Shown piece by piece: positions 1 through 64,000 of a DNA stretch of 64,000 bases. Positions within the stretch are counted from its first letter, which is position 1; the number at the start of each line of letters is the position of its first letter. The position numbers and the translations under genes are program-made. Below the pieces are notes generated by a model that saw nothing but the letters and a program-made list of their open reading frames with translations, did not search any database and had not been told where the DNA came from. The DNA is from Metridium senile (taxonomy: Eukaryota > Cnidaria > Anthozoa > Actiniaria > Metridiidae), in NCBI GenBank assembly GCA_949775045.1, contig OX459097.1, positions 4,851,185 through 4,915,184 on the forward strand. Reading direction: 5' to 3'.

Positions 1-539
1 TGACAGTATTCGCGGTGAAAAAAATGGCGGAGCTGATATGCAAATTAGTTTCCACGCAAAGCATCATGGTACGGAACAATCAAAAGTGGGCAAATAATGA
101 GCTCTGGACCATACAAAAGTAGTCTAAAGTATTTTTTTTAATTTTCATCACCATAAGCAAGCATTTTAAATAAAAATATCAAAAACAATTACTTACTTCC
201 GGTTAATACGCTTTTACTTCCGGTCTCTTTTAAAATAAACACTTTATACATAAAAAGTATGTTTTACTACAAGGATGTATTTTAAAAACATAAAATAACA
301 TGGATATTATGCTTTTGATCTGAATTCGTTGTACTTTATGCATTTCTGGTTATGTTCATTTTCACTTCCGGTCAAGATGGCGGCCATTTTGGAAAAAACC
401 CTAAAAATCCCGTTAGAACATTTTGAGATGGCACCATATCTGATATTAATAAGTATGGTCAGAACTATACTACCTGAAAATTTGGTGCTTTTAACAGAAA
501 GTGAACAATTCGGCCGAAAATCTGCACATAACCGCCCCA
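1..539. repeat. Unclassified repeat-like spacer left of the array
   Basis: No gene is supported here. Short overlapping reading frames exist on both strands at about 307-583 but show no recognisable domain. At about 545 the sequence changes abruptly into a segment shared with 17.3 kb and 62.0 kb. The left part is therefore probably an insertion unique to this unit. Family not recognised. Confidence 0.35.
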
Positions 540-960
540 CTATAGCAAACATCTTTGAAAGATATAAAAATGATTCTAAGTGAGCTGAGGAAGTATTGTA
601 TATTATGACATTCCATTAGCATGGCACCTGTAAATTTCCAAACCACGTTATGGTGACTTGGTGCGAACTTTTTAAGATAGCGCCCCTATTGTTAACAGTT
701 GATGCTTTCTTTTAAATGTATTTAACAGTACACCTTATTGTCCTCAGCACGGTTCTCTGCCCCAGCTTGTAGGGTAACGAGGCTTTTGCATCGAAACAAG
801 ACGAACTTTGAGCTTGCAATGATATAGACACATGAATAATGTTAAATCACCCAACGTTCGTCTCGCTTCGATACAAAGGCCCTGCAGCCTTTCAAGATAG
901 CGTAGGGAACTGCAAATGTTACTATCGATCATTGCAACATTGTTGCAACATGAAAACAAA
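540..960. repeat. Conserved 3' flank of the array unit (copy 1)
   Basis: This stretch is clearly similar to 17300-17590 and 61990-62300. Each copy lies downstream (minus strand) of a Tudor-like last exon. Shared landmarks include CATCTTTGAAAGATATAAAA and CAAACCACGTTATGGTGACT. It is best read as the duplicated 3' flank of the tandem unit. I do not call it coding because the copies carry stops in different places. Confidence 0.6.
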
Positions 961-1179
961 GATTATTAGTTATTTAGCAATGAAGGGGTAAGAAATAAAA
1001 GGATTTCAGCTTGAGAGAACTCCTTTTGTACTAAAATTAATTCCTTCCCCACTAAATTACAAAATTCAGGACAAAATTATTCTGTTTAGGTGTATCTCAG
1101 TATACTTTCATACTTTTACAGTGATGGTTTAGTTTTTCAATGGTTTTCTGGTATCGTTTCTTAAAACTACTGAAGCTTT

Positions 1180-1559
1180 TCACTCACAAAACTGTTCAGG
1201 TTTCAGTATACGTATTTCGTTCTTCTTTATCCACGTTTTTCTAATTCCAGAGTTATCTGGATCCACTCGATAATAATTTTGATGTACTTCCGAACCAATG
1301 CTCCCAGTAAAGTACTTATTATTCCAAGGCATCAATACTCGTGTACCTGAAGGTAGATTCCATTGTCTGTTATGTACATCAAGTACAATATTTGCCTTGG
1401 ACATTGACTTGAAAGAGTCATCATGGTGGTCTTCATCTTCTATTTCAAGCTGTACGTTGTACCTACCGATGGTTCGTACTATAGCCTTGTAGTATATATC
1501 ACCACCACGATAGCTGTCTACCCATCTTCCAAGTACACGAGATCCAACCATTATACAAT
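1180..1559 (-). CDS. Gene A last exon: Tudor/SH3-like module
   Basis: Acceptor TTCTCAG at 1560-1566 (minus strand), phase-1 entry, and a stop at 1180. The product has two similar halves. Each opens with G-[ST]-R-V-L, is followed by an aromatic strand (YYKAIV and KYFTGSI), and ends with a V/YRVDPD-type strand. This resembles tandem Tudor or SH3-like barrels (DUF4537/Tudor-knot type). That assignment is by eye only. Closely similar exons at 21184-21563 and 62453-62835 show strong conservation, so it is real coding sequence. All three end in KPEQFCE. Confidence 0.75.
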
Positions 1560-4500
1560 CTGAGAATAAGAAAACAAAAAAATTCATTTGCAGTATTAAA
1601 CTGATACTTTTAGTGTTTTAATAAAGCCTTTCAAAAGAACATATGTCTACCTGTATAGGCAGGCTTATTGCTGGACCATCTCCCATCAAGATATTGAATT
1701 GAAGAAGCACCGACCATTATAAACATTTTATCACAAGAAAAATGGACCGTTTGAAGATGGAAAAAAAAAAACTTCCATTGCTTTGTCGATTTGCAGGAGT
1801 ACCAGGATTTCGGTTTAGTAGAGAAAAACATCTTTATTTTAAAATTGTTTACATTGCAATGTGCATATCGTTGCTGTTTTTGCATTAATTTTTTAGCATT
1901 ACACGACAATAGTTCAAACTCCAAAGAGAAGGTATGTAGGAAAATCTAAAATATTCTAGGGAGGAGTCTTCAATTTTGAGACGACTAACAAACGTTTTTG
2001 TGTGTGGTGTGGTAAAACAAGAAGCACTCAATCTGCGATTGAACAAGTCACGTGCACAGGGAATGGTATTGAACAAAGTATTATAACGAAGTCGTATATT
2101 CCTCACCGACAATACTGCAGAAGAGAGGATGCTCATTCTTCCAAAGAATCCACAGACTTTGATTGTGATTGTGATTGATTTATGCTTTTGACAGTAATAA
2201 TGTAAGCTATTGTGAAAATCTGTAGGTTTTATTGTGATTTATTGCAAAATAAAGGGACACTTGAGTAGTTTTATGCGCACCGAATTATACCCCGTGGACA
2301 TCCCGGTGATCCCGGTGATCCCGATGATAGCGGTGATCCCGGTGATCCCGGTGATCCAGATGATCCCGGTGATCCCGATGATAGCGGTGATCCCGATGAT
2401 AGCGGTGATCCCGATGATAGCGGTGATCCCAGTGATCCCGGTGATACGGTGAGTTTAGGGTGAATTTCATGCATCACGTGACCAACAATTACTTAAAGGA
2501 GACGGAATTTCAATCTGGTCATTGAGAATTATCTCTAGTAGCAGTATGGATTCAAGTTGATGAGGTTGAGATTGCAGAACGTCCATTTCTTTTGGAGTTG
2601 ATATCATCCATCGTGCAGCTGTCAGAGAGCAATCGGAGAGCAAGCAGTCACGTGGTAATATTATTGTTCTCTAATGAATTTAATTTTAATAAACAAAACT
2701 CAAAAGAAGTAGAGACTTTTTCACAGTTTGTTGAATTATTTAATTTATTACTATTCTTCATCATCACGATTATTAGGGTGGTGACTAATACCACCACAAT
2801 CATTACATGACACCAAGATACTTTTTACGGTATCATGATTAAGTGGAAAATGTTGCTTACAAATAGGACAATTGACTACTTGATTTAAACGAGGAGATCT
2901 CAAAGAGGCATCGTGCCAGTGACATCTAGGGCAACCAACGATACTTTTAATATCAATGTTGGAATCTCCACAATGAGCACAAGCATGTTTTTTCTCTTTT
3001 TCGTCATTTTCGTCTTCTTCTTCATGAACGTTTCCATTTCCTCCATCTTGATTTCCCTTATCATCGTCATCGGAATCTTCTTTTCCCTCTTCTTTTTCCG
3101 CTCTTTCTTCGTCATCGGAGGTCATTATTTCGTTTCATATGCTGTTCATTTTCAAATTTTTCCTGTTCTTTTTTCAGCACTTCATTCAAAACCTTTTTAT
3201 TTTTGATCCACTTTTTGTTGATTCCGAGTTCTGCCAACCCATCCACAAATGACTTGAGGCCGCGAGGCTCTGAAATGTCTTTGTCATACGGGAGAAGCAC
3301 ATATTCTATAAGATCCACAATATTGGTTCTAGAAATGCGACGCTGATTTCGCAGAAGCTCATCACCCGGAGTCCAAAACAAAATGTTTCTAGAGGTGGCC
3401 ATACTGTGCAAAAGTTCTGATGCCAGTCGTTGAGAAACTGATCCTGAAAGATCTTGTAAAACCAATTTGATAATAGGCTCCTCATCATCACCATCATTAT
3501 CATCATCATCTTCATTGTCACTCGGTTTATCAGGGTCTTCTTCCCCATAATCTAAATATTCTTCGTCCTTTTCTCGCTTTCTCTTCATTTTGGACAAGTT
3601 ACTCCTACCAATAACTAATGCAAATGACTTTGTAGAAGAAGGAGGTCCTGAATTTATATCAATAGTCCAGCCAGAAAAGGGACTAGCAAATCGGGAATAA
3701 ATGAGCCTCCCTCTTGGACAAGAATTTGTTTCTTTTTCTTGTAAGAAATATTCGGATCTTGAAGACTTTTGATGGATTCTTTGTGGGGGGTCAACATTGT
3801 TAGGTCACGATTACTCAGTGGAGCATATCCTTGGCAAACATTGTGCGCTGCTTGGACTACGGCATGGACCTGTTCTGGTGTTGCAGTGTCAAGTAAGAAT
3901 TGCCGTTGATGATGTGGACAGGAAACTAACAGCTGAAGATAACCATGATTCCTCCTTACCACTCGAGACATAATGACAAAATGATCTGAGTTTAAGTTGA
4001 GAGCTATATATATACTCCTGCACAATACCAACAATAGCCGAGCCCACAGGCTCCGAGCCTAGCCTACAGGTTCCAAGCCGAGCCCACAGGCTCCGAGCCG
4101 AGCCTAGCCGAGCCTAGAACAATAGCCTAGCCTAGCCTAGCCTAGCCTAGAACAATAGCTGAGCCAAGCCTAGCCGAGCCTAGAACAATAGCCGAGCCGA
4201 GCCTAACGGCTCCGAGCCGAGCCCACAGGCTCCGAGCCGAGCCGAGCCGAGCCGAGCCGAGCCGAGCCGAGGGACAAATCATGCGTGTAATAGAGACATA
4301 TAAATACCCTTGGTAGAAGCAATTTTTTTCTCATTCTTTTTCGGACACAAGATGGGTAGGTTGTGTCCTATTTGTGGAAAACTAGTGCAGCATATATGGT
4401 CACATCTAAGTCGTGTTCACAAGATTTATGGTTTGGATCGAACAATGCTGGTGCAACAAGAAAATCAGATGCCTATACATAACTTTCGCAGTCGAAAGGC

Positions 4501-7500
4501 TCTTGACGAGAACCGCTTTAGCTTTCCAGATTTCAAGCAAAAAGGAGGAGGGTGTGAGCCATTTCGTTTGCAACACCCTTTTACCTGTATGGTATCGGGA
4601 ATGACCGGATGTGGAAAAACCAGTTGGGTACAAAATGTATTGGAACATAAAAGCCGAATGATTACCCCACCACCCCAGAGAATAATATGGTGTTATACAA
4701 GATGGCAGCCGGCCTATATGGAAATGATGCAGACTATACCTGGAATTGAATTTGTGAAAGGAATTCCCTCTAATATCGAAAGCGATGATTATTTTGATGT
4801 CAATATGAACAACTTAATAGTCATTGATGATCAAATGAGTTCCGCCAGTAACGACAAACAGGTTATCAACTTGTTTACACAGGGATCCCATCATCGCAAC
4901 CTTAGTGTTTTCTACTTGATTAAAAATCTCTTTCATCAGAGCAAAGGAAACAGGGATATCAGCTTGAATTGTCACTACTTGGTAATATTCAAGAACCCCA
5001 GAGATAAACTTCAAATGTTCACATTGGCCAAGCAAATGTACCCAAGAGAAACCGAATATTTTCTTCAGAAGTATGAAGAGGCGGTGAGCAGACCTTTTGG
5101 ATACCTACTCATCGATTTGAAGACAACCACTCCAGATGATTGTAGACTTAGAACCAATGTTCTCTCTGACAAAAAGCAGCAGTCAGAAAATTCATCCGAA
5201 GATAAAGTATCGAAGGAATTGATCAAATACCTCAAGCAACAAAGTCTTGTTCTTCCTCCTATCGCGTCAAAAGTTCAAAACTTGCACGATCAAATGGTTG
5301 ATATATTGAATAATTCCGACCTCAGTGTCGATCAAAAAGCTCGTGAATATGTCCACCTCCAAAATGATTTTCTTCAATACAAGAAAAAGTTGAATTCCAC
5401 TCCTTCGCCACTTCCTCGACCTTCTTCCAATACAATGCAACCTGTTCCTATGGATACACTAACTGAATCAATGCCGCCCCCATTTCATGAAAATGGTATC
5501 AGCCAATCAGAGGTTTCTACACCACTACCTACTCCTTCAATTTCAAATTATCAACCCTCAACCCCAGTGCAAACTCTGGTTCCTGAAGGGCTATTAACAC
5601 CACCCCCGAGTTCATCACCTGGTGAAAGAAAACGAAAGCGACCTCGATTTGACCAGATCAAAAATATGTTGGATGATGATGCCCATAAAGTTCAAGGACA
5701 CTATTTGAAAGCTTATCGTTCACGGCGATCTATGAGAATAAGGAATCGTTTTAATCCTTTATTAGACTGAACACTGAGTTGAATACTTAACCACCAGTAA
5801 CAAGCAATTATGCCATTATAAATTAGTAGTCAATTGTCCTATTTGTAAGCATCATTTTCCACTTAATCATGATACCGTAAAAAGTATATTGGTGTCATGT
5901 AATGATTGTGGTGGTATTAGTGACTACCCTAATAATCGTGATGATGAAGAATAGTAATAAATAATTCAACAAACTGTGAAAAAGTCTATACTTCTTTTTT
6001 GTTTTGTTTATTAAAATTAAATTCATCAGAGAACAATGATATTACCGCTGATCACCGCTATCATCGGGATCACCGCTATCATCGGGATCACCGCTATCAT
6101 CAGGATCACCGCTATCATCGGGATCACCGCTATCACCGGGATCACCGGGATCACCGGGATCACCGGGAAGTCCACGGGGTATATTTCGGTGCGCATAAAA
6201 CAACTCACTTGCATTATACTTTAACCTGTTTAATATGCTACAGTTATCTTTAGAACCTCTACCTTTGCATACTGGTACATTGTTGCTCCATGTTCCATTG
6301 TTACATGTGACGCGTTTATTTCCTCGGAGAGCGTACCCGAGTTGACAACGGAACCGAACCGTCGAACCATAGTCAAAATTAAGTCCCAGCCTTTCGCCGT
6401 GTTGTGGTGAGTTGATGTTTGGACAAACACCTAGAAAGTGGAAAATATCGTTAATGTAAGTAAATTGCATATCATTATTTCATCCATGAAATATTATCAG
6501 TTACTTTTTATACTATGCATACTAATGGACAGTGCAGTACCTTTTTATCAACATCTCTCTTTTAAGAAACCCCCAAATACTTTGGAAATATGTAATCCTT
6601 TTTTTAAATATATTGCTTGATATCTACTTTTTTTTATGTTTTCATCAAGCAGCCTCTGCATCGATATTCTGGTTAAGAGGTTATATAGAATTAGATACTT
6701 ACCTATACAAGTAGGTGTATTGTCGCTCCATGTTCCATCATTACACTTTAAGACTGGATTACCCTTGATTCTAGAGCCATTGTTACACCGAATAGCGATT
6801 CGATCACCATGTTTGTAGACTACACCAATGATTCTTTGAACGTTCTGCCTATCATTATTCTTGTTTATTACTGCATTTAGAACATTTCCAATACCTCTGC
6901 AGTTTCCTTGACAAAAATAAAATTTTGTAGATATAATATTTCATACGTTTTTGATTGGTAATAACATACCTTGAACGTTCTGTTAATGGGGATAGATACT
7001 ACATTTACCGTACACTTACTTGATGTCGAAGTGTTTGGTTTTGTAATAGACATCTACAGATATTATAGAACAAAAACACTAAAAAATGTATTTTTGGACA
7101 AAGTGTTGCCGCAACGTGTTGCGTTAATTAACTTAAAAAACTCATTAATAATTCATGAGCTATTAGTCCAATCGGGGCATTCCAATTTGGTCACATGCAT
7201 GACCTTTATACCCCATAAAACACTGCCATAGGTACATTATATAAAAACACTTGTGTCTTTATGATAAAGGTACGTGTGTCTTTATGATAAAGGTACGTGT
7301 GTCTTTATGATAAAGGTACGTGTGTCTTTATGATAAAGGTACGTGTGTCTTTATGTACCTATGACACTTGTAAAGGTCTCAGTTTTAATCTCTCATCATT
7401 GACCTTTACTAGAGGCATCACCCGAAACAATGCTATCAATCTCCTACTATATTATACACGACCTTTCTCAAATGTTGGATGACAAATGTGGTGCTTAATG

Positions 7501-10500
7501 GTGCATGGTGTGATATGAGCATGCGCAGTGTACCTTGCAAATAAAGTTTGTCTCCAAATTGGACTTTTCTTCAAGAAACTTTTATAATTTAGTTTTGAAT
7601 AAAATTTGGAGTTTTTTAAGCTATATAAAAAACTCGCAGCACGTGTTTTATCAAGGATCAAAAACCCTCGCTGCGCTCGGGTTTTTCTCCTTGATAAAAC
7701 ACTGCTGCTCGTTTTTTATATACTACTTAAAAACCCGTTTCTGCATGTTATTGTCAAAAAGTATAACGAAAGTTATACTATTAAGCATGTTACCATTACC
7801 TATTTAGACACAATCCGGTCTGTGGCAAATGACTTACTCGTATTCAGGACCTCACGTGCGTCTATGATATTTAGGGAAGGAGGGAGGGGTGCCCCGGGAA
7901 GGGGGAGGGGGGGGGGGGGGTGGGTGGGATGAGGTTATTCCGGTAAAAAGGTACCGGGGATGCTCGTCGGACACTTTCAAAAATACCCCTAAAAGATACC
8001 GGAAGTCTAGGCTGGATGAATTTTACACCCTAAGTGATACCACAACAAAATATTTTTAAAACAAATTTTTAAAACAAATTCAAAGATAAATGTTTCACTT
8101 ATTTAATGACTGGGCTCCAAAAGCGTTGCGCTCTTCTCTCCTTTTTCGACATACATAGATACCAGAAAATGCTAATTTTCAAAAATTGGCATTTGACACC
8201 CTAAAAAATCGCTGATTATTTTTTCTAAGAGATACGACCACTATCACCGGTACTTTTTTGCGCGAGCTTTTTTGAGTACTGTGGAAGCCATTTTAATTAC
8301 CTCAATATCTGAAGATTAGGCAATGTGGTTATACAAATCGGCTGTTGAGTATGATGAATTATAATGAGGTTATGGCTTGAGCCACCATAACAATGTTGTT
8401 ATTTCTTGACATCAATGGTGAAGCCGATTTGAGTGCAGATTTCGTATGACTGTGAAAAGTTCAGTGCCGTGTACGTGCCTTTCCGCGACCATGATGCTTC
8501 TAGAATTTTAATTTACATTGCCGTGCCTTGACTGCATTCATGCCGTGAGCCCAGTCATACAAAATTCTCTCTTATAAATACCTTTACACTTAGGAATACT
8601 TGGTCTCCATCGACCATCATCGCATCTGGTAGTTTTCTGTCCAAAAAGGGTGTAACCGTTAGTACAACTATGGTCAATTGTGCTACCATGTTTGAGTGAT
8701 AATCCAAGAGCAGTTTTGGATGAGGGTTTACTGTTTGAGGGACTACCGTAGCTGCATCGTCCTGCAAGAAAACCAAAAATAACTAAAAAACACATTCCCA
8801 CAAAGGTTACAACTTCATAAATTATTTTTTATCTCAAGCCAGTTTTTTTACTAGCCAGTTGTTTTTTTCGTCTTCTGAGAAACACTCATAAAGCCCATAC
8901 GATATCGTAAGTGACATTGTTACTAACTTTTACATTCAGGTACTGATCCACTCCACCGTCCAGTGTCCAAACACTGTATTATTGACAGGCCTATCAAGTT
9001 GTAGCTATTAGTACATCTAAAACTGACTTGTTTGCCTTCAAAAAAGTCATTGCCAACTTCCCATCCATTGTGAGGACTTCCAGGATTATTACATTTACCT
9101 ACAAATACCATTGAATGAGATATGACGTGAAATAGAACTACGTACAGCTTGGAAATTTGAATTTTACATTTGATTGTACATGAAGCTTTGAAAAACTGCA
9201 GGAATAGAATATATACAAGTATGCTATAGTCCCTGTACAGTAACGGTATTTATATTTTAATGTGTTTTTAAGTGAATGACTTAGAAAACTATTAGATAGT
9301 TCGATAAAACACTAAAGAAATTGATTATTCTGTTTGTTAAACTGAAAAGTAAAGACTTGCAAGAATATAGAGCTAAAGGTGAAATAATTACCATCAACTT
9401 ATAATGCTTACGTTTACAAGATGGTGGATCGTTGTTCCATTTTCCATTTCCACATCTTGCAGAACTGTTTCCAACACGTACATAGTCCCTGTTACAATAC
9501 ATCTGTACTGTCTCACCATCATAGTAAAAGTCTTTACGTGGACTCACGTAACCATTGGGAGTGTGTCTTGGTTTGGTACAACTCTCTAGAAATCCCAACA
9601 AATAATAATGAATGCAAATTATCATATTAACAAAGACGTAGATTTTGCGACTGAGTTTTTTGCAAGAACCAACCGGCGTAACCATGGAAACAGATTCCGA
9701 GCAAAAAAATGTGCGTTTTCTTAAGCAAATAATGAGTGAGAGAGTGAAAATGGTCATATCTTTACCTACCATAACACTTTGGAGTATCACCAATCCATTT
9801 ACCATTAAAACAAATCATCAATGATGAGCCATTCATTTTGGAGTTATTTTTGCATATAAATCTAACAGTCTGGCCATGTTTGAAATTGTTACCCAAGCGT
9901 ACACCGTGTTTGGGAACACCTGGATCTGGACAAGAATCTGTTGAAAAAATATTAATTAAAAAACGTGTTATCTTTTTAACGATTTAAGATTATGCATATA
10001 ACAGTGTCAACATAGAAATAAAATCGTCCAATAGAACTTAAAATTTAAATACCAGTTAAAACAGAATTATTACCACAAGGCAATTAGCGATAATATAAAT
10101 AATATCAATCGCTTTATTATATTTTTGAAAATATGCTTACCTAAACATAACGGAGGGTACCCATTCCATGTGCCATCGATTTGACAAGTCAGAGATGATC
10201 GTCCAATCATCACATGGTTTTTATTACAGTAAAATTGAATCTTTACCTTGTGGATATAGCTTCCTCTGGAAGGTCTTCTTACACCGTTGTGAGGGTGACC
10301 AGGATCTGGACAAGTTATTTCTGTAAAATTCGTTATTAGTTGGATAGAGCATGCTTTGGTATCTTGTTTTGTATGAATAATACAGCATTTTAGATAAGAG
10401 TTTCAATGAATGTGAAGAATCACTCACATGAAATGGTTCAATGTGTCGCTACAATATTGATTATGATAGCTATATTTAGAGTATTGCAAAAAATAATGAA

Positions 10501-13500
10501 GGTTAATGTTATTGTTAGAACGCAATTACACAATACCAGCTCAGTTATGCGCAACCTTGGCTTCATATGTATATCCTTTTAGCTATTTGACGAGAGTAAG
10601 GCGAGGCACATATTATACCATCTTGCTCCATCGGCTTGATAGAGCATTAATCTTGATTTTAATAGTTATATAAATACCTCTTATTTTATCTCTACTCTGG
10701 ACTAATTTACCTAACCGGATGATTAGACTGAGCAAGAAAGATCTCAACATTGTATTATTATGTCGTGAATAGAACATGACGATTTCAAAAAGCTAAAATA
10801 ACCTTAAATCCTATAAAATATCCTACCTCGAACACAAACAGGTGGGCTTGTCCACTTGCTTTCACCCTTGCACTTCCGCGCAGATTTCCCTTTCAATACA
10901 TAACCATCTACACATTTATACTTCACTCGAAAATCAATAGGAAACCTTTTTATACGATGTGCCCTTATCAACCGGCCAAATGGAATATTACCAGGATTAC
11001 CACAGGACAACACTGAGTAAAGCGACATGAAAATAGATAATAAACAGCAACATATAAGTTCGATTAAAATAATTTATATTACTAAAACCATCTGGGTCGA
11101 AATGTTGACAAACTTTCGCTTCTTGTGCATCAACATGTACCAAACATACTGCATTAATGAGATATTTGAAATATTAACAAACACAAGGACATGCAGACAA
11201 TTACCGAGCAAAATCATACCTTACTTACGTGAATTATCGATTGTGTCTTTTATCCAATCAACAAATGAATGTACCCTTGTGTAGTATCCATACTTGCCTG
11301 GCAGACCACAACCTTCTCCCCAACTGACCAGGCCAACTGTCACCCATCGTCGCTGGTTATTTACAGATACACTTCTCACCAAGCTACCACCACTGTCACC
11401 TTGGCATGTATCATTTCTACCATTGCCATCACCAGCACAAAATGTTACCGTCTTGTTGAAGAAATAAGTCGTTGCTTGTTTGCATATCGCGTTGTCTTTG
11501 ATGGCGATTGTTGTATGTGTCAAAACAGTAGATATCCGAGATTTCCTTGTCCTCCCCCATCCTGCTACTGTACCTACAGTACCTGGTTTAGCAAAGTCTA
11601 CATTTCTGATAGGCAGGCACACTGTACGGACAAGGGAGCTTAGAGTCACATTTTGGTTCAGTTTGATCAGGGCGATGTCGTTCTCATAGTAGGGAGCATG
11701 TCTGTAGCCTGGATGGATGTACACTTCCGTTGGGAATTTCTCCTGTTCGGATATTTCTCTGATTTGAATGTTGATATCTCCTGCTATAACCTTGTACCTG
11801 TTATGAAATAGATTAAACCTCGTTATATATTGAATAGATCATCGCCACTAGCACTCTTTCTGCCTTCAAGTCTAAACGCAAGGCTCATTTATTTAAACTT
11901 CGTACTAGTATCAATGAGTGTCCTATAAGGATATGATCCTAACAATGCTATTATTTCGCAGCCATGAAACTTTCAGATGTCTCTGGTTTATTTCCCTTTT
12001 AGTATAATTTTCTTAGATTATCTTTTTATCTTTTTACAAATATTTGTTACTATAATTATAGTTATCATCTCATAGCCGTGGCCGCGCCGTCATCATCATC
12101 GATCATGATCATGCATACTCAAAACCCACTTCCTCTTTATCATAACATCAATTGCCATAAATATCATATAATCATCATCACCATTATTTAATTTTTGAAA
12201 TTATGAAGAACCTCATAACCGTCTTTATTAACGTACCACTACTACCACCATCATCTGCATTAGCTTAATTATTAAAAGCATCACCATCTTCGTTATCATT
12301 ATCATTACATTATTGCAAGTATCAATAATACTGCTCCATGTTACTGACACTGATACTTCAGCTTTATTATCGAAGATCTTGCTTACCTTTTTAATGATGT
12401 CGTATCTTCTTCATACCATATTTTACTGCTACTAGCTCGTCTCGTGTAAAAGCAGTGTGCAGCGGTCAATACCCATTGAGGAGCAATCAGAGCACCTCCA
12501 CAAATGATATCGTATCTTGTAGAATCGAATATACCTAATCCAATTAAATGAACAGCGTTCGCCCAGTTAGTAGTTTGTTTTAGAAAAAAAATCATATTAC
12601 AAACTATTCTTAAATTCATATGAATATATCCAAGCAGGGATACCAAATTGTAGCAACTATTACACTTAAGGCCTTAGAAAATAATATTATAAGTCGATTT
12701 ATTTCTTACAGCTTTTACCATGCTATTCAAAGGCGAAAAATAAAAAGGCATGATAACAGGAAAAGACATGATATGGCTCACACAACAGAGCTTAGCTCCA
12801 AATAAAGTGTGGTTAAATCAATGGGTTATTCAAACTATCCCTTTTCTGAACTAAATATGATTATTTGATACAAAAGATTAGGTTGGTCACTCACTTTGCT
12901 TGTGTATGCCTACTTGCCATGGCCACATGCCTGGACGAGAAAGTTTGCCACCAACAATCCTTCCTCGTATACTTGTTGCCCCCTCTCCACATCCTGTTAA
13001 AAAGATAAAAGTGATGGTAACGGTAAAATTGTTGGAAGATGTGTAAATAAATGAATAGATAAAAAAAAGAAAAGCCTGAAGGAAAATTGAAAAAGGGAGT
13101 GAATGAAGGAAGGAGTGAAGTTAGGTAAGACGTTAGTTAAGTATTTTTAAATACTTAACTAACGTCTAAAATTATCTAAAATTATAAAATTATAACGTCT
13201 AAAATTATCTAAAATTAGAGGAGAGAAGACGAGAAGAAAAGTAGTAATAAAAAGATGAGAGAAAGGAGAGAAATCATTTTTAAAAAAATGAAGGAAATGA
13301 TTATGAATAAATAAGAGCAGAAGCGGTTGGGAATAGAAAAGAAAAAATGAAGAAACGAAAGGACAAAAGAAAGGAAAGGAAAAGTACAATTGGGATGAAT
13401 TAAAGGATGCTGGGTGTTAGATACATTTGAAGTTATGTTTCATGTTGATAGAGAATTCCATAGACTGGTTGTGGGTAAGAATAGGAATGATTAAGAGAGT

Positions 13501-13630
13501 GTGTCGTTAATTTGTCAGTTCCACGTTATTTCAGAGTGAGACAACATTAAGATATCTTACCTTGCAGTGATAAACCATCTGTTGGTCTAATAGACAGCAT
13601 CCCTACTAGCAAGGTCACAACAAGGTTCAT
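1180..13630 (-). CDS. Gene A: secreted S1 protease with 8 CCP modules and a Tudor-like C-terminus
   Basis: Assembled minus-strand gene. Coding exons are 13561-13630, 12895-12993, 12387-12534, 11229-11797, 10827-11012, 10141-10320, 9770-9937, 9412-9585, 8928-9098, 8582-8761, 6703-6906, 6263-6430 and 1180-1559. All are bounded by AG/GT sites and sum to 2697 nt (898 residues plus stop) without a phase conflict. Predicted order: signal peptide; short propeptide with Cys25; activation site R35|IVGG; S1 domain with His83, Asp146 and Ser241; eight CCP modules; two-repeat Tudor/SH3-like end. Asp235, six residues before the Ser, predicts trypsin-like cleavage after Lys/Arg. Most CCP junctions are phase 1, so modules can be lost without a frameshift. 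Gene A lacks the F5/8C domain of gene B. Its last intron (1560-6262) holds a Polinton-like element. Substrate unknown; an extracellular immune, clotting or recognition role is inference. The exact mRNA is not proven. Confidence 0.78.
1651..1830 (-). pseudogene. Relic CCP exon of gene A
   Basis: The minus-strand translation retains CCP signatures: NPGTPAN, then FSCDKMF, then DGRWSSNKPAY followed by a donor-like GTAGAC. Two of the four CCP cysteines are Tyr (IQYL and PAYT) and the first is not visible. The halves are in different frames across an 11-T tract, so a 1-bp frameshift is present. Because flanking junctions are phase 1, skipping this exon leaves the gene A frame intact. Confidence 0.6.
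2258..2263. repeat. Left target-site duplication CACTTG
   Basis: CACTTG immediately precedes the left AG terminus of the Polinton-like element and is repeated exactly at 6206-6211 after the right CT terminus. A 6-bp duplication is the Polinton/Maverick length. Confidence 0.85.
2264..2880. repeat. Left terminal inverted repeat of the Polinton-like element
   Basis: Inverted copy of 5825-6205. It includes the 9-bp-based array, the AT-rich stretch around 2660-2750 and the last ~43 codons of the zinc-ribbon gene. A block of about 200 bp (about 2449-2655) has no counterpart on the right, so the two repeats are unequal. Confidence 0.8.
2301..2448. repeat. GGTGATCCC/GATGATAGC tandem array (left)
   Basis: Mixed 9-bp units GGTGATCCC and GATGATAGC run in tandem close to the element terminus. 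The inverted counterpart is at 6045-6168. Translations look collagen-like (GDP, GDS, DDSG), but this is a by-product of the repeat. Confidence 0.85.
2751..3125 (-). CDS. Acidic double zinc-ribbon protein of the Polinton-like element
   Basis: 124 codons with ATG at 3125. Residues 1-45 are an Asp/Glu-rich tail. The C-terminal part has four CxxC knuckles (CAHC, CPRC, CPIC, CNDC), enough for two zinc ribbons. It overlaps the preceding leftward gene by 14 nt (3112-3125) in another frame. Its last ~43 codons lie inside the terminal inverted repeat, and a near copy of them occurs at 5826-5954. Function unknown; nucleic-acid binding or transcriptional control would suit zinc ribbons. Family not recognised. 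Confidence 0.65.
   Translation of the reverse strand: MTSDDEERAEKEEGKEDSDDDDKGNQDGGNGNVHEEEDENDEKEKKHACAHCGDSNIDIKSIVGCPRCHWHDASLRSPRLNQVVNCPICKQHFPLNHDTVKSILVSCNDCGGISHHPNNRDDEE
3112..3588 (-). CDS. Conserved-looking 158-residue protein of the Polinton-like element
   Basis: The start is the ATG at 3588; the frame is open three codons further only from a TTG. The N-terminus is Lys/Arg-rich then strongly acidic (residues 1-40). The rest is compact and mostly helical in character, with motifs TNIVDLIEYVLLPY and EPRGLKSF and a charged C-terminus. I recall similar proteins beside A32-type ATPases in invertebrate genomes, but cannot name a family. It lies 65 nt downstream of the 3654-3971 gene and overlaps the zinc-ribbon gene by 14 nt, a virus-like arrangement. 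Confidence 0.65.
   Translation of the reverse strand: MKRKREKDEEYLDYGEEDPDKPSDNEDDDDNDGDDEEPIIKLVLQDLSGSVSQRLASELLHSMATSRNILFWTPGDELLRNQRRISRTNIVDLIEYVLLPYDKDISEPRGLKSFVDGLAELGINKKWIKNKKVLNEVLKKEQEKFENEQHMKRNNDLR
3654..3971 (-). CDS. Small 105-residue protein of the Polinton-like element
   Basis: The start is ATG at 3971, chosen because a TATA box at 4005-4014 (minus) lies 34 bp upstream. The longer frame begins at a non-ATG codon overlapping that box. The N-terminus is basic (MSRVVRRN). The middle has TATPEQVHAVVQAAHNV. A Lys-rich KKKKQILVQEGG is followed by a hydrophobic tail (FIPDLLVPFLAGLLI) that could be amphipathic or membrane-active. It resembles small proteins I associate with Polinton-type loci; function unknown. 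It is the first of three leftward genes. Confidence 0.65.
   Translation of the reverse strand: MSRVVRRNHGYLQLLVSCPHHQRQFLLDTATPEQVHAVVQAAHNVCQGYAPLSNRDLTMLTPHKESIKSLQDPNISYKKKKQILVQEGGSFIPDLLVPFLAGLLI
4005..4014 (-). promoter_or_regulatory. TATA box for the leftward genes
   Basis: TATATATATA lies 34 bp upstream of the 3971 start codon. This spacing would give a very short 5' leader. It faces away from the TATA box at 4299-4306 across a repeat array. Confidence 0.6.
4035..4271. promoter_or_regulatory. CCGAG/CCTAG repeat array between divergent genes
   Basis: About 237 bp of short units (GCCGAG, CCTAG, CACAGGCTC, AACAATAG) fill the gap between the leftward and rightward genes. TATA boxes flank both sides. 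The position suggests a shared bidirectional regulatory region; it could also serve as a replication or packaging signal. The repeats are direct observation, the function is inference. Confidence 0.55.
4299..4306 (+). promoter_or_regulatory. TATA box for the ATPase gene
   Basis: TATAAATA begins 53 bp before the ATPase ATG at 4352. It supports that ATG over the upstream non-ATG codon at 4310, which would fall almost at the box. Confidence 0.6.
4352..5770 (+). CDS. A32-like packaging ATPase with N-terminal zinc finger
   Basis: 472 residues from the ATG at 4352. Residues 5-23 form a C2H2-type finger (C5, C8, H18, H23). Residues 83-90 are a Walker A motif (GMTGCGKT). LIVIDD at 155-160 is a Walker B motif. 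FTQGSHHRN near 175-183 and KNPRD at 214-218 are further motifs typical of A32/FtsK-HerA-like DNA-packaging ATPases of Polintons and related viruses. The conserved domain ends near 270 (RLRTNV). A ~200-residue tail follows: Pro/Ser-rich, with a basic nuclear-signal-like stretch ERKRKRPRF and an Arg-rich end. The gene faces the other three genes across the repeat promoter. The core looks intact. Family level is confident; the exact clade is not. Confidence 0.8.
   Translation: MGRLCPICGKLVQHIWSHLSRVHKIYGLDRTMLVQQENQMPIHNFRSRKALDENRFSFPDFKQKGGGCEPFRLQHPFTCMVSGMTGCGKTSWVQNVLEHKSRMITPPPQRIIWCYTRWQPAYMEMMQTIPGIEFVKGIPSNIESDDYFDVNMNNLIVIDDQMSSASNDKQVINLFTQGSHHRNLSVFYLIKNLFHQSKGNRDISLNCHYLVIFKNPRDKLQMFTLAKQMYPRETEYFLQKYEEAVSRPFGYLLIDLKTTTPDDCRLRTNVLSDKKQQSENSSEDKVSKELIKYLKQQSLVLPPIASKVQNLHDQMVDILNNSDLSVDQKAREYVHLQNDFLQYKKKLNSTPSPLPRPSSNTMQPVPMDTLTESMPPPFHENGISQSEVSTPLPTPSISNYQPSTPVQTLVPEGLLTPPPSSSPGERKRKRPRFDQIKNMLDDDAHKVQGHYLKAYRSRRSMRIRNRFNPLLD
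5826..5954 (+). pseudogene. Duplicated 3' end of the zinc-ribbon gene
   Basis: 43 codons (VVNCPICK ... RDDEE, stop) match the C-terminus of the 2751-3125 gene with few changes (K/Q-to-H, HH-to-DY). No upstream ATG is in frame. It exists because the inverted repeat extends into the gene. Confidence 0.75.
6045..6168. repeat. GGTGATCCC/GATGATAGC tandem array (right)
   Basis: Complement-strand version of the 2301-2448 array: ATCACCGGG and ATCACCGCTATC units. Unit order and number differ from the left array. Confidence 0.85.
6206..6211. repeat. Right target-site duplication CACTTG
   Basis: Exact repeat of 2258-2263 directly after the right end of the Polinton-like element. Confidence 0.85.
6263..6430 (-). 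CDS. Gene A CCP8 exon
   Basis: 168-bp phase 1-1 exon with acceptor TTTCTAG and donor GTAGAG. CCP pattern VCPNINSPQHGE ... FRCQLGY ... VTCNNGTWSNNVPVC with all four cysteines. Last CCP before the transposon-filled intron. Confidence 0.85.
6703..6906 (-). CDS. Gene A CCP7 exon
   Basis: 204-bp phase 1-1 exon. The module is about 10 residues longer than its neighbours, with an Asn/Lys-rich insertion after NCRGIGNV, then IRCNNG and LKCNDGTWSDNTPTC. A degraded paralogous copy lies in gene B at 28511-28688. Confidence 0.8.
7246..7350. repeat. 23-bp minisatellite
   Basis: About four and a half tandem copies of TACGTGTGTCTTTATGATAA plus AGG, almost identical to each other. No coding meaning seen. 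Confidence 0.85.
7624..7721. repeat. Hairpin repeat, copy 1
   Basis: Imperfect palindrome: AACTCGCAGCACGTGTTTTA ... TAAAACACTGCTGCTCGTTT, with GC-rich inner arms CCCTCGCTGCGCTCGGG. Related copies at 36949-37042 and 53864-53958, and one half-copy at 28135-28175. Confidence 0.75.
7750..8270. repeat. Intronic segment shared with gene B intron (28920-29280)
   Basis: Landmarks such as AAAAAGTATAACGAAAGT, AGATACCGGAAGTCT, AAAGATAAATGTTTCAC and TGACTGGGCTCCAA occur in the same order at about 28920-29280. This marks paralogous intron sequence between genes A and B. A G-rich run at about 7875-7925 is unique to this copy. Confidence 0.6.
8582..8761 (-). CDS. Gene A CCP6 exon
   Basis: 180-bp phase 1-1 exon with acceptor TTCTTGCAG and donor GTATTT. 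Begins RCSYGSPSNSK and ends GRWRPSIPKCKG; four cysteines and the conserved Trp are present. Confidence 0.85.
8928..9098 (-). CDS. Gene A CCP5 exon
   Basis: 171-bp phase 1-1 exon. KCNNPGSPHNGW ... FRCTNSYNLIG ... GRWSGSVPECK. The donor is a weaker GTTAGT; reading through it would stop at once, supporting splicing. Confidence 0.82.
9412..9585 (-). CDS. Gene A CCP4 exon
   Basis: 174-bp phase 1-1 exon. SCTKPRHTPNGY ... MYCNRDYVRVG ... GKWNNDPPSCKR. By order it corresponds to the relic exon at 51720-51885 of gene B. Confidence 0.85.
9770..9937 (-). CDS. Gene A CCP3 exon
   Basis: 168-bp phase 1-1 exon. SCPDPGVPKHGV ... FICKNNSKMNG ... GKWIGDTPKCYG. Clear orthologue-like partner of gene B exon 52098-52262. 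Confidence 0.87.
10141..10320 (-). CDS. Gene A CCP2 exon
   Basis: 180-bp phase 1-1 exon. TCPDPGHPHNGV ... FYCNKNHVMIG ... GTWNGYPPLCLG. Partner of gene B exon 53007-53186. Confidence 0.87.
10827..11012 (-). CDS. Gene A CCP1 exon
   Basis: 186-bp phase 1-1 exon directly after the protease exon. SCGNPGNIPFGR ... YKCVDGYVLKG ... WTSPPVCVRG. Partner of gene B exon 53609-53794. Its acceptor joins in phase with the protease donor at 11229, which shows that the protease is followed by CCPs rather than ending the gene. Confidence 0.87.
11229..11797 (-). CDS. Gene A protease exon with catalytic Asp and Ser
   Basis: 569-bp exon, phase 2 in and phase 1 out. It contains YENDIALIKL (catalytic Asp146), VRTVCLPI (the Cys that usually pairs with the propeptide Cys), DTCQGDSGGSL (specificity Asp235, catalytic Ser241) and VSWGEGCG (Gly in the 216 position). 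Reading on past the end would add RK and stop, but a strong GTAAGT donor lies exactly there. Confidence 0.9.
12387..12534 (-). CDS. Gene A protease exon with catalytic His
   Basis: 148-bp exon, phase 1 in and phase 2 out. IICGGALIAPQWVLTAAHC gives catalytic His83 and its disulphide. The start is placed at the TTAG acceptor at 12535-12538 because gene B differs from A by a 5-bp indel just upstream but keeps frame from this point. Confidence 0.85.
12895..12993 (-). CDS. Gene A propeptide/activation exon
   Basis: 99-bp phase 1-1 exon encoding GCGEGATSIRGRIVGG and then WPWQVGIH. Cleavage after Arg35 would release the new N-terminus IVGG. The propeptide Cys25 probably keeps the two chains linked, as in chymotrypsinogen-like enzymes. 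Confidence 0.87.
13030..13400. repeat. Purine-rich intronic tract
   Basis: GAAAGG/GAGAAA-rich low-complexity sequence between the signal-peptide and activation exons, paralogous to 58270-58760 in gene B. A small inverted repeat AAGTATTTTTAAATACTT sits near 13140. Reading frames here are compositional. Confidence 0.6.
13561..13630 (-). CDS. Gene A signal-peptide exon
   Basis: ATG at 13630. Codes MNLVVTLLVGMLSIRPTDG and then LSLQ before the donor. It has a hydrophobic core and small residues near position 19, a classical secretion signal. An acceptor-like TATTTTTAG lies only three bases upstream of the ATG in both genes, so the first exon is a separate 5' UTR exon. Confidence 0.85.
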
Positions 13631-14112
13631 CGTCTAAAAATATTGAACTTGAAATGTTTCCAAAACCTTCAGAATGGAACGCATATATAAAGCAGAACAA
13701 AGTACAATATGTTGAAAAAAAAAATTATTGTAGATACATATGAGGGTAAAGTTGTACAAATAATATCATTTATAGCCGTGTTTGAAGTGTGTTGATCAGA
13801 TAAATGTCCGTTTGGCAATGTACTTCTATTGCAAGATTCGATTCACAAACACTATTATTCATATTTATATTTTCTTTACTAAGAACACTTAGATTCATTG
13901 AGTAACTTTGAATAGACAAGAACAGTAAGTCATGTCCATACCAATAAAACCTTGATACACAATCTCTTCTTCTTTTAAGGACTATTACTTAAAGTTATTA
14001 GTAAAGGTTGCGTATATGATGACGTTTGTTATGAATACATTTACTGTACGCCAATGGAAACAGTACTAAACATAATAAATTGTTCAACATTTCATGGAAC
14101 AATGTCACTAAC

Positions 14113-14215
14113 CTTATAAGTTAAGTTTTAAACCGAATCCAATCCTTCGAAAAGTTATATGCACCAAGATATCTGCGAAGTATGACAGGCAGGCACAACT
14201 CTGTGCTGACAGACT
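14113..14215 (-). other. Probable 5' UTR exon of gene A
   Basis: A donor-like AAG|GTTAGT at 14113 matches AAG|GTAAGT at 59500 in gene B. The two implied first introns are nearly equal (479 and 489 bp). Sequence is conserved to about 14215 (GACAGGCAGGCACAACTCTG). The upstream limit and promoter are not resolved. Confidence 0.4.
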
Positions 14216-16964
14216 GTAATTTAAACTTAAATCGATCAAGGAAGGGAGGGTCCATTAGATAATTGATGGGGGGTAATGAGGGGATGTGGGATTTGCCTAA
14301 AACAATCACAGATCTAACCTTGAACGAAAAAACTGTTCACAACATACAAACCTGAAGCAAATATCCTGCACCGACAAATTGCCCAATACGCTTTGGTAAA
14401 CTCTCAGCTGCGCCTCGTGCCATGCTCTTACGCTTGTTAATCGTTCTTTATATTTTCTGTCGTGTGTCTATAACGCCATGGGCGCGCGAATTTCTGTTGT
14501 CTTATTTATAAATTATATATATTTATATATTTTCCGAGAAAGTTTGTCACCCGTGAAAAGCACACAAGCTAGTGGCGCAAAGGATCATGGATTAGTTCAG
14601 AAACTAAATGTCAATTCGGAACGCATTTCTTGTTGTTTGATAAATCAAAACGGACATTTCTTAGTAACATATTGACAAGTGTAGCAATGTGGCCAAGAAA
14701 TCCCTGCATTCCTATAAAGTATACAAAGGCAACCCATAATCCCCTGCGCTACTAGCTTGTAGATATAGGCTTTTCACTTCACGGGTGACAAAGTTTCTCG
14801 GAAAGGGTGTATGTCCTACATCAAACTATTGTAATTAATGAAAAAGAGTGATGTTTGATAACATTTATATTTCTAGAATCGTATGTGTTTCTAAATAATT
14901 CGTGTTATTTATACAGCAGAATGACGTTTTGATTTTTTACTACATCTTTTTATTTTAAAATTGTTAACTTACTATGCTTACTTACTATTATCATCATTTG
15001 CATGCTACATGTATTTGTTTACATTTTATCAATTATAGTACTATAAATGAAAATAATCTTGATTAAATACATGTACTCTTAATTAGGATAAAAAAAAAGT
15101 GAGAATGCTTTCCAATAAAATGAAATTCCATATTAGAATTCACTTTTTGTGGAATTAGATTTGCTAAATGAAGTGAACAATTAAGTGTTATTATTGTGCA
15201 TACTATTCTACATGTTATGCTTAGATGTTCTATAGCAGGCATCACATTACTTAGCGTACACACTTATTTCAAAAAAGGTTGACACGGCTGCGGTGATTGC
15301 ACGACCGTAAAGATTTGTGGTTACGCATACAGCATATCCTAGCGTTGTTCTGGATTGGTAAGCACAGTTCCATCCATTCCTAAGGTCTGATCTTCTTTAC
15401 TATATGGGGCTGGTGTTGCGCAGTAAATTCGTTTTCTGACACAAAAGTTGTATTAAGAATAAATATCAAAGACCCAAACTTCCTTTCGGTCGTGCAATCG
15501 CTGTTCGCCATTCTTCGTTCACTCCGTCAACATTTTCTGAAATGAGTGTATACAGCACGCATCTATCTACTTTGTGATTCTCTTGATAGTAATAAGTCAT
15601 ATTGTCAGTCTATTTTATTAGATCAATGTCTGATATGCACAGAATTCTCTAATCACCGCGCCCCACGGTTGTATTTCCTGGGATTATTTGTTATAACGGT
15701 TCCTATATTTAATAGAGGGGATTTCTTATGAAAACTGGAAATTACCGTCACGTGACATTGACCTGGAACAAAGCCAAAGCAATATTGGTTCTAACTTAGC
15801 TTAAGCTAAAAATGGAAACTAGCGAGTTAACTGGTATAGGCTGCGTCGGTGTTTGATTTAAATGATAGGTAATATCATGAAATTTGTAACACCGTAAAAA
15901 TGTTGACTTAACTTTACTGACGTAAAAATAACAATCCATCGGAAAACATATCTCCGTGATTGTGAACATTTGATATTTCCAAGTAGAAACCCGCTTTTAA
16001 AAACAATTAAACATCCAGAGAAGCCTTTCACAGCACAATATGATTATATTTACTGAGACGACTTATAACGGGCGACAAAATAATAAATATCATTCAAAGA
16101 GTTCTCGAGGCTCTACTGTCCGCTCGATTTTGAATGAGAGTCTTATAAGAGAATGACCGAGAGATTACTGCGATAACAATCAGAAATCTTGAAAAGTACG
16201 GTGTTTTTTTTTCACGCATAGCCATGTATTAAATATCAAAATGTCCGTAAAAGAATGGTGTTTTCGAATCCATGGCTACTTTTTTGAAAGGATTTGTTTA
16301 ATTTTAAATATAGCCCATATTGTAACTTGACAAAAGTGATCAAACCGTTAACTTTCAACCCCCAAAAGTACGTGTACTTTTTGAGCGGAAAGTAGATCAA
16401 AATCATTTGATAAGGTCAACGAAAGATTGAGTTAGCTGTATCCATGGCTACTTTTTTACGCTTCTGCAAATATTTTGAGAAAAGATAAAAAAAAACACGA
16501 TTTTGTGGCCTTATTTCTACCATTTTGACTAGGCGCATTGAAGCGTGACGTATAGCGGGTTTATAGCTGACCAAATGTTAACACGTCTTTTCCGATGTGA
16601 CGAAACTAATAAAAACAAATATGCTTGATATTATCACAAACATGGTTTCTCTAACTTTAATATATGGCACAACCCACAAACACTTTAGTATAAACTTTGT
16701 CGTGAGCAGAAATATGATTTTTCTTTTTAATAAATGTTTCTATTTTTTTAATTCAAATATTACTTTATTCAACGACTACGGTTTTTTTTTAACTATTACA
16801 AATATATTATTATTATCATTTTTTTTTTAATTGCATTGTTTGAAAGGGTAAAACAGAAGTTTGAAATATAACTAGTACGTGATGGAAGGCATCAGGAAAA
16901 ATGGCAAAAAGAAGAATTTAATTGCAAAAAAAATAAATATATTCTTCTGGGCATATAGTTCGAT
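14216..16964. other. 5' spacer of gene A
   Basis: No gene supported. Long parts are paralogous to 59640-61560 upstream of gene B, for example GTATGTCCTACAT near 14810, the block around 15170-15520 and TAACTTAGCTTAAGCTAAAAA near 15800. About 15960-16570 has no clear counterpart. Confidence 0.5.
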
Positions 16965-17182
16965 GAGAAATAGAATTACGAGAAGACCAGTTGTCATTTA
17001 TGTAATTTGTATATTTCGGTCTTTATCCAAAGACCATCAACTGCAAATGAATAAATTAAACTAAGACATTGTGAATTAAGATTAATTCATTAAACTCAAG
17101 GGAATAGACTGTACAGAGAATGAAAGACCGAAATATACAAATTACAAAAATGACAACTGGTCTTCTCGTAATTCTATTTCTC
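16965..17182. repeat. 218-bp hairpin MITE
   Basis: Near-perfect arms of about 60 bp: GAGAAATAGAATTACGAGAA ... TTCTCGTAATTCTATTTCTC. The paralogous spacer at about 61900 lacks it, an empty site. Confidence 0.75.
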
Positions 17183-17299
17183 AAAAAAATATAATCATAA
17201 AAAGGAATTTGTTACAAAGAGCGCAAATAACAACAACAAAATATTCACCCAAATACATTCATCAACATTTCCTGTTAGCAGCCTAAGAAATGTATTTTG

Positions 17300-17590
17300 A
17301 TTAGCAGACATCTTTGAAAGATATAAAAATGATTCTAAGTGAGAAAATATATTATGACATTACCTTAGCATGGCACCTTGTAAATTTCCAAACCACGTTA
17401 TGGTGACTTTGTGCGCACTTTTTAAGATAGCGCCCCTATTGCTAACCGAACAGTTGATGCTTTCTTTTAAATGTATTTACCTATACACCCAATACACCTC
17501 TGCATCTTTGCTGGTAAGGTAACCGGGCCTTTGCATCGAAGCGAGGCAAACTTTGAGCTTGCAATGAAAGAGACACCATGGCCAGGAATA
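17300..17590. repeat. Conserved 3' flank of the array unit (copy 2)
   Basis: Matches 540-960 and 61990-62300. It is now separated from gene B's last exon by about 3.5 kb of inserted sequence, including the 17769-18714 MITE. Confidence 0.6.
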
Positions 17591-17768
17591 GTAGTATATC
17601 CAAACTGGCCATTGTTTCACGGATCGATGATTAAGAGTTGGGAATTGAGAAACTCCATTGTTCCCGTGGGGAAACAATTACACAGATCCGTTCGCTCTCA
17701 CTTCCAACATCACTCCATCTCACTTCTCCCTCGCGAAGGACCCATCTAATTCATTCCCCATACCTTAA

Positions 17769-18714
17769 GGTAGTACCGGATACTTGGATTTCTTTAATGA
17801 ATTTTTTCATAAATCCTGTCATTTATAGATCATTGTTAGGCAAGTCAAAAAACGTGAAAAAAAATTGGGGTCACCGTATTGGTTATAGAGTTATAAGATA
17901 TAGTAAAAGTAGGTTTTTGCAATAATTTGCGGTGATTTGCTCAAAAGTACCTATTCAAAGCAGTCAAGAGAATGCGAACGTATTCTGCTAAGAAAAGCAT
18001 AATATTATATCAAACGATAGATCGAAGGGTTATCTAACATTTCCTGTCATAAAAATCATTGAATCATTTCCAAATATGGGTATAAGTGAGCCATAGAAGC
18101 ACAATTATACGCCAATTACGCACACTACATGTGTATAGAGTTGTACCATTTGTAAAATTTCAGAAAATCCAATCAATGAATATTTTATTTTTATTCTAAA
18201 TCTTAAGAGTAGTAAATGCAGTCTTGAATAAAAAGGAAAAAAAATGGGGGTCCCCGTACTAATAGGCGAGTTATAAGCGACCGAATCCATTTTTTTGTTA
18301 AAAAAAAAAACCACGGCAACGGTCCGCGCGGGACTGGGTTCTAGTACTTTAAACATCTGCTTGAAACTTGTCAAATTATCCTTGTCATCTCCAGAAACCC
18401 TAAAACCTATTTTGTATTAGTTTTACGACTAAAGACGTCAAAATCATATTTTATCTATTCATCAGTTACAAAGTTGTAAATTTGTTGTTTTGAGACAAAA
18501 CAGCGACCTTGTCAGGTAGTGAAAATCTGAGCATGTTTCGAAAATAGTCCCATTTTACCTCCAAAGTTGCATGTAATGACATAATACTTTCTTAAGTTAT
18601 AGATAAGGATTCAAATTAAAATATTATTTAGATAAATTATCAAAAAAACGCAAATAAATGAATAAAAACGAGATGCGCGAAATGGATGCGCAGTAGCAAG
18701 TATCCGGTACTACC
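17769..18714. mobile_element. TTAA-flanked MITE, 946 bp
   Basis: Inverted ends GGTAGTACCGGATACTTG and CAAGTATCCGGTACTACC are each flanked by TTAA (17765-17768 and 18715-18718). No transposase frame. TTAA duplications fit piggyBac- or Kolobok-type transposases; the family is not determined. Short CCATACCTTAATACC repeats follow at 18715-18760. Confidence 0.7.
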
Positions 18715-18760
18715 TTAATACCCATACCTTAATACCCATACCTTAATACCCTACAAAACT

Positions 18761-21183
18761 ATTGCTTGCTTGTAGACACTCTCCTATTCAGCGAATCTCT
18801 TTTTCAGCATAACACCGAAAAGTACTCTAACCTGTGCCCTCCCCCCGCCCTAACATTTCATCAGTCTATCCGGTTCGATGTTGTTCGTTTCGGCAGTTTG
18901 AGCAAATGACAATGAATTAATTGCATGCCCCTTGTTATATAGTCTTGCATATCATTAAATCATCTCCCGTGGGAATATATGGCCATTTTGGATAGCGGTC
19001 ATCCTAAACCCGCTATACGTCAACGGATTTCACCATGACAATTGAAAACAAAGATCCGATACGTTTGTCCTAATTATCTTACGTACAACATACGCATACG
19101 GTAGAAAAGAATTCAAGAATTCCATAACGATTATTCCGTATAATTTTTGGAAGTTAAATAGAGGATATTACATGGGCGCGCGGAGATATGAATTTTATCT
19201 TCGAGTGTTGATAAGATATCCCACGAGTGAGCGCAGCGAACGAGGGGGATGTCTTTTCAACACGAGAAGATAAAATTCATATCTCCAAGCGCACATGTAA
19301 TGTTCTGTTTATTATATAACAGATTGAAGCAAATGATTGGTTGAGAGTGATATCACACATGTGTGATATCAATAATATCTTCATGACTAGGATAGGCTTT
19401 TTATCTAGTTGATATCACTCGGTATACCACTATATGTTATATAATAATTCTCTGATATGCGACGTGTTCAAGCGTTTACTACGTATATTCTTGAATACGC
19501 TAGGGTTTTACAACCTTTACTCGCCTTATGGAATATTTGTGTTATTTAAGCATTATATTTCATAAAATCATTATTCATACATATTGAACTAATATACATA
19601 TTACGAAATTAAGACTATTTTCAACTACACGAAGAGACTGATATCAAACTTACACTACACAATCATAGTAAAATTGATGACTCAACTTTAAAATAATCGT
19701 TCAGTATTTTAATTTGTGTAATTAAATTTAACTAAATTTAATTCTTACAGCTCAACAATTTTAAAAATATCAATTTGGACGTAAATAAATAAGTTTTTTG
19801 AGCTCTAATATGTTTTTTTCAACATGGTTTTTGAGCTCCAATGAAGCAGTAATATATAGCTAATAGTTGTTTACGTTGTAACAAGCTAAATTTTGTGCCG
19901 TTTAGAAAGTACAGATGATGGGTTTATTAGAGCAAAACTAAATCAAGCTAAATCAGTCGGTTTTAAATTGTTAATAGACGATTCAAATATCATTTCAGTG
20001 ACTAGTCCATGTTGAATAGTAGTTTTAGAATACGAAGAAAATCCTAGTGTAACCGGCATACAATTGCTGAAAATACAACTGATAACGCTATATTTTTACG
20101 GCATTTTTTATGACATGCAACGGCAATCTAGTCTCACAAAGTTTTAATTGTAATCAAGTCTATCAAGTACGCATTAAACATTAGAAAGAAGTAACATGAA
20201 CATTTTCTTAATCAGCTGTTCTTGTCTGGTATATGATCTAGCCATCCATCATTTCATGCTCAATTACGGCCAGTTTCAACGTTGCGTTCGCTCTTGCCTT
20301 CGTCTTCATGTAGTCAGCTTTGAGACCGTTCGTATCCTTCCAATAGAGCAGTGAGATCATATAGATTCATGTAGATTGAGTTCTTTCTTTTCGACTCTTC
20401 TTAAACTAAATAACTTCTGTTTACGACTAATCAGATATTTAGAAGTACCAACGGTTATTATCGAGCGAAAAACGCATTTTTATCAAGCGCATTAAAACCT
20501 CTACGCAGCCAGTTGTAGTCAAACTCTCAGTCACGCAGAACATGTCGCTCGCGCGTTACGTATTTAAAATTGGCGCTTCGAAATTTGCAAAACATCACTT
20601 TCACGACCAAAAGGGAAAAGCTTATAATAAGGAAGAAGATATGAATTTTGCTAAGAGAAAAGATGATCATGCCTACTGTAACGGACGATTTCCTTTTTTT
20701 AGTTAACGATAGTCGATCAAAGATTATAACTCCTAGAATATTAGGATTTGCGCTCGTTGTAAGAAGATGTATGGCGGTATGTGACACTATTTTTCTTAAT
20801 AAAATCATCAAAAGGGAAAGGTAAGATTTTTTGTTCTGAATTTAATTTATAGTCAGATAGGTTCGGGACATGTAATACATGATAGGTTGATTTCCTTTTT
20901 GGCGAGAATTTAAGTAAGTCAGATTATATTTGTGGTTCTTTAATTGCTTCAGGCCATTTCTTTATAACAACATATCGCCATTTTGATACTCTCATGGTGG
21001 AAACCGCTGCGTTATTGCAGGCTCAAATGACCGTTATTTCTGGCCATGCATTTCCCTGCATGGTGTTAAAAATTATCTATCATTGCATTCTCAACGTTTG
21101 GACTATTAGTAATTTAGTAGCAAAGGGGTAACCTACTTTTACAACATGTTACAATGATGAATTAGTTTTTAAACTTTACTTTT
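18761..21183. other. Spacer downstream of gene B
   Basis: No gene supported. It holds the palindromic repeat at 19167-19440 and AT-rich sequence. The stretch at 21040-21180 matches 62285-62450 and 1080-1180, the immediate 3' side of the Tudor-like exon. Confidence 0.45.
19167..19440. repeat. Palindromic repeat
   Basis: Inverted arms GGAGATATGAATTTTATCTT (19182) and AAGATAAAATTCATATCTCC (to 19286), extended by ATTACATG/CATGTAAT. A second small hairpin, GAGTGATATCA ... TGATATCACTC, follows at about 19346-19421. Resembles widespread invertebrate hairpin repeats; not classified. Confidence 0.6.
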
Positions 21184-21563
21184 TCACTCACAAAACTGTT
21201 CAGGTTTTAGTACACGTATTTTGTTCTTCCCTATCCATGCAGCGCTTCTTTTAGAATAATTGGGATATACTTGATAATAATCTTGATGCACTGCCGAACC
21301 AATGCTCCCAGTGTAGTACTTATTATTCCGAGGCATCAATACTCGTGTACCTGACGGTAGATCTAATTGTGTGTTTGGTACATCCAGTACAAGGTCTGTC
21401 TTGGGCATTGACTTGAAAGAGTCATCATGGTGGTTTTCATCTTCTATTTCAAGCTGTACGTTGTACCTATTGATGGTTCGTACTATAGCTTTGAAATATA
21501 AATCACCACCACTATATACATCTCCCCATCTTCCAAGTACACGAGATCCAACCATTACACAAT
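21184..21563 (-). CDS. Gene B last exon: Tudor/SH3-like module
   Basis: Same two-repeat module as 1180-1559 (GSRVLGRWGD, YFKAIV; GTRVLMPRNN, KYYTGSI; ends KPEQFCE). Acceptor TTCTTAG. A split Asp codon joins it to the F5/8C exon 22016-22181 in phase 1, giving CDLPN-D-C at the junction. Confidence 0.78.
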
Positions 21564-24202
21564 CTAAGAATAAGAAATAATGATTGGATGAGGTTGAGCA
21601 TGATACCGTCATTATATATTAACACCAAGGTCTGTATTATCTGCCATATAGATGATATGCGATACATTTTACAAAATTAGTTAGAAAAAGTTACATACCA
21701 TCCAGTAACAATTTAGTTCATTAACAATTCATACAAAAATATGCCGGCCCTGTCTTTCAATAAATGTACTGCTTTCTTGAAAATTATTTTAATAATTCCA
21801 AATAATGAAAATAATATTTACAATAACCTGAGTGCAGTAGGTCATTTGCAATGCACTCATGAATTGTCTGTACTATTCAGATTTCTATTAATCCCCCTTA
21901 ATAATGCTAGGTCACTTATTAGTTAACAAACAAGGTAGGCAAAGCATTCTGGTACTGGTAGTATATGACACCCGGTTATGTAAATGTCCTATTTAATATG
22001 AGCTGTTTTACTTACCATTGGGAAGGTCACATCCATAGATCTCTACGCGCATGCACGCTCTATAAAATAGACGTCCAAATAATGGTAAACCAAGTGGTAG
22101 AAAACGTATTTTTCTTGCGATGAACGGCTTCTTTAACGTATGCTTGACTATTGATGTTGCATCACTATTGCCAATAAAAACCTGAAATGAAAAATAACGA
22201 TAAAAAGATAGACGAATAATATTAATATTATTATCATAATCGATGATATTTTCTATATTCATTGCTATACTTAATTCCGCAATGCAACCCTTTTTACCAA
22301 ACGGGTTTTGATTATCTAGCACTTCATATTCAAGTTTGTATTTTACTCAATTATTTTATTAATACTCTTATCTTGCTCCACAAATTATTAAGAGTGACTG
22401 TCAGTAAGAACCAGACATATCGTGGCAAAGGTCGATTCATCGACTTTGTTCATATTTTGTAGTTCGATACCCTATCATGTTATAAGCACTCCTGTGAACT
22501 TAGTTTTCAAAAATTTGTTTTCGTTTGGGAGAAATTTGAATTATTATGCGAGAAGGCAAATATGCTAATTCGACGACTCTGAAATAGAGACCACTCGGCG
22601 ATCTCGTGCACAAAATACAAACAATATTTAACCTTAAAAACCTAATAATCTTTAAATATGCCTCCAAGCGTATTTTACACTTGTAGCTTTAACGATGAAT
22701 TTTTGGCAGAATCAAGTTCAGGACACAGTTTTCATGAGCTAAAAAATAACCTCAAAACAGCCGCGAATTAAACTATGTTCGATATAACGGAATAGTTTGA
22801 TATTCACTGTGTGTGAAGTTAAGATAATTTCTTAAAACACTGTCGAAAAAAAATGCTAGGTTTTTATGTTTTGAAGTTGTTACAGTCGATCTAAGTTGCC
22901 TAAATTGGCTGGTTTTTTTTACGATCATTTTTGCATAATTAGCAACGACTGAATGACGTCAAAACAATAATACTATTTGCAACAATCTTGTATTAACCGT
23001 ATTTAACATCAGCAATGAGTCAATTTGTATTCCTTATTGTAGTTAGAGCAATAGTTATTCCAACTCGATATAATACTCGATTGTCTATTATCCCATCTTT
23101 AAAGTCTACTAAATGAAATTTACAAGATAATGAACGATCTTATTTCTGATAAAAACTCCAGTATAAATGTTTTATTTTATATCTTTTGTAAGAAACGAAA
23201 CACAGGTTTGAGTAGTACGTTATTTTAGCAATAATACGATGCTTATATAAACAAATAATGCAGTTTCTAATTGCAATATTTGGCAGACTTGCTACAAGTC
23301 GACTGTACACTCTTTATTTTGACGAGACGCTAAACGACTAGATAAAGGAGAGATAAACGAGAGAAACGAGAGAAACCAATACGAAAAAAACGGACTTTGA
23401 GAAAGTCTAAAGAGCAATGCTCAAAATTAATGTATTTTATTTAAGGACGGGGCCTACTATTGCCACTGCGCAGGCTACTGCGCATCTACATAGTTTCTAT
23501 TTTAACGCGCTATCTTACCTCAAAAGATGACAAAATACAAATAAAAAACCATCTAACGATGGTAGACGCGACGGTAGCGGTTTTTTATAAAAACAGTCCC
23601 ACAATGCACTTATGATGACGAATTTCTTTACTTAGTAGGGAGGGGACCGGAAAGAAATTGTCTTATGATGATCTTCGGCGGCAAAGTTTACCATGCGATA
23701 ACTTTTTAAAACGCCCGGTAACCCCAATTTTTTTATAACTGCAATTATTAAGCACATGTTAAACAATTGTTTTGATGTAAAATTTCGAAAAAGCAACTGA
23801 TTTTTGAATGGAAAATAGACAAAAATTCGAATTTTCTGAACCTCGTAAAATACAAGTCGCGATGCTAAAAAAATCATATTTCACTACTAACTTTTGAAAA
23901 TACGTTACAAAATATATATTCCTATTATAAAATTACTTGTTAATTGTTTACCGCTATCAAAGAGATGTTTCAATGAAAATCCTTTGAAAAAAAAAATTAT
24001 TTGTCGATGCCGGTAAAATCGTGACGTCAGCCATATTTAAGGCTTATTATTTCTCTTAACTGCCCGGTGAGCCCACCTTTAGCCAGATTTGAAGAACCCT
24101 CTGAAGGGTTAAAACAGCTCACATAGTTGTTTGAAGAATACATTACTTTTTAATATAGTAGGCCCCGTCCTTAAAATAACCGATAAGTTACGTACCCTGC
24201 CA

Positions 24203-24235
<33 letters not shown>

Positions 24236-27200
24236 TGGTACTTGACCCAGTTTCTGACGGGGACGTTCCGCTGGTACCTCTAAACCCTGATCCTATTTAA
24301 GACAGCAGAATCCTAAAAATATGTACCCTATTTCGAGACAAATTGGTAAAAAGTAGACCCTATCCAAGACTCAAGGGGGAAATTGTATACCCTAGGTAAG
24401 GCAATTTAAGACAAATTAGGGCTAAATTGTATACCCTATTCAAGACGCCAAGGCAAAAAAACATACCCTATTTGGCGGAACGTCCCCGTATAGTAAATAT
24501 AAGGGAGTACCCCCTACCCCCCTCTGGGCATTTCCACCCTTTATATGTAGATTTATGCCGAACCTTTATTCATCGGCCAACATCTATTGAGCGGCCACTT
24601 TGAAAAGTCCCTAGGGTGACCGTTTATTAGAAGTACAACTCAATTTCTTGAATATTGTACAAATTTCAACAAAAATAATATTAAATTGGACGTCAACGGC
24701 GGAAAACACAACACTTAGGGACATATGAAAGGGTCTATAGGAGATTTACTGTTCTTTTGATTTATGATCACAAAAATCATTTGTATAAATTTGAACAAAC
24801 ATTTTTCTAATTATTAGAGCTGCTTTTATACATACATGAATGCTTTGTGGATGTAAACACTTTATAATCATGGCAGCTATAGCAAATGTGTAGAATACGA
24901 AATCAAAATATTACATTACCGGTATTAGAATTGAATGCTGCCAAGCACCTTGTACACGTGAGAATGATAATTATCTTACCAGTTGTCACGCAATGCTCCT
25001 TGGTTTTGTATAAACAAAAAGCTACAAAACCATCAAAACCCCGAAAATACATGCATGATTTATATCGAGTTGGAATAAATATTGTTCTAACTACAATAAG
25101 GAATACAAATTGACTCATTGCTGATGTTAAATACGGTTAATACAAGATTGTTGCAAATAGTATTATTGTTTTGACGCTCATTATCGTTGCTAATTATGCA
25201 AAAATGATCGTAAAAAAACAGCCAATTTAGGCAACTTAGATCGACTGTAACAACTTCAAAACATAAAAACCTAGCAATTTTTTTCGGCAGTGTTTTAAAA
25301 AATTATCTTAACTTCACACACAGTGAATATCAAACTATTCCGTTATATCGAACATAGTTTAATTCGCGGCTGTTGTGAGGGTATTTTTTAGCTCATGAAA
25401 ACTGTGTCCTGAACAAAATTCTGCCAAAAATTCATCGTTAAAGCTACAAGTCTGAAATACGCTATGAGGCATATAGAGATAGCATATTTAAAGATTATTA
25501 GGTTTTTAAGGTTAAATATTGTTTGTATTTTGTGCACGAGATCGCCGAGTGGTCTCTATTTCAGAGTCGTCGAATTAGCATATTTGCCTTCTCGCATAAT
25601 AATTCAAATTTCTCCCAAACGAAAACAAATTTTTAAAAACTAAGTTCACAGGAGTGCTTATAACATGATAGGGTATCGAACTACAAAATATGAACAAAAT
25701 CGATGAATCGACTTTTGCCACGATATTTCGAATTTGTCTGGTTCTTCCTGACAGTCACTCTTAATAATGATGTTATTGGAATATATATGTATTTTTTTTA
25801 TTTCTCTTGAACATTCAGTAAAAGAAAACAAAATATTAGCATTTCGAGCAATTTTAACGGGAAAACAAATTGTACCTTTTCTCTCGAAGATTCCCTGTAT
25901 TCGATGAAAGAAGATCCTGCTAAGTTGAGGCTGACTAAGTACTTGGACACCCATTTCCTTTCACCTCCTTGGGTAGCTAGGTACGTTATCTTGTAGGGTT
26001 TTCCCAGATCTATTTCTAAATAAGGTCTTCTATCACTGAGGCTTGAGCACCATGCAGAACCACCGTTAAGTCGTCCATACTTTGCGTTGTACCACCAACT
26101 CCACATTGTCGATGCTCGTATGTTCTTATCTGGTATCTTTCTATTCTCCATACCAAGTGGAAAGCCACACTCTACATATAAAAAACGAAACACTTATTGA
26201 CTTTCGAATTAAACATAATTTGTGGGTTACTGTATTTGTTTGTAAAAATCTAAATTTTTATGATTCTAAATATTCTGCGCGTATCGGAAATACCGTATGC
26301 AATCTTGAAAAAAATGCCTTTAACATACATGGTATTGTAGGTGAGACGTAACACTTTGATTAGCACGCGAGAGTTTTTTCTTTTTTTAGCAGTTTGATAT
26401 TTCAACAGAACAATAGGCATATCTTTGATACGAATTTTAAAGACATTCGGAAAGATTTCAGTAAATTTGAAATGTCCTTGCAGCCTATAATCTGAGTTTA
26501 TTGTCAGTACCGAAAATATAATTTTGTGCATTTGATTATATACATTAGATATTGCAGTCCAGATTGACGGGAAGCTATGAACAAATGTCAAACTAGGAAC
26601 CAAAGGATTCACAGAACATTGATGAATAATCACAGCAGTCATTCCCTCTTCACATATTTTTAAAAAGTATACTTTCTTAGATATAATATTATTTATTTTT
26701 GTTTTTTGTTACATTTCTTAGATTCACCTTTTTTGTTTGTTTTTCTTTTACCAAACTTAATCCATCTCTATCTTAATCTCAACCTCGACTGAATCGACAA
26801 ATATATATTCATCTATCAATCAATTAATTAATCCAACAGGCACATCCATCCATATGCAACTATCTTCCATCCTCTTATATATTTGCCAGAAATGTGTCTT
26901 TGCTACTTGAGTTCTTGTATATTAGACACCAGAAAGCTCTAGCTGATTGGTTGATTCAAAAGCTATGCTCTATTTCACCGATTGATTGACAGCTCACAAT
27001 TTTAATAAGACTTTTTCTACTATATTCACTAAAAACGTGTATTGAAATGTAAAAAGACTTTCGTTGTACATCTTGGGACCTTTCGGTTAACCTCAACCTT
27101 GAAGCCTACGGTGCAATGACATGCAAAGACGTCAAAAATCAGAGATATGGTTTTGAAAATACGCCACCTTATAATTAGACAGTAAAGTTGGAAGTCAAAA

Positions 27201-30200
27201 GTTAAATTTCATCAAAACAAACAAAAACCGGTTAAACAACGCTTCAAAGTGGCAATAATTCTTACTTAGTTCAGTTTAGCCTTGAATTTAAATAGAATAA
27301 TTCCATAGTGAATAAGTTATATTTTTTTGTGCAATTGAACTCGATTAATTTTCAACAAATATGTTGAATTTATCGACGGCAAAATATTATATTTTGTTTT
27401 ATAAAAGCAAACACACAATCAAGTACAGAATTGTTAATGTGCTTTCTAGTTTTTTATTCTTATAAATAAACCACAAGCAATGTAAACAAAAAGGCAGATT
27501 TACAATTATCTTCCAATTGTCTCGTCAAAATCAAAACAGAAACTGGTAACTTTTTGGTCTGGTCAAGATTGCTCAATAGTACACTGAGCATGATTGTGAT
27601 TGGTTGATTGTGCACTGATGTTAGTTTTGAGAATTGCAATTTTAATCAGTAAATATAACTATGGTTTTACTGAATAACCACCTCCAATTCTATATTATAA
27701 AGGCATTAGAAGCCAGTTCCTATGACTCGACCAGTGAAATAGAGCCCTTGGGGGTGTTATTAGAAACACTTTTATCGTATTTCTTGCTTAATTAAATATG
27801 AATATTTTTTTGCTTCAATTAATCAATTTTTAAATTCAAATCTATTTCCGTTTCAAATTTCTTATTATGAAATCTTTTCGAACATAAAAACATTTCCATG
27901 CACCTAATGTTCCTTGTAAAACTTATAAATTACATTTAAAATAGTATGTACACCTACTTGCAGTAAGATTGTCATACAAAAATAGAACATTTGTGATTTA
28001 GTGTGAAAGGAATAAATTAAAAGACAAAAGAGAGAGTTCAGCTTGAGTGATCTTCTTTTGTCTTTTAATCAATTCCTCTCGTACTAAATCACAAATGTTC
28101 TATTTTCTGTACGACAAATGTTCTATGTACTATTTAAAAAACGAGCAGCAGCGTTTTATCAGGTATAAAATCCAGAGGGCCATTTGAATGCTAATGAACT
28201 TGATGGCATTTCGTTGCAAGCTTTTCATTGATTGCCTAAGTAGTATAATGGCTTAAAGCGCGGATACAACCAAGGAAAAGGTCTCGGTTCGAATCCTTGC
28301 ATTGGCACTCAAAGACTTTTTTTCGCCAAAAATCTAAAAGTAAATTATTTGTAAGTCTGATGTCCCCTCGTCAATAGAGATGGGGGATGGGAGAGGGGGA
28401 GGGTAATATCTGAATTATGGGCACGAAGCACTATATAATGACACATGTGCCATTGTATAATGCTTCAAGTTCATTTGCATTCCATTGCATGTTCTTTTAT
28501 TCTACACTAATCCATGTGCCATCGTTACACTTTAAAACTGGATTACCCCTGATTCTAAAGCCATTGTTACACCGAATAGTGATGATCACCATGTTTGTAG
28601 ACTACACCAATGTTTCTTTGAACGTTCTGCCTATCACTATTCTTGTTTATTACTGCATTAAGGACATTTCCAATACCTCTGCAGTTTCCTTTATAGATAT
28701 AATATTTGATAAGTTTTTGATTGACAATAACAAACCTTGAAAGTTCTGTTAATGGGGATAGACACTACAGTTAACCCTTACTTGATGCCGAAGTGTTAAA
28801 TTTTGTAATAGACATCTACAGATATTATAGAACGAAAGCACTAAAACATGTATTTTGGGTCAAAATGTTATCGCAACGTATTGCGTTAATTAACTTAAAA
28901 AACGTTTCTGTTATTGTCAAAAAGTATAACGAAAGTGCATGCTACCATTAACCTATTGAAACACAATCCGGTACCGGGGATCGATGTTCGTCGGAAATTT
29001 TTTTTAATTATTTAAAAGATACCGGAAGTCTTTTAAAAAGGGCGTGGCTGGATGAATTTTACCCCCTAAAAGATACCACAACAAATATTATTAAATAAAT
29101 ACAAATTCAAAGATAAATGTTTCACATATCTAATGACTGGGCTCCAATAACGATGCGCTCTTCTCTCCTTTTTGGACACCCAAGAGATGCCAGAAAATGC
29201 TAATTTTCACAAATTCTTATTTGACACTTTAGAGAGATACGACGGCTATCCCCGTCACTTTTTTCCCGGCCTCAAAATGTGGAATTGGTTTAATTTGGAC
29301 AACTCATAAATATGTTTTATTAATAACTGGGATGGGGTAAGTTAATTAAAAAATCGCAAACAAATATCATTTTTAGCTTAATGAAATGTCACCAACGGCG
29401 AGAAATTGGTCGTTTTTGGCCGCCGACCACGTAGCTATAGTTTATGTCGAAGTGTTTGAAACACAGATAGCTTAACCAACTTCAAATAAACGCTTTTGAA
29501 ATTTCCTAACTATACTTACATAGCATAGGCTATGTATTTTTTAGCATAAACAGCCACGGACAACAGCCACTGTGAGAATGTGTAGAAAATAATACTGTAC
29601 ACAACTTTCATCATTTTTTAAGAATTGTTAAGAGTGAATGTCTCGAATTGTCAAACAAAATCGAAAATTAGCGGCAAACCCCAAAAAATAAAAATCGCTC
29701 AAAATGTGTCCATTGGTAGCTTATAGGGATCTAATAACTGCTTTGTGGTTGGTTAAGCCAGGCGATTTTTATTTTGTGAAAACAATCGAGGAAAATAGGA
29801 TCCGGCCCCGAATACACAAAAAACGCGTCCAAACGTCGACGATTTTGAGCGACGTAGTACAACTTTCCTACAACACCCACAAACACATTCTTACTATAGC
29901 CTGTTTGTGCATCTTTTCCTGGTGCTTACCTATCATTTTGAGCATAATTGGATTTTTTGTGTTTTCACCAGGCTTCATTAACTGACCCCTATATTTCGCA
30001 TCGATATCTAATGGGTGATTTCAAAAAAATATTTTTACTACGGCCATTATTCCAAAATTAAAAACAAAATAAGCGAATGTTCAATAATCAACGATCTTTG
30101 AGGATCCGAGAATTTTTTTCTGGCAAATAACATGATGCAAAGATTTAAGGCTTTCAATATGACACAAATAGCGTTATAAATCCACATCTTGAGATTGCGT

Positions 30201-33200
30201 GACCAACGTGACATTGTATAGATTTTGCTTCTTTTCGTTTACAATAATAAAGGATACGATAATAGTGAGAAAAAAACCATCGTCATCTTTTAAAACGATT
30301 TGAAGTTTCGAAATTTGTTATTTAAACTTTTATAGTTGTTTTTAATGACCTAATTATAAGTTAAAATTAAAATTCAGGCCGTGAGACTTTAATATCCGCC
30401 ATTCAACAGACCATTAGTGTAATTAAACCAATTTATTTTGCTTGTGTAAATGTACTTTTCCTCAAGTAAACTAACTTTATATAGAAAATTAGAAAAGTAC
30501 GAATGTTTGTGAAGTTTTTTAGAAAATGATTATATTAAACACTTTTACAGCAGTTCTCAGTCACACGTGCACCGCACGCATAAAAAGCACCGCTACAAAA
30601 CGTAAAGTTGGTGGACGTCAATCAAACTGTGTTTACAAGATGCATAGTGTTTTTACTTCAGTCGTGTTGCAAAACATGTCTGAATCTGTCGAAAATCCTC
30701 TTCGTCGGATTGATACATGTTTCGGAACCCGACTGAAGTAAAATCACCGCGCGTCTTGAAAACACAGTTTGATGGACGCCCACCAACTTCACGTTTTATA
30801 GCGGTGCTTTTTATGCGTGCGGTGCACGTGTGACTGAGAACTGCTGTAATGCCACTTTTTAGGTAATTTGCTTAGTAAGCATAATATGGATACCATGAAA
30901 TAATAGCAGCTAATAAATAATGCGCTTGATTTACAATTTTTTTCCCATATTTTTTTACTATTTCTTTGTCTTTTGCAATATTGTCAATGCAAGAACGATA
31001 TTTTCTAGAGATTATTTGTTGGTATAATATTTTATTTAGATTGACAACTGTTGTTTATTTCTAGTCTATTACTAGTCTCTAATTAGTTTCGATCTCACAA
31101 CTTTTGCGATGTAGTTGCGATTTACTTCTTGTAATGCAAGTTTCTTGCTATTTCCAAAACAAAAAAAAATACTGCATGTTTTATATTTTCTATAAAACTT
31201 CACAAACATTCGAACTTTTCCAGTTTTCTATATAAAGTTAGTTTACTAGAGGAAAAGTACATTTACACAAGCAAAATAAATTGGCTTAATTACACTAATG
31301 GTCTGTTGCTTAGCGGATAAGTCTCGCGGCGTGAATTTCAATTTTAACTTATAATTTGGTCATTAAAAACAACTATAAAAGTTTAAATAACAATAATTTA
31401 TGTCAAATTTCGAAACTTCAAATCGTTTTAAAAGATGACGATGGTTTCTTTCTCACTATTATCGTATCCTTTATTATTCTAATCGAAAAGAAGCAAAATC
31501 TATGCAATGTCACCTTGGTCACGCAATCTCAAGATGTGGATTTATAACGCCATTTGTGTCATATTGAGAGCCTTAAATCTTTGCATCATTTTATTTGCCA
31601 GAAAAAAAAATCCGATCCTCAAAGATCGTTGCTTAATGAACATTCTCTTATTTTGTTTTTAATTTTACAATAATGGCCGTGGTAGAAATATTGTTTTGAA
31701 ATCACCCATTAAAAATCGATGCGAAATATAGGGGTCAGTTAATGAAGCATGGGGAAAACACAAAAAAATCCAATTTTGCTCAAAATGATGGATAAGCACC
31801 AGGAAAAGATGCACAAACAGGCTATAGTAAGAATGTGTTTGTGGGTGGTGTAGGAAAGTTGTATTACGTCGCTCAAAATCGTCGAAGTTTGGACGCGTCT
31901 TTTGTGTATTCGGGGCTGGATCCTATTTTCCCCGATTCTTCACGAAATAAAAATGGTCTGGCTTAACCAACACCACAGCAGTTATTAGCTCCCTATAGAC
32001 TACCAATAGACACGATTTTTATTTTTTTGAGGTTTGCCGCGATATGTTTGATATTTGTGGAGACTCGCTCTTAAATTGAAGATGATTATGAAGGTAATTA
32101 TGGCCCGTAAACAAGAGAATCACTTCCGGCTATATGTCCATTCGCAGACTGTATTAGTTTGCACCAGACTTTCTAATTTAATTTATCTATGCTAAAGTGT
32201 TAAAAGCCAACATGAGCTCTGTGCTCGAAACATTGAACGAATACTTTCAATTTCATTTAACATGCATACATATTTGTTATTCTTTCTAAATAAAAAACAT
32301 ATTTTATTGATCTAATCGAAATATGATGACCTTCTATTAACCTTGACTGAGTGGCCTCGTGTTCACGTTCGGACACAATAATGTTTTCACATGTAAGAGA
32401 GGCTAGTCAGTCAAGAACAATATATATTAGAAATAAGTGGTTGCTATATTTCGACTCGGTGTATATTTACTTACGCAAACACCGTGGTTGGTTATCATTC
32501 CAAGCTCCATTCATACAGTTGATCACTGACGGCCCTCTCATGGAATATCCAGGATTGCATTTAAACTCGTATCTGAATTGGGAGCCATGTTGGGTTCCAC
32601 CTCTTAAGACAGCAGGCTTTTGGCACAGTACTAGAATATAACATGGTATACTTATTAAACTTTAATATTATTTACTTTCACTAATATATGTTTAAGATAC
32701 AGCTTCGTTTTACAAAATACCTACATAAACATTTCGGAGGTTGACTGGACCATTTTCCATTCGTGCAAGAGGTCTTTGAGGAGCCTACAAGTTTTGTATT
32801 TATATTACACCTGTAAGAAACTTGGCTGCCATGTTGGAAATTATCCCCATATCTTGTTCCATTTTGAGGAGTTCCAGGATCTCCACACGACTCTTGATTA
32901 ATAAGTAAAATTAACAATTTGCAAGGACAAATATCCAACCCAAAATGTCTGCTTTCATATGAATTCAGAATTTTATACTTGTGTGTGAAAATACGTTTTG
33001 GCCCTGGCTTAATGACATATATAGCTACATTTGAAACCATTGTTTCAGTTCATAATGAATCAGTTTCCAACTGATAAGAATGTGGGAATACGGCATTTTA
33101 ATGGTTTACTATTTATTATTTATTGTCGCTCGGCCATATATTTATACAAATTAATATTATAATAAATATAATCTCAACACAATTGCAATTTTGAGCGAAG

Positions 33201-36200
33201 TGTAGAAAAAGTATCAATAAGAATAGCTTGTAAGCAAGATGTATTGTAATCACTGTCTAAAATAATCCCATCTATGCAAAACTGAGATGTAAAGAAATTT
33301 CCAGGACATTCCCATGTAAATTGAATGGTAAAAGAACATACTTTTGCAAGAAGGCACCGGCTTACTCCATCGACCATCATCACATATCAATTGGCCTGGC
33401 CTATCCAATGTATAACCAATATCACAAGCATATTTGAGAATACTGCGGTGTGAGACGGTTTTTCTAATCTGATATCCATTTGATATTTGTCCTGGATCTG
33501 AACATGGTGCTGTCAAATACATAATACACTATTGATGAAGTGAACAAGAAGATGGCCATGGTGATGATGATTATATATTAAGGTTATGATGGAGTTTGTG
33601 CTGTTTGTAAATTATGATACTACAATATGCCAAATGCCAAATACTACAGATTACATATCATGATAATTGTTGACACTAACTGTTGCCTATCAGAGAATGA
33701 GATCATCGTGCGTGCTTCCTAAGACCTAATTTGAAACTGATTGTTTTGAGGAACATCCAGTTTCCAAGGGCAACTATTACAGCATTAATTATGCCCGAGA
33801 TTTTAACTGCTTTATTGTTTTTATTATTCAACAACAAAAGTTTCCGAAGCGGAAAGCTCAGCAGGCACTATGCGCTGATAGTATCCCTCCGCGGCGGGCA
33901 CTATCACGTCACGTGATCGCCCCTCGACCAATGAAAGCGGAGGAATATTTGTTGTTGAATTATAATGGTTGATAGCGGTGGCTTTCCGAAATATCAAACT
34001 TATAACTTGATAGTTAAACTTCTTGGTATACACTTTATAATGAAACTTTTGGAGCACATAAACATTATAGACAACTATTGATTGTTTTACGAGATCCGTA
34101 AGCTTATTTTATCGTTTTCCTTTGATTTCTAGATCTTTCCAGTTCTATCTGCTTGGCTCCTAGTAGACTAAATGATTTGACTTCCATATCTTACCTAAAC
34201 ATGTTGGTGTCTTGTAATTCCATCGCCCATTATTACATGTAATGATCTTTTCTCCTTCCATCTTCCAGCCCTTTTTGCAGGAAAACGTGACTTTTTCACC
34301 GTGGAGAAAGGAATGGTGATGGCGACTACCCCCTTTTGGTATTCCAGGATCTAGACATGGAACTAGGTACAGAATAAGGGAAGGCAATCAAACCAACGAC
34401 TATACTGTAATGCTAGATGTTTCAGCAAACATATGCATATTGGTATTCCAGGACCTGGACACGAAGCTTACAAAAATACAATAACAGGTCAACGACTACA
34501 TATTTCAATGCTAGATTTCATTCGGCAGTTATATCAGTTGTAATATAGTTTACCGTTTAACTAAGTTTAACGTTAATGAGTGATAATTTGTTTGAGGTAT
34601 TTTAAAAAAAGAAAAAGAGTTTGGTCAAAACGTAAAAGGTTTAAATGAATTTTCGGTGAGTATAAGAGCCAAAGATTATTCCATGGCCTCTTCTGAAAGA
34701 AAGAGTATCTGAAAGAGTTGGCAAAAAGAAATGGAGCAAATGAACAGCAAGAGATTCATATATAATTTCAAAAACGTAGATGTTAGTGTATCAGATCTAA
34801 GTCTTATCACTCACATAAACATTTTGGTAGAGATCCTGTCCATGTTTTATTATCCTGGCAGATGAGTATGTTATCGCCTTTAAGGATGTAGTTCGTCCTG
34901 CAGCTGTATTGTATTTTATTTTCAAATACGTATTTATCAAGATCTGGGTTGCGACCTCCTTTGTCTGGTGTTCCGGGATCTCTACATTCAACGGCTAAGT
35001 ATATTTAAAAAAATCATGAATAATTAATGAGACATTTTCAAAAGAAATCATGACCATGACGAGTGTTGTAAATCTTCTTAAAAAACTCATTAATAATTCA
35101 TGACCATTTTGTCCAATCCGATGCTCCTCTCTGGTCACGAGGAAAGCATTGTATATCGCATAATCAACGGCTGAAACGCGGAGAGATTTGAATGCGGCCC
35201 AGGGGAATGATGATGTACAATAGAAGAACAATGGAATGCTAATGAACATGAAGCATTATATAATGGCACATGTGTCATTATATAATGCTTCATGTCCAGC
35301 AAGGGACCATTTTGCATGACCATGCGCGAAATGCTGTACTGTGACATCGCAATGCAGGCTCACCACAGGCTACTGACCCACTCATTCACTTGTAACAAAA
35401 TGTCGCTGAGCTATCACGCTTTGTTATATTTATCTATTATCTTATCATTTCCGTCGCTATTTGTGAGTGTAGCAAAAACACAGTCTACGTAATTCAATAG
35501 AAATAACAAAAGACTTAATTTAAACAATGAATGAAGTTAACAAAGAATACAATAGGTTTCCAGTTCACACCGGCAGGGAGCCAAAATTCTATGCAAAGCA
35601 GCACTTTTTATGGCAGAAAATTGAAAATTTCGCTACCTTACCCAATTTTTCCAGCAAATCAAACATGATAGATCGAAAGCACAGAAACAAAGGACATAAA
35701 ATCAAATGGAATTTGTTTGGTATTCTCTCACACAAGTCAGCCATGTAATGAAGAATAATAATAACCATATTCGCATAATCATACTGTGTTTGATGCTACA
35801 TAAAAAGCCAACAAATTGTTCGATTGCTGGGATATCGAGGATCTCCTTTCATGAATGGTACATAAACTAAATGTGTCTTATTTCAAGCTGGAGTATTTCG
35901 AAGTTCAAGAGTTATGACCAATTAATAATGACCATGTAATTAATGTTTACATCTTTGATTGGCAAAAAAATCCATCTTCCCCAATTTTCTAATTAAAGAT
36001 TCATTATAAAACATTACCAATGCATATGGATATCATCATTTCTGCTTAAAACACATTGGTATTTTCACTACATTTAATAACATTTCAAGATGAAAAATGC
36101 CGAACAGCCCGAATTTATCAATTATGACATGAAGGCAATGTGAAAATTTTCGCTACCCATTGCAGTCGATTTTAACACAAAATGTCGTGATACAGTACAA

Positions 36201-39200
36201 ATAGCATCCTAGTCATCGTGTTAAAAGACCTGGCATCAGATAGTCTTATTTCCTGAGTTACACCGACGGCAAAGTATGTTTACAAAGTACGTTACAGTCG
36301 CCATTCTCTCTTCTCCGCGAGTCAGCTTGAATGACTCTTTTAACATTCTCTCTCGAAACTATAATCCAATGATTTGGCTTGAATCGCATATAGGACACAT
36401 ATTCAATATCAGCCTTAATATTTGAGTCTGATCAATTAATTGCAGAAGAAGAAAAAACGGATATCTTGAACACATATTTATGTGTGCACCTCGACTGAGA
36501 GAACGCGATACGAGCAAGTGCTATGACCAGGGAAACTCAAGCGTGACGCGCATGCGCAGTGAAATGGCCCCTTGTTTTCATGTCCATAGTTCAGATATTA
36601 CCCGACCCCCATCCCCCCATCTCACTGACGAGTGAACACCAGACTTAGAAATAATTTACTTTTAGATTTTTGGCGAAAAAAAGTCTTTGATCATGAGTGA
36701 CAATGCCAGGATTCGAACCGAGATTTTCTGCTTGGTTGTATCCGAGCTTTAAGCCATTATGCCACTGAGGCAATCGATGAAAAGTTTGCAACGAAATGTC
36801 ATCAAGTTAATTAGCATTCAAGTTGGTAAACATTCCTCTATTATTAGTGTAGATCAATTCCCACATGCAAACAACCTTCCGTTTTCTTTTGTTTCATCGA
36901 TATTGGACAAAATGGTCATGAATTACTAATGAGTTTTTTAAGCCGTTCAATAAACTCGCAGAACGTGTTTTATCAGGTTTAAAATCCCTTGGGCTTCGCC
37001 CTCGGGATTTTAAACCTGATAAAACACTCCTGCTCGTTTATTAAACTATACATACAACACTAGTTTTGTATATCACAGGAAATGGCTCTATGCAATCACA
37101 TGTGGTGATTGATCAATGAATTGTATAACTCTATACAAATATATGTTGGATTGTATAGTTGGGTACAACTATAAAATCCTACATGGTATTGTATAAAGGA
37201 TTGGATTAGTCCTATAAAATCCTACATGGAATTGTATAAAGGATTGTATTAGTCCTATGCAATACTAACATGGTATTGTACAAAGTATTGGATAGATCAA
37301 TACAATAACACTGTAGTATTGTACATGGGATTGCCTAGTTCAATTCAATCATACATGGTATTGTACAAAGTAGTGGATAGATCAATACAATAACACTGTA
37401 GTATTGTACATAGGATTGCCTAGTTCAATTCAATCATACATGGTATTGTACAAAGTAGTGGATAGATCAATACAATAACACTGTAGTATTGTACATGGGA
37501 TTGCCTAGTTCAATTCAATCATACATGGTATTGTACAAAGTAGTGGATAGATCAATACAATAACACTGTAGTATTGTACAAAGGATTGTCTAGTTCAATT
37601 CAATCATACATGGTATTGTACAAAGTATTGGATAGATCAATACAATAACACTGTAGTATTGTACATAGGATTGCCTAGTTCAATTCAATCATACATGGTA
37701 TTGTACAAAGTATTGGATAGATCAATACAATAACACTGTAGTATTGTACAAAGGATTGTCTAGTTCAATTCAATCATACATGGTATTGTACAAAGTAGTG
37801 GATAGATCAATACAATAACACTGTAGTATTGTACATAGGATTGCCTAGTTCAATTCAATCATACATGGTATTGTACAAAGTATTGGATAGATCAATTCAA
37901 TAACACTGTGGCATTGTACAAAGGATTGCCTAGTTCAATTCAATCATACATGGTATTGTGTAGTGGGTAGATCAAATCAATCAAATATATGAATTGGTTC
38001 AATGCAACAATGGGATATTTAGCAAATTAAGTTAGTCAATGATATAGTAAAATCAAACCTTTTATTTCAACTTTTTCAGTTTCAATTATAAAAACACATT
38101 CCAATAATATCATGAAGATAGGGAATTGATATTTATGACATTTGTATTGTACATAGTCTTTCAATAATCTGAGTTGGTCGACATTAAAATCAGTAATTAG
38201 CATTTAATGTTATGAAGTTTACAATAATTGTATAGTCGACTGTGAAATTTCAATTCTACTAAAAAAGTGCATTTTTAATTACCTATAACACAATGCACGA
38301 TAAGTCATTTGAAACCATGACTCCCAAGAATACTGCCCACTGGAAGTAACATTAATTTACATGGCTTTCTGGGGCAAAAATACCCATAAATCACTATGAA
38401 ATAACCTATACAGTTATGACAGCACTGTTACCTCCCTCACCTCAATTTATAAATGCTTTCTAAACAACATCAGATGTCATATTACTTCCCCGGCCTTCCC
38501 AGGGAGTCAAGGTTTTTATTGACCGATGCAAAAAAGTTCCATTTCAAATAAAAATTATATTTTTCTTTAAGTTGGTTGTAGTGTACGAAAGCCGATTAAA
38601 ATTAACCTAGGATTAGTGTTAGTCTACGATTAAAATCCCTGACCCAGGATGAGTAAATCCAGGGTTAGTTTCCCATTTGATCAATGCATTTTTTAACCTA
38701 GGATTTACTCATCCTGGGTCAGGGATTTTAATTGTAGACTAACACTTATCGTAGGTTAAAATTCTCTTTAAACCAGAGATTGATTCAGTGATATTTCAGC
38801 TGTTTTTTCAGCAAGAGTTTGGCCCTTTCTTTTCTCAGATTAATGATATCTAATGTGCTACAAGAAAACCTAAAAATTGAATGCTTTCATTTGCGAGTTG
38901 ATAAAAAACGTATTTAACTCAAAAAGTTCTTATTAAACTGCTTTGCCATGATTTTTGGGTTATGTCAACCAGTACATATGTATCTTTAAAACTGTGTCTT
39001 CTGTTTTGATAAAATGCTTAGTTTTTGAGTAATGGCCCGTGGTGTCAAGAAAAGCATTTACTGATTGAAATAATTCAGAAATGATGGCAAAGTAGTATGA
39101 AGTTTTGTACTTATACGTTTTAAATAAAAATGTTGATTTTGAGGTTTTATGTGGAGCATTGATTATATGCTGCCTGAGAGCAGGAGTTAAAAATTCAGTG

Positions 39201-42200
39201 AAAAAGTCAAGAAGTCCAAAATTAAAAATGATTTAGGGGCATATTACAAAGTTGTCTATTTTACCTTTGTCATTGACACATCTGACTTTAGTTAGAATTG
39301 ATTTTGTCACTTTGTCACAAAACACTTTGCCCCATTGCAACTTGTCACAGAACAATTTCGCTTTTGATGTTTTTCTGTTGAACATTTTTCTTTTTTCATT
39401 TTGACTTTTTTATTGCCACTCTTGTTCACAGTGGCCAAGAGTGACATTAAGTCAAGGTCAGATCCAAAGGTGTTCCTTGCACACTATAGAGAAAGGACTA
39501 GTAACTATAAACAATCCACCACTGTCTTGTATGCATTTTACATGTACCGGTATACCATGAAAAGTGGCTTCTAAATTAATTCATTTCTTTGTTTTAAAAT
39601 ATGATGTTCTTGCAGGTAAATATTTCCTCTCTTTTGGATAAAGGTTTAGTGATTGGTTTCCAGCGTTTTCTCTCCAGAAAGTGATTTGTTTTACATCTTA
39701 ACTTTAATTTGGCACAGATTACAATGATTAGCCAGTTTTTAAATCAGACTGAATCTATTGTTTTTGCGTTGTTCTAAAAGAGTGCTAACTGTATATCCGA
39801 AAGGAACAATTCTTTGCAATATTTGAAAATCACCATCAGTCAGGTTTAATAACTGAATAGAGTGCAAAAAGTATATCTGTGAAACATTAATAATACTAGT
39901 TAGTGCAATTTTATGCAAATTCTATTGTTTTCTATTGTTTTATTAGCACTATTTTACACTATTTAATAATTTGTATTTCACGGATGTATTTTTTGCACTA
40001 GAATTGTTGTTTTAAATAATCAAAGTTAAGACTAAATAGGTTGCCTTGTGGAGATGAAACTGCTTGAAATAAATCAACAACCTCAGATATATTTATGTTA
40101 TATAGTTATTTACATTTCCAGCAAGAATGGATGTTATATTTCATGTAAATATGCATGCACAAAGTGATGGATTGATTGATCAAAGCACATGTATATAGTT
40201 AACAGTCTTTTCTCTATAGTGCACAAGAAATGCCTTTGAATCTGACTTTGATATTGTACTGACAAATCTCCTGTAGATACAATGTCAAAGCTCAAACAAA
40301 GAAACGTCAAAAGCGAAAGAGCTTTGTAACAAAGTGACATACTACAGCAACAAAAAACAAGATGCGTCTATGACAAAGGTCAAAAAGCCAACTTCACTTT
40401 GTAATATGGCCCTAAATCACTTTTACTTTGAGATGTTTTTAATTTTTGAGATTTTTAGATCACAATTTTGGCACCAAAATTCAAAATTTTAAAATTCTTT
40501 TTGTTCTTTTTGTCATTAATTTGCTACTTTTAGTAACAAAATGGCCAAATTAAGAGGTTTTCTTCAATTTAAAGATCCTTTAGTCAAGGTATTTCAAATA
40601 ATAATTGTAGTATTATAGATTACTTTGATCATAAAGCAAATTTTGGCGCCAAAGTTGAGAAGCCTTTTCCCTACCAAAATGACTCTCCTTTTCCCCTAAT
40701 GAACTTCTTAGATCAAGTTATCACTTTTTCAATGTCTAATTCATTGATTATCTTAGTTATAGAATAACCAGTCTAGCACAACCTCTACAAAGTGTGTGCT
40801 TTCAAAGAAAAAGCACATATATCAATATGAGCAAGATCACTTATCTCTCGTTGATTGCCTTTGTTTACAAGTTTAGATGCTCTTTTCCTGTTCAATTCAT
40901 TTTCGTAGATTTATTAAGGACCCAATAATGTACAACCTAAGTAATAAAAGAAGCAAATTACTGAGTTATTTTACTGTGCTTTTAGTTAGTAATTTTTCGC
41001 AATAATGCAATTTTCAAATATGCAAGGCAAACGTGCAAGATTTGGCTGTATGTACGTGCTTCAATGTTTTAAAACACAGTTGAAATACTGCTGATGTCCA
41101 TAATAATGTCAATGGAATGTAATAACACAATAATACTCTGATAATTATGTAAGTAATGCTAAATTACACTTACCAAAGATTTGAAACTGTCGATTCGAGC
41201 TGACAAATTTTCGAGTCTTGTGAAAGTCTTGTAAATCAGCTGTTGTAACTCAAAAACATACTCTCCCTTCCGCTATGGACATTAAGCAATATTTCCCAAG
41301 TAATTCTACAATGCTCAATACACTAAAACATCAAAAACGGATGATTTTTAACAGAAAAGTAACTTGTAATTCCCCCAAGGCCACTGAAGTCATTCAAACG
41401 GTTAAAATGGCCGCTCTGCGCCCAAATTTGATTTCAATCACGTGATTCAATATCTCCGCTTTGATTGGCTAATGATTTTTGAGACAGGAACCCCAATCAT
41501 TTACTCGTATAACAACATAAAAGGAAGCAAACAGACAGACCGACTGAAGAGAAAAAAAAGGAAAAAAATCAAAAATAAAACAAACACGCACAACAAACTA
41601 ACAAACAGACATATAGACATATAGACAAACAAACAGACGAACAAATAAAACAAACGAGCCTAACGAACTTACAAACAAGCATATATCATTGATTTTGCAC
41701 CTTTTATACGGTTTTAAAACTTTTAAACATTCTCTGCCTCAGAGGGGCAGGGGCTGGGGGCTTAGCCTTGAGGTTATGATCAAAACCGTCTTCGTTTTGA
41801 TTCAAAAGGCTCAGCCAACCGGATAAAATTGACCTTACTTCTAAAATGATCAACTATTGTTGTTAAAATTGCCGTATTCCTTTCGTTAACACTGGAAAAT
41901 AGCGTATCCAGTTTTAGGTGACCTTAGGTGTCCACACGAATCCGCGTATCCGGAGGATTCAAAAGTATCCTATCTGGAGAGTGGTTTCAAAAGTATGTGG
42001 TTTCGGTGACCGGATTCACTGGATTCGTGTGGACAATAGGCCGATTCGCATTAAAAAGTATTGCGGTTTCAAAAGTATCCGGATCCGTGTAGATGGGGTC
42101 TAAGTTCTGAACAATCACACTATGGTATATTGTACAGAGGCTTTTCCTGTGATACAATCCATTAATTCAATGGCTGCAGTATATTGCATTAGATGGTATA

Positions 42201-45200
42201 GTAATAACTGAACAATAACAATAGTAATATAAATAATAGTTATAAGTATAAGTATGTTTTATATAGTGTCAGTATCATTTGAATGTATAGCCAATATCAT
42301 ACAAGTCCAAATGACTTTGTACTGTATTGATTTTATATCCAATCATATGCATTGGTTTGTATAGGTGTTGTATAGATCTATGCAAGCCCTTATCCAAACC
42401 AATGTTGTATTGTATAGACTATCCAATCACATGCATGGGTTTGAATAAGTGTTTCACAGATCTATGCAAGCCCTTATCCAAACCAATGTTGTATTGTATA
42501 GACTAATCCAATCACATGCATGGGTTTGTATAGGTGTTGTATAGATCTATGCAAGCCCTTATCCAAACCAATATTGTATTGTATAGACTATCCAATCACA
42601 TGCATGGGTTTGAATAAGTGTTGCATAGATCTATGCAAGCCCTTATCCAAACCAATGTTGTATTGTATAGACTTATCCAATTACATGCATGGGTTTGTAT
42701 AGGTGTTATATAGATCTATGCAAGCCCTTATGCAAACCAATGTGGTATTGTATAGACTAATCCAATCACATGCATGGGTTTGTATAGGTGCTGTATAGAT
42801 CTATGCAAGCCCTTATACAAACCAATGTGGTATTGTATAGACTAATCCAATCACATGCATGGGTTTGTATAGGTGTTGTATAGATCTATGCAAGCCCTTA
42901 TGCAAACCAATGTGGTATTGTATAGACTAATTCAATCACATGCATGGGTTTGTATAGGTGTTGCATAAATCTATGCAAGCCCTTATGCAAACCAATGTGG
43001 TATTGTATAGACTAATCCAATCACATGCATGGGTTTGTATAGGTGTTGCATAGATCTATGCAAGCCCTTATGCAAACCAATGTGGTATTGTATAGACTAA
43101 TCCAATCACATGCATGGGTTTGTATAGGTGTTGCATAGATCTATGCAAGCCCTTATGCAAACCAATGTGGTATTGTATAGACTAATCCAATCACATGCAT
43201 GGGTTTGTATAGGTGTTGTATAGATCTATGCAAGCCCTTATCAAATACAGCATAGTATTAGACAGTGCAATACAATACGACATTGTATTGGAAAAGGTAT
43301 TGTATATAGCTATCCAATACAACATATCATTGTCAATAGGATTTCATTGCACAATACAATGCATGTAAAATACTTTGTGGTATTGTATAAGTGTAATACA
43401 ATTTCTATGCAATCCAACTATGGGATTGCATAGAGCCATTTCCTGTGTATCCTAATTTGCAAAAGTTTCAGCTGGTAATTTTAAGGCAAAATTTATTTTG
43501 ATCTCGAAAATTTTGGTATAATATGAAAGAGCTAATCTACACATTTTTTAAGTCGTTTACAACCTCTATACTTTTAAGCGGTCACCCATTAAGCGGCCAC
43601 AAAAAAAACGTTCCTATACCAATTCTATACCTCTATTCAGCGGCCAACGTCTATTAAATGGACAGTTTGGAAAGTACCGAGGGTGAGCGCTTAATAGAGG
43701 CTCCACTGTAGTATACTATTTGAGGTGACTCTAAATAAAGAGGCTAATCGGTTCATTATTACTAACAAAGTTGAATTTCTCTTGAGTGTCAAATGGCACA
43801 TTTGTAGAAGCCAAGCTTCGATTTGCTGTATACAAATATTCACAAATTCCAAGCAAGCACGGTGAACAAATATAAACGCCCAACAATAGAAAACACATCT
43901 GAGTTTACTTTGAATAGAGACTATCCCTGTTCATATGCACCTTTTGTCAAAACTAGTTTTAAATTAGATAAAACAGGGACTGTTTTATCTAATAAAATAC
44001 ACGTTCGTTGGTAAAATACGTATGTAAGCAAAATGTATCCTATCTAATTTATTTCATTTCAACAACACCATATCAACTACCGTATGATGTACGTAGATTG
44101 CGTCGTAGACTACGTAACACAGGAAATGGCTCTATGCAATCACATGTGGTGATTGATCAATGAATTGTATAAGTCTATTCAAATATATGTTGGATTGTAT
44201 AGTTGGGTACAACTATAAAATCCTACATGGTATTGTATAAAGGATTGGATTAGTCCTATAAAATCCTACATGGTATTGTATAAAGGATTGGATTAGTCCT
44301 ATGCAATACTAACATGGTATTGTACAGAGTATTGGATAGATCAATTCAATACCACTGTAGGATTGTACAAAGGATTGTCTAGTTCAATTCAATCATATAT
44401 GGTATTGTACAAAGTATTGGATAGATCAATTCAATAACACTGTAGTATTGTACAAAGGATTGTCTAGTTCAATTTAATCATATATGGTATTGTACAAAGT
44501 ATTGGATAGATCAATTCAATAACACTGTAGTATTGTACAAAGGATTGTCTAGTTCAATTCAATCACATATGGTATTGTACAAAGTATTGGATAGATCAAT
44601 TCAATAACACTGTAGTATTGTACAAAGGATTGTCTAGTTCAATTCAATCATACATGGTATTGTACAAAGGATTGGATAGATCAATTCAATAACACTGTAG
44701 TATTGTACAAAGGATTGTCTAGTTCAATTCAATCATACATGGTATTGTACAAAGTATTGGATAGATCAATTCAATAACACTGTGGCATTGTACAAAGGAT
44801 TGCCTAGTTCAATTCAATCATACATGGTATTGTGTAGTGGGTAGATCAAATCAATCAAATATATGAATTGGTTCAATGCAACAATGGGATATTTAGCAAA
44901 TTAAGTTAGTCAATGATATAGTAAAATCAAACCTTTTATTTCAGTTTCAATTATAAAAACACATTCCAATAATATCATGAAGATAGGGAATTGATATTTA
45001 TGACATTTGTATTGTACATAGTCTTCCAATAATCCGAGTTGGTCGACATTAAAATCAGTAATTAGCATTTAATGTTATGAAGTTTACAATAATTGTATAG
45101 TCGACTGTGAAATTTCAATTCTACTAAAAAAGTGCATTTTTAATTACCTATAACACAATGCACGATAAGTCATTTAAAACCATGACTCCCAAGAATACTG

Positions 45201-48200
45201 CCCACTGGAAGTAACATTAATTTACATGGCTTTCTGGGGCAAAAATAACCATAAATCACTATGAAATAACCTATACAGTTATGACAGCACTGTTACCTCC
45301 CTCGCCTCAATTTATAAATGCTTTCTAAACAACATCAGATGTCATATTACTTCCCCGGCCTTCCCAGGTAGTCAAGGTTTTTATTGACCGATGCAAAAAA
45401 GTTCCATTTCAAATAAAAATTCTATTTTTCTTTAAGTTGGTTGTAGTGTACGAAAGCCGATTAAAATTAACCTAGGATTAGTGTTAATCTACGATTAAAA
45501 TCCCTGACCCAGGATGAGTAAATCCAGGGTTAGTTTCCCATTTGATCAATGCATTTTTTAACCTAGGATTTACTCATCCTGGGTCAGGGATTTTAATTGT
45601 AGACTAACACTTATCGTAGGTTAAAATTCTCTTTAAACCAGAGATTGATTCAGTGATATTTCAGCTGTTTTTTCAGCAAGAGTTTGGCCCTTTCTTTTCT
45701 CAGATTAATGATATCTAATGTGCTACAAGAAAACCTAAAAATTGAACGCTTTCATTTGCGAGTTGATAAAAAACGTATTTAACTCAAAAAGTACTGCTTT
45801 GCCATGATTTTTGGGTTATGTCAACCAGTACATATGTATCTTTAAAACTGTGTCTTCTGTTTTGATAAAATGCTTAGTTTTTGAGTAATGGCCCGTGGTG
45901 TCAAGAAAAGCATTTACTGATTGAAATAATTCAGAAATGATGGCAAAGTAGTATGAAGTTTTGGACTTATACGTTTTAAATAAAAATGTTGATTTTGAGG
46001 TTTTATGTGGAGCATTGATTATATGCTGCCTGAGAGCAGGAGTTAAAAATTCAGTGAAAAAGTCAAGAAGTCCAAAATTAAAAATGATTTAGTGGCATAT
46101 TACAAAGTTGTCTATTTTACCTTTGTCATTGACACATCTGACTTTAGTTAGAATTGATTTTGTCACTTTGTCACAAAACACTTTGCCCCATTGCAACTTG
46201 TCACAGAACAATTTCGCTTTTGACGTTTTTCTGTTGAACATTTTTCTTTTTTCATTTTGACTTTTTTATTGCCACTCTTGTTCACAGTGGCCAAGAGCAA
46301 CAATAAGTCAAGGTCAGATCCAAAGGTGTTCCTTGCACACTATAGAGAAAGGACTAGTAACTATAAACAATCCACCACTGTCTTGTATGCATTTTACATG
46401 TACCGGTATACAATGAAAAGTGGCTTCTAAAATAATTCATTTCTTTGTTTTAAAATATGATGTTCTTGCAGGTAAATATTTCCTCTCTTTTGGATAAAGG
46501 TTTAGTGATTACTTTCCAGCGTTTTCTCTCCAGAAAGTGATTTGTTTTACATCTTAACTTTAATTTGGCACAGATTACAATGATTAGCCAGTTTTTAAAT
46601 CAGACTGAATCTATTGTTTTGCGTTGTTCTAAAAGAGTGCTAACTGTATATCCGAAAGGAACAATTCTTTGCAATATTTGAAAATCACCATCAGTCAGGT
46701 TTAATAACTGAATAGAGTGCAAAAAGTATATCTGTGAAACATTAATAATACTAGTTAGTGCAATTTTATGCAAATTCTATTGTTTTCTATTGTTTTATTA
46801 GCACTATTTTACACTATTTAATAATTTGTATTTCACAGATGTATTTTTTTGCACTAGAATTGTTGTTTTAAATAATCAAAGTTAAGACTAAATAGGTTGC
46901 CTTGTGGAGATGAAACTGCTTGAAATAAATCAACAACCTCAGATATATTTATGTTATATAGTTATTTACATTTCCAGCAAGAATGGATGTTATATTTCAT
47001 GTAAATATGCATGCACAAAGTGATGGATTGATTGATCAAAGCACATGTATATAGTTAACAGTCTTTTCTCTATAGTGCACAAGAAATGCCTTTGAATCTG
47101 ACTTTGATATTGTACTGACAAATCTCCTGTAGATAAAATGTCAAAGCTCAAACGAAGAAACGTCAACAGCGAAAGAGCTTTGTAACAAAGTGACATACTA
47201 CAGCAAAAAAAAGCCAGATGCATCTATGACAAAAGTCAAAAAGGCAACTTCATTTTGTAATATGGCCCTAAATCACTTTTACTTTGAGATGTTTTTAATT
47301 TTTGAGATTTTTAGATCACAATTTTGGCACCAAAATTCAAAATTTTAAAATTCTTTTTGTCATTAATTTGCTACTTTTAGTAACAAAATGGCCAAATTAA
47401 GAGGTTTTCTTCAATTTAAAGATCCTTTAGTCAAGGTATTTCAAATAATAATTGTAGTATTATAGATTACTTTGATCATAAAGCAAATTTTGGCGCCAAA
47501 GTTGAGAAGCCTTTTCCTTACCAAAATGACTCTCCTTTTCCCCTAATGAACTTCTTAGATCAAGTTATCACTTTTTCAATGTCTAATTCATTGATTATCT
47601 TAGTTATAGAATAACCAGTCCAGCACAACCTCTACAAAGTGTGCGCTTTCAAAGAAAAAGCACATATATCAATATGCGCAAGATCACTTATCTCTCGTTG
47701 ATTGCCTCTGTTTACAAGTTTAGATGCTCTTTTCCTGTTCAATTTATTTTCGTAGATTTATTAAGGACCCAATAATGTACAACCTAAGTAATAAAAGAAG
47801 CAAATCACTGAGTTATTTTACTGTGCTTTTAGTTAGTAATTTTTCGCAATAATGCAATTTTCAAATATGCAAGGCAAACGTGCAAGATTTGGCTGTATGT
47901 ACGTGCTTCAATGTTTTAAAACACAGTTGAAATACTGCTGATGTCCATAATAATGTCAATGGAATGTAATAACACAATAATACTCTGATAATTATGTAAG
48001 TAATGCTAAGTTACACTTACCAAAGATTTGAAACTGTCGATTCGAGCTGACAAATTTTCGAGTCTTGTGAAAGTCTTGTAAATCAGCTGTTGTAACTCAA
48101 AAACATACTCTCCCTTCCGCTATGGACATTAAGCAATATTTCCCAAGTATTTCTACAATGCTCAATACACTAAAACATCAAAAACGGATGATTTTTAACA

Positions 48201-51200
48201 GAAAAGTAACTTGTAATTCCCCCAAGGCCACTGAAGTCATTCAAACGGTTAAAATGGCCGCTCTGCGCCCAAATTTGATTTCAATCACGTGATTCAATAT
48301 CTCCGCTTTGATTGGCTAATGATTTTTGAGACAGGAACCCCAATCATTTACTCGTATAACAACATAAAAGGAAGCAAACAGACAGACCGACTGAAGAGAA
48401 AAAAAAGGAAAAAAATCAAAAATAAAACAAACACGCACAACAAACTAACAAACAGACATATAGACATATAGACAAACAAACAGACGAACAAATAAAACAA
48501 ACGAGCCTCACGAACTTACAAACAAGCATATATCATTGATTTTGCACCTTTTATACGGTTTTAAAACTTTTAAACATTCTAAAATGTATCTATATCTAGT
48601 CATCTCAGTTCAGGGGATCATAAAAGGAACTGGAATCCGTACATTTTTTTTCTTTTTTAATTTTTTTTTCATGTGGTATCCCTTTATAGGTTTCAAAATC
48701 GTCACGCCATGCCGTTTTTTCAGGGGCCTCTGAGGGGCAGGGGCTGGGGGCTTAGCCTTGAGGTTATGATCAAAACCGTCTTCGTTTTGATTCAAAAGGC
48801 TCAGCCAACCGGATAAAATTGACCTTACTTCTAAAACGATCAACTATTGTTGTCAAAATTGCCGTATTCCTTTCGTTAACACTGGAAAATAGCGTATCCA
48901 GTTTTAGGTGACCTTAGGTGTCCACACGAATCCGCGTATCCGGAGGATTCAAAAGTATCCTATCTGGAGAGTGGTTTCAAAAGTATGTGGTTTCGTTGAC
49001 CGGATTCACTGGATTCGTGTGGACAATAGGCCGATTCGCATCAAAAAGTATTGCGGTTTCAAAAGTATCCGGATCCGTGTAGATGGGGTCTAAGTTCTGA
49101 ACAATCACACTATGGTATATTGTACAGAGGCTTTTCCTGTGATACAATCCATTAATTCAATGGCTGCAGTATATTGCATTAGATGGTATAATAATAGCTG
49201 AACAATAACAATAGTAATATAAATAATAGTTATAAGTATAAGTATGTTTTATATAGTGTCAGTATCATTTCAATGTATAGCCAATATCATACAAGTCCAA
49301 ATGACTTTGTACTGTATTGATTTTATATCCAATCATATGCATTGGTTTGTATAGGTGTTGTATAGATCTATGCAAGCCCTTATCCAAACCAATGTTGTAT
49401 TGTATAGACTATCCAATCACATGCATGGGTTTGAATAAGTGTTGCGTAGATCTATGCAAGCCCTTATCCAAACCAATGTTGTATTGTATAGACTAATCCA
49501 ATCACATGCATGGGTTTGTATAGGTGTTGTATAGATCTATGCAAGCCCTTATCCAAACCAATATTGTATTGTATAGACTATCCAATCACATGCATGGGTT
49601 TGAATAAGTGTTGCATAGATGTATGCAAGCCCTTTCCAAACCAATGTGGTATTGTATAGACTAATCCAATCACATGCATGGGTTTGTATAGGTGTTGCAT
49701 AGATCTATGCAAGCCCTTATCCAAACCAATGTGGTATTGTATAGACTAATCCAATCATATGCATGGGTTTGTATAGGTGTTGCATAGATCTATGCAAGCC
49801 CTTTCCAAACCAATGTGGTATTGTATAGACTAATCCAATCACATGCATGGGTTTGTATAGCTGTTGCATAGATCTATGCAAGCCCTTATCCAAACCAATG
49901 TGGTATTGTATAGACTTATCCAATCACATGCATGGGTTTGTATAGGTGTTGCATAGATCTATGCAAGCCCTTATCAAACCAATGTGGTATTGTATAGACT
50001 AATCCAATCACATGCATGGGTTTGTATAGGTGTTGCATAGATCTATGCAAGCCCTTATCCAAACCAATGTGGTATTGTATAGACTTATCCAATCACATGC
50101 ATGGGTTTGTATAGGTGTTGCATAGATCTATGCAAGCCCTTATCCAAACCAATGTGGTATTGTATAGACTAATCCAATCACATGCATGGGTTTGTATAGG
50201 TGTTGCATAGATCTATGCAAGCCCTTATCCAAACCAATGTGGTATTGTATAGACTAATCCAATCACATGCATGGGTTTGTATAGGTGTTGTATAGATCTA
50301 TGCAAGCCCTTATCAAATACAGCATAGTAATAGACAGTGCAATACAATACGACATTGTATTGGAAAAGGTGTTGTATACAGCTATCCAATACAACATATC
50401 TTTGTCAATAGGATTTCATTGCACAATACAATGCATGTAAAATACTTTGTGGTATTGTATTAGTGTAATACAATTTCTATGCAATCCAACTATGGGATTG
50501 CATAGAGCCATTTCCTGTGTAAATCGCTAAAGTATATGTATGTTTCATTGCGTCTTTCAACTTACGTTCACATTTTGTCAAAACTCCATCCCATCTTCCG
50601 TTTGATCTACAGACACGTTGTTTTGATCCTTTTAGTTCAAAACCTTTCTTGTTGCATTGGAAGGTCACTCTGCCTAGAAAAGTGGTATTGGTTTCTTCTA
50701 TTTTCTGTCCATGCTGGGGTGTTGCTAAACGACCGCAATCTACAGCTATTGTAAAAAAATACATTAAAAATGTATCAAAAGATGTATTATTGTCATTTTT
50801 TTATTCATTCAATTGATATGATTGTGACGAAATACATGACCTCCAAGGATCAGGTGCTTTTTTGTCAATTGCATATTTCTATTAGAATTTTCTCCCTGAA
50901 ACTTTAGGTAAATTCACCGATTTTTCCTTTCAAAAATAGATTTTTTCAATACTTCTATACTTGTCTATACTTCGGTGAAAAAGTGTTGTATTTTTATAAT
51001 AGGGACTGCATGTGTATATATATTTAGAAACCTAAACTACATATTAGATATGAAACAGTACCTATATTTTTTTCATTCCCTTGTGCAAAACAATTTAATC
51101 ATCATCACCTACGTCATTATCATGATCTCCATGACTATACCATCATCACCGTCGTCATCATCATATCTCCATTGTAATGATCATCATCATCATAATTTTT

Positions 51201-54200
51201 GGGTTGAAATGATCATCTTACGTTCACATGTAGGTGTATTATTACTCCATGTCAGATTACTCTGACATTGTCTGAATTTAGGTCCTATAAGTTCATAACC
51301 AACATCACATTCATAGTACACTTTCTTCTTGAATGTGAATACATCACCAAGTCGTTTGCCATTCTTCGGTGTTCCCGGGTCTCTACAGGTATTGACTAAA
51401 GAGAAGATATTAAAGTTTTACTTGTAATACCCCCGCAATCATGTTATGAAAATAAATAGATTGGGTCTGTTTAAAATGGGTTGAAATCATGCATGTAATC
51501 AACAAAATTCATGGTAATACAATAACAAGCACGTGAATTTTAACCTTTCTCTGAAAGTACTTGCATATATGTGTTGTCAGATTTCAATGCATTACCAACA
51601 CAAAACCAGCATCTGGTTCTGACATGACAGTATGCTTGTAGCTTTTTAAAGTCGTGACAAAAATGCTAGAAATAGGAGTATATGAGTTATTGTGTTTACA
51701 TATTATGTATTTTAGTCTGAGTGCACTCCATGTTCCTCTCACCCCGCACCTTTGAGATCGTCTACCAGCAGTGAAATAGCCATAATCACAAGCATATACA
51801 ATAACTTCATTAAATTGCTACTTCTCTTTTAATTTGCTTCTCTTATATGCGTTAGTTGGTAATGGGGGCTTCATACATGTGAGAACTAAACACATAGATA
51901 ATAAGTTGGTAAAAGTTTAGCGAGCAGGGGATATATGAGAAGGATCAATTATATAGCAATATAGAAAAAAGTACTTGATAGATCATGCAATTGATCCAAT
52001 CGTTTAGCTACATTGTGAGGGACAGATCGGTATGGGAAGATTGATTATTAATAAGCTGAACACATGAACGCATTCATTAAAATGTGTATACTCTTACAGC
52101 ATTTTGGAGTGTTCTTATTCCATGTGCCATTAAAGCAATTAATCAAAGATAAACCACTCATTTTGAAGTTCTTCTTGCATGCAAATCTAATCGTTTGGCC
52201 ATTTTTGAAGTTAATGCCCCAGCGAACACCATTTTCTGGAACGCCAGGATCTGGACAAGGAGCTGTGTTAAAGCATAGTTAACTTTAGAAAAGTAAAATA
52301 ATTAGTATCTCTTTGATCAAGAATGATAAAAAGCCAATATACGTTTTCAGTTCTCGCCATTGATCAAGCTCATCCTCAACAGCGTGTTACAATTGGTTTA
52401 GCTTTTGACTACCTATTGCGGCAATTTAAGGAATGTACACTTTATCAACAAATTAAACACTTACACATTCTAGGGGCTGTAGTCAAATTCGAAAAAATAA
52501 GTTACAGGCTATCATGGCTGAGGTTGATCAACGAGAACCGTGAAAAGATATATTTAAAGAGGCGAGAGACGTAATGGTCCGTTGGGTTAGCGATCGGATC
52601 CATAATGGTCTGATTTTGATTCCCGACGCAGGCAATTACGTTGTTCCCATACATTGGCAATACACTGTATTTTCTCAGTGAGTGTCTCGTCTTCCCGGAT
52701 AAGGTCAAAAGGACGGAGTTGTCGTATGCTTCCACTCGAATCCTATATAAGTTAAACGTAAAATATCCTGTTGTATTGTTCGCAAAGAGTAGGAAATTGT
52801 CTTCCGGCACAACAGCCTGTTCTCGAAGGTATTTACTAACCACTTTCATGGCTGCAAATGTGCGCCTTCATGCATCAATCCGTTAAATCCTCCACATATC
52901 ACATGTCACTAAGATGTACATTCTCAGTTTGTGTAATCCCTGCTTATAGGAGACCATTTGATTTTTGACAATTTTATAATTTAAATAACAAAGTATTCTG
53001 ACTTACCTAAACACATAGGAGGGTACCCATTCCATGTTCCATCAATTTGACAAGTCAGAGATGACTGTCCAACCATCACATGGTTTCTATTACAAAAGAA
53101 TCGAATATTCGCCTTGTAGCTATAGCTTCCTCTGGATGGTCTTCGTATACCATTGTGAGGGTGACCAGGATCTTGACAAATTATTTCTGTAAGATAATTT
53201 TTTCAGTTAGTGTGAACCGGATAATCAAATTATGTCATGCTTCGGCCAACTGTCCTGGCATGAATACCACCGAGCGTTTTAGAGAGAAACCATCTTTATA
53301 CCGCATCAAAAACTAGTCGAATAACTATTGCTTCTGACTGGTTAGCCTCTTATAGATGTAAAAAAAACTCCAGGCAAGAACACAAGCACGTCGCCATATC
53401 TAGATTTAATTTGGTCTATATGAGAGTGCCATTCTTAAGAAGCACTACCTTGACATAGTTCAACATTTTGCAAGAGTACCAATATTATGGATATGAGAAA
53501 TAATATTTAAAAATGATTCCATAACATGCAGAATTTAGAAGTGATTTGAGCGGCATAGGTCTTTGCTATTGTTTGAAGATTTTGAATCACACAGTATATA
53601 CCTCTCACCTCGAACACAAACAGGTGGTCTTGTCCACCTTCCTTCGCCCTTGCACTTGCGCCTAGATTTCCCTTTCAATACGTAACCATCTATACATTTA
53701 TACTTCACTCGGAAGTCCATAGGAAACCTTTTCATGCGATGTGCCCTTATCAATCGGCCAAATAGAATGTTTCCAGGATTGCCACAGGACGAGACTAATA
53801 TAATATAACAATAAAACATTAAACAGCAACATATAAAATCGATTAAAAGACTTTATGTAGCATTTAAATAACGAGCAGGAGTGTTTTATCAAGTATAAAA
53901 ACCCGGGGCGTAGCCAAGAGGTTTTCATACTTGATAAAGCGCGTGCTGCGAGTTTTAAGGAGGCTCGATCCAGTAATTTTCGCGCTCAAAGCCGTAGTTT
54001 CCGCGTCAGAGGGTATTTTGACAAGATTTTTTAACACTTGTCTACATATAGAATAAAGCTTTTAAAAAATTATTTTTAATAAAATCGACAATATATTAGC
54101 CGACAAATGAAAACGCCGCCGAATTAACTATGTAGCCTATTTTTGGGAAAAATCGACCTAAACTTTTAAAACCACATAGCCTACTTTAAAGTTGTTACCT

Positions 54201-57200
54201 AGGTCAACAATCTGGCAGAGTTTAAAAAAAATTCATCTCACCGATTTTGAATTAAAACGGGACAATTTTTTTTCAGTGCAAAAAATCATTGTTTTATAAT
54301 ATTTACCGATAACAACAGACTTTGAAAAACTAAATCAAAATCCTTCCAGCCAGTATTAACAGGACATTTTTCTACATTGTCTGTGAATTTCAACAAATTT
54401 ATTCCACGGGATGTTTTTTGGGAAAGGATATAAATCGGCAAAAGTTTGTCAGTTTTTGTGCAAAACTTCTAATTTTTACTTTTGAGCACGCTAACGAAAA
54501 AATCTGAGATAATTTTTTTTATTTTTAGCTATCAAAAGTTCACCATATTTTCAAGTGCGCCTCTAAATTTTATAGTGATTGAAATATTTTGAGGCGGTCA
54601 AATAAAATTCTGAACGTGGGTATATTTGCCTTCGCTTTGCAGCGGCCGGTTTGTTTTCATGTCACCTTGTTTTGCAGGCTTTTACGTCACGCACGCAGAC
54701 TAACCAAGCGTGAAAATTTATATCCAACCTAGCAAAACTTTGATTATAAGGAAATCTAGAATATTATTACTGTTATGCTCAAAAATTAAAATTACTGACT
54801 CGAGCCTCCTTAAATGCCTAAAAAAAATCCATCAATATATATAAAAAAAATAAAACATTGAAAAATACACACAAATGAGTTAACGAAACGCACATAACCT
54901 TCTTATCATGCGCAATATTCTCTAATATATATGCCACATTTAAACAGGACTTGCAGTTGTCAGTAGGAAAAGGATATCTGGGTCATAGTGGAGGTCACAT
55001 GACTGCCTAGAGGCTTTATACCTGATAAAACCATTCATTAGCTTCTATATATTTAAGAAACATGTTTTTATATAAAAGTAATTGTATCTTTATAGAATAC
55101 TAATGAGAGGCCTTATTAGGTTTAAAGCCTCATGCATGTGACTAAATTGGTCCAACTCATTGGACTAAAGGCGTATCAATTATTTATGAGTTTTTTAAGT
55201 TCTTAAATCATTCGAAATAATGACAAAATGGCCTTTGTCCATGAACTTGTACCAAACTACCCCATAAATGATATATTTGAAAGATTAGCAAACACAAGAA
55301 CATGCAGACAAGTACCAAGCAAAACCAAGCATTACTTACTTTTTTCTTCTATCCAATCAACAAATGAATGTATCCTTGTGTAGTATCCGTACTTGCCTTT
55401 AACTCCACAACCAACGTCTGCCCAACTGACCAGGCCAACTGTCACCCATCGTCTCTTACCATCAACAACCACACTTCTTACCAAGCTACCACCACTGTCA
55501 CCTTTGCAGGAATCTTTTTTTCCTTTACTATCACCGGCACAGAACGTCACCGTCCTATTGAAGAAGTAGTCCGTGGTCAGATCACAAACAGTATTGTTCT
55601 GAATCTTCAGTGTTGTATGAAGAAGAACATCAGATCTTATCCGAGATTTCGTTGTCCTCCCCCATCCTGCTACTGTACCCACAGTACCTGGTTTAGCAAA
55701 GTCTATATTACTGATAGGCAGGCACACTGTACGAACACGAGGGCTTAGAGCTACTTTTTGGTTCAGCTTGACTAGAGCGATGTCGTTATCATAGTAGGGA
55801 TCATGTCTGAAGCCTGAATGGATGTACACTTCCGTTGGGAATCTCTCCTGTTCGGATGGTTCTCTGATTCCAGTGTTTATATCTCCTGCTATAATCTTGT
55901 ACCTGTTAAGAAATAAATTAAGCCTCCTCAAAATCATCACATCATCGCCACCAGACTATCCATGCCTTCAAATTTCCATAGCAACACAATTGTTATCTTC
56001 AAAACCAATTTCATCTTTGTCATAATAGTAATATCATCATAATCATATCAAAATCATCATTATTTAACAATTATTCGCCGAAGGCGAAGTGATTATCGGT
56101 GAATATTTACCGAGCGGCGAGTCTTCGACTAATCTCGGACTGGCCATTTGCGGACCCTGCTGTGAGAGGTCATCTAATCCCACTCGATCAATCTTCAAAA
56201 ACATTTCAGCATCAACGGCTTAAATAATAGTTTTGTACAATTGTTGGTCATGATTGGAAATGTCTTCCTGGATTAATTTTTATTCTTTAATAAAATAAGC
56301 AATTTTAAAATATGTCAACTGTTTGTTAACGACCAAGTCCTGTGAGTTGCGAGTTAATATTTACAAAATAAGTTTAAGGTTATTGATAATCAAACATAGA
56401 GAGTTTCGTCCGTCATTATTCCGTTGTCGAGTATAAGTAATTTACTTTGTTGCATCATCTTTGTTAATTGTCGATCAATGGATTTAGATCTAGGCCAAAC
56501 TTGTGTGTCCAACATCATCAGAAGGGGACACAATGTTTTTCTAACCGGTGAGGCTGGCACTGGCCAGTCCGAGATTAGTGCACGACCTGCCATCGCGACG
56601 AGGTCGTTTTTCAAAACCCCGAGTTGACGAGACCACCTTCGGCGTTACGAAAGTTAGATCGGCGAAGAGCAGTCTTTCATCAGTGTCCCTAGTTGTTGTC
56701 AACGTAATCCAATTAGTGTGGAAGACGAGTGGTCGAAGGGGCCGCCGCTTGTTTCCTGCCCCTCTCTCTTATATATGAGTCATATCTTTTCGTGTGACGG
56801 CGTTCAGCTAGTACAGCGGTACTCGCGCAAAGCGTTTGTATATTTGAAACCTGTATAACGATCGTTCGAACGTTGAAAGCAAGCTACAAGAAAGCTGCGG
56901 AAATAAAGGGCTTTTAGGCGGCTAAATCAGCATAATCAGTTAAGTAGACCTATATTTATCTAAACTAGGATAAATTAACAAATAACTAGCATAAATTTAC
57001 ATATTATTAGTGTCCTAGCGCCCTTGGCCTGAGGTGAATAATCGTTTTAGTATAAATACAAAGGTGATTATTTCAAAAAAGAAAGAAGAAAACAGCATTT
57101 AAAGTGAAAATATTTTATTTTTTTAAAGCGCGACCGTCACGCGAAAGTGTCCGGCTCGCATTGTCTCGCTTAATGACAAAAAAAAAAAAAAACGTGAAAA

Positions 57201-59007
57201 TTTACTATGATACCTTTAAATAGCTTGACACGAAACTTTGTAGCTTCTTTAGTCAATTTTGGGACAGCATTTTCTTTAAAGTTTTCAATTTCATCTTCGC
57301 TAACAGTGACAAAACGACTACTGGCAGCCATTTTGTCCGAAAAGGTGATTATCGGCTGATAATCCGAGATAGCAAACCAATCAGCGCGCGCGATTTTCTA
57401 TAATCACCGGCGTATTTATACTAATTTCAGTTAATGATTGAGTCATTATTGCTGTACAACTAGTACCTACATCTTCATTAGCGTAATTATTAAAAGCATC
57501 ATCATTACATTATTGCAAGTATCAATAATACTGCTCCATGTTACTGACACTGATAATTCAGCTTTATTATCGACGATAGTGCTTACCTTTTTAATGATGT
57601 CGTATCTTCCTTATACCGTAGTTCACTGCTACTAGTTTGTCTCGTGTAAAAGCAGTGTGCAGCAGTCAATACCCACTGAGGAGCGATCAGAGCACCCCCA
57701 CAAATAATATCGTATCTTGTAGAATCAATTATACCTAATCGCATGAACAGCATTCGCCCAGTTAGTAGATTGTTTTAGTAAAAAAAATCATATTACAAAC
57801 TATTGTAAAATGAATATGAATATATCCAAGCAGGGAATCCAAATTGTAGCAACAATTATTACACTTAAGGCCTTATAGTTTTTAACAATTCTCCCATGCT
57901 CAGAAAATAATATTATAAGCCGATTTATTTCTACAGCTTTTACCATGCTATTCAAAGGCGAAAAATAAAAAGGCATGATAATAGGAGAAGGCATATGATA
58001 TGGCTCACACAACAGAGCTTGGCTCCAAATAAAGTGTGGTTATATAATTAAATCAATGGGTTATTCAAACTATCCCTTTTCTGAACTAAATCTGATGATT
58101 TGATACAAAAGATTAAGTTGGTCACTCACTCTGCTTGTGTATGCCAACTTGCCATGGCCACATGCCTGGACGGGAAAGTTTACCACCAACAATCCTTCCT
58201 CGTATACTTTTTTCCCTCTCGCCACACCCTGATAAAAAGATAAGTGTGATGGTAACGGTAAAATTGTTGGAAGATGTGTAAACAAATGAATAGATAAAGG
58301 GTGAAGAAAAAAGATGAATGAGAGTGGGAAGATATAAATGAACAAGTCAAGCATAAAAGAATAAAAATAAGTAAATAAAAGAGGGAGGAAAAGGGAGTGA
58401 TTGGAGGAAGTTGTAAGGTAAGGCGTTAGTTAAGTATCTAATGAGAGGAGAGAATGCGAGAAAAAAAGTGGTAATAAAAAGATGAGAGAAAGGAAAGGAG
58501 AGAAATCATACAAAAAATGAAAAAAAATTATTATAAATAAATAACAGCAAGAAAGTTGGGAATAGAAAAGAAAAAAATAAGAAAGGATGGAACAAAAGAA
58601 AGGAAAGGAGAGAAATGGAACAAGAGAAAGGAAAGGAGAGAAATCATACAAAAAATGAAAAAAAATTATTATAAATAAATAACAGCAAGAAAGTTGGGAA
58701 TAGAAAAGAAAAAAATAAGAAAGGATGGAACAAAAGAAAGGAAAGGAAAGAAAAGGTACAATTGGAAGAATGAAAGGATGCTGGGAATTAGATAGATTTG
58801 AAGGTATGTTTTATATAGATAGATAATTCCATAGAATAGTTGTTGTTCAGAATAGGAATGATTGAGAGAGTGTATCGTTAATTTGTGTTTGACACTTTCA
58901 CGTGATTTTAGAGTGAGACAGCAACAAGATATCTTACCTTGAAGTGACAAACAATCTGTTTGTCTAATAGACAGCATCCCAACCAGCAAGGTCACAACAA
59001 GGTTCAT
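21184..59007 (-). CDS. Gene B: secreted S1 protease, 10 CCP modules, F5/8C and Tudor-like C-terminus
   Basis: Coding exons: 58938-59007, 58130-58228, 57587-57734, 55340-55902, 53609-53794, 53007-53186, 52098-52262, 51222-51395, 50566-50745, 34815-34994, 34195-34362, 33342-33509, 32725-32892, 32475-32630, 25876-26171, 22016-22181 and 21184-21563. They sum to 3447 nt (1148 residues plus stop) with every junction in phase. Order: signal peptide, propeptide, trypsin-like S1 domain with His, Asp and Ser, ten CCPs, complete F5/8C domain, Tudor-like end. CCPs often mediate protein recognition and F5/8C domains bind glycans or lipids, so a surface-targeted extracellular protease is plausible. One intron (34995-50565) holds two 6.4-kb transposons. 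Whether transcription spans it is untested; the two halves could be separate genes. Two CCP relics lie in introns. Confidence 0.7.
22016..22181 (-). CDS. Gene B F5/8C second-half exon
   Basis: 166-bp exon, phase 0 in and phase 1 out. VFIGNSDATSIV ... ARKIRFLPLG ... MRVEIYGC is the classical end of an F5/8 type C (discoidin) domain, including the closing Cys. Acceptor TTTCAG, donor GTAAG. Confidence 0.87.
23445..24170. mobile_element. Nested TTAA-flanked MITE, 726 bp
   Basis: Ends GGACGGGGCCTACTAT and ATAGTAGGCCCCGTCC, each flanked by TTAA (23441-23444 and 24171-24174). It lies inside the 22392-25760 element and so inserted later. Confidence 0.75.
24208..24235. repeat. Poly-G tract
   Basis: An almost uninterrupted run of G (about 26-28). 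Length polymorphism or assembly error is likely here. Confidence 0.8.
25876..26171 (-). CDS. Gene B F5/8C first-half exon
   Basis: 296-bp exon, phase 1 in and phase 0 out. ECGFPLGMENRKIPD, then SAWCSSLSDRRPYLEIDLG and LATQGGERKWVSKYLV are diagnostic of the start of an F5/8 type C domain. Together with 22016-22181 it gives one complete domain bounded by Cys. Confidence 0.88.
26172..28135. other. Gene B intron, AT-rich
   Basis: No exon seen. A hairpin repeat of about 125 bp lies at 27981-28104: arms AGAACATTTGTGATTTAGT ... ACTAAATCACAAATGTTCT. A related but diverged half-copy is near 1005-1070. The rest is unremarkable. Confidence 0.45.
28184..28424 (+). repeat. tRNA-derived SINE, copy 1
   Basis: Contains a pol III A-box-like TAGTATAATGG (28241-28251) and a perfect B box GGTTCGAATCC (28286-28296), followed by a conserved ~130-bp tail. 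A second copy is on the minus strand at 36580-36822. No cloverleaf acceptor stem was recognised, so it is not called a tRNA gene. Confidence 0.6.
28511..28688 (-). pseudogene. Relic CCP exon of gene B (CCP7-like)
   Basis: Close paralogue of gene A exon 6703-6906 (GNCRGIGNV retained). A 2-bp deletion in the GATCATCACTATTCGG region shifts the frame. The 3' end with the last Cys and donor is missing, and a stop follows. The phase-1 context allows it to be skipped. Confidence 0.75.
29671..32040. mobile_element. 2.4-kb element with ~855-bp inverted repeats
   Basis: 29671-30528 recurs as reverse complement at about 31186-32040. The ends are GCGGCAAACC and GGTTTGCCGC. Between the arms is a nested ~305-bp inverted repeat (30545-30849). 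No transposase frame, and no convincing target duplication found. It lies in the gene B intron 26172-32474. Confidence 0.65.
30545..30849. repeat. Nested inverted repeat
   Basis: Arms TTACAGCAGTTCTCAGTCAC ... GTGACTGAGAACTGCTGTAA, with further inverted homology through GCACCGCTA and AACTGTGTTT. Total about 305 bp; it lies between the arms of the 29671-32040 element. Confidence 0.7.
32475..32630 (-). CDS. Gene B CCP10 exon
   Basis: 156-bp phase 1-1 exon. LCQKPAVLRGGT ... FKCNPGYSMRG ... GAWNDNQPRCL. Last CCP before the F5/8C domain. Donor GTAAGT. Confidence 0.83.
32725..32892 (-). CDS. Gene B CCP9 exon
   Basis: 168-bp phase 1-1 exon. SCGDPGTPQNGT ... YRCNINTKLVG ... GKWSSQPPKCL. Four cysteines present; donor GTAGGT. 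Confidence 0.87.
33342..33509 (-). CDS. Gene B CCP8 exon
   Basis: 168-bp phase 1-1 exon. PCSDPGQISNGY ... YACDIGYTLD ... GRWSKPVPSCK. Donor GTATGT. Confidence 0.87.
33824..33965. repeat. ~140-bp MITE-like repeat
   Basis: Inverted ends TTATTATTCAACAACAAA and TTTGTTGTTGAATTATAA around a GC-richer centre. It lies in the intron between CCP7 and CCP8 of gene B. Confidence 0.55.
34195..34362 (-). CDS. Gene B CCP7 exon
   Basis: 168-bp phase 1-1 exon. PCLDPGIPKGGS ... FSCKKGWKMEG ... GRWNYKTPTCLG. Confidence 0.87.
34430..34475 (-). pseudogene. Partial duplicate of a CCP exon start
   Basis: Codes an SCPGPGIP-like CCP start after an acceptor-like AAG, then loses the module. The adjoining intron sequence (ATACTGTAATGCTAGAT and CTACATATTTCAATGCTAGAT) is also duplicated, so a short tandem duplication copied the exon 5' end. 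No usable exon. Confidence 0.5.
34815..34994 (-). CDS. Gene B CCP6 exon
   Basis: 180-bp phase 1-1 exon. ECRDPGTPDKGG ... YSCRTNYILKG ... KTWTGSLPKCL. Donor GTGAGT. The next exon upstream in the transcript (50566-50745) is 15.6 kb away across the two large transposons. Confidence 0.83.
36580..36822 (-). repeat. tRNA-derived SINE, copy 2
   Basis: Reverse-orientation copy of 28184-28424. B box GGTTCGAATCC at 36709-36719 and A-box-like TGGCATAATGG at 36754-36764, read on the minus strand. Confidence 0.6.
36949..37042. repeat. Hairpin repeat, copy 2
   Basis: AATAAACTCGCAGAACGTGT ... ACACTCCTGCTCGTTTATT, with inner arms CCCTTGGGCTTCGCC/CTCGGGATTTTAAACC. Same family as 7624-7721. Confidence 0.75.
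37264..37960. repeat. 85-bp subterminal array, left, copy 1
   Basis: About eight tandem ~85-bp units, each two ~42-bp half-units that start ATTGTACA and contain GGATAGATCAATACAATAAC or TAGTTCAATTCAATCATACA. Likely transposase-binding repeats. Confidence 0.8.
38601..38761. repeat. Internal hairpin in transposon copy 1
   Basis: Arms of about 60 bp (AAAATCCCTGACCCAGGATG ... CATCCTGGGTCAGGGATTTT). The same hairpin occurs in copy 2 at 45466-45626, so it predates their spread. Confidence 0.75.
42336..43231. repeat. 85-bp subterminal array, right, copy 1
   Basis: About ten to eleven tandem 85-bp units containing CACATGCATGGGTTTGTATA and ATCTATGCAAGCCCTTATCC. Sequence differs from the left array but the period is the same. 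Confidence 0.85.
43451..44114. other. Spacer between the two large transposons
   Basis: 664 bp with no gene. It holds an AAGCGGCCAC/AGCGGCCAAC-type repeat related to 24570-24640, and a 29-bp palindrome at 43964-43992 (TTAGATAAAACAG ... CTGTTTTATCTAA). Confidence 0.5.
44307..44848. repeat. 85-bp subterminal array, left, copy 2
   Basis: About six tandem units of the same family as 37264-37960, with fewer copies. Confidence 0.8.
45466..45626. repeat. Internal hairpin in transposon copy 2
   Basis: Counterpart of 38601-38761, nearly identical. Confidence 0.75.
49327..50311. repeat. 85-bp subterminal array, right, copy 2
   Basis: About eleven to twelve tandem units of the same family as 42336-43231. 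Minor unit variants differ in number from copy 1. Confidence 0.85.
50566..50745 (-). CDS. Gene B CCP5 exon
   Basis: 180-bp phase 1-1 exon. DCGRLATPQHGQ ... FQCNKKGFELKG ... GRWDGVLTKCER. Acceptor AATAG, donor GTAAGT, which lies 43 bp from the transposon's target duplication. Confidence 0.86.
51222..51395 (-). CDS. Gene B CCP4 exon
   Basis: 174-bp phase 1-1 exon, not marked by a long frame of its own. TCRDPGTPKNGK ... YECDVGYELIG ... LTWSNNTPTCE. Acceptor TTTAG, donor GTAAG. Confidence 0.83.
51720..51885 (-). pseudogene. Relic CCP exon of gene B with stop codon
   Basis: After an acceptor-like TTTAG the translation runs LTCMKPPLPTNAY, then meets TAG, then continues in the same frame as VIVYACDYGYFTAG and RCGVRGTWSAL. 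The final Pro-x-Cys and donor are gone. It corresponds by order to gene A CCP4 (9412-9585). Confidence 0.7.
52098..52262 (-). CDS. Gene B CCP3 exon
   Basis: 165-bp phase 1-1 exon. PCPDPGVPENGV ... FACKKNFKMSG ... GTWNKNTPKC. Acceptor ACACAG, donor GTAAGA. Confidence 0.86.
52290..53000. other. Insertion-enlarged intron of gene B
   Basis: The matching gene A intron is 203 bp; this one is 744 bp. The extra sequence (about 52380-52880) has overlapping frames on both strands without a recognisable domain. A weak tRNA-like stretch (GGTCCGTTGGGTTAGCGATC) hints at an old SINE. Not classified. Confidence 0.35.
53007..53186 (-). CDS. Gene B CCP2 exon
   Basis: 180-bp phase 1-1 exon. ICQDPGHPHNGI ... 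FFCNRNHVMVG ... GTWNGYPPMCLG. Confidence 0.87.
53609..53794 (-). CDS. Gene B CCP1 exon
   Basis: 186-bp phase 1-1 exon directly after the protease. SCGNPGNILFGR ... YKCIDGYVLKG ... GRWTRPPVCVRG. Donor GTGAG. Confidence 0.87.
53864..53958. repeat. Hairpin repeat, copy 3
   Basis: TTTAAATAACGAGCAGGAGT ... GCGTGCTGCGAGTTTTAA. Same family as 7624-7721 and 36949-37042. It starts about 70 bp from the CCP1 exon. Confidence 0.75.
53959..55339. other. Gene B intron between protease and CCP1
   Basis: No exon seen. The gene A counterpart (11013-11228) is only 216 bp, so about 1.3 kb was inserted here. GGAGGCTCGATCCAGTAATTT at 53960 and its inverted relation AATTACTGACTCGAGCCTCC at 54790 suggest a ~850-bp element with short inverted ends. 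Confidence 0.4.
55340..55902 (-). CDS. Gene B protease exon with catalytic Asp and Ser
   Basis: 563-bp exon, phase 2 in and phase 1 out. YDNDIALVKL (Asp146), VRTVCLPI, and KKDSCKGDSGGSL (specificity Asp236, Ser242). After the Ser, VSWADVGCG replaces the usual SWG, so the Gly at chymotrypsin position 216 is Ala with one extra residue. The donor GTAAGT overlaps the apparent stop. Confidence 0.9.
56069..57421. mobile_element. 1.35-kb insertion carrying a PIF1-helicase fragment
   Basis: Absent from the corresponding gene A intron (11798-12386). It begins near AATTATTCGCCGAAGGCGAA and ends near TAATCACCGGCGTATTTATA. Inverted CTCGGACTGGCC (56134-56145) and GGCCAGTCCGAG (56561-56572) lie inside. 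It resembles a dispersed DNA repeat; the class is not determined. Confidence 0.55.
56478..56570 (+). pseudogene. Fragment of a PIF1-like helicase
   Basis: Codes NIIRRGHNVFLTGEAGTGQS. This matches the start of PIF1-type helicases up to the Walker A loop, with Gln in place of the catalytic Lys. The similarity stops at the GGCCAGTCCGAG inverted repeat. Probably a captured or deleted gene remnant. Confidence 0.5.
57587..57734 (-). CDS. Gene B protease exon with catalytic His
   Basis: 148-bp exon, phase 1 in and phase 2 out. IICGGALIAPQWVLTAAHC, then FYTRQTSSSELRYKED. The TTAG acceptor keeps it in frame. A frame extended further upstream would hit TGA because of a 5-bp difference from gene A. Confidence 0.85.
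58130..58228 (-). CDS. Gene B propeptide/activation exon
   Basis: 99-bp phase 1-1 exon. GCGEREKSIRGRIVGG and then WPWQVGIHK. Activation after Arg35 as in gene A. Confidence 0.87.
58270..58760. repeat. Purine-rich tract with internal tandem duplication
   Basis: Paralogous to 13030-13400. About 120 bp at 58491-58609 is repeated at 58633-58745 (AACAGCAAGAAAGTTGGGAA in both). Frames here are compositional only. Confidence 0.7.
58938..59007 (-). CDS. Gene B signal-peptide exon
   Basis: ATG at 59007. MNLVVTLLVGMLSIRQTD is almost identical to gene A, with a Cys19 instead of Gly. Acceptor TATTTTTAG three bases upstream. Confidence 0.85.
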
Positions 59008-59499
59008 CGTCTAAAAATATAACTTGAAACGTTTCCAAAACCTTCAGGATTGAATGCATTAGTTCAAGAAGAACAAAGTACAATGTCTTGTAAAAACTAT
59101 CCTTGTAGATACATATAAAGGTATAGTTGTACAAACAATTTCATTTGTAGCCGTGTTTGAAGTGTGTTGATCAGATAAATGTCCGTTTGGCAATATATTT
59201 TTATTGCGAGACTGATTCGATTCAATGCAACACTATTATTCATATTTCTATTTTCTTTAATAAAAATTTCACTAATTGAGTAACTTTGATTAGAAAACAG
59301 ATGTAAGTCATGTCCATAACAATAAAATCTTGATACAAAAACTCTTCCTCTTTTAAGGACTACTGTACTACTTCAAGTTATTAGTAAAGGTTGCGTATAG
59401 GATGACGTTTGTTATGAATACATCTACTGTGCGCCAATAGAAGCAGTATTAAACATCATAAATCGTACAAAATTTCATACTTGAAACAATGTCACTTAC

Positions 59500-59640
59500 C
59501 TTCTCAGTTAAGTTTTGAACCGAATCGAATCCTTCGAAAAGTTGTGCACCAAGATTTCTGCGAAGTATGACAGGCAGGCACAACTCTGTGCTGTCAGACT
59601 GTAATTTAAACTTACATCGATCAAGGAAGGGAGGGTCCGT
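59500..59640 (-). other. Probable 5' UTR exon of gene B
   Basis: Donor AAG|GTAAGT at 59500, conserved block GACAGGCAGGCACAACTCTG as at 14190-14210, and a 489-bp implied first intron. The 5' limit is not resolved. Confidence 0.42.
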
Positions 59641-61989
59641 TAGATAATTGATGGGGGTAGTGAGGGGATGCGGGATTCCCCAAAAAATCGAGTACAGCTT
59701 TAACCTTAAACGATAAACCGTTCACAACATAAAAACCTGAAACAAATATCCTGCACCGAAAATTTGCCCAATACGCTTTGGTAAACTCTCGGCTGCGCCT
59801 CGTGCCATGCGTTTACGCTTGTTAATCGTTCTTTATAGGTTCTCTCGTGTGTCTATAACGCCATGGGCGCGCGACTTTCTGTTGTCTAATATATAAAGCA
59901 CTCTTTCCAAGAAGGTTTGTCACCCAAGAAAAGCACACAAGCTAGTGGCGCAAAGGATCATGGATCAGTCCAGAAACTAAATGTGCATTTGGCGCGAATT
60001 TGTTGTTGTTTGATAAGTCAAAACGGAAATTTCTCAATAACATATTGACAATGTATCCATAAAACCAATGCGTTTTAATAAAGTATACATAGGTCACCCA
60101 TTATCCCCTGCACTACTAGCTAGCTTGTAGGCTTTTCACGTCACGGGTGACAAAGTTCCTCGGAAAGGGTGTATGTCCTACATTGAATTATTGTAATTAA
60201 TGAAAAAGAGTGATGTTTGCTAACATTTATATTTCTAGAATCGTATGTGTTTCTAACTAATCCGTGTTCATCATAAAGCAGAACGACGTTTCGATTTTTT
60301 ACTATATTTTTTTATTTTATAATTGTTAACTACTATTGTACTACTATTTTTTTACTTTTAAATTGTTACTATTATCATCATTTTTGCATGCTGCATGCAT
60401 GTGCTTACATTTTACCAATTATAGTACTATCAATGAAAATAATCTTGATCAATTACATATACTCTTGTGTGAAATTAGGATACAACGAAAAAAATATGAA
60501 AATGCTTTCCAATAAAATCAACATTAGAATTCACTTTATGTGGAAGTAGCTTTGCTATTTAAAATGAAGTTAATATAACAATAGAGGTGGTTTCAGCGTA
60601 AATATGTTTTCCTTAGAAGGGCCAAAAACATATTTACGCCCAAGAACCCCAAAAGGTCATTATCATTTAAAAAAAATAACGATCTAATTTGAGCGGGCTA
60701 AAATATATTTTATCCCGCTGATTTATTCACCAGTATTTAACCCGATAAATGCGCCACAATGTCCTATAAAGTTATTCTAAGTGTTGTTATATTGTGCATA
60801 CTATTCTACATTTTATACTTCGATGTTCTATAGCAGGCATCACATTACCTAGCGTATACCCTTATTTAAATAAGGTTGACACGACGAACTGCGAAATGCG
60901 GTGATTGCACGACCGTAAAGATTTTGATTGGTAAGCACAACTATTCCTAAGGTCTTTTTTACTATACGCGGCTGGTGTTGTGCAGCTGTAAATTCGTTTT
61001 CTGCCACAAAAGATGTATAAAGAATAAATATGAAACACATACACTTCCATTCTGTCGTGCAATCGCTGTTCGCCATTCATGATCACCTTTTATTTTGTCA
61101 ACCGTTTCTGAAAAATCTTTCTGAAATATATATCGCATCTATCTACTTTGTGATTAGCTTGATAGTAATAAGTCATTTATATTGCAAGTCTATTTAACTA
61201 AATCGTTGTCTGACTTGTTCCGAATTCTCTAATTACCACGCCCAACGGTTATATTTCATGGGATTAATTTTTCTAACGGTCCCTATAGTTAATAGATCTA
61301 GAAGGGATTTCTTTTGAAAACTAGAAAGTACCGTCACGTGACATTGACCTGGCACAAAACCAAAGCAATATTGGTTCTAACTTAGCTTAAGCTAAAAATG
61401 GAAACTAGCGAGTAAACTAGTATAGGCTGCGTCGGTGTTTGATTTAAATGATAAGTAATACAATGAAATTTGTAACACCGTAAAAAATATTGACTTACTT
61501 TACTGACGTTTCGAGCTTTAGCCCTTCGTCGGAGTAAAAATACCAATTTATGACGAAACTAATAAAAACAAATATGCTTGATATTATCACAAACATGGTT
61601 TCTCTAACTTTAATATATGGAACAACCCACAAACACTTTAGCATAAACTTTGTCGTGAGCAGAAATATGATTTTTCTTTTTAATTAATGTTTTTCGTTTT
61701 TTAATTCAAATATTACTTTATTCAACGACTACGGTTTTTTTCAACTTTTACAAAAATATTATTCTTTTTTTTTTTTTTTTTTTTAATTGCATTGTTTGAA
61801 AAGGTAAAACATATAAACAGAAGTTTGAAATATAACTAGTACGTGATGGAAGGCATCAGGAAAAATGGCAAAAAGAATAATTTAATTGCAAAAAAAAAAA
61901 ATAAACTTATAAAAAGAATTTGTTACAAAGAGCGCAAATAACAAAAAAAAATTATTCAACCAAATACATTCATCAACAGTTCCATACAG
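59641..61989. other. 5' spacer of gene B
   Basis: No gene supported. Paralogous to 14216-17290 and lacking the 16965-17182 MITE. Contains a small hairpin around AAATATGTTTT/AAAACATATTT (60600-60640) and a poly-T run near 61765. Confidence 0.5.
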
Positions 61990-62452
61990 AAATGTACTTT
62001 GATTAGCAGACATCTTTGAAAGATATAAAAATGACTCAAAGTGAGGAAGTATAATAAAATATGACATTACATTAACAAGACACCTTGCAAATTTCCAAAC
62101 CACGTGTTATGGTGACTTGGTGCGCACTTTTTAAGATAGCACCCCTATTGTTAACAGTTGATGCTTTCTTTTAAATGTATTTACCTATACACATAATTAA
62201 TACACCTCTGCATCTCTGCTGGTAAGGTAACCGGGCCTTTACATCGAAGCGAGGCGAACTTTGAGCTTGCAATGAAAGAGACACATTTCCCCGCATGGTG
62301 TTAAAAATTCTCTATCATTGAAATCTCAACGTTTGGAGTATTAGTAATTTAGTAAGAAAGGGATAACATACTTTTACAATGATGAATTAGTTTTTAAACT
62401 AATTAGTTTTAAACTAATTAATTTTAAACTTATTAGTTCTTAAACTAACTTT
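61990..62452. repeat. Conserved 3' flank of the array unit (copy 3)
   Basis: Matches 540-1180 and 17300-17590/21040-21180 and leads straight into gene C's stop codon. This shows the unmodified unit arrangement. A short TTTTAAACTAATTA repeat lies at 62390-62440. Confidence 0.6.
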
Positions 62453-62835
62453 TCACTCACAAAACTGTTCAGGTTTCAGTACACGTATTTCTTTCTTTCT
62501 GTTCCATACATGTATTCTTACAGAATAATCGGGATCCACTTGATAATAATCTTCATGTAGTGCCGAGCCAATGGTCGCAGTGTAGTACCTATTATTCCTA
62601 TCAGGCATCAATATTCGTGTACCTGGCGGTAGATTCAATTGTTTGTTAGGTACATCAAGTACAAGGTCTGTTTTGGGCATTGACTTGAAAGAGTCATCAT
62701 GGTGGTTTCCATGTTCTATTTCAAGATGTACGTTGTTCCTATCGATGGTTCGTACTATAGCCTTGTAGTAAATATAACCACCACCAGATACATATCCCCA
62801 TCTTCCAAGTACACGAGATCCAACCATTACACAAT
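62453..62835 (-). CDS. Gene C last exon: Tudor/SH3-like module (partial gene)
   Basis: 383-bp exon with acceptor TTCTTAG, phase-1 entry and stop at 62453. GSRVLGRWGY ... YYKAIV; GTRILMPDRN ... RYYTATI; ends KPEQFCE. Third copy of the array's C-terminal module. No further exon of gene C was found up to 64000. Confidence 0.75.
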
Positions 62836-63600
62836 CTAAGAATAAGAAATAATGATTGTATGAGGTTGAGCATGATATCGTAGTTATATATCAACACCGA
62901 GGTCTGTATTATCCGCCAAAGCCACAGATACGATACATTTTACATCATTTTACAAAATTAGTTAGAAAACGTTACATACATACAAGTAACAATTTAGTTC
63001 ATCGAAAAATACACCAGCACTGTCTTCGTGTAAATAAATGTACTGCTTTCTGGGAAAGAATGGAAATAAAATGCATAATAACATCAGCGTAACGGGCCGT
63101 TTGCACGATGACGTCATTTCACGACCACTTCCAGAATCTCAAATCAATAATTTCTTTGTAGGTAGGGATATTATTGAAAATATATTTGTATGCTCGACGT
63201 ATTTTAATAATAATATCTCAAAAACTTAAGATTTCAATAAGCAGAGTTGACGGACTTATTGTAATGACTAGTTGTACATATCGTGTTTAAAAATAAAACA
63301 ACTTTAATTGCGCGCGCACAACGTATAGTACACAGCGCGAGATTAATAGCTGAAAAACAAATGAAAGAACAAGCAAACGAACAAACAGAGGAATAAACAA
63401 ACGAACAAACTAACGAATAAACAAACGAACAAACAAAGGAATGAACAAACGAACAAACAAAGGAATGATCAAAAAAAAAAAAAAAACCGGACAAACTAAC
63501 AAATAAAAATAAATTAACGTTATGAATAAATTAACAAGTAAAAAAATAAAGAAAATAATACATAAAAATGAACAAAAATAAAATAAAAATAGATGCAAAC
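62836..63600. other. Intron or spacer upstream of gene C last exon
   Basis: The first ~200 bp are paralogous to 21564-21850 next to gene B's exon (ATGATTG-TGAGGTTGAGCATGAT). An AACAAACGAACAAAC-type simple repeat occupies about 63350-63590. No exon seen. Confidence 0.5.
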
Positions 63601-63601
63601 A

Positions 63602-64000
63602 AATATACATAATAATGATAATCCCATGTGTCGTTTGTGCAAAGAACATAAAGAAACAATTGAACACTTGCTTGCTGGTCGTAACCACTTGGCCGCTAAT
63701 GGCTATCTAAGTAGGCATAATAGAGCACTGATGGTACTAGCAGTAAAGTGGGGAAACGAATTCAATTTAATTGATTCAAGTTCCGAATGGAATCAAGAAA
63801 GATGGGAAAGAGGGCATGTGCTAGAGAATGAGAATGCAAAGTTAATATGGGAATTTAAATACAAATTGAGAAAAACAACTACGTCAAGGCGGCCGGATCT
63901 GATTCTGGAACATAAACAAAATAAAAGGATATGGGTTTGTGATATGGCATGTCCAATGGAAGCCAATTTAGAAAGGAAAGCCAAAGAAAAGAGAACAAAA
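63602..64000 (+). mobile_element. 5'-truncated LINE (non-LTR retrotransposon) C-terminus
   Basis: Open frame to the window edge. NPMCRLCKEHKETIEHLLAG is a LINE-type zinc knuckle whose third Cys is Arg. Further motifs are YLSRHNRA, SRRPDLILE and CDMACPMEANLERKAKEK. This is the usual C-terminal end downstream of reverse transcriptase in CR1/L2-like and related LINEs. The homology starts abruptly after a simple repeat, as in 5'-truncated copies. The 3' end is beyond the window. Confidence 0.7.

Follow-up and report, generated by a model that had tools for sequence, protein, structure and literature searches.

A compact Polinton-related element in Metridium senile, probably one copy of a helper-dependent satellite lineage with its own packaging genes

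Polintons (Mavericks) are integrating adenovirus-like DNA viruses or transposons, and AG...CT ends are a mark of the family. Virophages (Mavirus) and transpovirons are small, linear, inverted-end DNAs that parasitise larger DNA viruses of eukaryotes; virophages retain capsid genes, and transpovirons, which live on giant viruses of protists, are not known to have a packaging block such as the one described here. To our knowledge, ordinary non-autonomous DNA transposons as a rule carry no long-conserved packaging gene set. According to PMC10690885, the packaging-redirecting phage satellites SaPI/PICI (with their own small terminase) and cf-PICI are, like the elements treated below, small, integrated and packaging-encoding, and are without genes that the presumed helper has; they differ in being bacterial and in having unrelated proteins. 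The same source states that the phage satellites known so far replicate with replicases of their own; the small elements treated below would instead borrow replication and integration and keep a whole motor protein. For Polintons, a target duplication of 6 bp is given in PMC10045372.

The window (the whole 64,000-nucleotide stretch analysed) contains a 3,942-bp element at 2264-6205, the existence of which was confirmed in the sequence. Like Polintons/Mavericks and adintoviruses, it has a 6-bp duplication, AG...CT inverted ends and an A32/IVa2-like ATPase; unlike them, the small elements measure 3.9-6.2 kb, have an ATPase extended by a zinc finger and by part of the Polinton protein gX, and yielded no genes for a polymerase, an integrase, a protease or a coat. 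We consider it probable that the window element is one copy of a helper-dependent Polinton satellite lineage with its own packaging set. Related small families, A (3.9-4.9 kb, with the ends of the window element), B (about 6.1 kb) and C (3.7-5.2 kb), share one module, and their ends are mutually unrelated. Larger relatives in the same genome are P (13.7 kb) and Q (17.5 kb).

Ends and genes of the window element

The element ends in AGTAGTTTTATGCGCACCGAA on the left and AGTTGTTTTATGCGCACCGAA on the right (inverted), and the flanking CACTTG copies are identical; the AG...CT inverted ends and the duplication of the preliminary description are thus real (Table 1). The two terminal inverted repeats are 87% identical and rich in the 9/18-bp tandem repeat, and sequences related to the left one were also found elsewhere in the search for A ends. 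Since the 6-bp duplication is perfect in nine of 11 related elements checked and has one mismatch in the other two, that of the window element is not due to chance; L047, counted among the nine, is uninformative because its duplication lies within a TA repeat.

Table 1. Features of the element, in window coordinates
Feature	Positions	Strand	Remarks
Left target-site duplication CACTTG	2258..2263	.	sequence
Left terminal inverted repeat	2264..2428	+	5'-AGTAGTTTTATGCGCACC..., 165 bp, 9/18-bp tandem repeats
25-codon remnant, start of Polinton Q terminal gene	2550..2624	+	tblastn 80% over 25 aa, E 4.5e-7
Gene 3 C-terminal half, cysteine-rich (zinc-binding-like)	2751..3125	-	frameshift parts the halves in the window copy
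Gene 3 N-terminal half	3112..3588	-	homologous to C-terminal half of gX, hhalign E 3.6e-6
105-aa pX-like protein	3654..3971	-	35% to 108-aa protein of Polinton P, E 3e-17
472-aa packaging ATPase	4352..5770	+	N-terminal zinc finger, A32/IVa2-like ATPase, C-terminal extension
Inverted subterminal duplicate of gene 3 end	5825..6046	+	last ~42 codons plus following DNA
Right terminal inverted repeat	6050..6205	-	156 bp
Right target-site duplication CACTTG	6206..6211	.	sequence

The ATPase frame is open over all 472 aa (4352-5767) and contains the A32-type Walker motifs noted at the outset (Walker A GMTGCGKT, Walker B NLIVIDDQM). In Pfam, its matches to Adeno_IVa2 (E 0.00096) and Pox_A32 (E 0.0097) both miss the cut-off; the ATPases of the relatives B, C and D and of the complete Polinton P reach that of Pox_A32. 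It is homologous to the P ATPase (49% identity, E 6e-73), so the fear that it would prove unrelated to Polinton ATPases did not materialise, and the window element shares with Polintons/Mavericks an FtsK/A32-type packaging ATPase. Its C-terminal extension and the N-terminal half of Polinton gX are homologous (hhalign E 8e-8). The zinc finger is fused to the ATPase in A, B and C and lies in frame upstream of the ATPase in D, whereas neither the P nor the Q ATPase has one. No relative was confirmed in IMG/VR, which was scanned with the ATPase and with two alignments; PHROGs, queried with five proteins, returned nothing for the A and B ATPases, and PDB searches gave weak chance-like matches or none.

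Four intact frames, an ATPase and three small genes, had been described. The ATPase frame stands, but two of the small frames are a single frameshifted gene (gene 3), which brings the total to three genes. Gene 3 is unbroken in the sister L009 (277 aa) and is also one frame in B and C; its C-terminal half is joined in one frame in L009, L046 and L048. The counterparts of the module genes (ATPase, pX-like, gX) lie side by side as a single block in a complete Polinton; in the small elements this block is rearranged.

The reported absence of polymerase, integrase and capsid genes was borne out. The Q integrase, which matches P and Q pieces and none of nine small elements, had no match in the window element at E 0.01, and the polymerase (by tblastn), protease, coat-like and penton-like proteins of Polinton P had none at E 1e-3. 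Compared with the definition of a Polinton/Maverick, the element is therefore without a recognisable protein-primed DNA polymerase B, rve integrase and capsid or adenain-like protease (protease and coat queries being from P), and does not reach the size of 15-20 kb.

The remnant of the Q terminal gene, which also lies close to both ends in the sisters L009 and L012, would fit the idea that the small elements are internal deletion derivatives of complete Polintons, arising anew each time. This is highly improbable: the module proteins are 23-51% identical to their counterparts in P and Q, identical fusions recur in A, B and C, and B has its ends alone in common with the Q pieces compared. A one-off internal deletion is ruled out by the related multi-copy families that share the module. 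The adverse outcome foreseen in the preliminary description, a unique deletion among termini that otherwise all enclose 15-20 kb, did not materialise either. The search for A ends (all 16 candidates scored, with simple repeats masked out) led to small elements only. Of seven further loci that were read, one is a fragment and six have both ends, with 4.2-6.2 kb enclosed; none of the seven encloses 15-20 kb. Three short matches of 48-49 bp lie outside this set.

Copies of the small families and selection on their genes

What had been described as a single element is indeed compact, but belongs to a group of several families, some at high copy number. There are at least 19 copies of the ATPase in B and at least 17 in C, and all 15 C-end pairs enclose 3.7-5.2 kb (40 of 176 candidates scored). 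The module DNA of A and B is 88-91% identical; their ends are not shared, so that different ends sit on closely related modules. None of the 19 B ATPases contains a stop, 18 of them (L018 counted) show 0-7 differences per 1,389 bases from L018 and one shows 41, and the copies are scattered across many contigs. Damage was seen in gene 3 of the window element, in the ATPase of L012, L013 and L014, and in a 206-aa gene of the B copies L035 and L036; a pX match is absent from the L032 stretch examined. Domestication of the element as a whole into a host gene, proposed as one alternative at the outset, is not supported and was rejected in view of the multi-copy group, the 6-bp duplications and the broken gene of the window copy.

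These copies also bear on whether the element could be a decoy, by which the host or the element poisons helper packaging through a diverged ATPase set to the benefit of the host. The ATPase is diverged and has an added domain, and, according to PMC10690885, phage satellites typically interfere with their helpers. However, B looks mobile, with 18 of 19 copies nearly identical and with copies on many contigs, nothing points to one host gene having been retained, and the window copy is partly decayed; we give the decoy very little probability.

The comparison of synonymous with non-synonymous change, suggested beforehand, was run for the ATPase and pX. Between A and B, dN/dS is 0.34 for the ATPase (Fisher p 7e-9) and 0.23 for pX (Fisher p 3e-4), and between A and L009 it is 0.465 for the ATPase, which is not significant (p 0.059). 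Between A and C the synonymous sites are saturated, yet the three-gene module and the Walker motifs are kept. These data argue against plain non-autonomous transposons, which would move within the genome by means of a polymerase and an integrase supplied in trans by Polintons, with the packaging genes as passengers that have no role in transfer. All findings on ends and duplications fit such transposons equally well, ends held in common with an autonomous element are usual for them and are shown here for B, and some A-ended members have different cargo or lack an ATPase frame, such as L011, a near-total palindrome with A-type ends. Nevertheless, three families with unrelated ends retain the same module and Walker motifs across the A/C saturation, and the A/B dN/dS values are well below 1, and we regard passengers as rather unlikely.

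Ends shared with complete Polintons and the proposed dependence on a helper

P and Q each carry their own ATPase, pX-like protein and gX together with coat-like and integrase genes. In Q, which was read in part and from two copies, we found an rve integrase with a chromodomain (E 2e-9 and 2.5e-10) and an adenovirus-type protease (E 1.5e-4); its polymerase was assigned by reading, with no match to a polymerase family. The ends of B and Q are 97.5-98% identical over 282-287 bp, whereas outside them no DNA match was seen between B and the Q pieces compared. Among B/Q-type ends (40 scored out of 103 candidates), three of seven end pairs span 17.48-17.49 kb with a full-type ATPase, one spans 14.8 kb and three span 6.1-6.4 kb. 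The other 26 ends are single; 17 of them have a mini ATPase at 3.36-3.45 kb and four a full-type ATPase, and all seven loci with a Q-type ATPase have at least one B/Q end. This pairing of ends with ATPases entered 67 of 94 ATPase rows, and the remaining 27 were checked separately.

Since B and Q have near-identical ends, ATPases of 50% identity and otherwise unmatched DNA, B looks, on sequence comparison, like a helper-dependent satellite that combines the helper's ends with an old packaging set of its own. As in PICIs, the packaging gene is distinct from that of the helper, and the zinc finger added to the B ATPase may be its specificity part. The B-type ends shared with the 17.5-kb Polintons of this genome suggest parasites living off these viruses, which supports the initial reading of the window element as a pared-down, parasitic derivative of a Polinton in which a packaging motor is retained and which a helper may package. 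Family A presumably behaves as B does; the searches revealed no helper with ends of type A or C (A, 16 of 16 candidates scored and seven further loci read; C, 40 of 176 candidates scored).

Alternatively, the small elements could be integrated segments of a multipartite Polinton that complement segments devoid of packaging genes. A-type ends do enclose different genes, namely the packaging module in A and a Fic protein plus a divergent ATPase in L010. However, P and Q hold the packaging block alongside coat-like and integrase genes, so Q does not need B, and no segment with large proteins and A or C ends was found in the end searches just described. A segmented virus is therefore disfavoured, and we give it little probability.

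Under the preferred reading of helper-dependent satellites, the termini would act in cis, recognised by the integrase and protein-primed polymerase of a complete Polinton in the same cell, and these enzymes and the capsid would be borrowed from it. The retained set (zinc-finger ATPase, pX-like protein and gX-derived proteins) would most likely load the short satellite genome, rather than the helper's, into helper capsids, and the module could shift between helpers by acquiring new ends. If true, a packaging-only parasite whose substitutions favour synonymous sites, together with the shared B/Q ends, would be strong indirect evidence of working Polinton packaging in an animal, and packaging-stealing satellites, known from phages, would extend to animals. 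On a wider proposal our judgement is evenly balanced: an old radiation of satellites in an animal genome may live by capturing viral packaging, equipped with nothing but a motor set of their own (ATPase with zinc finger, pX and a split gX). Such satellites would adopt the ends of the Polinton that happens to be active and compete with it for capsids, as a eukaryotic counterpart of packaging-redirecting phage satellites. Separately, contig C128, in which B/Q ends lie 14.8 kb apart from base 9, was considered as a free viral molecule but not accepted as one, the contig being 23.1 kb long.

The window element and its copies

The element in the window is real, as the preliminary description of a compact Polinton-derived element had proposed, with a copy of CACTTG on either side and inverted ends that start AGTAGTTTTATGCGCACCGAA, or AGTTG... 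at the right end. The inverted repeat measures 165/156 bp at 87% identity, and reading of the sequence shows that a 9/18-bp tandem repeat makes up most of it. The same description counted four intact frames. The ATPase frame is indeed open, while the two small minus-strand frames are the halves of one gene (gene 3), which is a single 277-aa frame in the sister copy L009 and one protein also in L046 (family B) and L048 (family C). As the gene is undivided in all three, it is frameshifted in the window copy; intact copies are present elsewhere in the genome. Its last ~42 codons and the following DNA are repeated, inverted, near the right end of the element. A tandem repeat separates the two divergent gene sets and is possibly a two-way promoter region; repeats are present at the matching place in L046 and L048 too, a likeness in position. 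A sushi/CCP-like coding stretch, recognized by reading, lies ~25 bp off the right end, so that the insertion adjoins or sits in a host gene.

Coordinates of the features discussed
Sequence	Feature	Position	Strand	Detail
Window	Element	2264-6205		3,942 bp
Window	ATPase frame	from 4352	+	472 codons, open
Window	105-aa protein	3654-3971	-
Window	Gene 3, two overlapping pieces	3112-3588, 2751-3125	-
Window	Tandem repeat	4040-4270		GAGCC/CCTAG-rich
Window	Sushi/CCP-like stretch	6230-6470	-
L046 (B)	Repeats at matching place	~3763-4171
L048 (C)	Repeats at matching place	~5608-6136
L046 (B)	PC4 domain protein	1261-1683		Pfam E 1e-9
L010 (C4:3886500-3896499)	Fic-domain protein	3763-4638		HPFGDGNGR motif, Pfam E 8e-14
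L011	Near-palindromic element	2199-7676		5,478 bp
C13	Polinton P	3865814-3879481		13,668 bp, TSD AGTGTA
L054 (C2:11364000-11367500)	C2H2-type zinc-finger frame	1711-2112		by reading
C128	B/Q-type end pair	9-14856		14.8 kb; contig spans 23.1 kb

We searched a single genome (389 Mb, 169 contigs), and all copy counts are lower bounds. All 16 candidates for the left end were scored, yielding 24 matches. Seven of the other places were fetched, and three more that match over just 48-49 bp of the inner part were set aside. Six of the seven have both ends, 4,213-6,246 bp in size, and the seventh, L014, is a fragment; the element is one of many. Family A comprises, besides the window element, L009, L012, L013 and L014, with an ATPase frame that is broken in all but the window copy and L009, where it is whole. 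A-type ends enclose different contents in L010, L011 and L015. L010 (element D) carries a more divergent packaging ATPase (Pox_A32, E 1e-7) beside a Fic-domain protein, an unexpected enzyme on a Polinton-like satellite. L011 is a near-total palindrome (arms of 2,737 bp at 97%) composed of parts 92-95% identical to L010, and resembles what end-primed replication would yield by snap-back.

The window ATPase found at least 94 matches (90 of 749 candidates scored), the window and L009 among those listed. Family B accounts for at least 19 (85-86% identity, 19/19 without stops) and family C for at least 17, which match from residue 1 at 47-49%, with frames of ~510 codons in 16 and 418 in one, 14 of the 17 without stops. 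At least 26 match the central ATPase only, in frames of 224-358 codons; those read (the loci L050 and L051, and parts of one more, L054 and L055) are all Polintons.

The packaging module and its Polinton counterparts

In the large Polinton P, polymerase B motifs can be read in a 1,020-aa frame, of which Pfam and PHROGs recognized an endonuclease VII-like part only; adjacent ATPase, pX-like and gX genes follow it. The opposite strand bears an integrase together with several frames, protease-like and coat-like ones among them. A TMC-like gene adjoins P and, with the sushi-like stretch beside the window element, suggests that the host is an animal. The 17.5-kb Polinton Q was read as pieces from two copies. 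It has an ATPase-pX-gX block faced by protease and coat-like frames (L051), and an rve integrase (E 2e-9) with a chromodomain (E 2.5e-10) in L055. Its protease is of the adenovirus type (E 1.5e-4), and a DJR coat family gave a match below threshold (E 0.0014). Introns or decay interrupt the polymerase-like frames of Q, which matched no polymerase family; a zinc-finger frame lies near them in the left part. The names MCP, penton and pX serve as labels here.

Families A, B and C carry the ATPase-pX-gX block, and no P or Q content was detected in them beyond this block, the ends and a short remnant. The window ATPase is 49% identical to that of P over 207 aa (E 6e-73), and pX 35% (E 3e-17). gX is divided in two in the small elements, its N-terminal half resembling the C-terminal extension of their ATPase (hhalign E 8e-8) and its C-terminal half gene 3 (hhalign E 3.6e-6). 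In A, B and C the ATPase begins with a CxxC...H finger, which the P and Q ATPases lack; in L010 the finger lies upstream of the ATPase in the same frame, preceded by a stop. Family B has two extra proteins, one of 206 aa and one with a PC4 domain (single-strand DNA binding), the latter adjoining the left end in L046.

Element ends and possible helpers

The 282-bp B end of L046 matched the genome at 98-100% in all 40 of 103 candidates scored. Among these 40, three pairs of ends lie 17,484-17,489 bp apart, each enclosing a full-type ATPase, three lie 6.1-6.4 kb apart, one with a listed mini ATPase, and one, on C128, lies 14.8 kb apart with no ATPase among the listed matches. Of the 26 unpaired ends, 17 lie 3,357-3,453 bp from a mini ATPase and one lies 9,223 bp from one; 4 have a full-type ATPase and 4 none. 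End pairing and ATPase matches together place at least one B-type end at 7/7 Q-type ATPase loci. Compared with three pieces of Q, with ~1.9 kb of Q outside the comparison, L046 shares DNA over the 282-287-bp ends only (97.5-97.9%), and the ATPases of B and Q are 50% identical. At the level of sequence, ends matching a large Polinton have thereby been shown for B. The C128 pair may mark a further variant of the helper, or a helper that is damaged.

For family C, 40 of 176 ends scored gave 15 pairs, all enclosing 3.7-5.2 kb and 11 with a listed ATPase; no helper is in view among these 40. The left-end genome search, three 48-49-bp matches aside, found no helper with A ends. Three A elements keep 25-33 codons from the beginning of the terminal gene of Q (67-84%, lowest E 4e-9), beside one end in the window element and both ends in L009 and L012, a trace of end capture from a Polinton. 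Since module DNA of A and B is 88-91% identical with unrelated ends, and L015, despite its A-type ends, has 676 bp in common with B at 95%, modules and ends must have been exchanged.

The best reading is that the small elements are satellites of Polintons. Their ends would act in cis for replication and integration, the helper's polymerase and integrase would be supplied in trans, and the private motor set would choose whose DNA goes into the capsid. This last role is suggested by what is kept: a private motor set, not nothing and not a polymerase. In some SaPIs, small terminases decide whose DNA enters the capsid (PMC10690885); we propose a like role for the private motor set here. No description of a packaging-module satellite of Polintons was found among the open-access titles and abstracts listed, and unnamed Repbase entries may exist. 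The terms non-autonomous Polinton and mini-Polinton, or the like with Maverick, do not occur in the open papers searched.

Selection and age

dN/dS was calculated by Nei-Gojobori from single pairs. The A/B ratio is 0.34 for the ATPase (dN 0.084, dS 0.246) and 0.23 for pX, with a significant synonymous excess (p 7e-9 and 3e-4). For the A/L009 ATPase the ratio is 0.465 and the excess not significant (p 0.059); synonymous sites are saturated in A/C. Some B copies are damaged in the 206-aa gene (L035, L036), and pX had no match in the stretch examined of L032. In 18 of 19 B copies, L018 included, the ATPase differs from that of L018 at 0-7 of 1,389 bases, and in one at 41. Identical sequences make up 78 of the 171 pairs, a near-identity that points to a recent burst.
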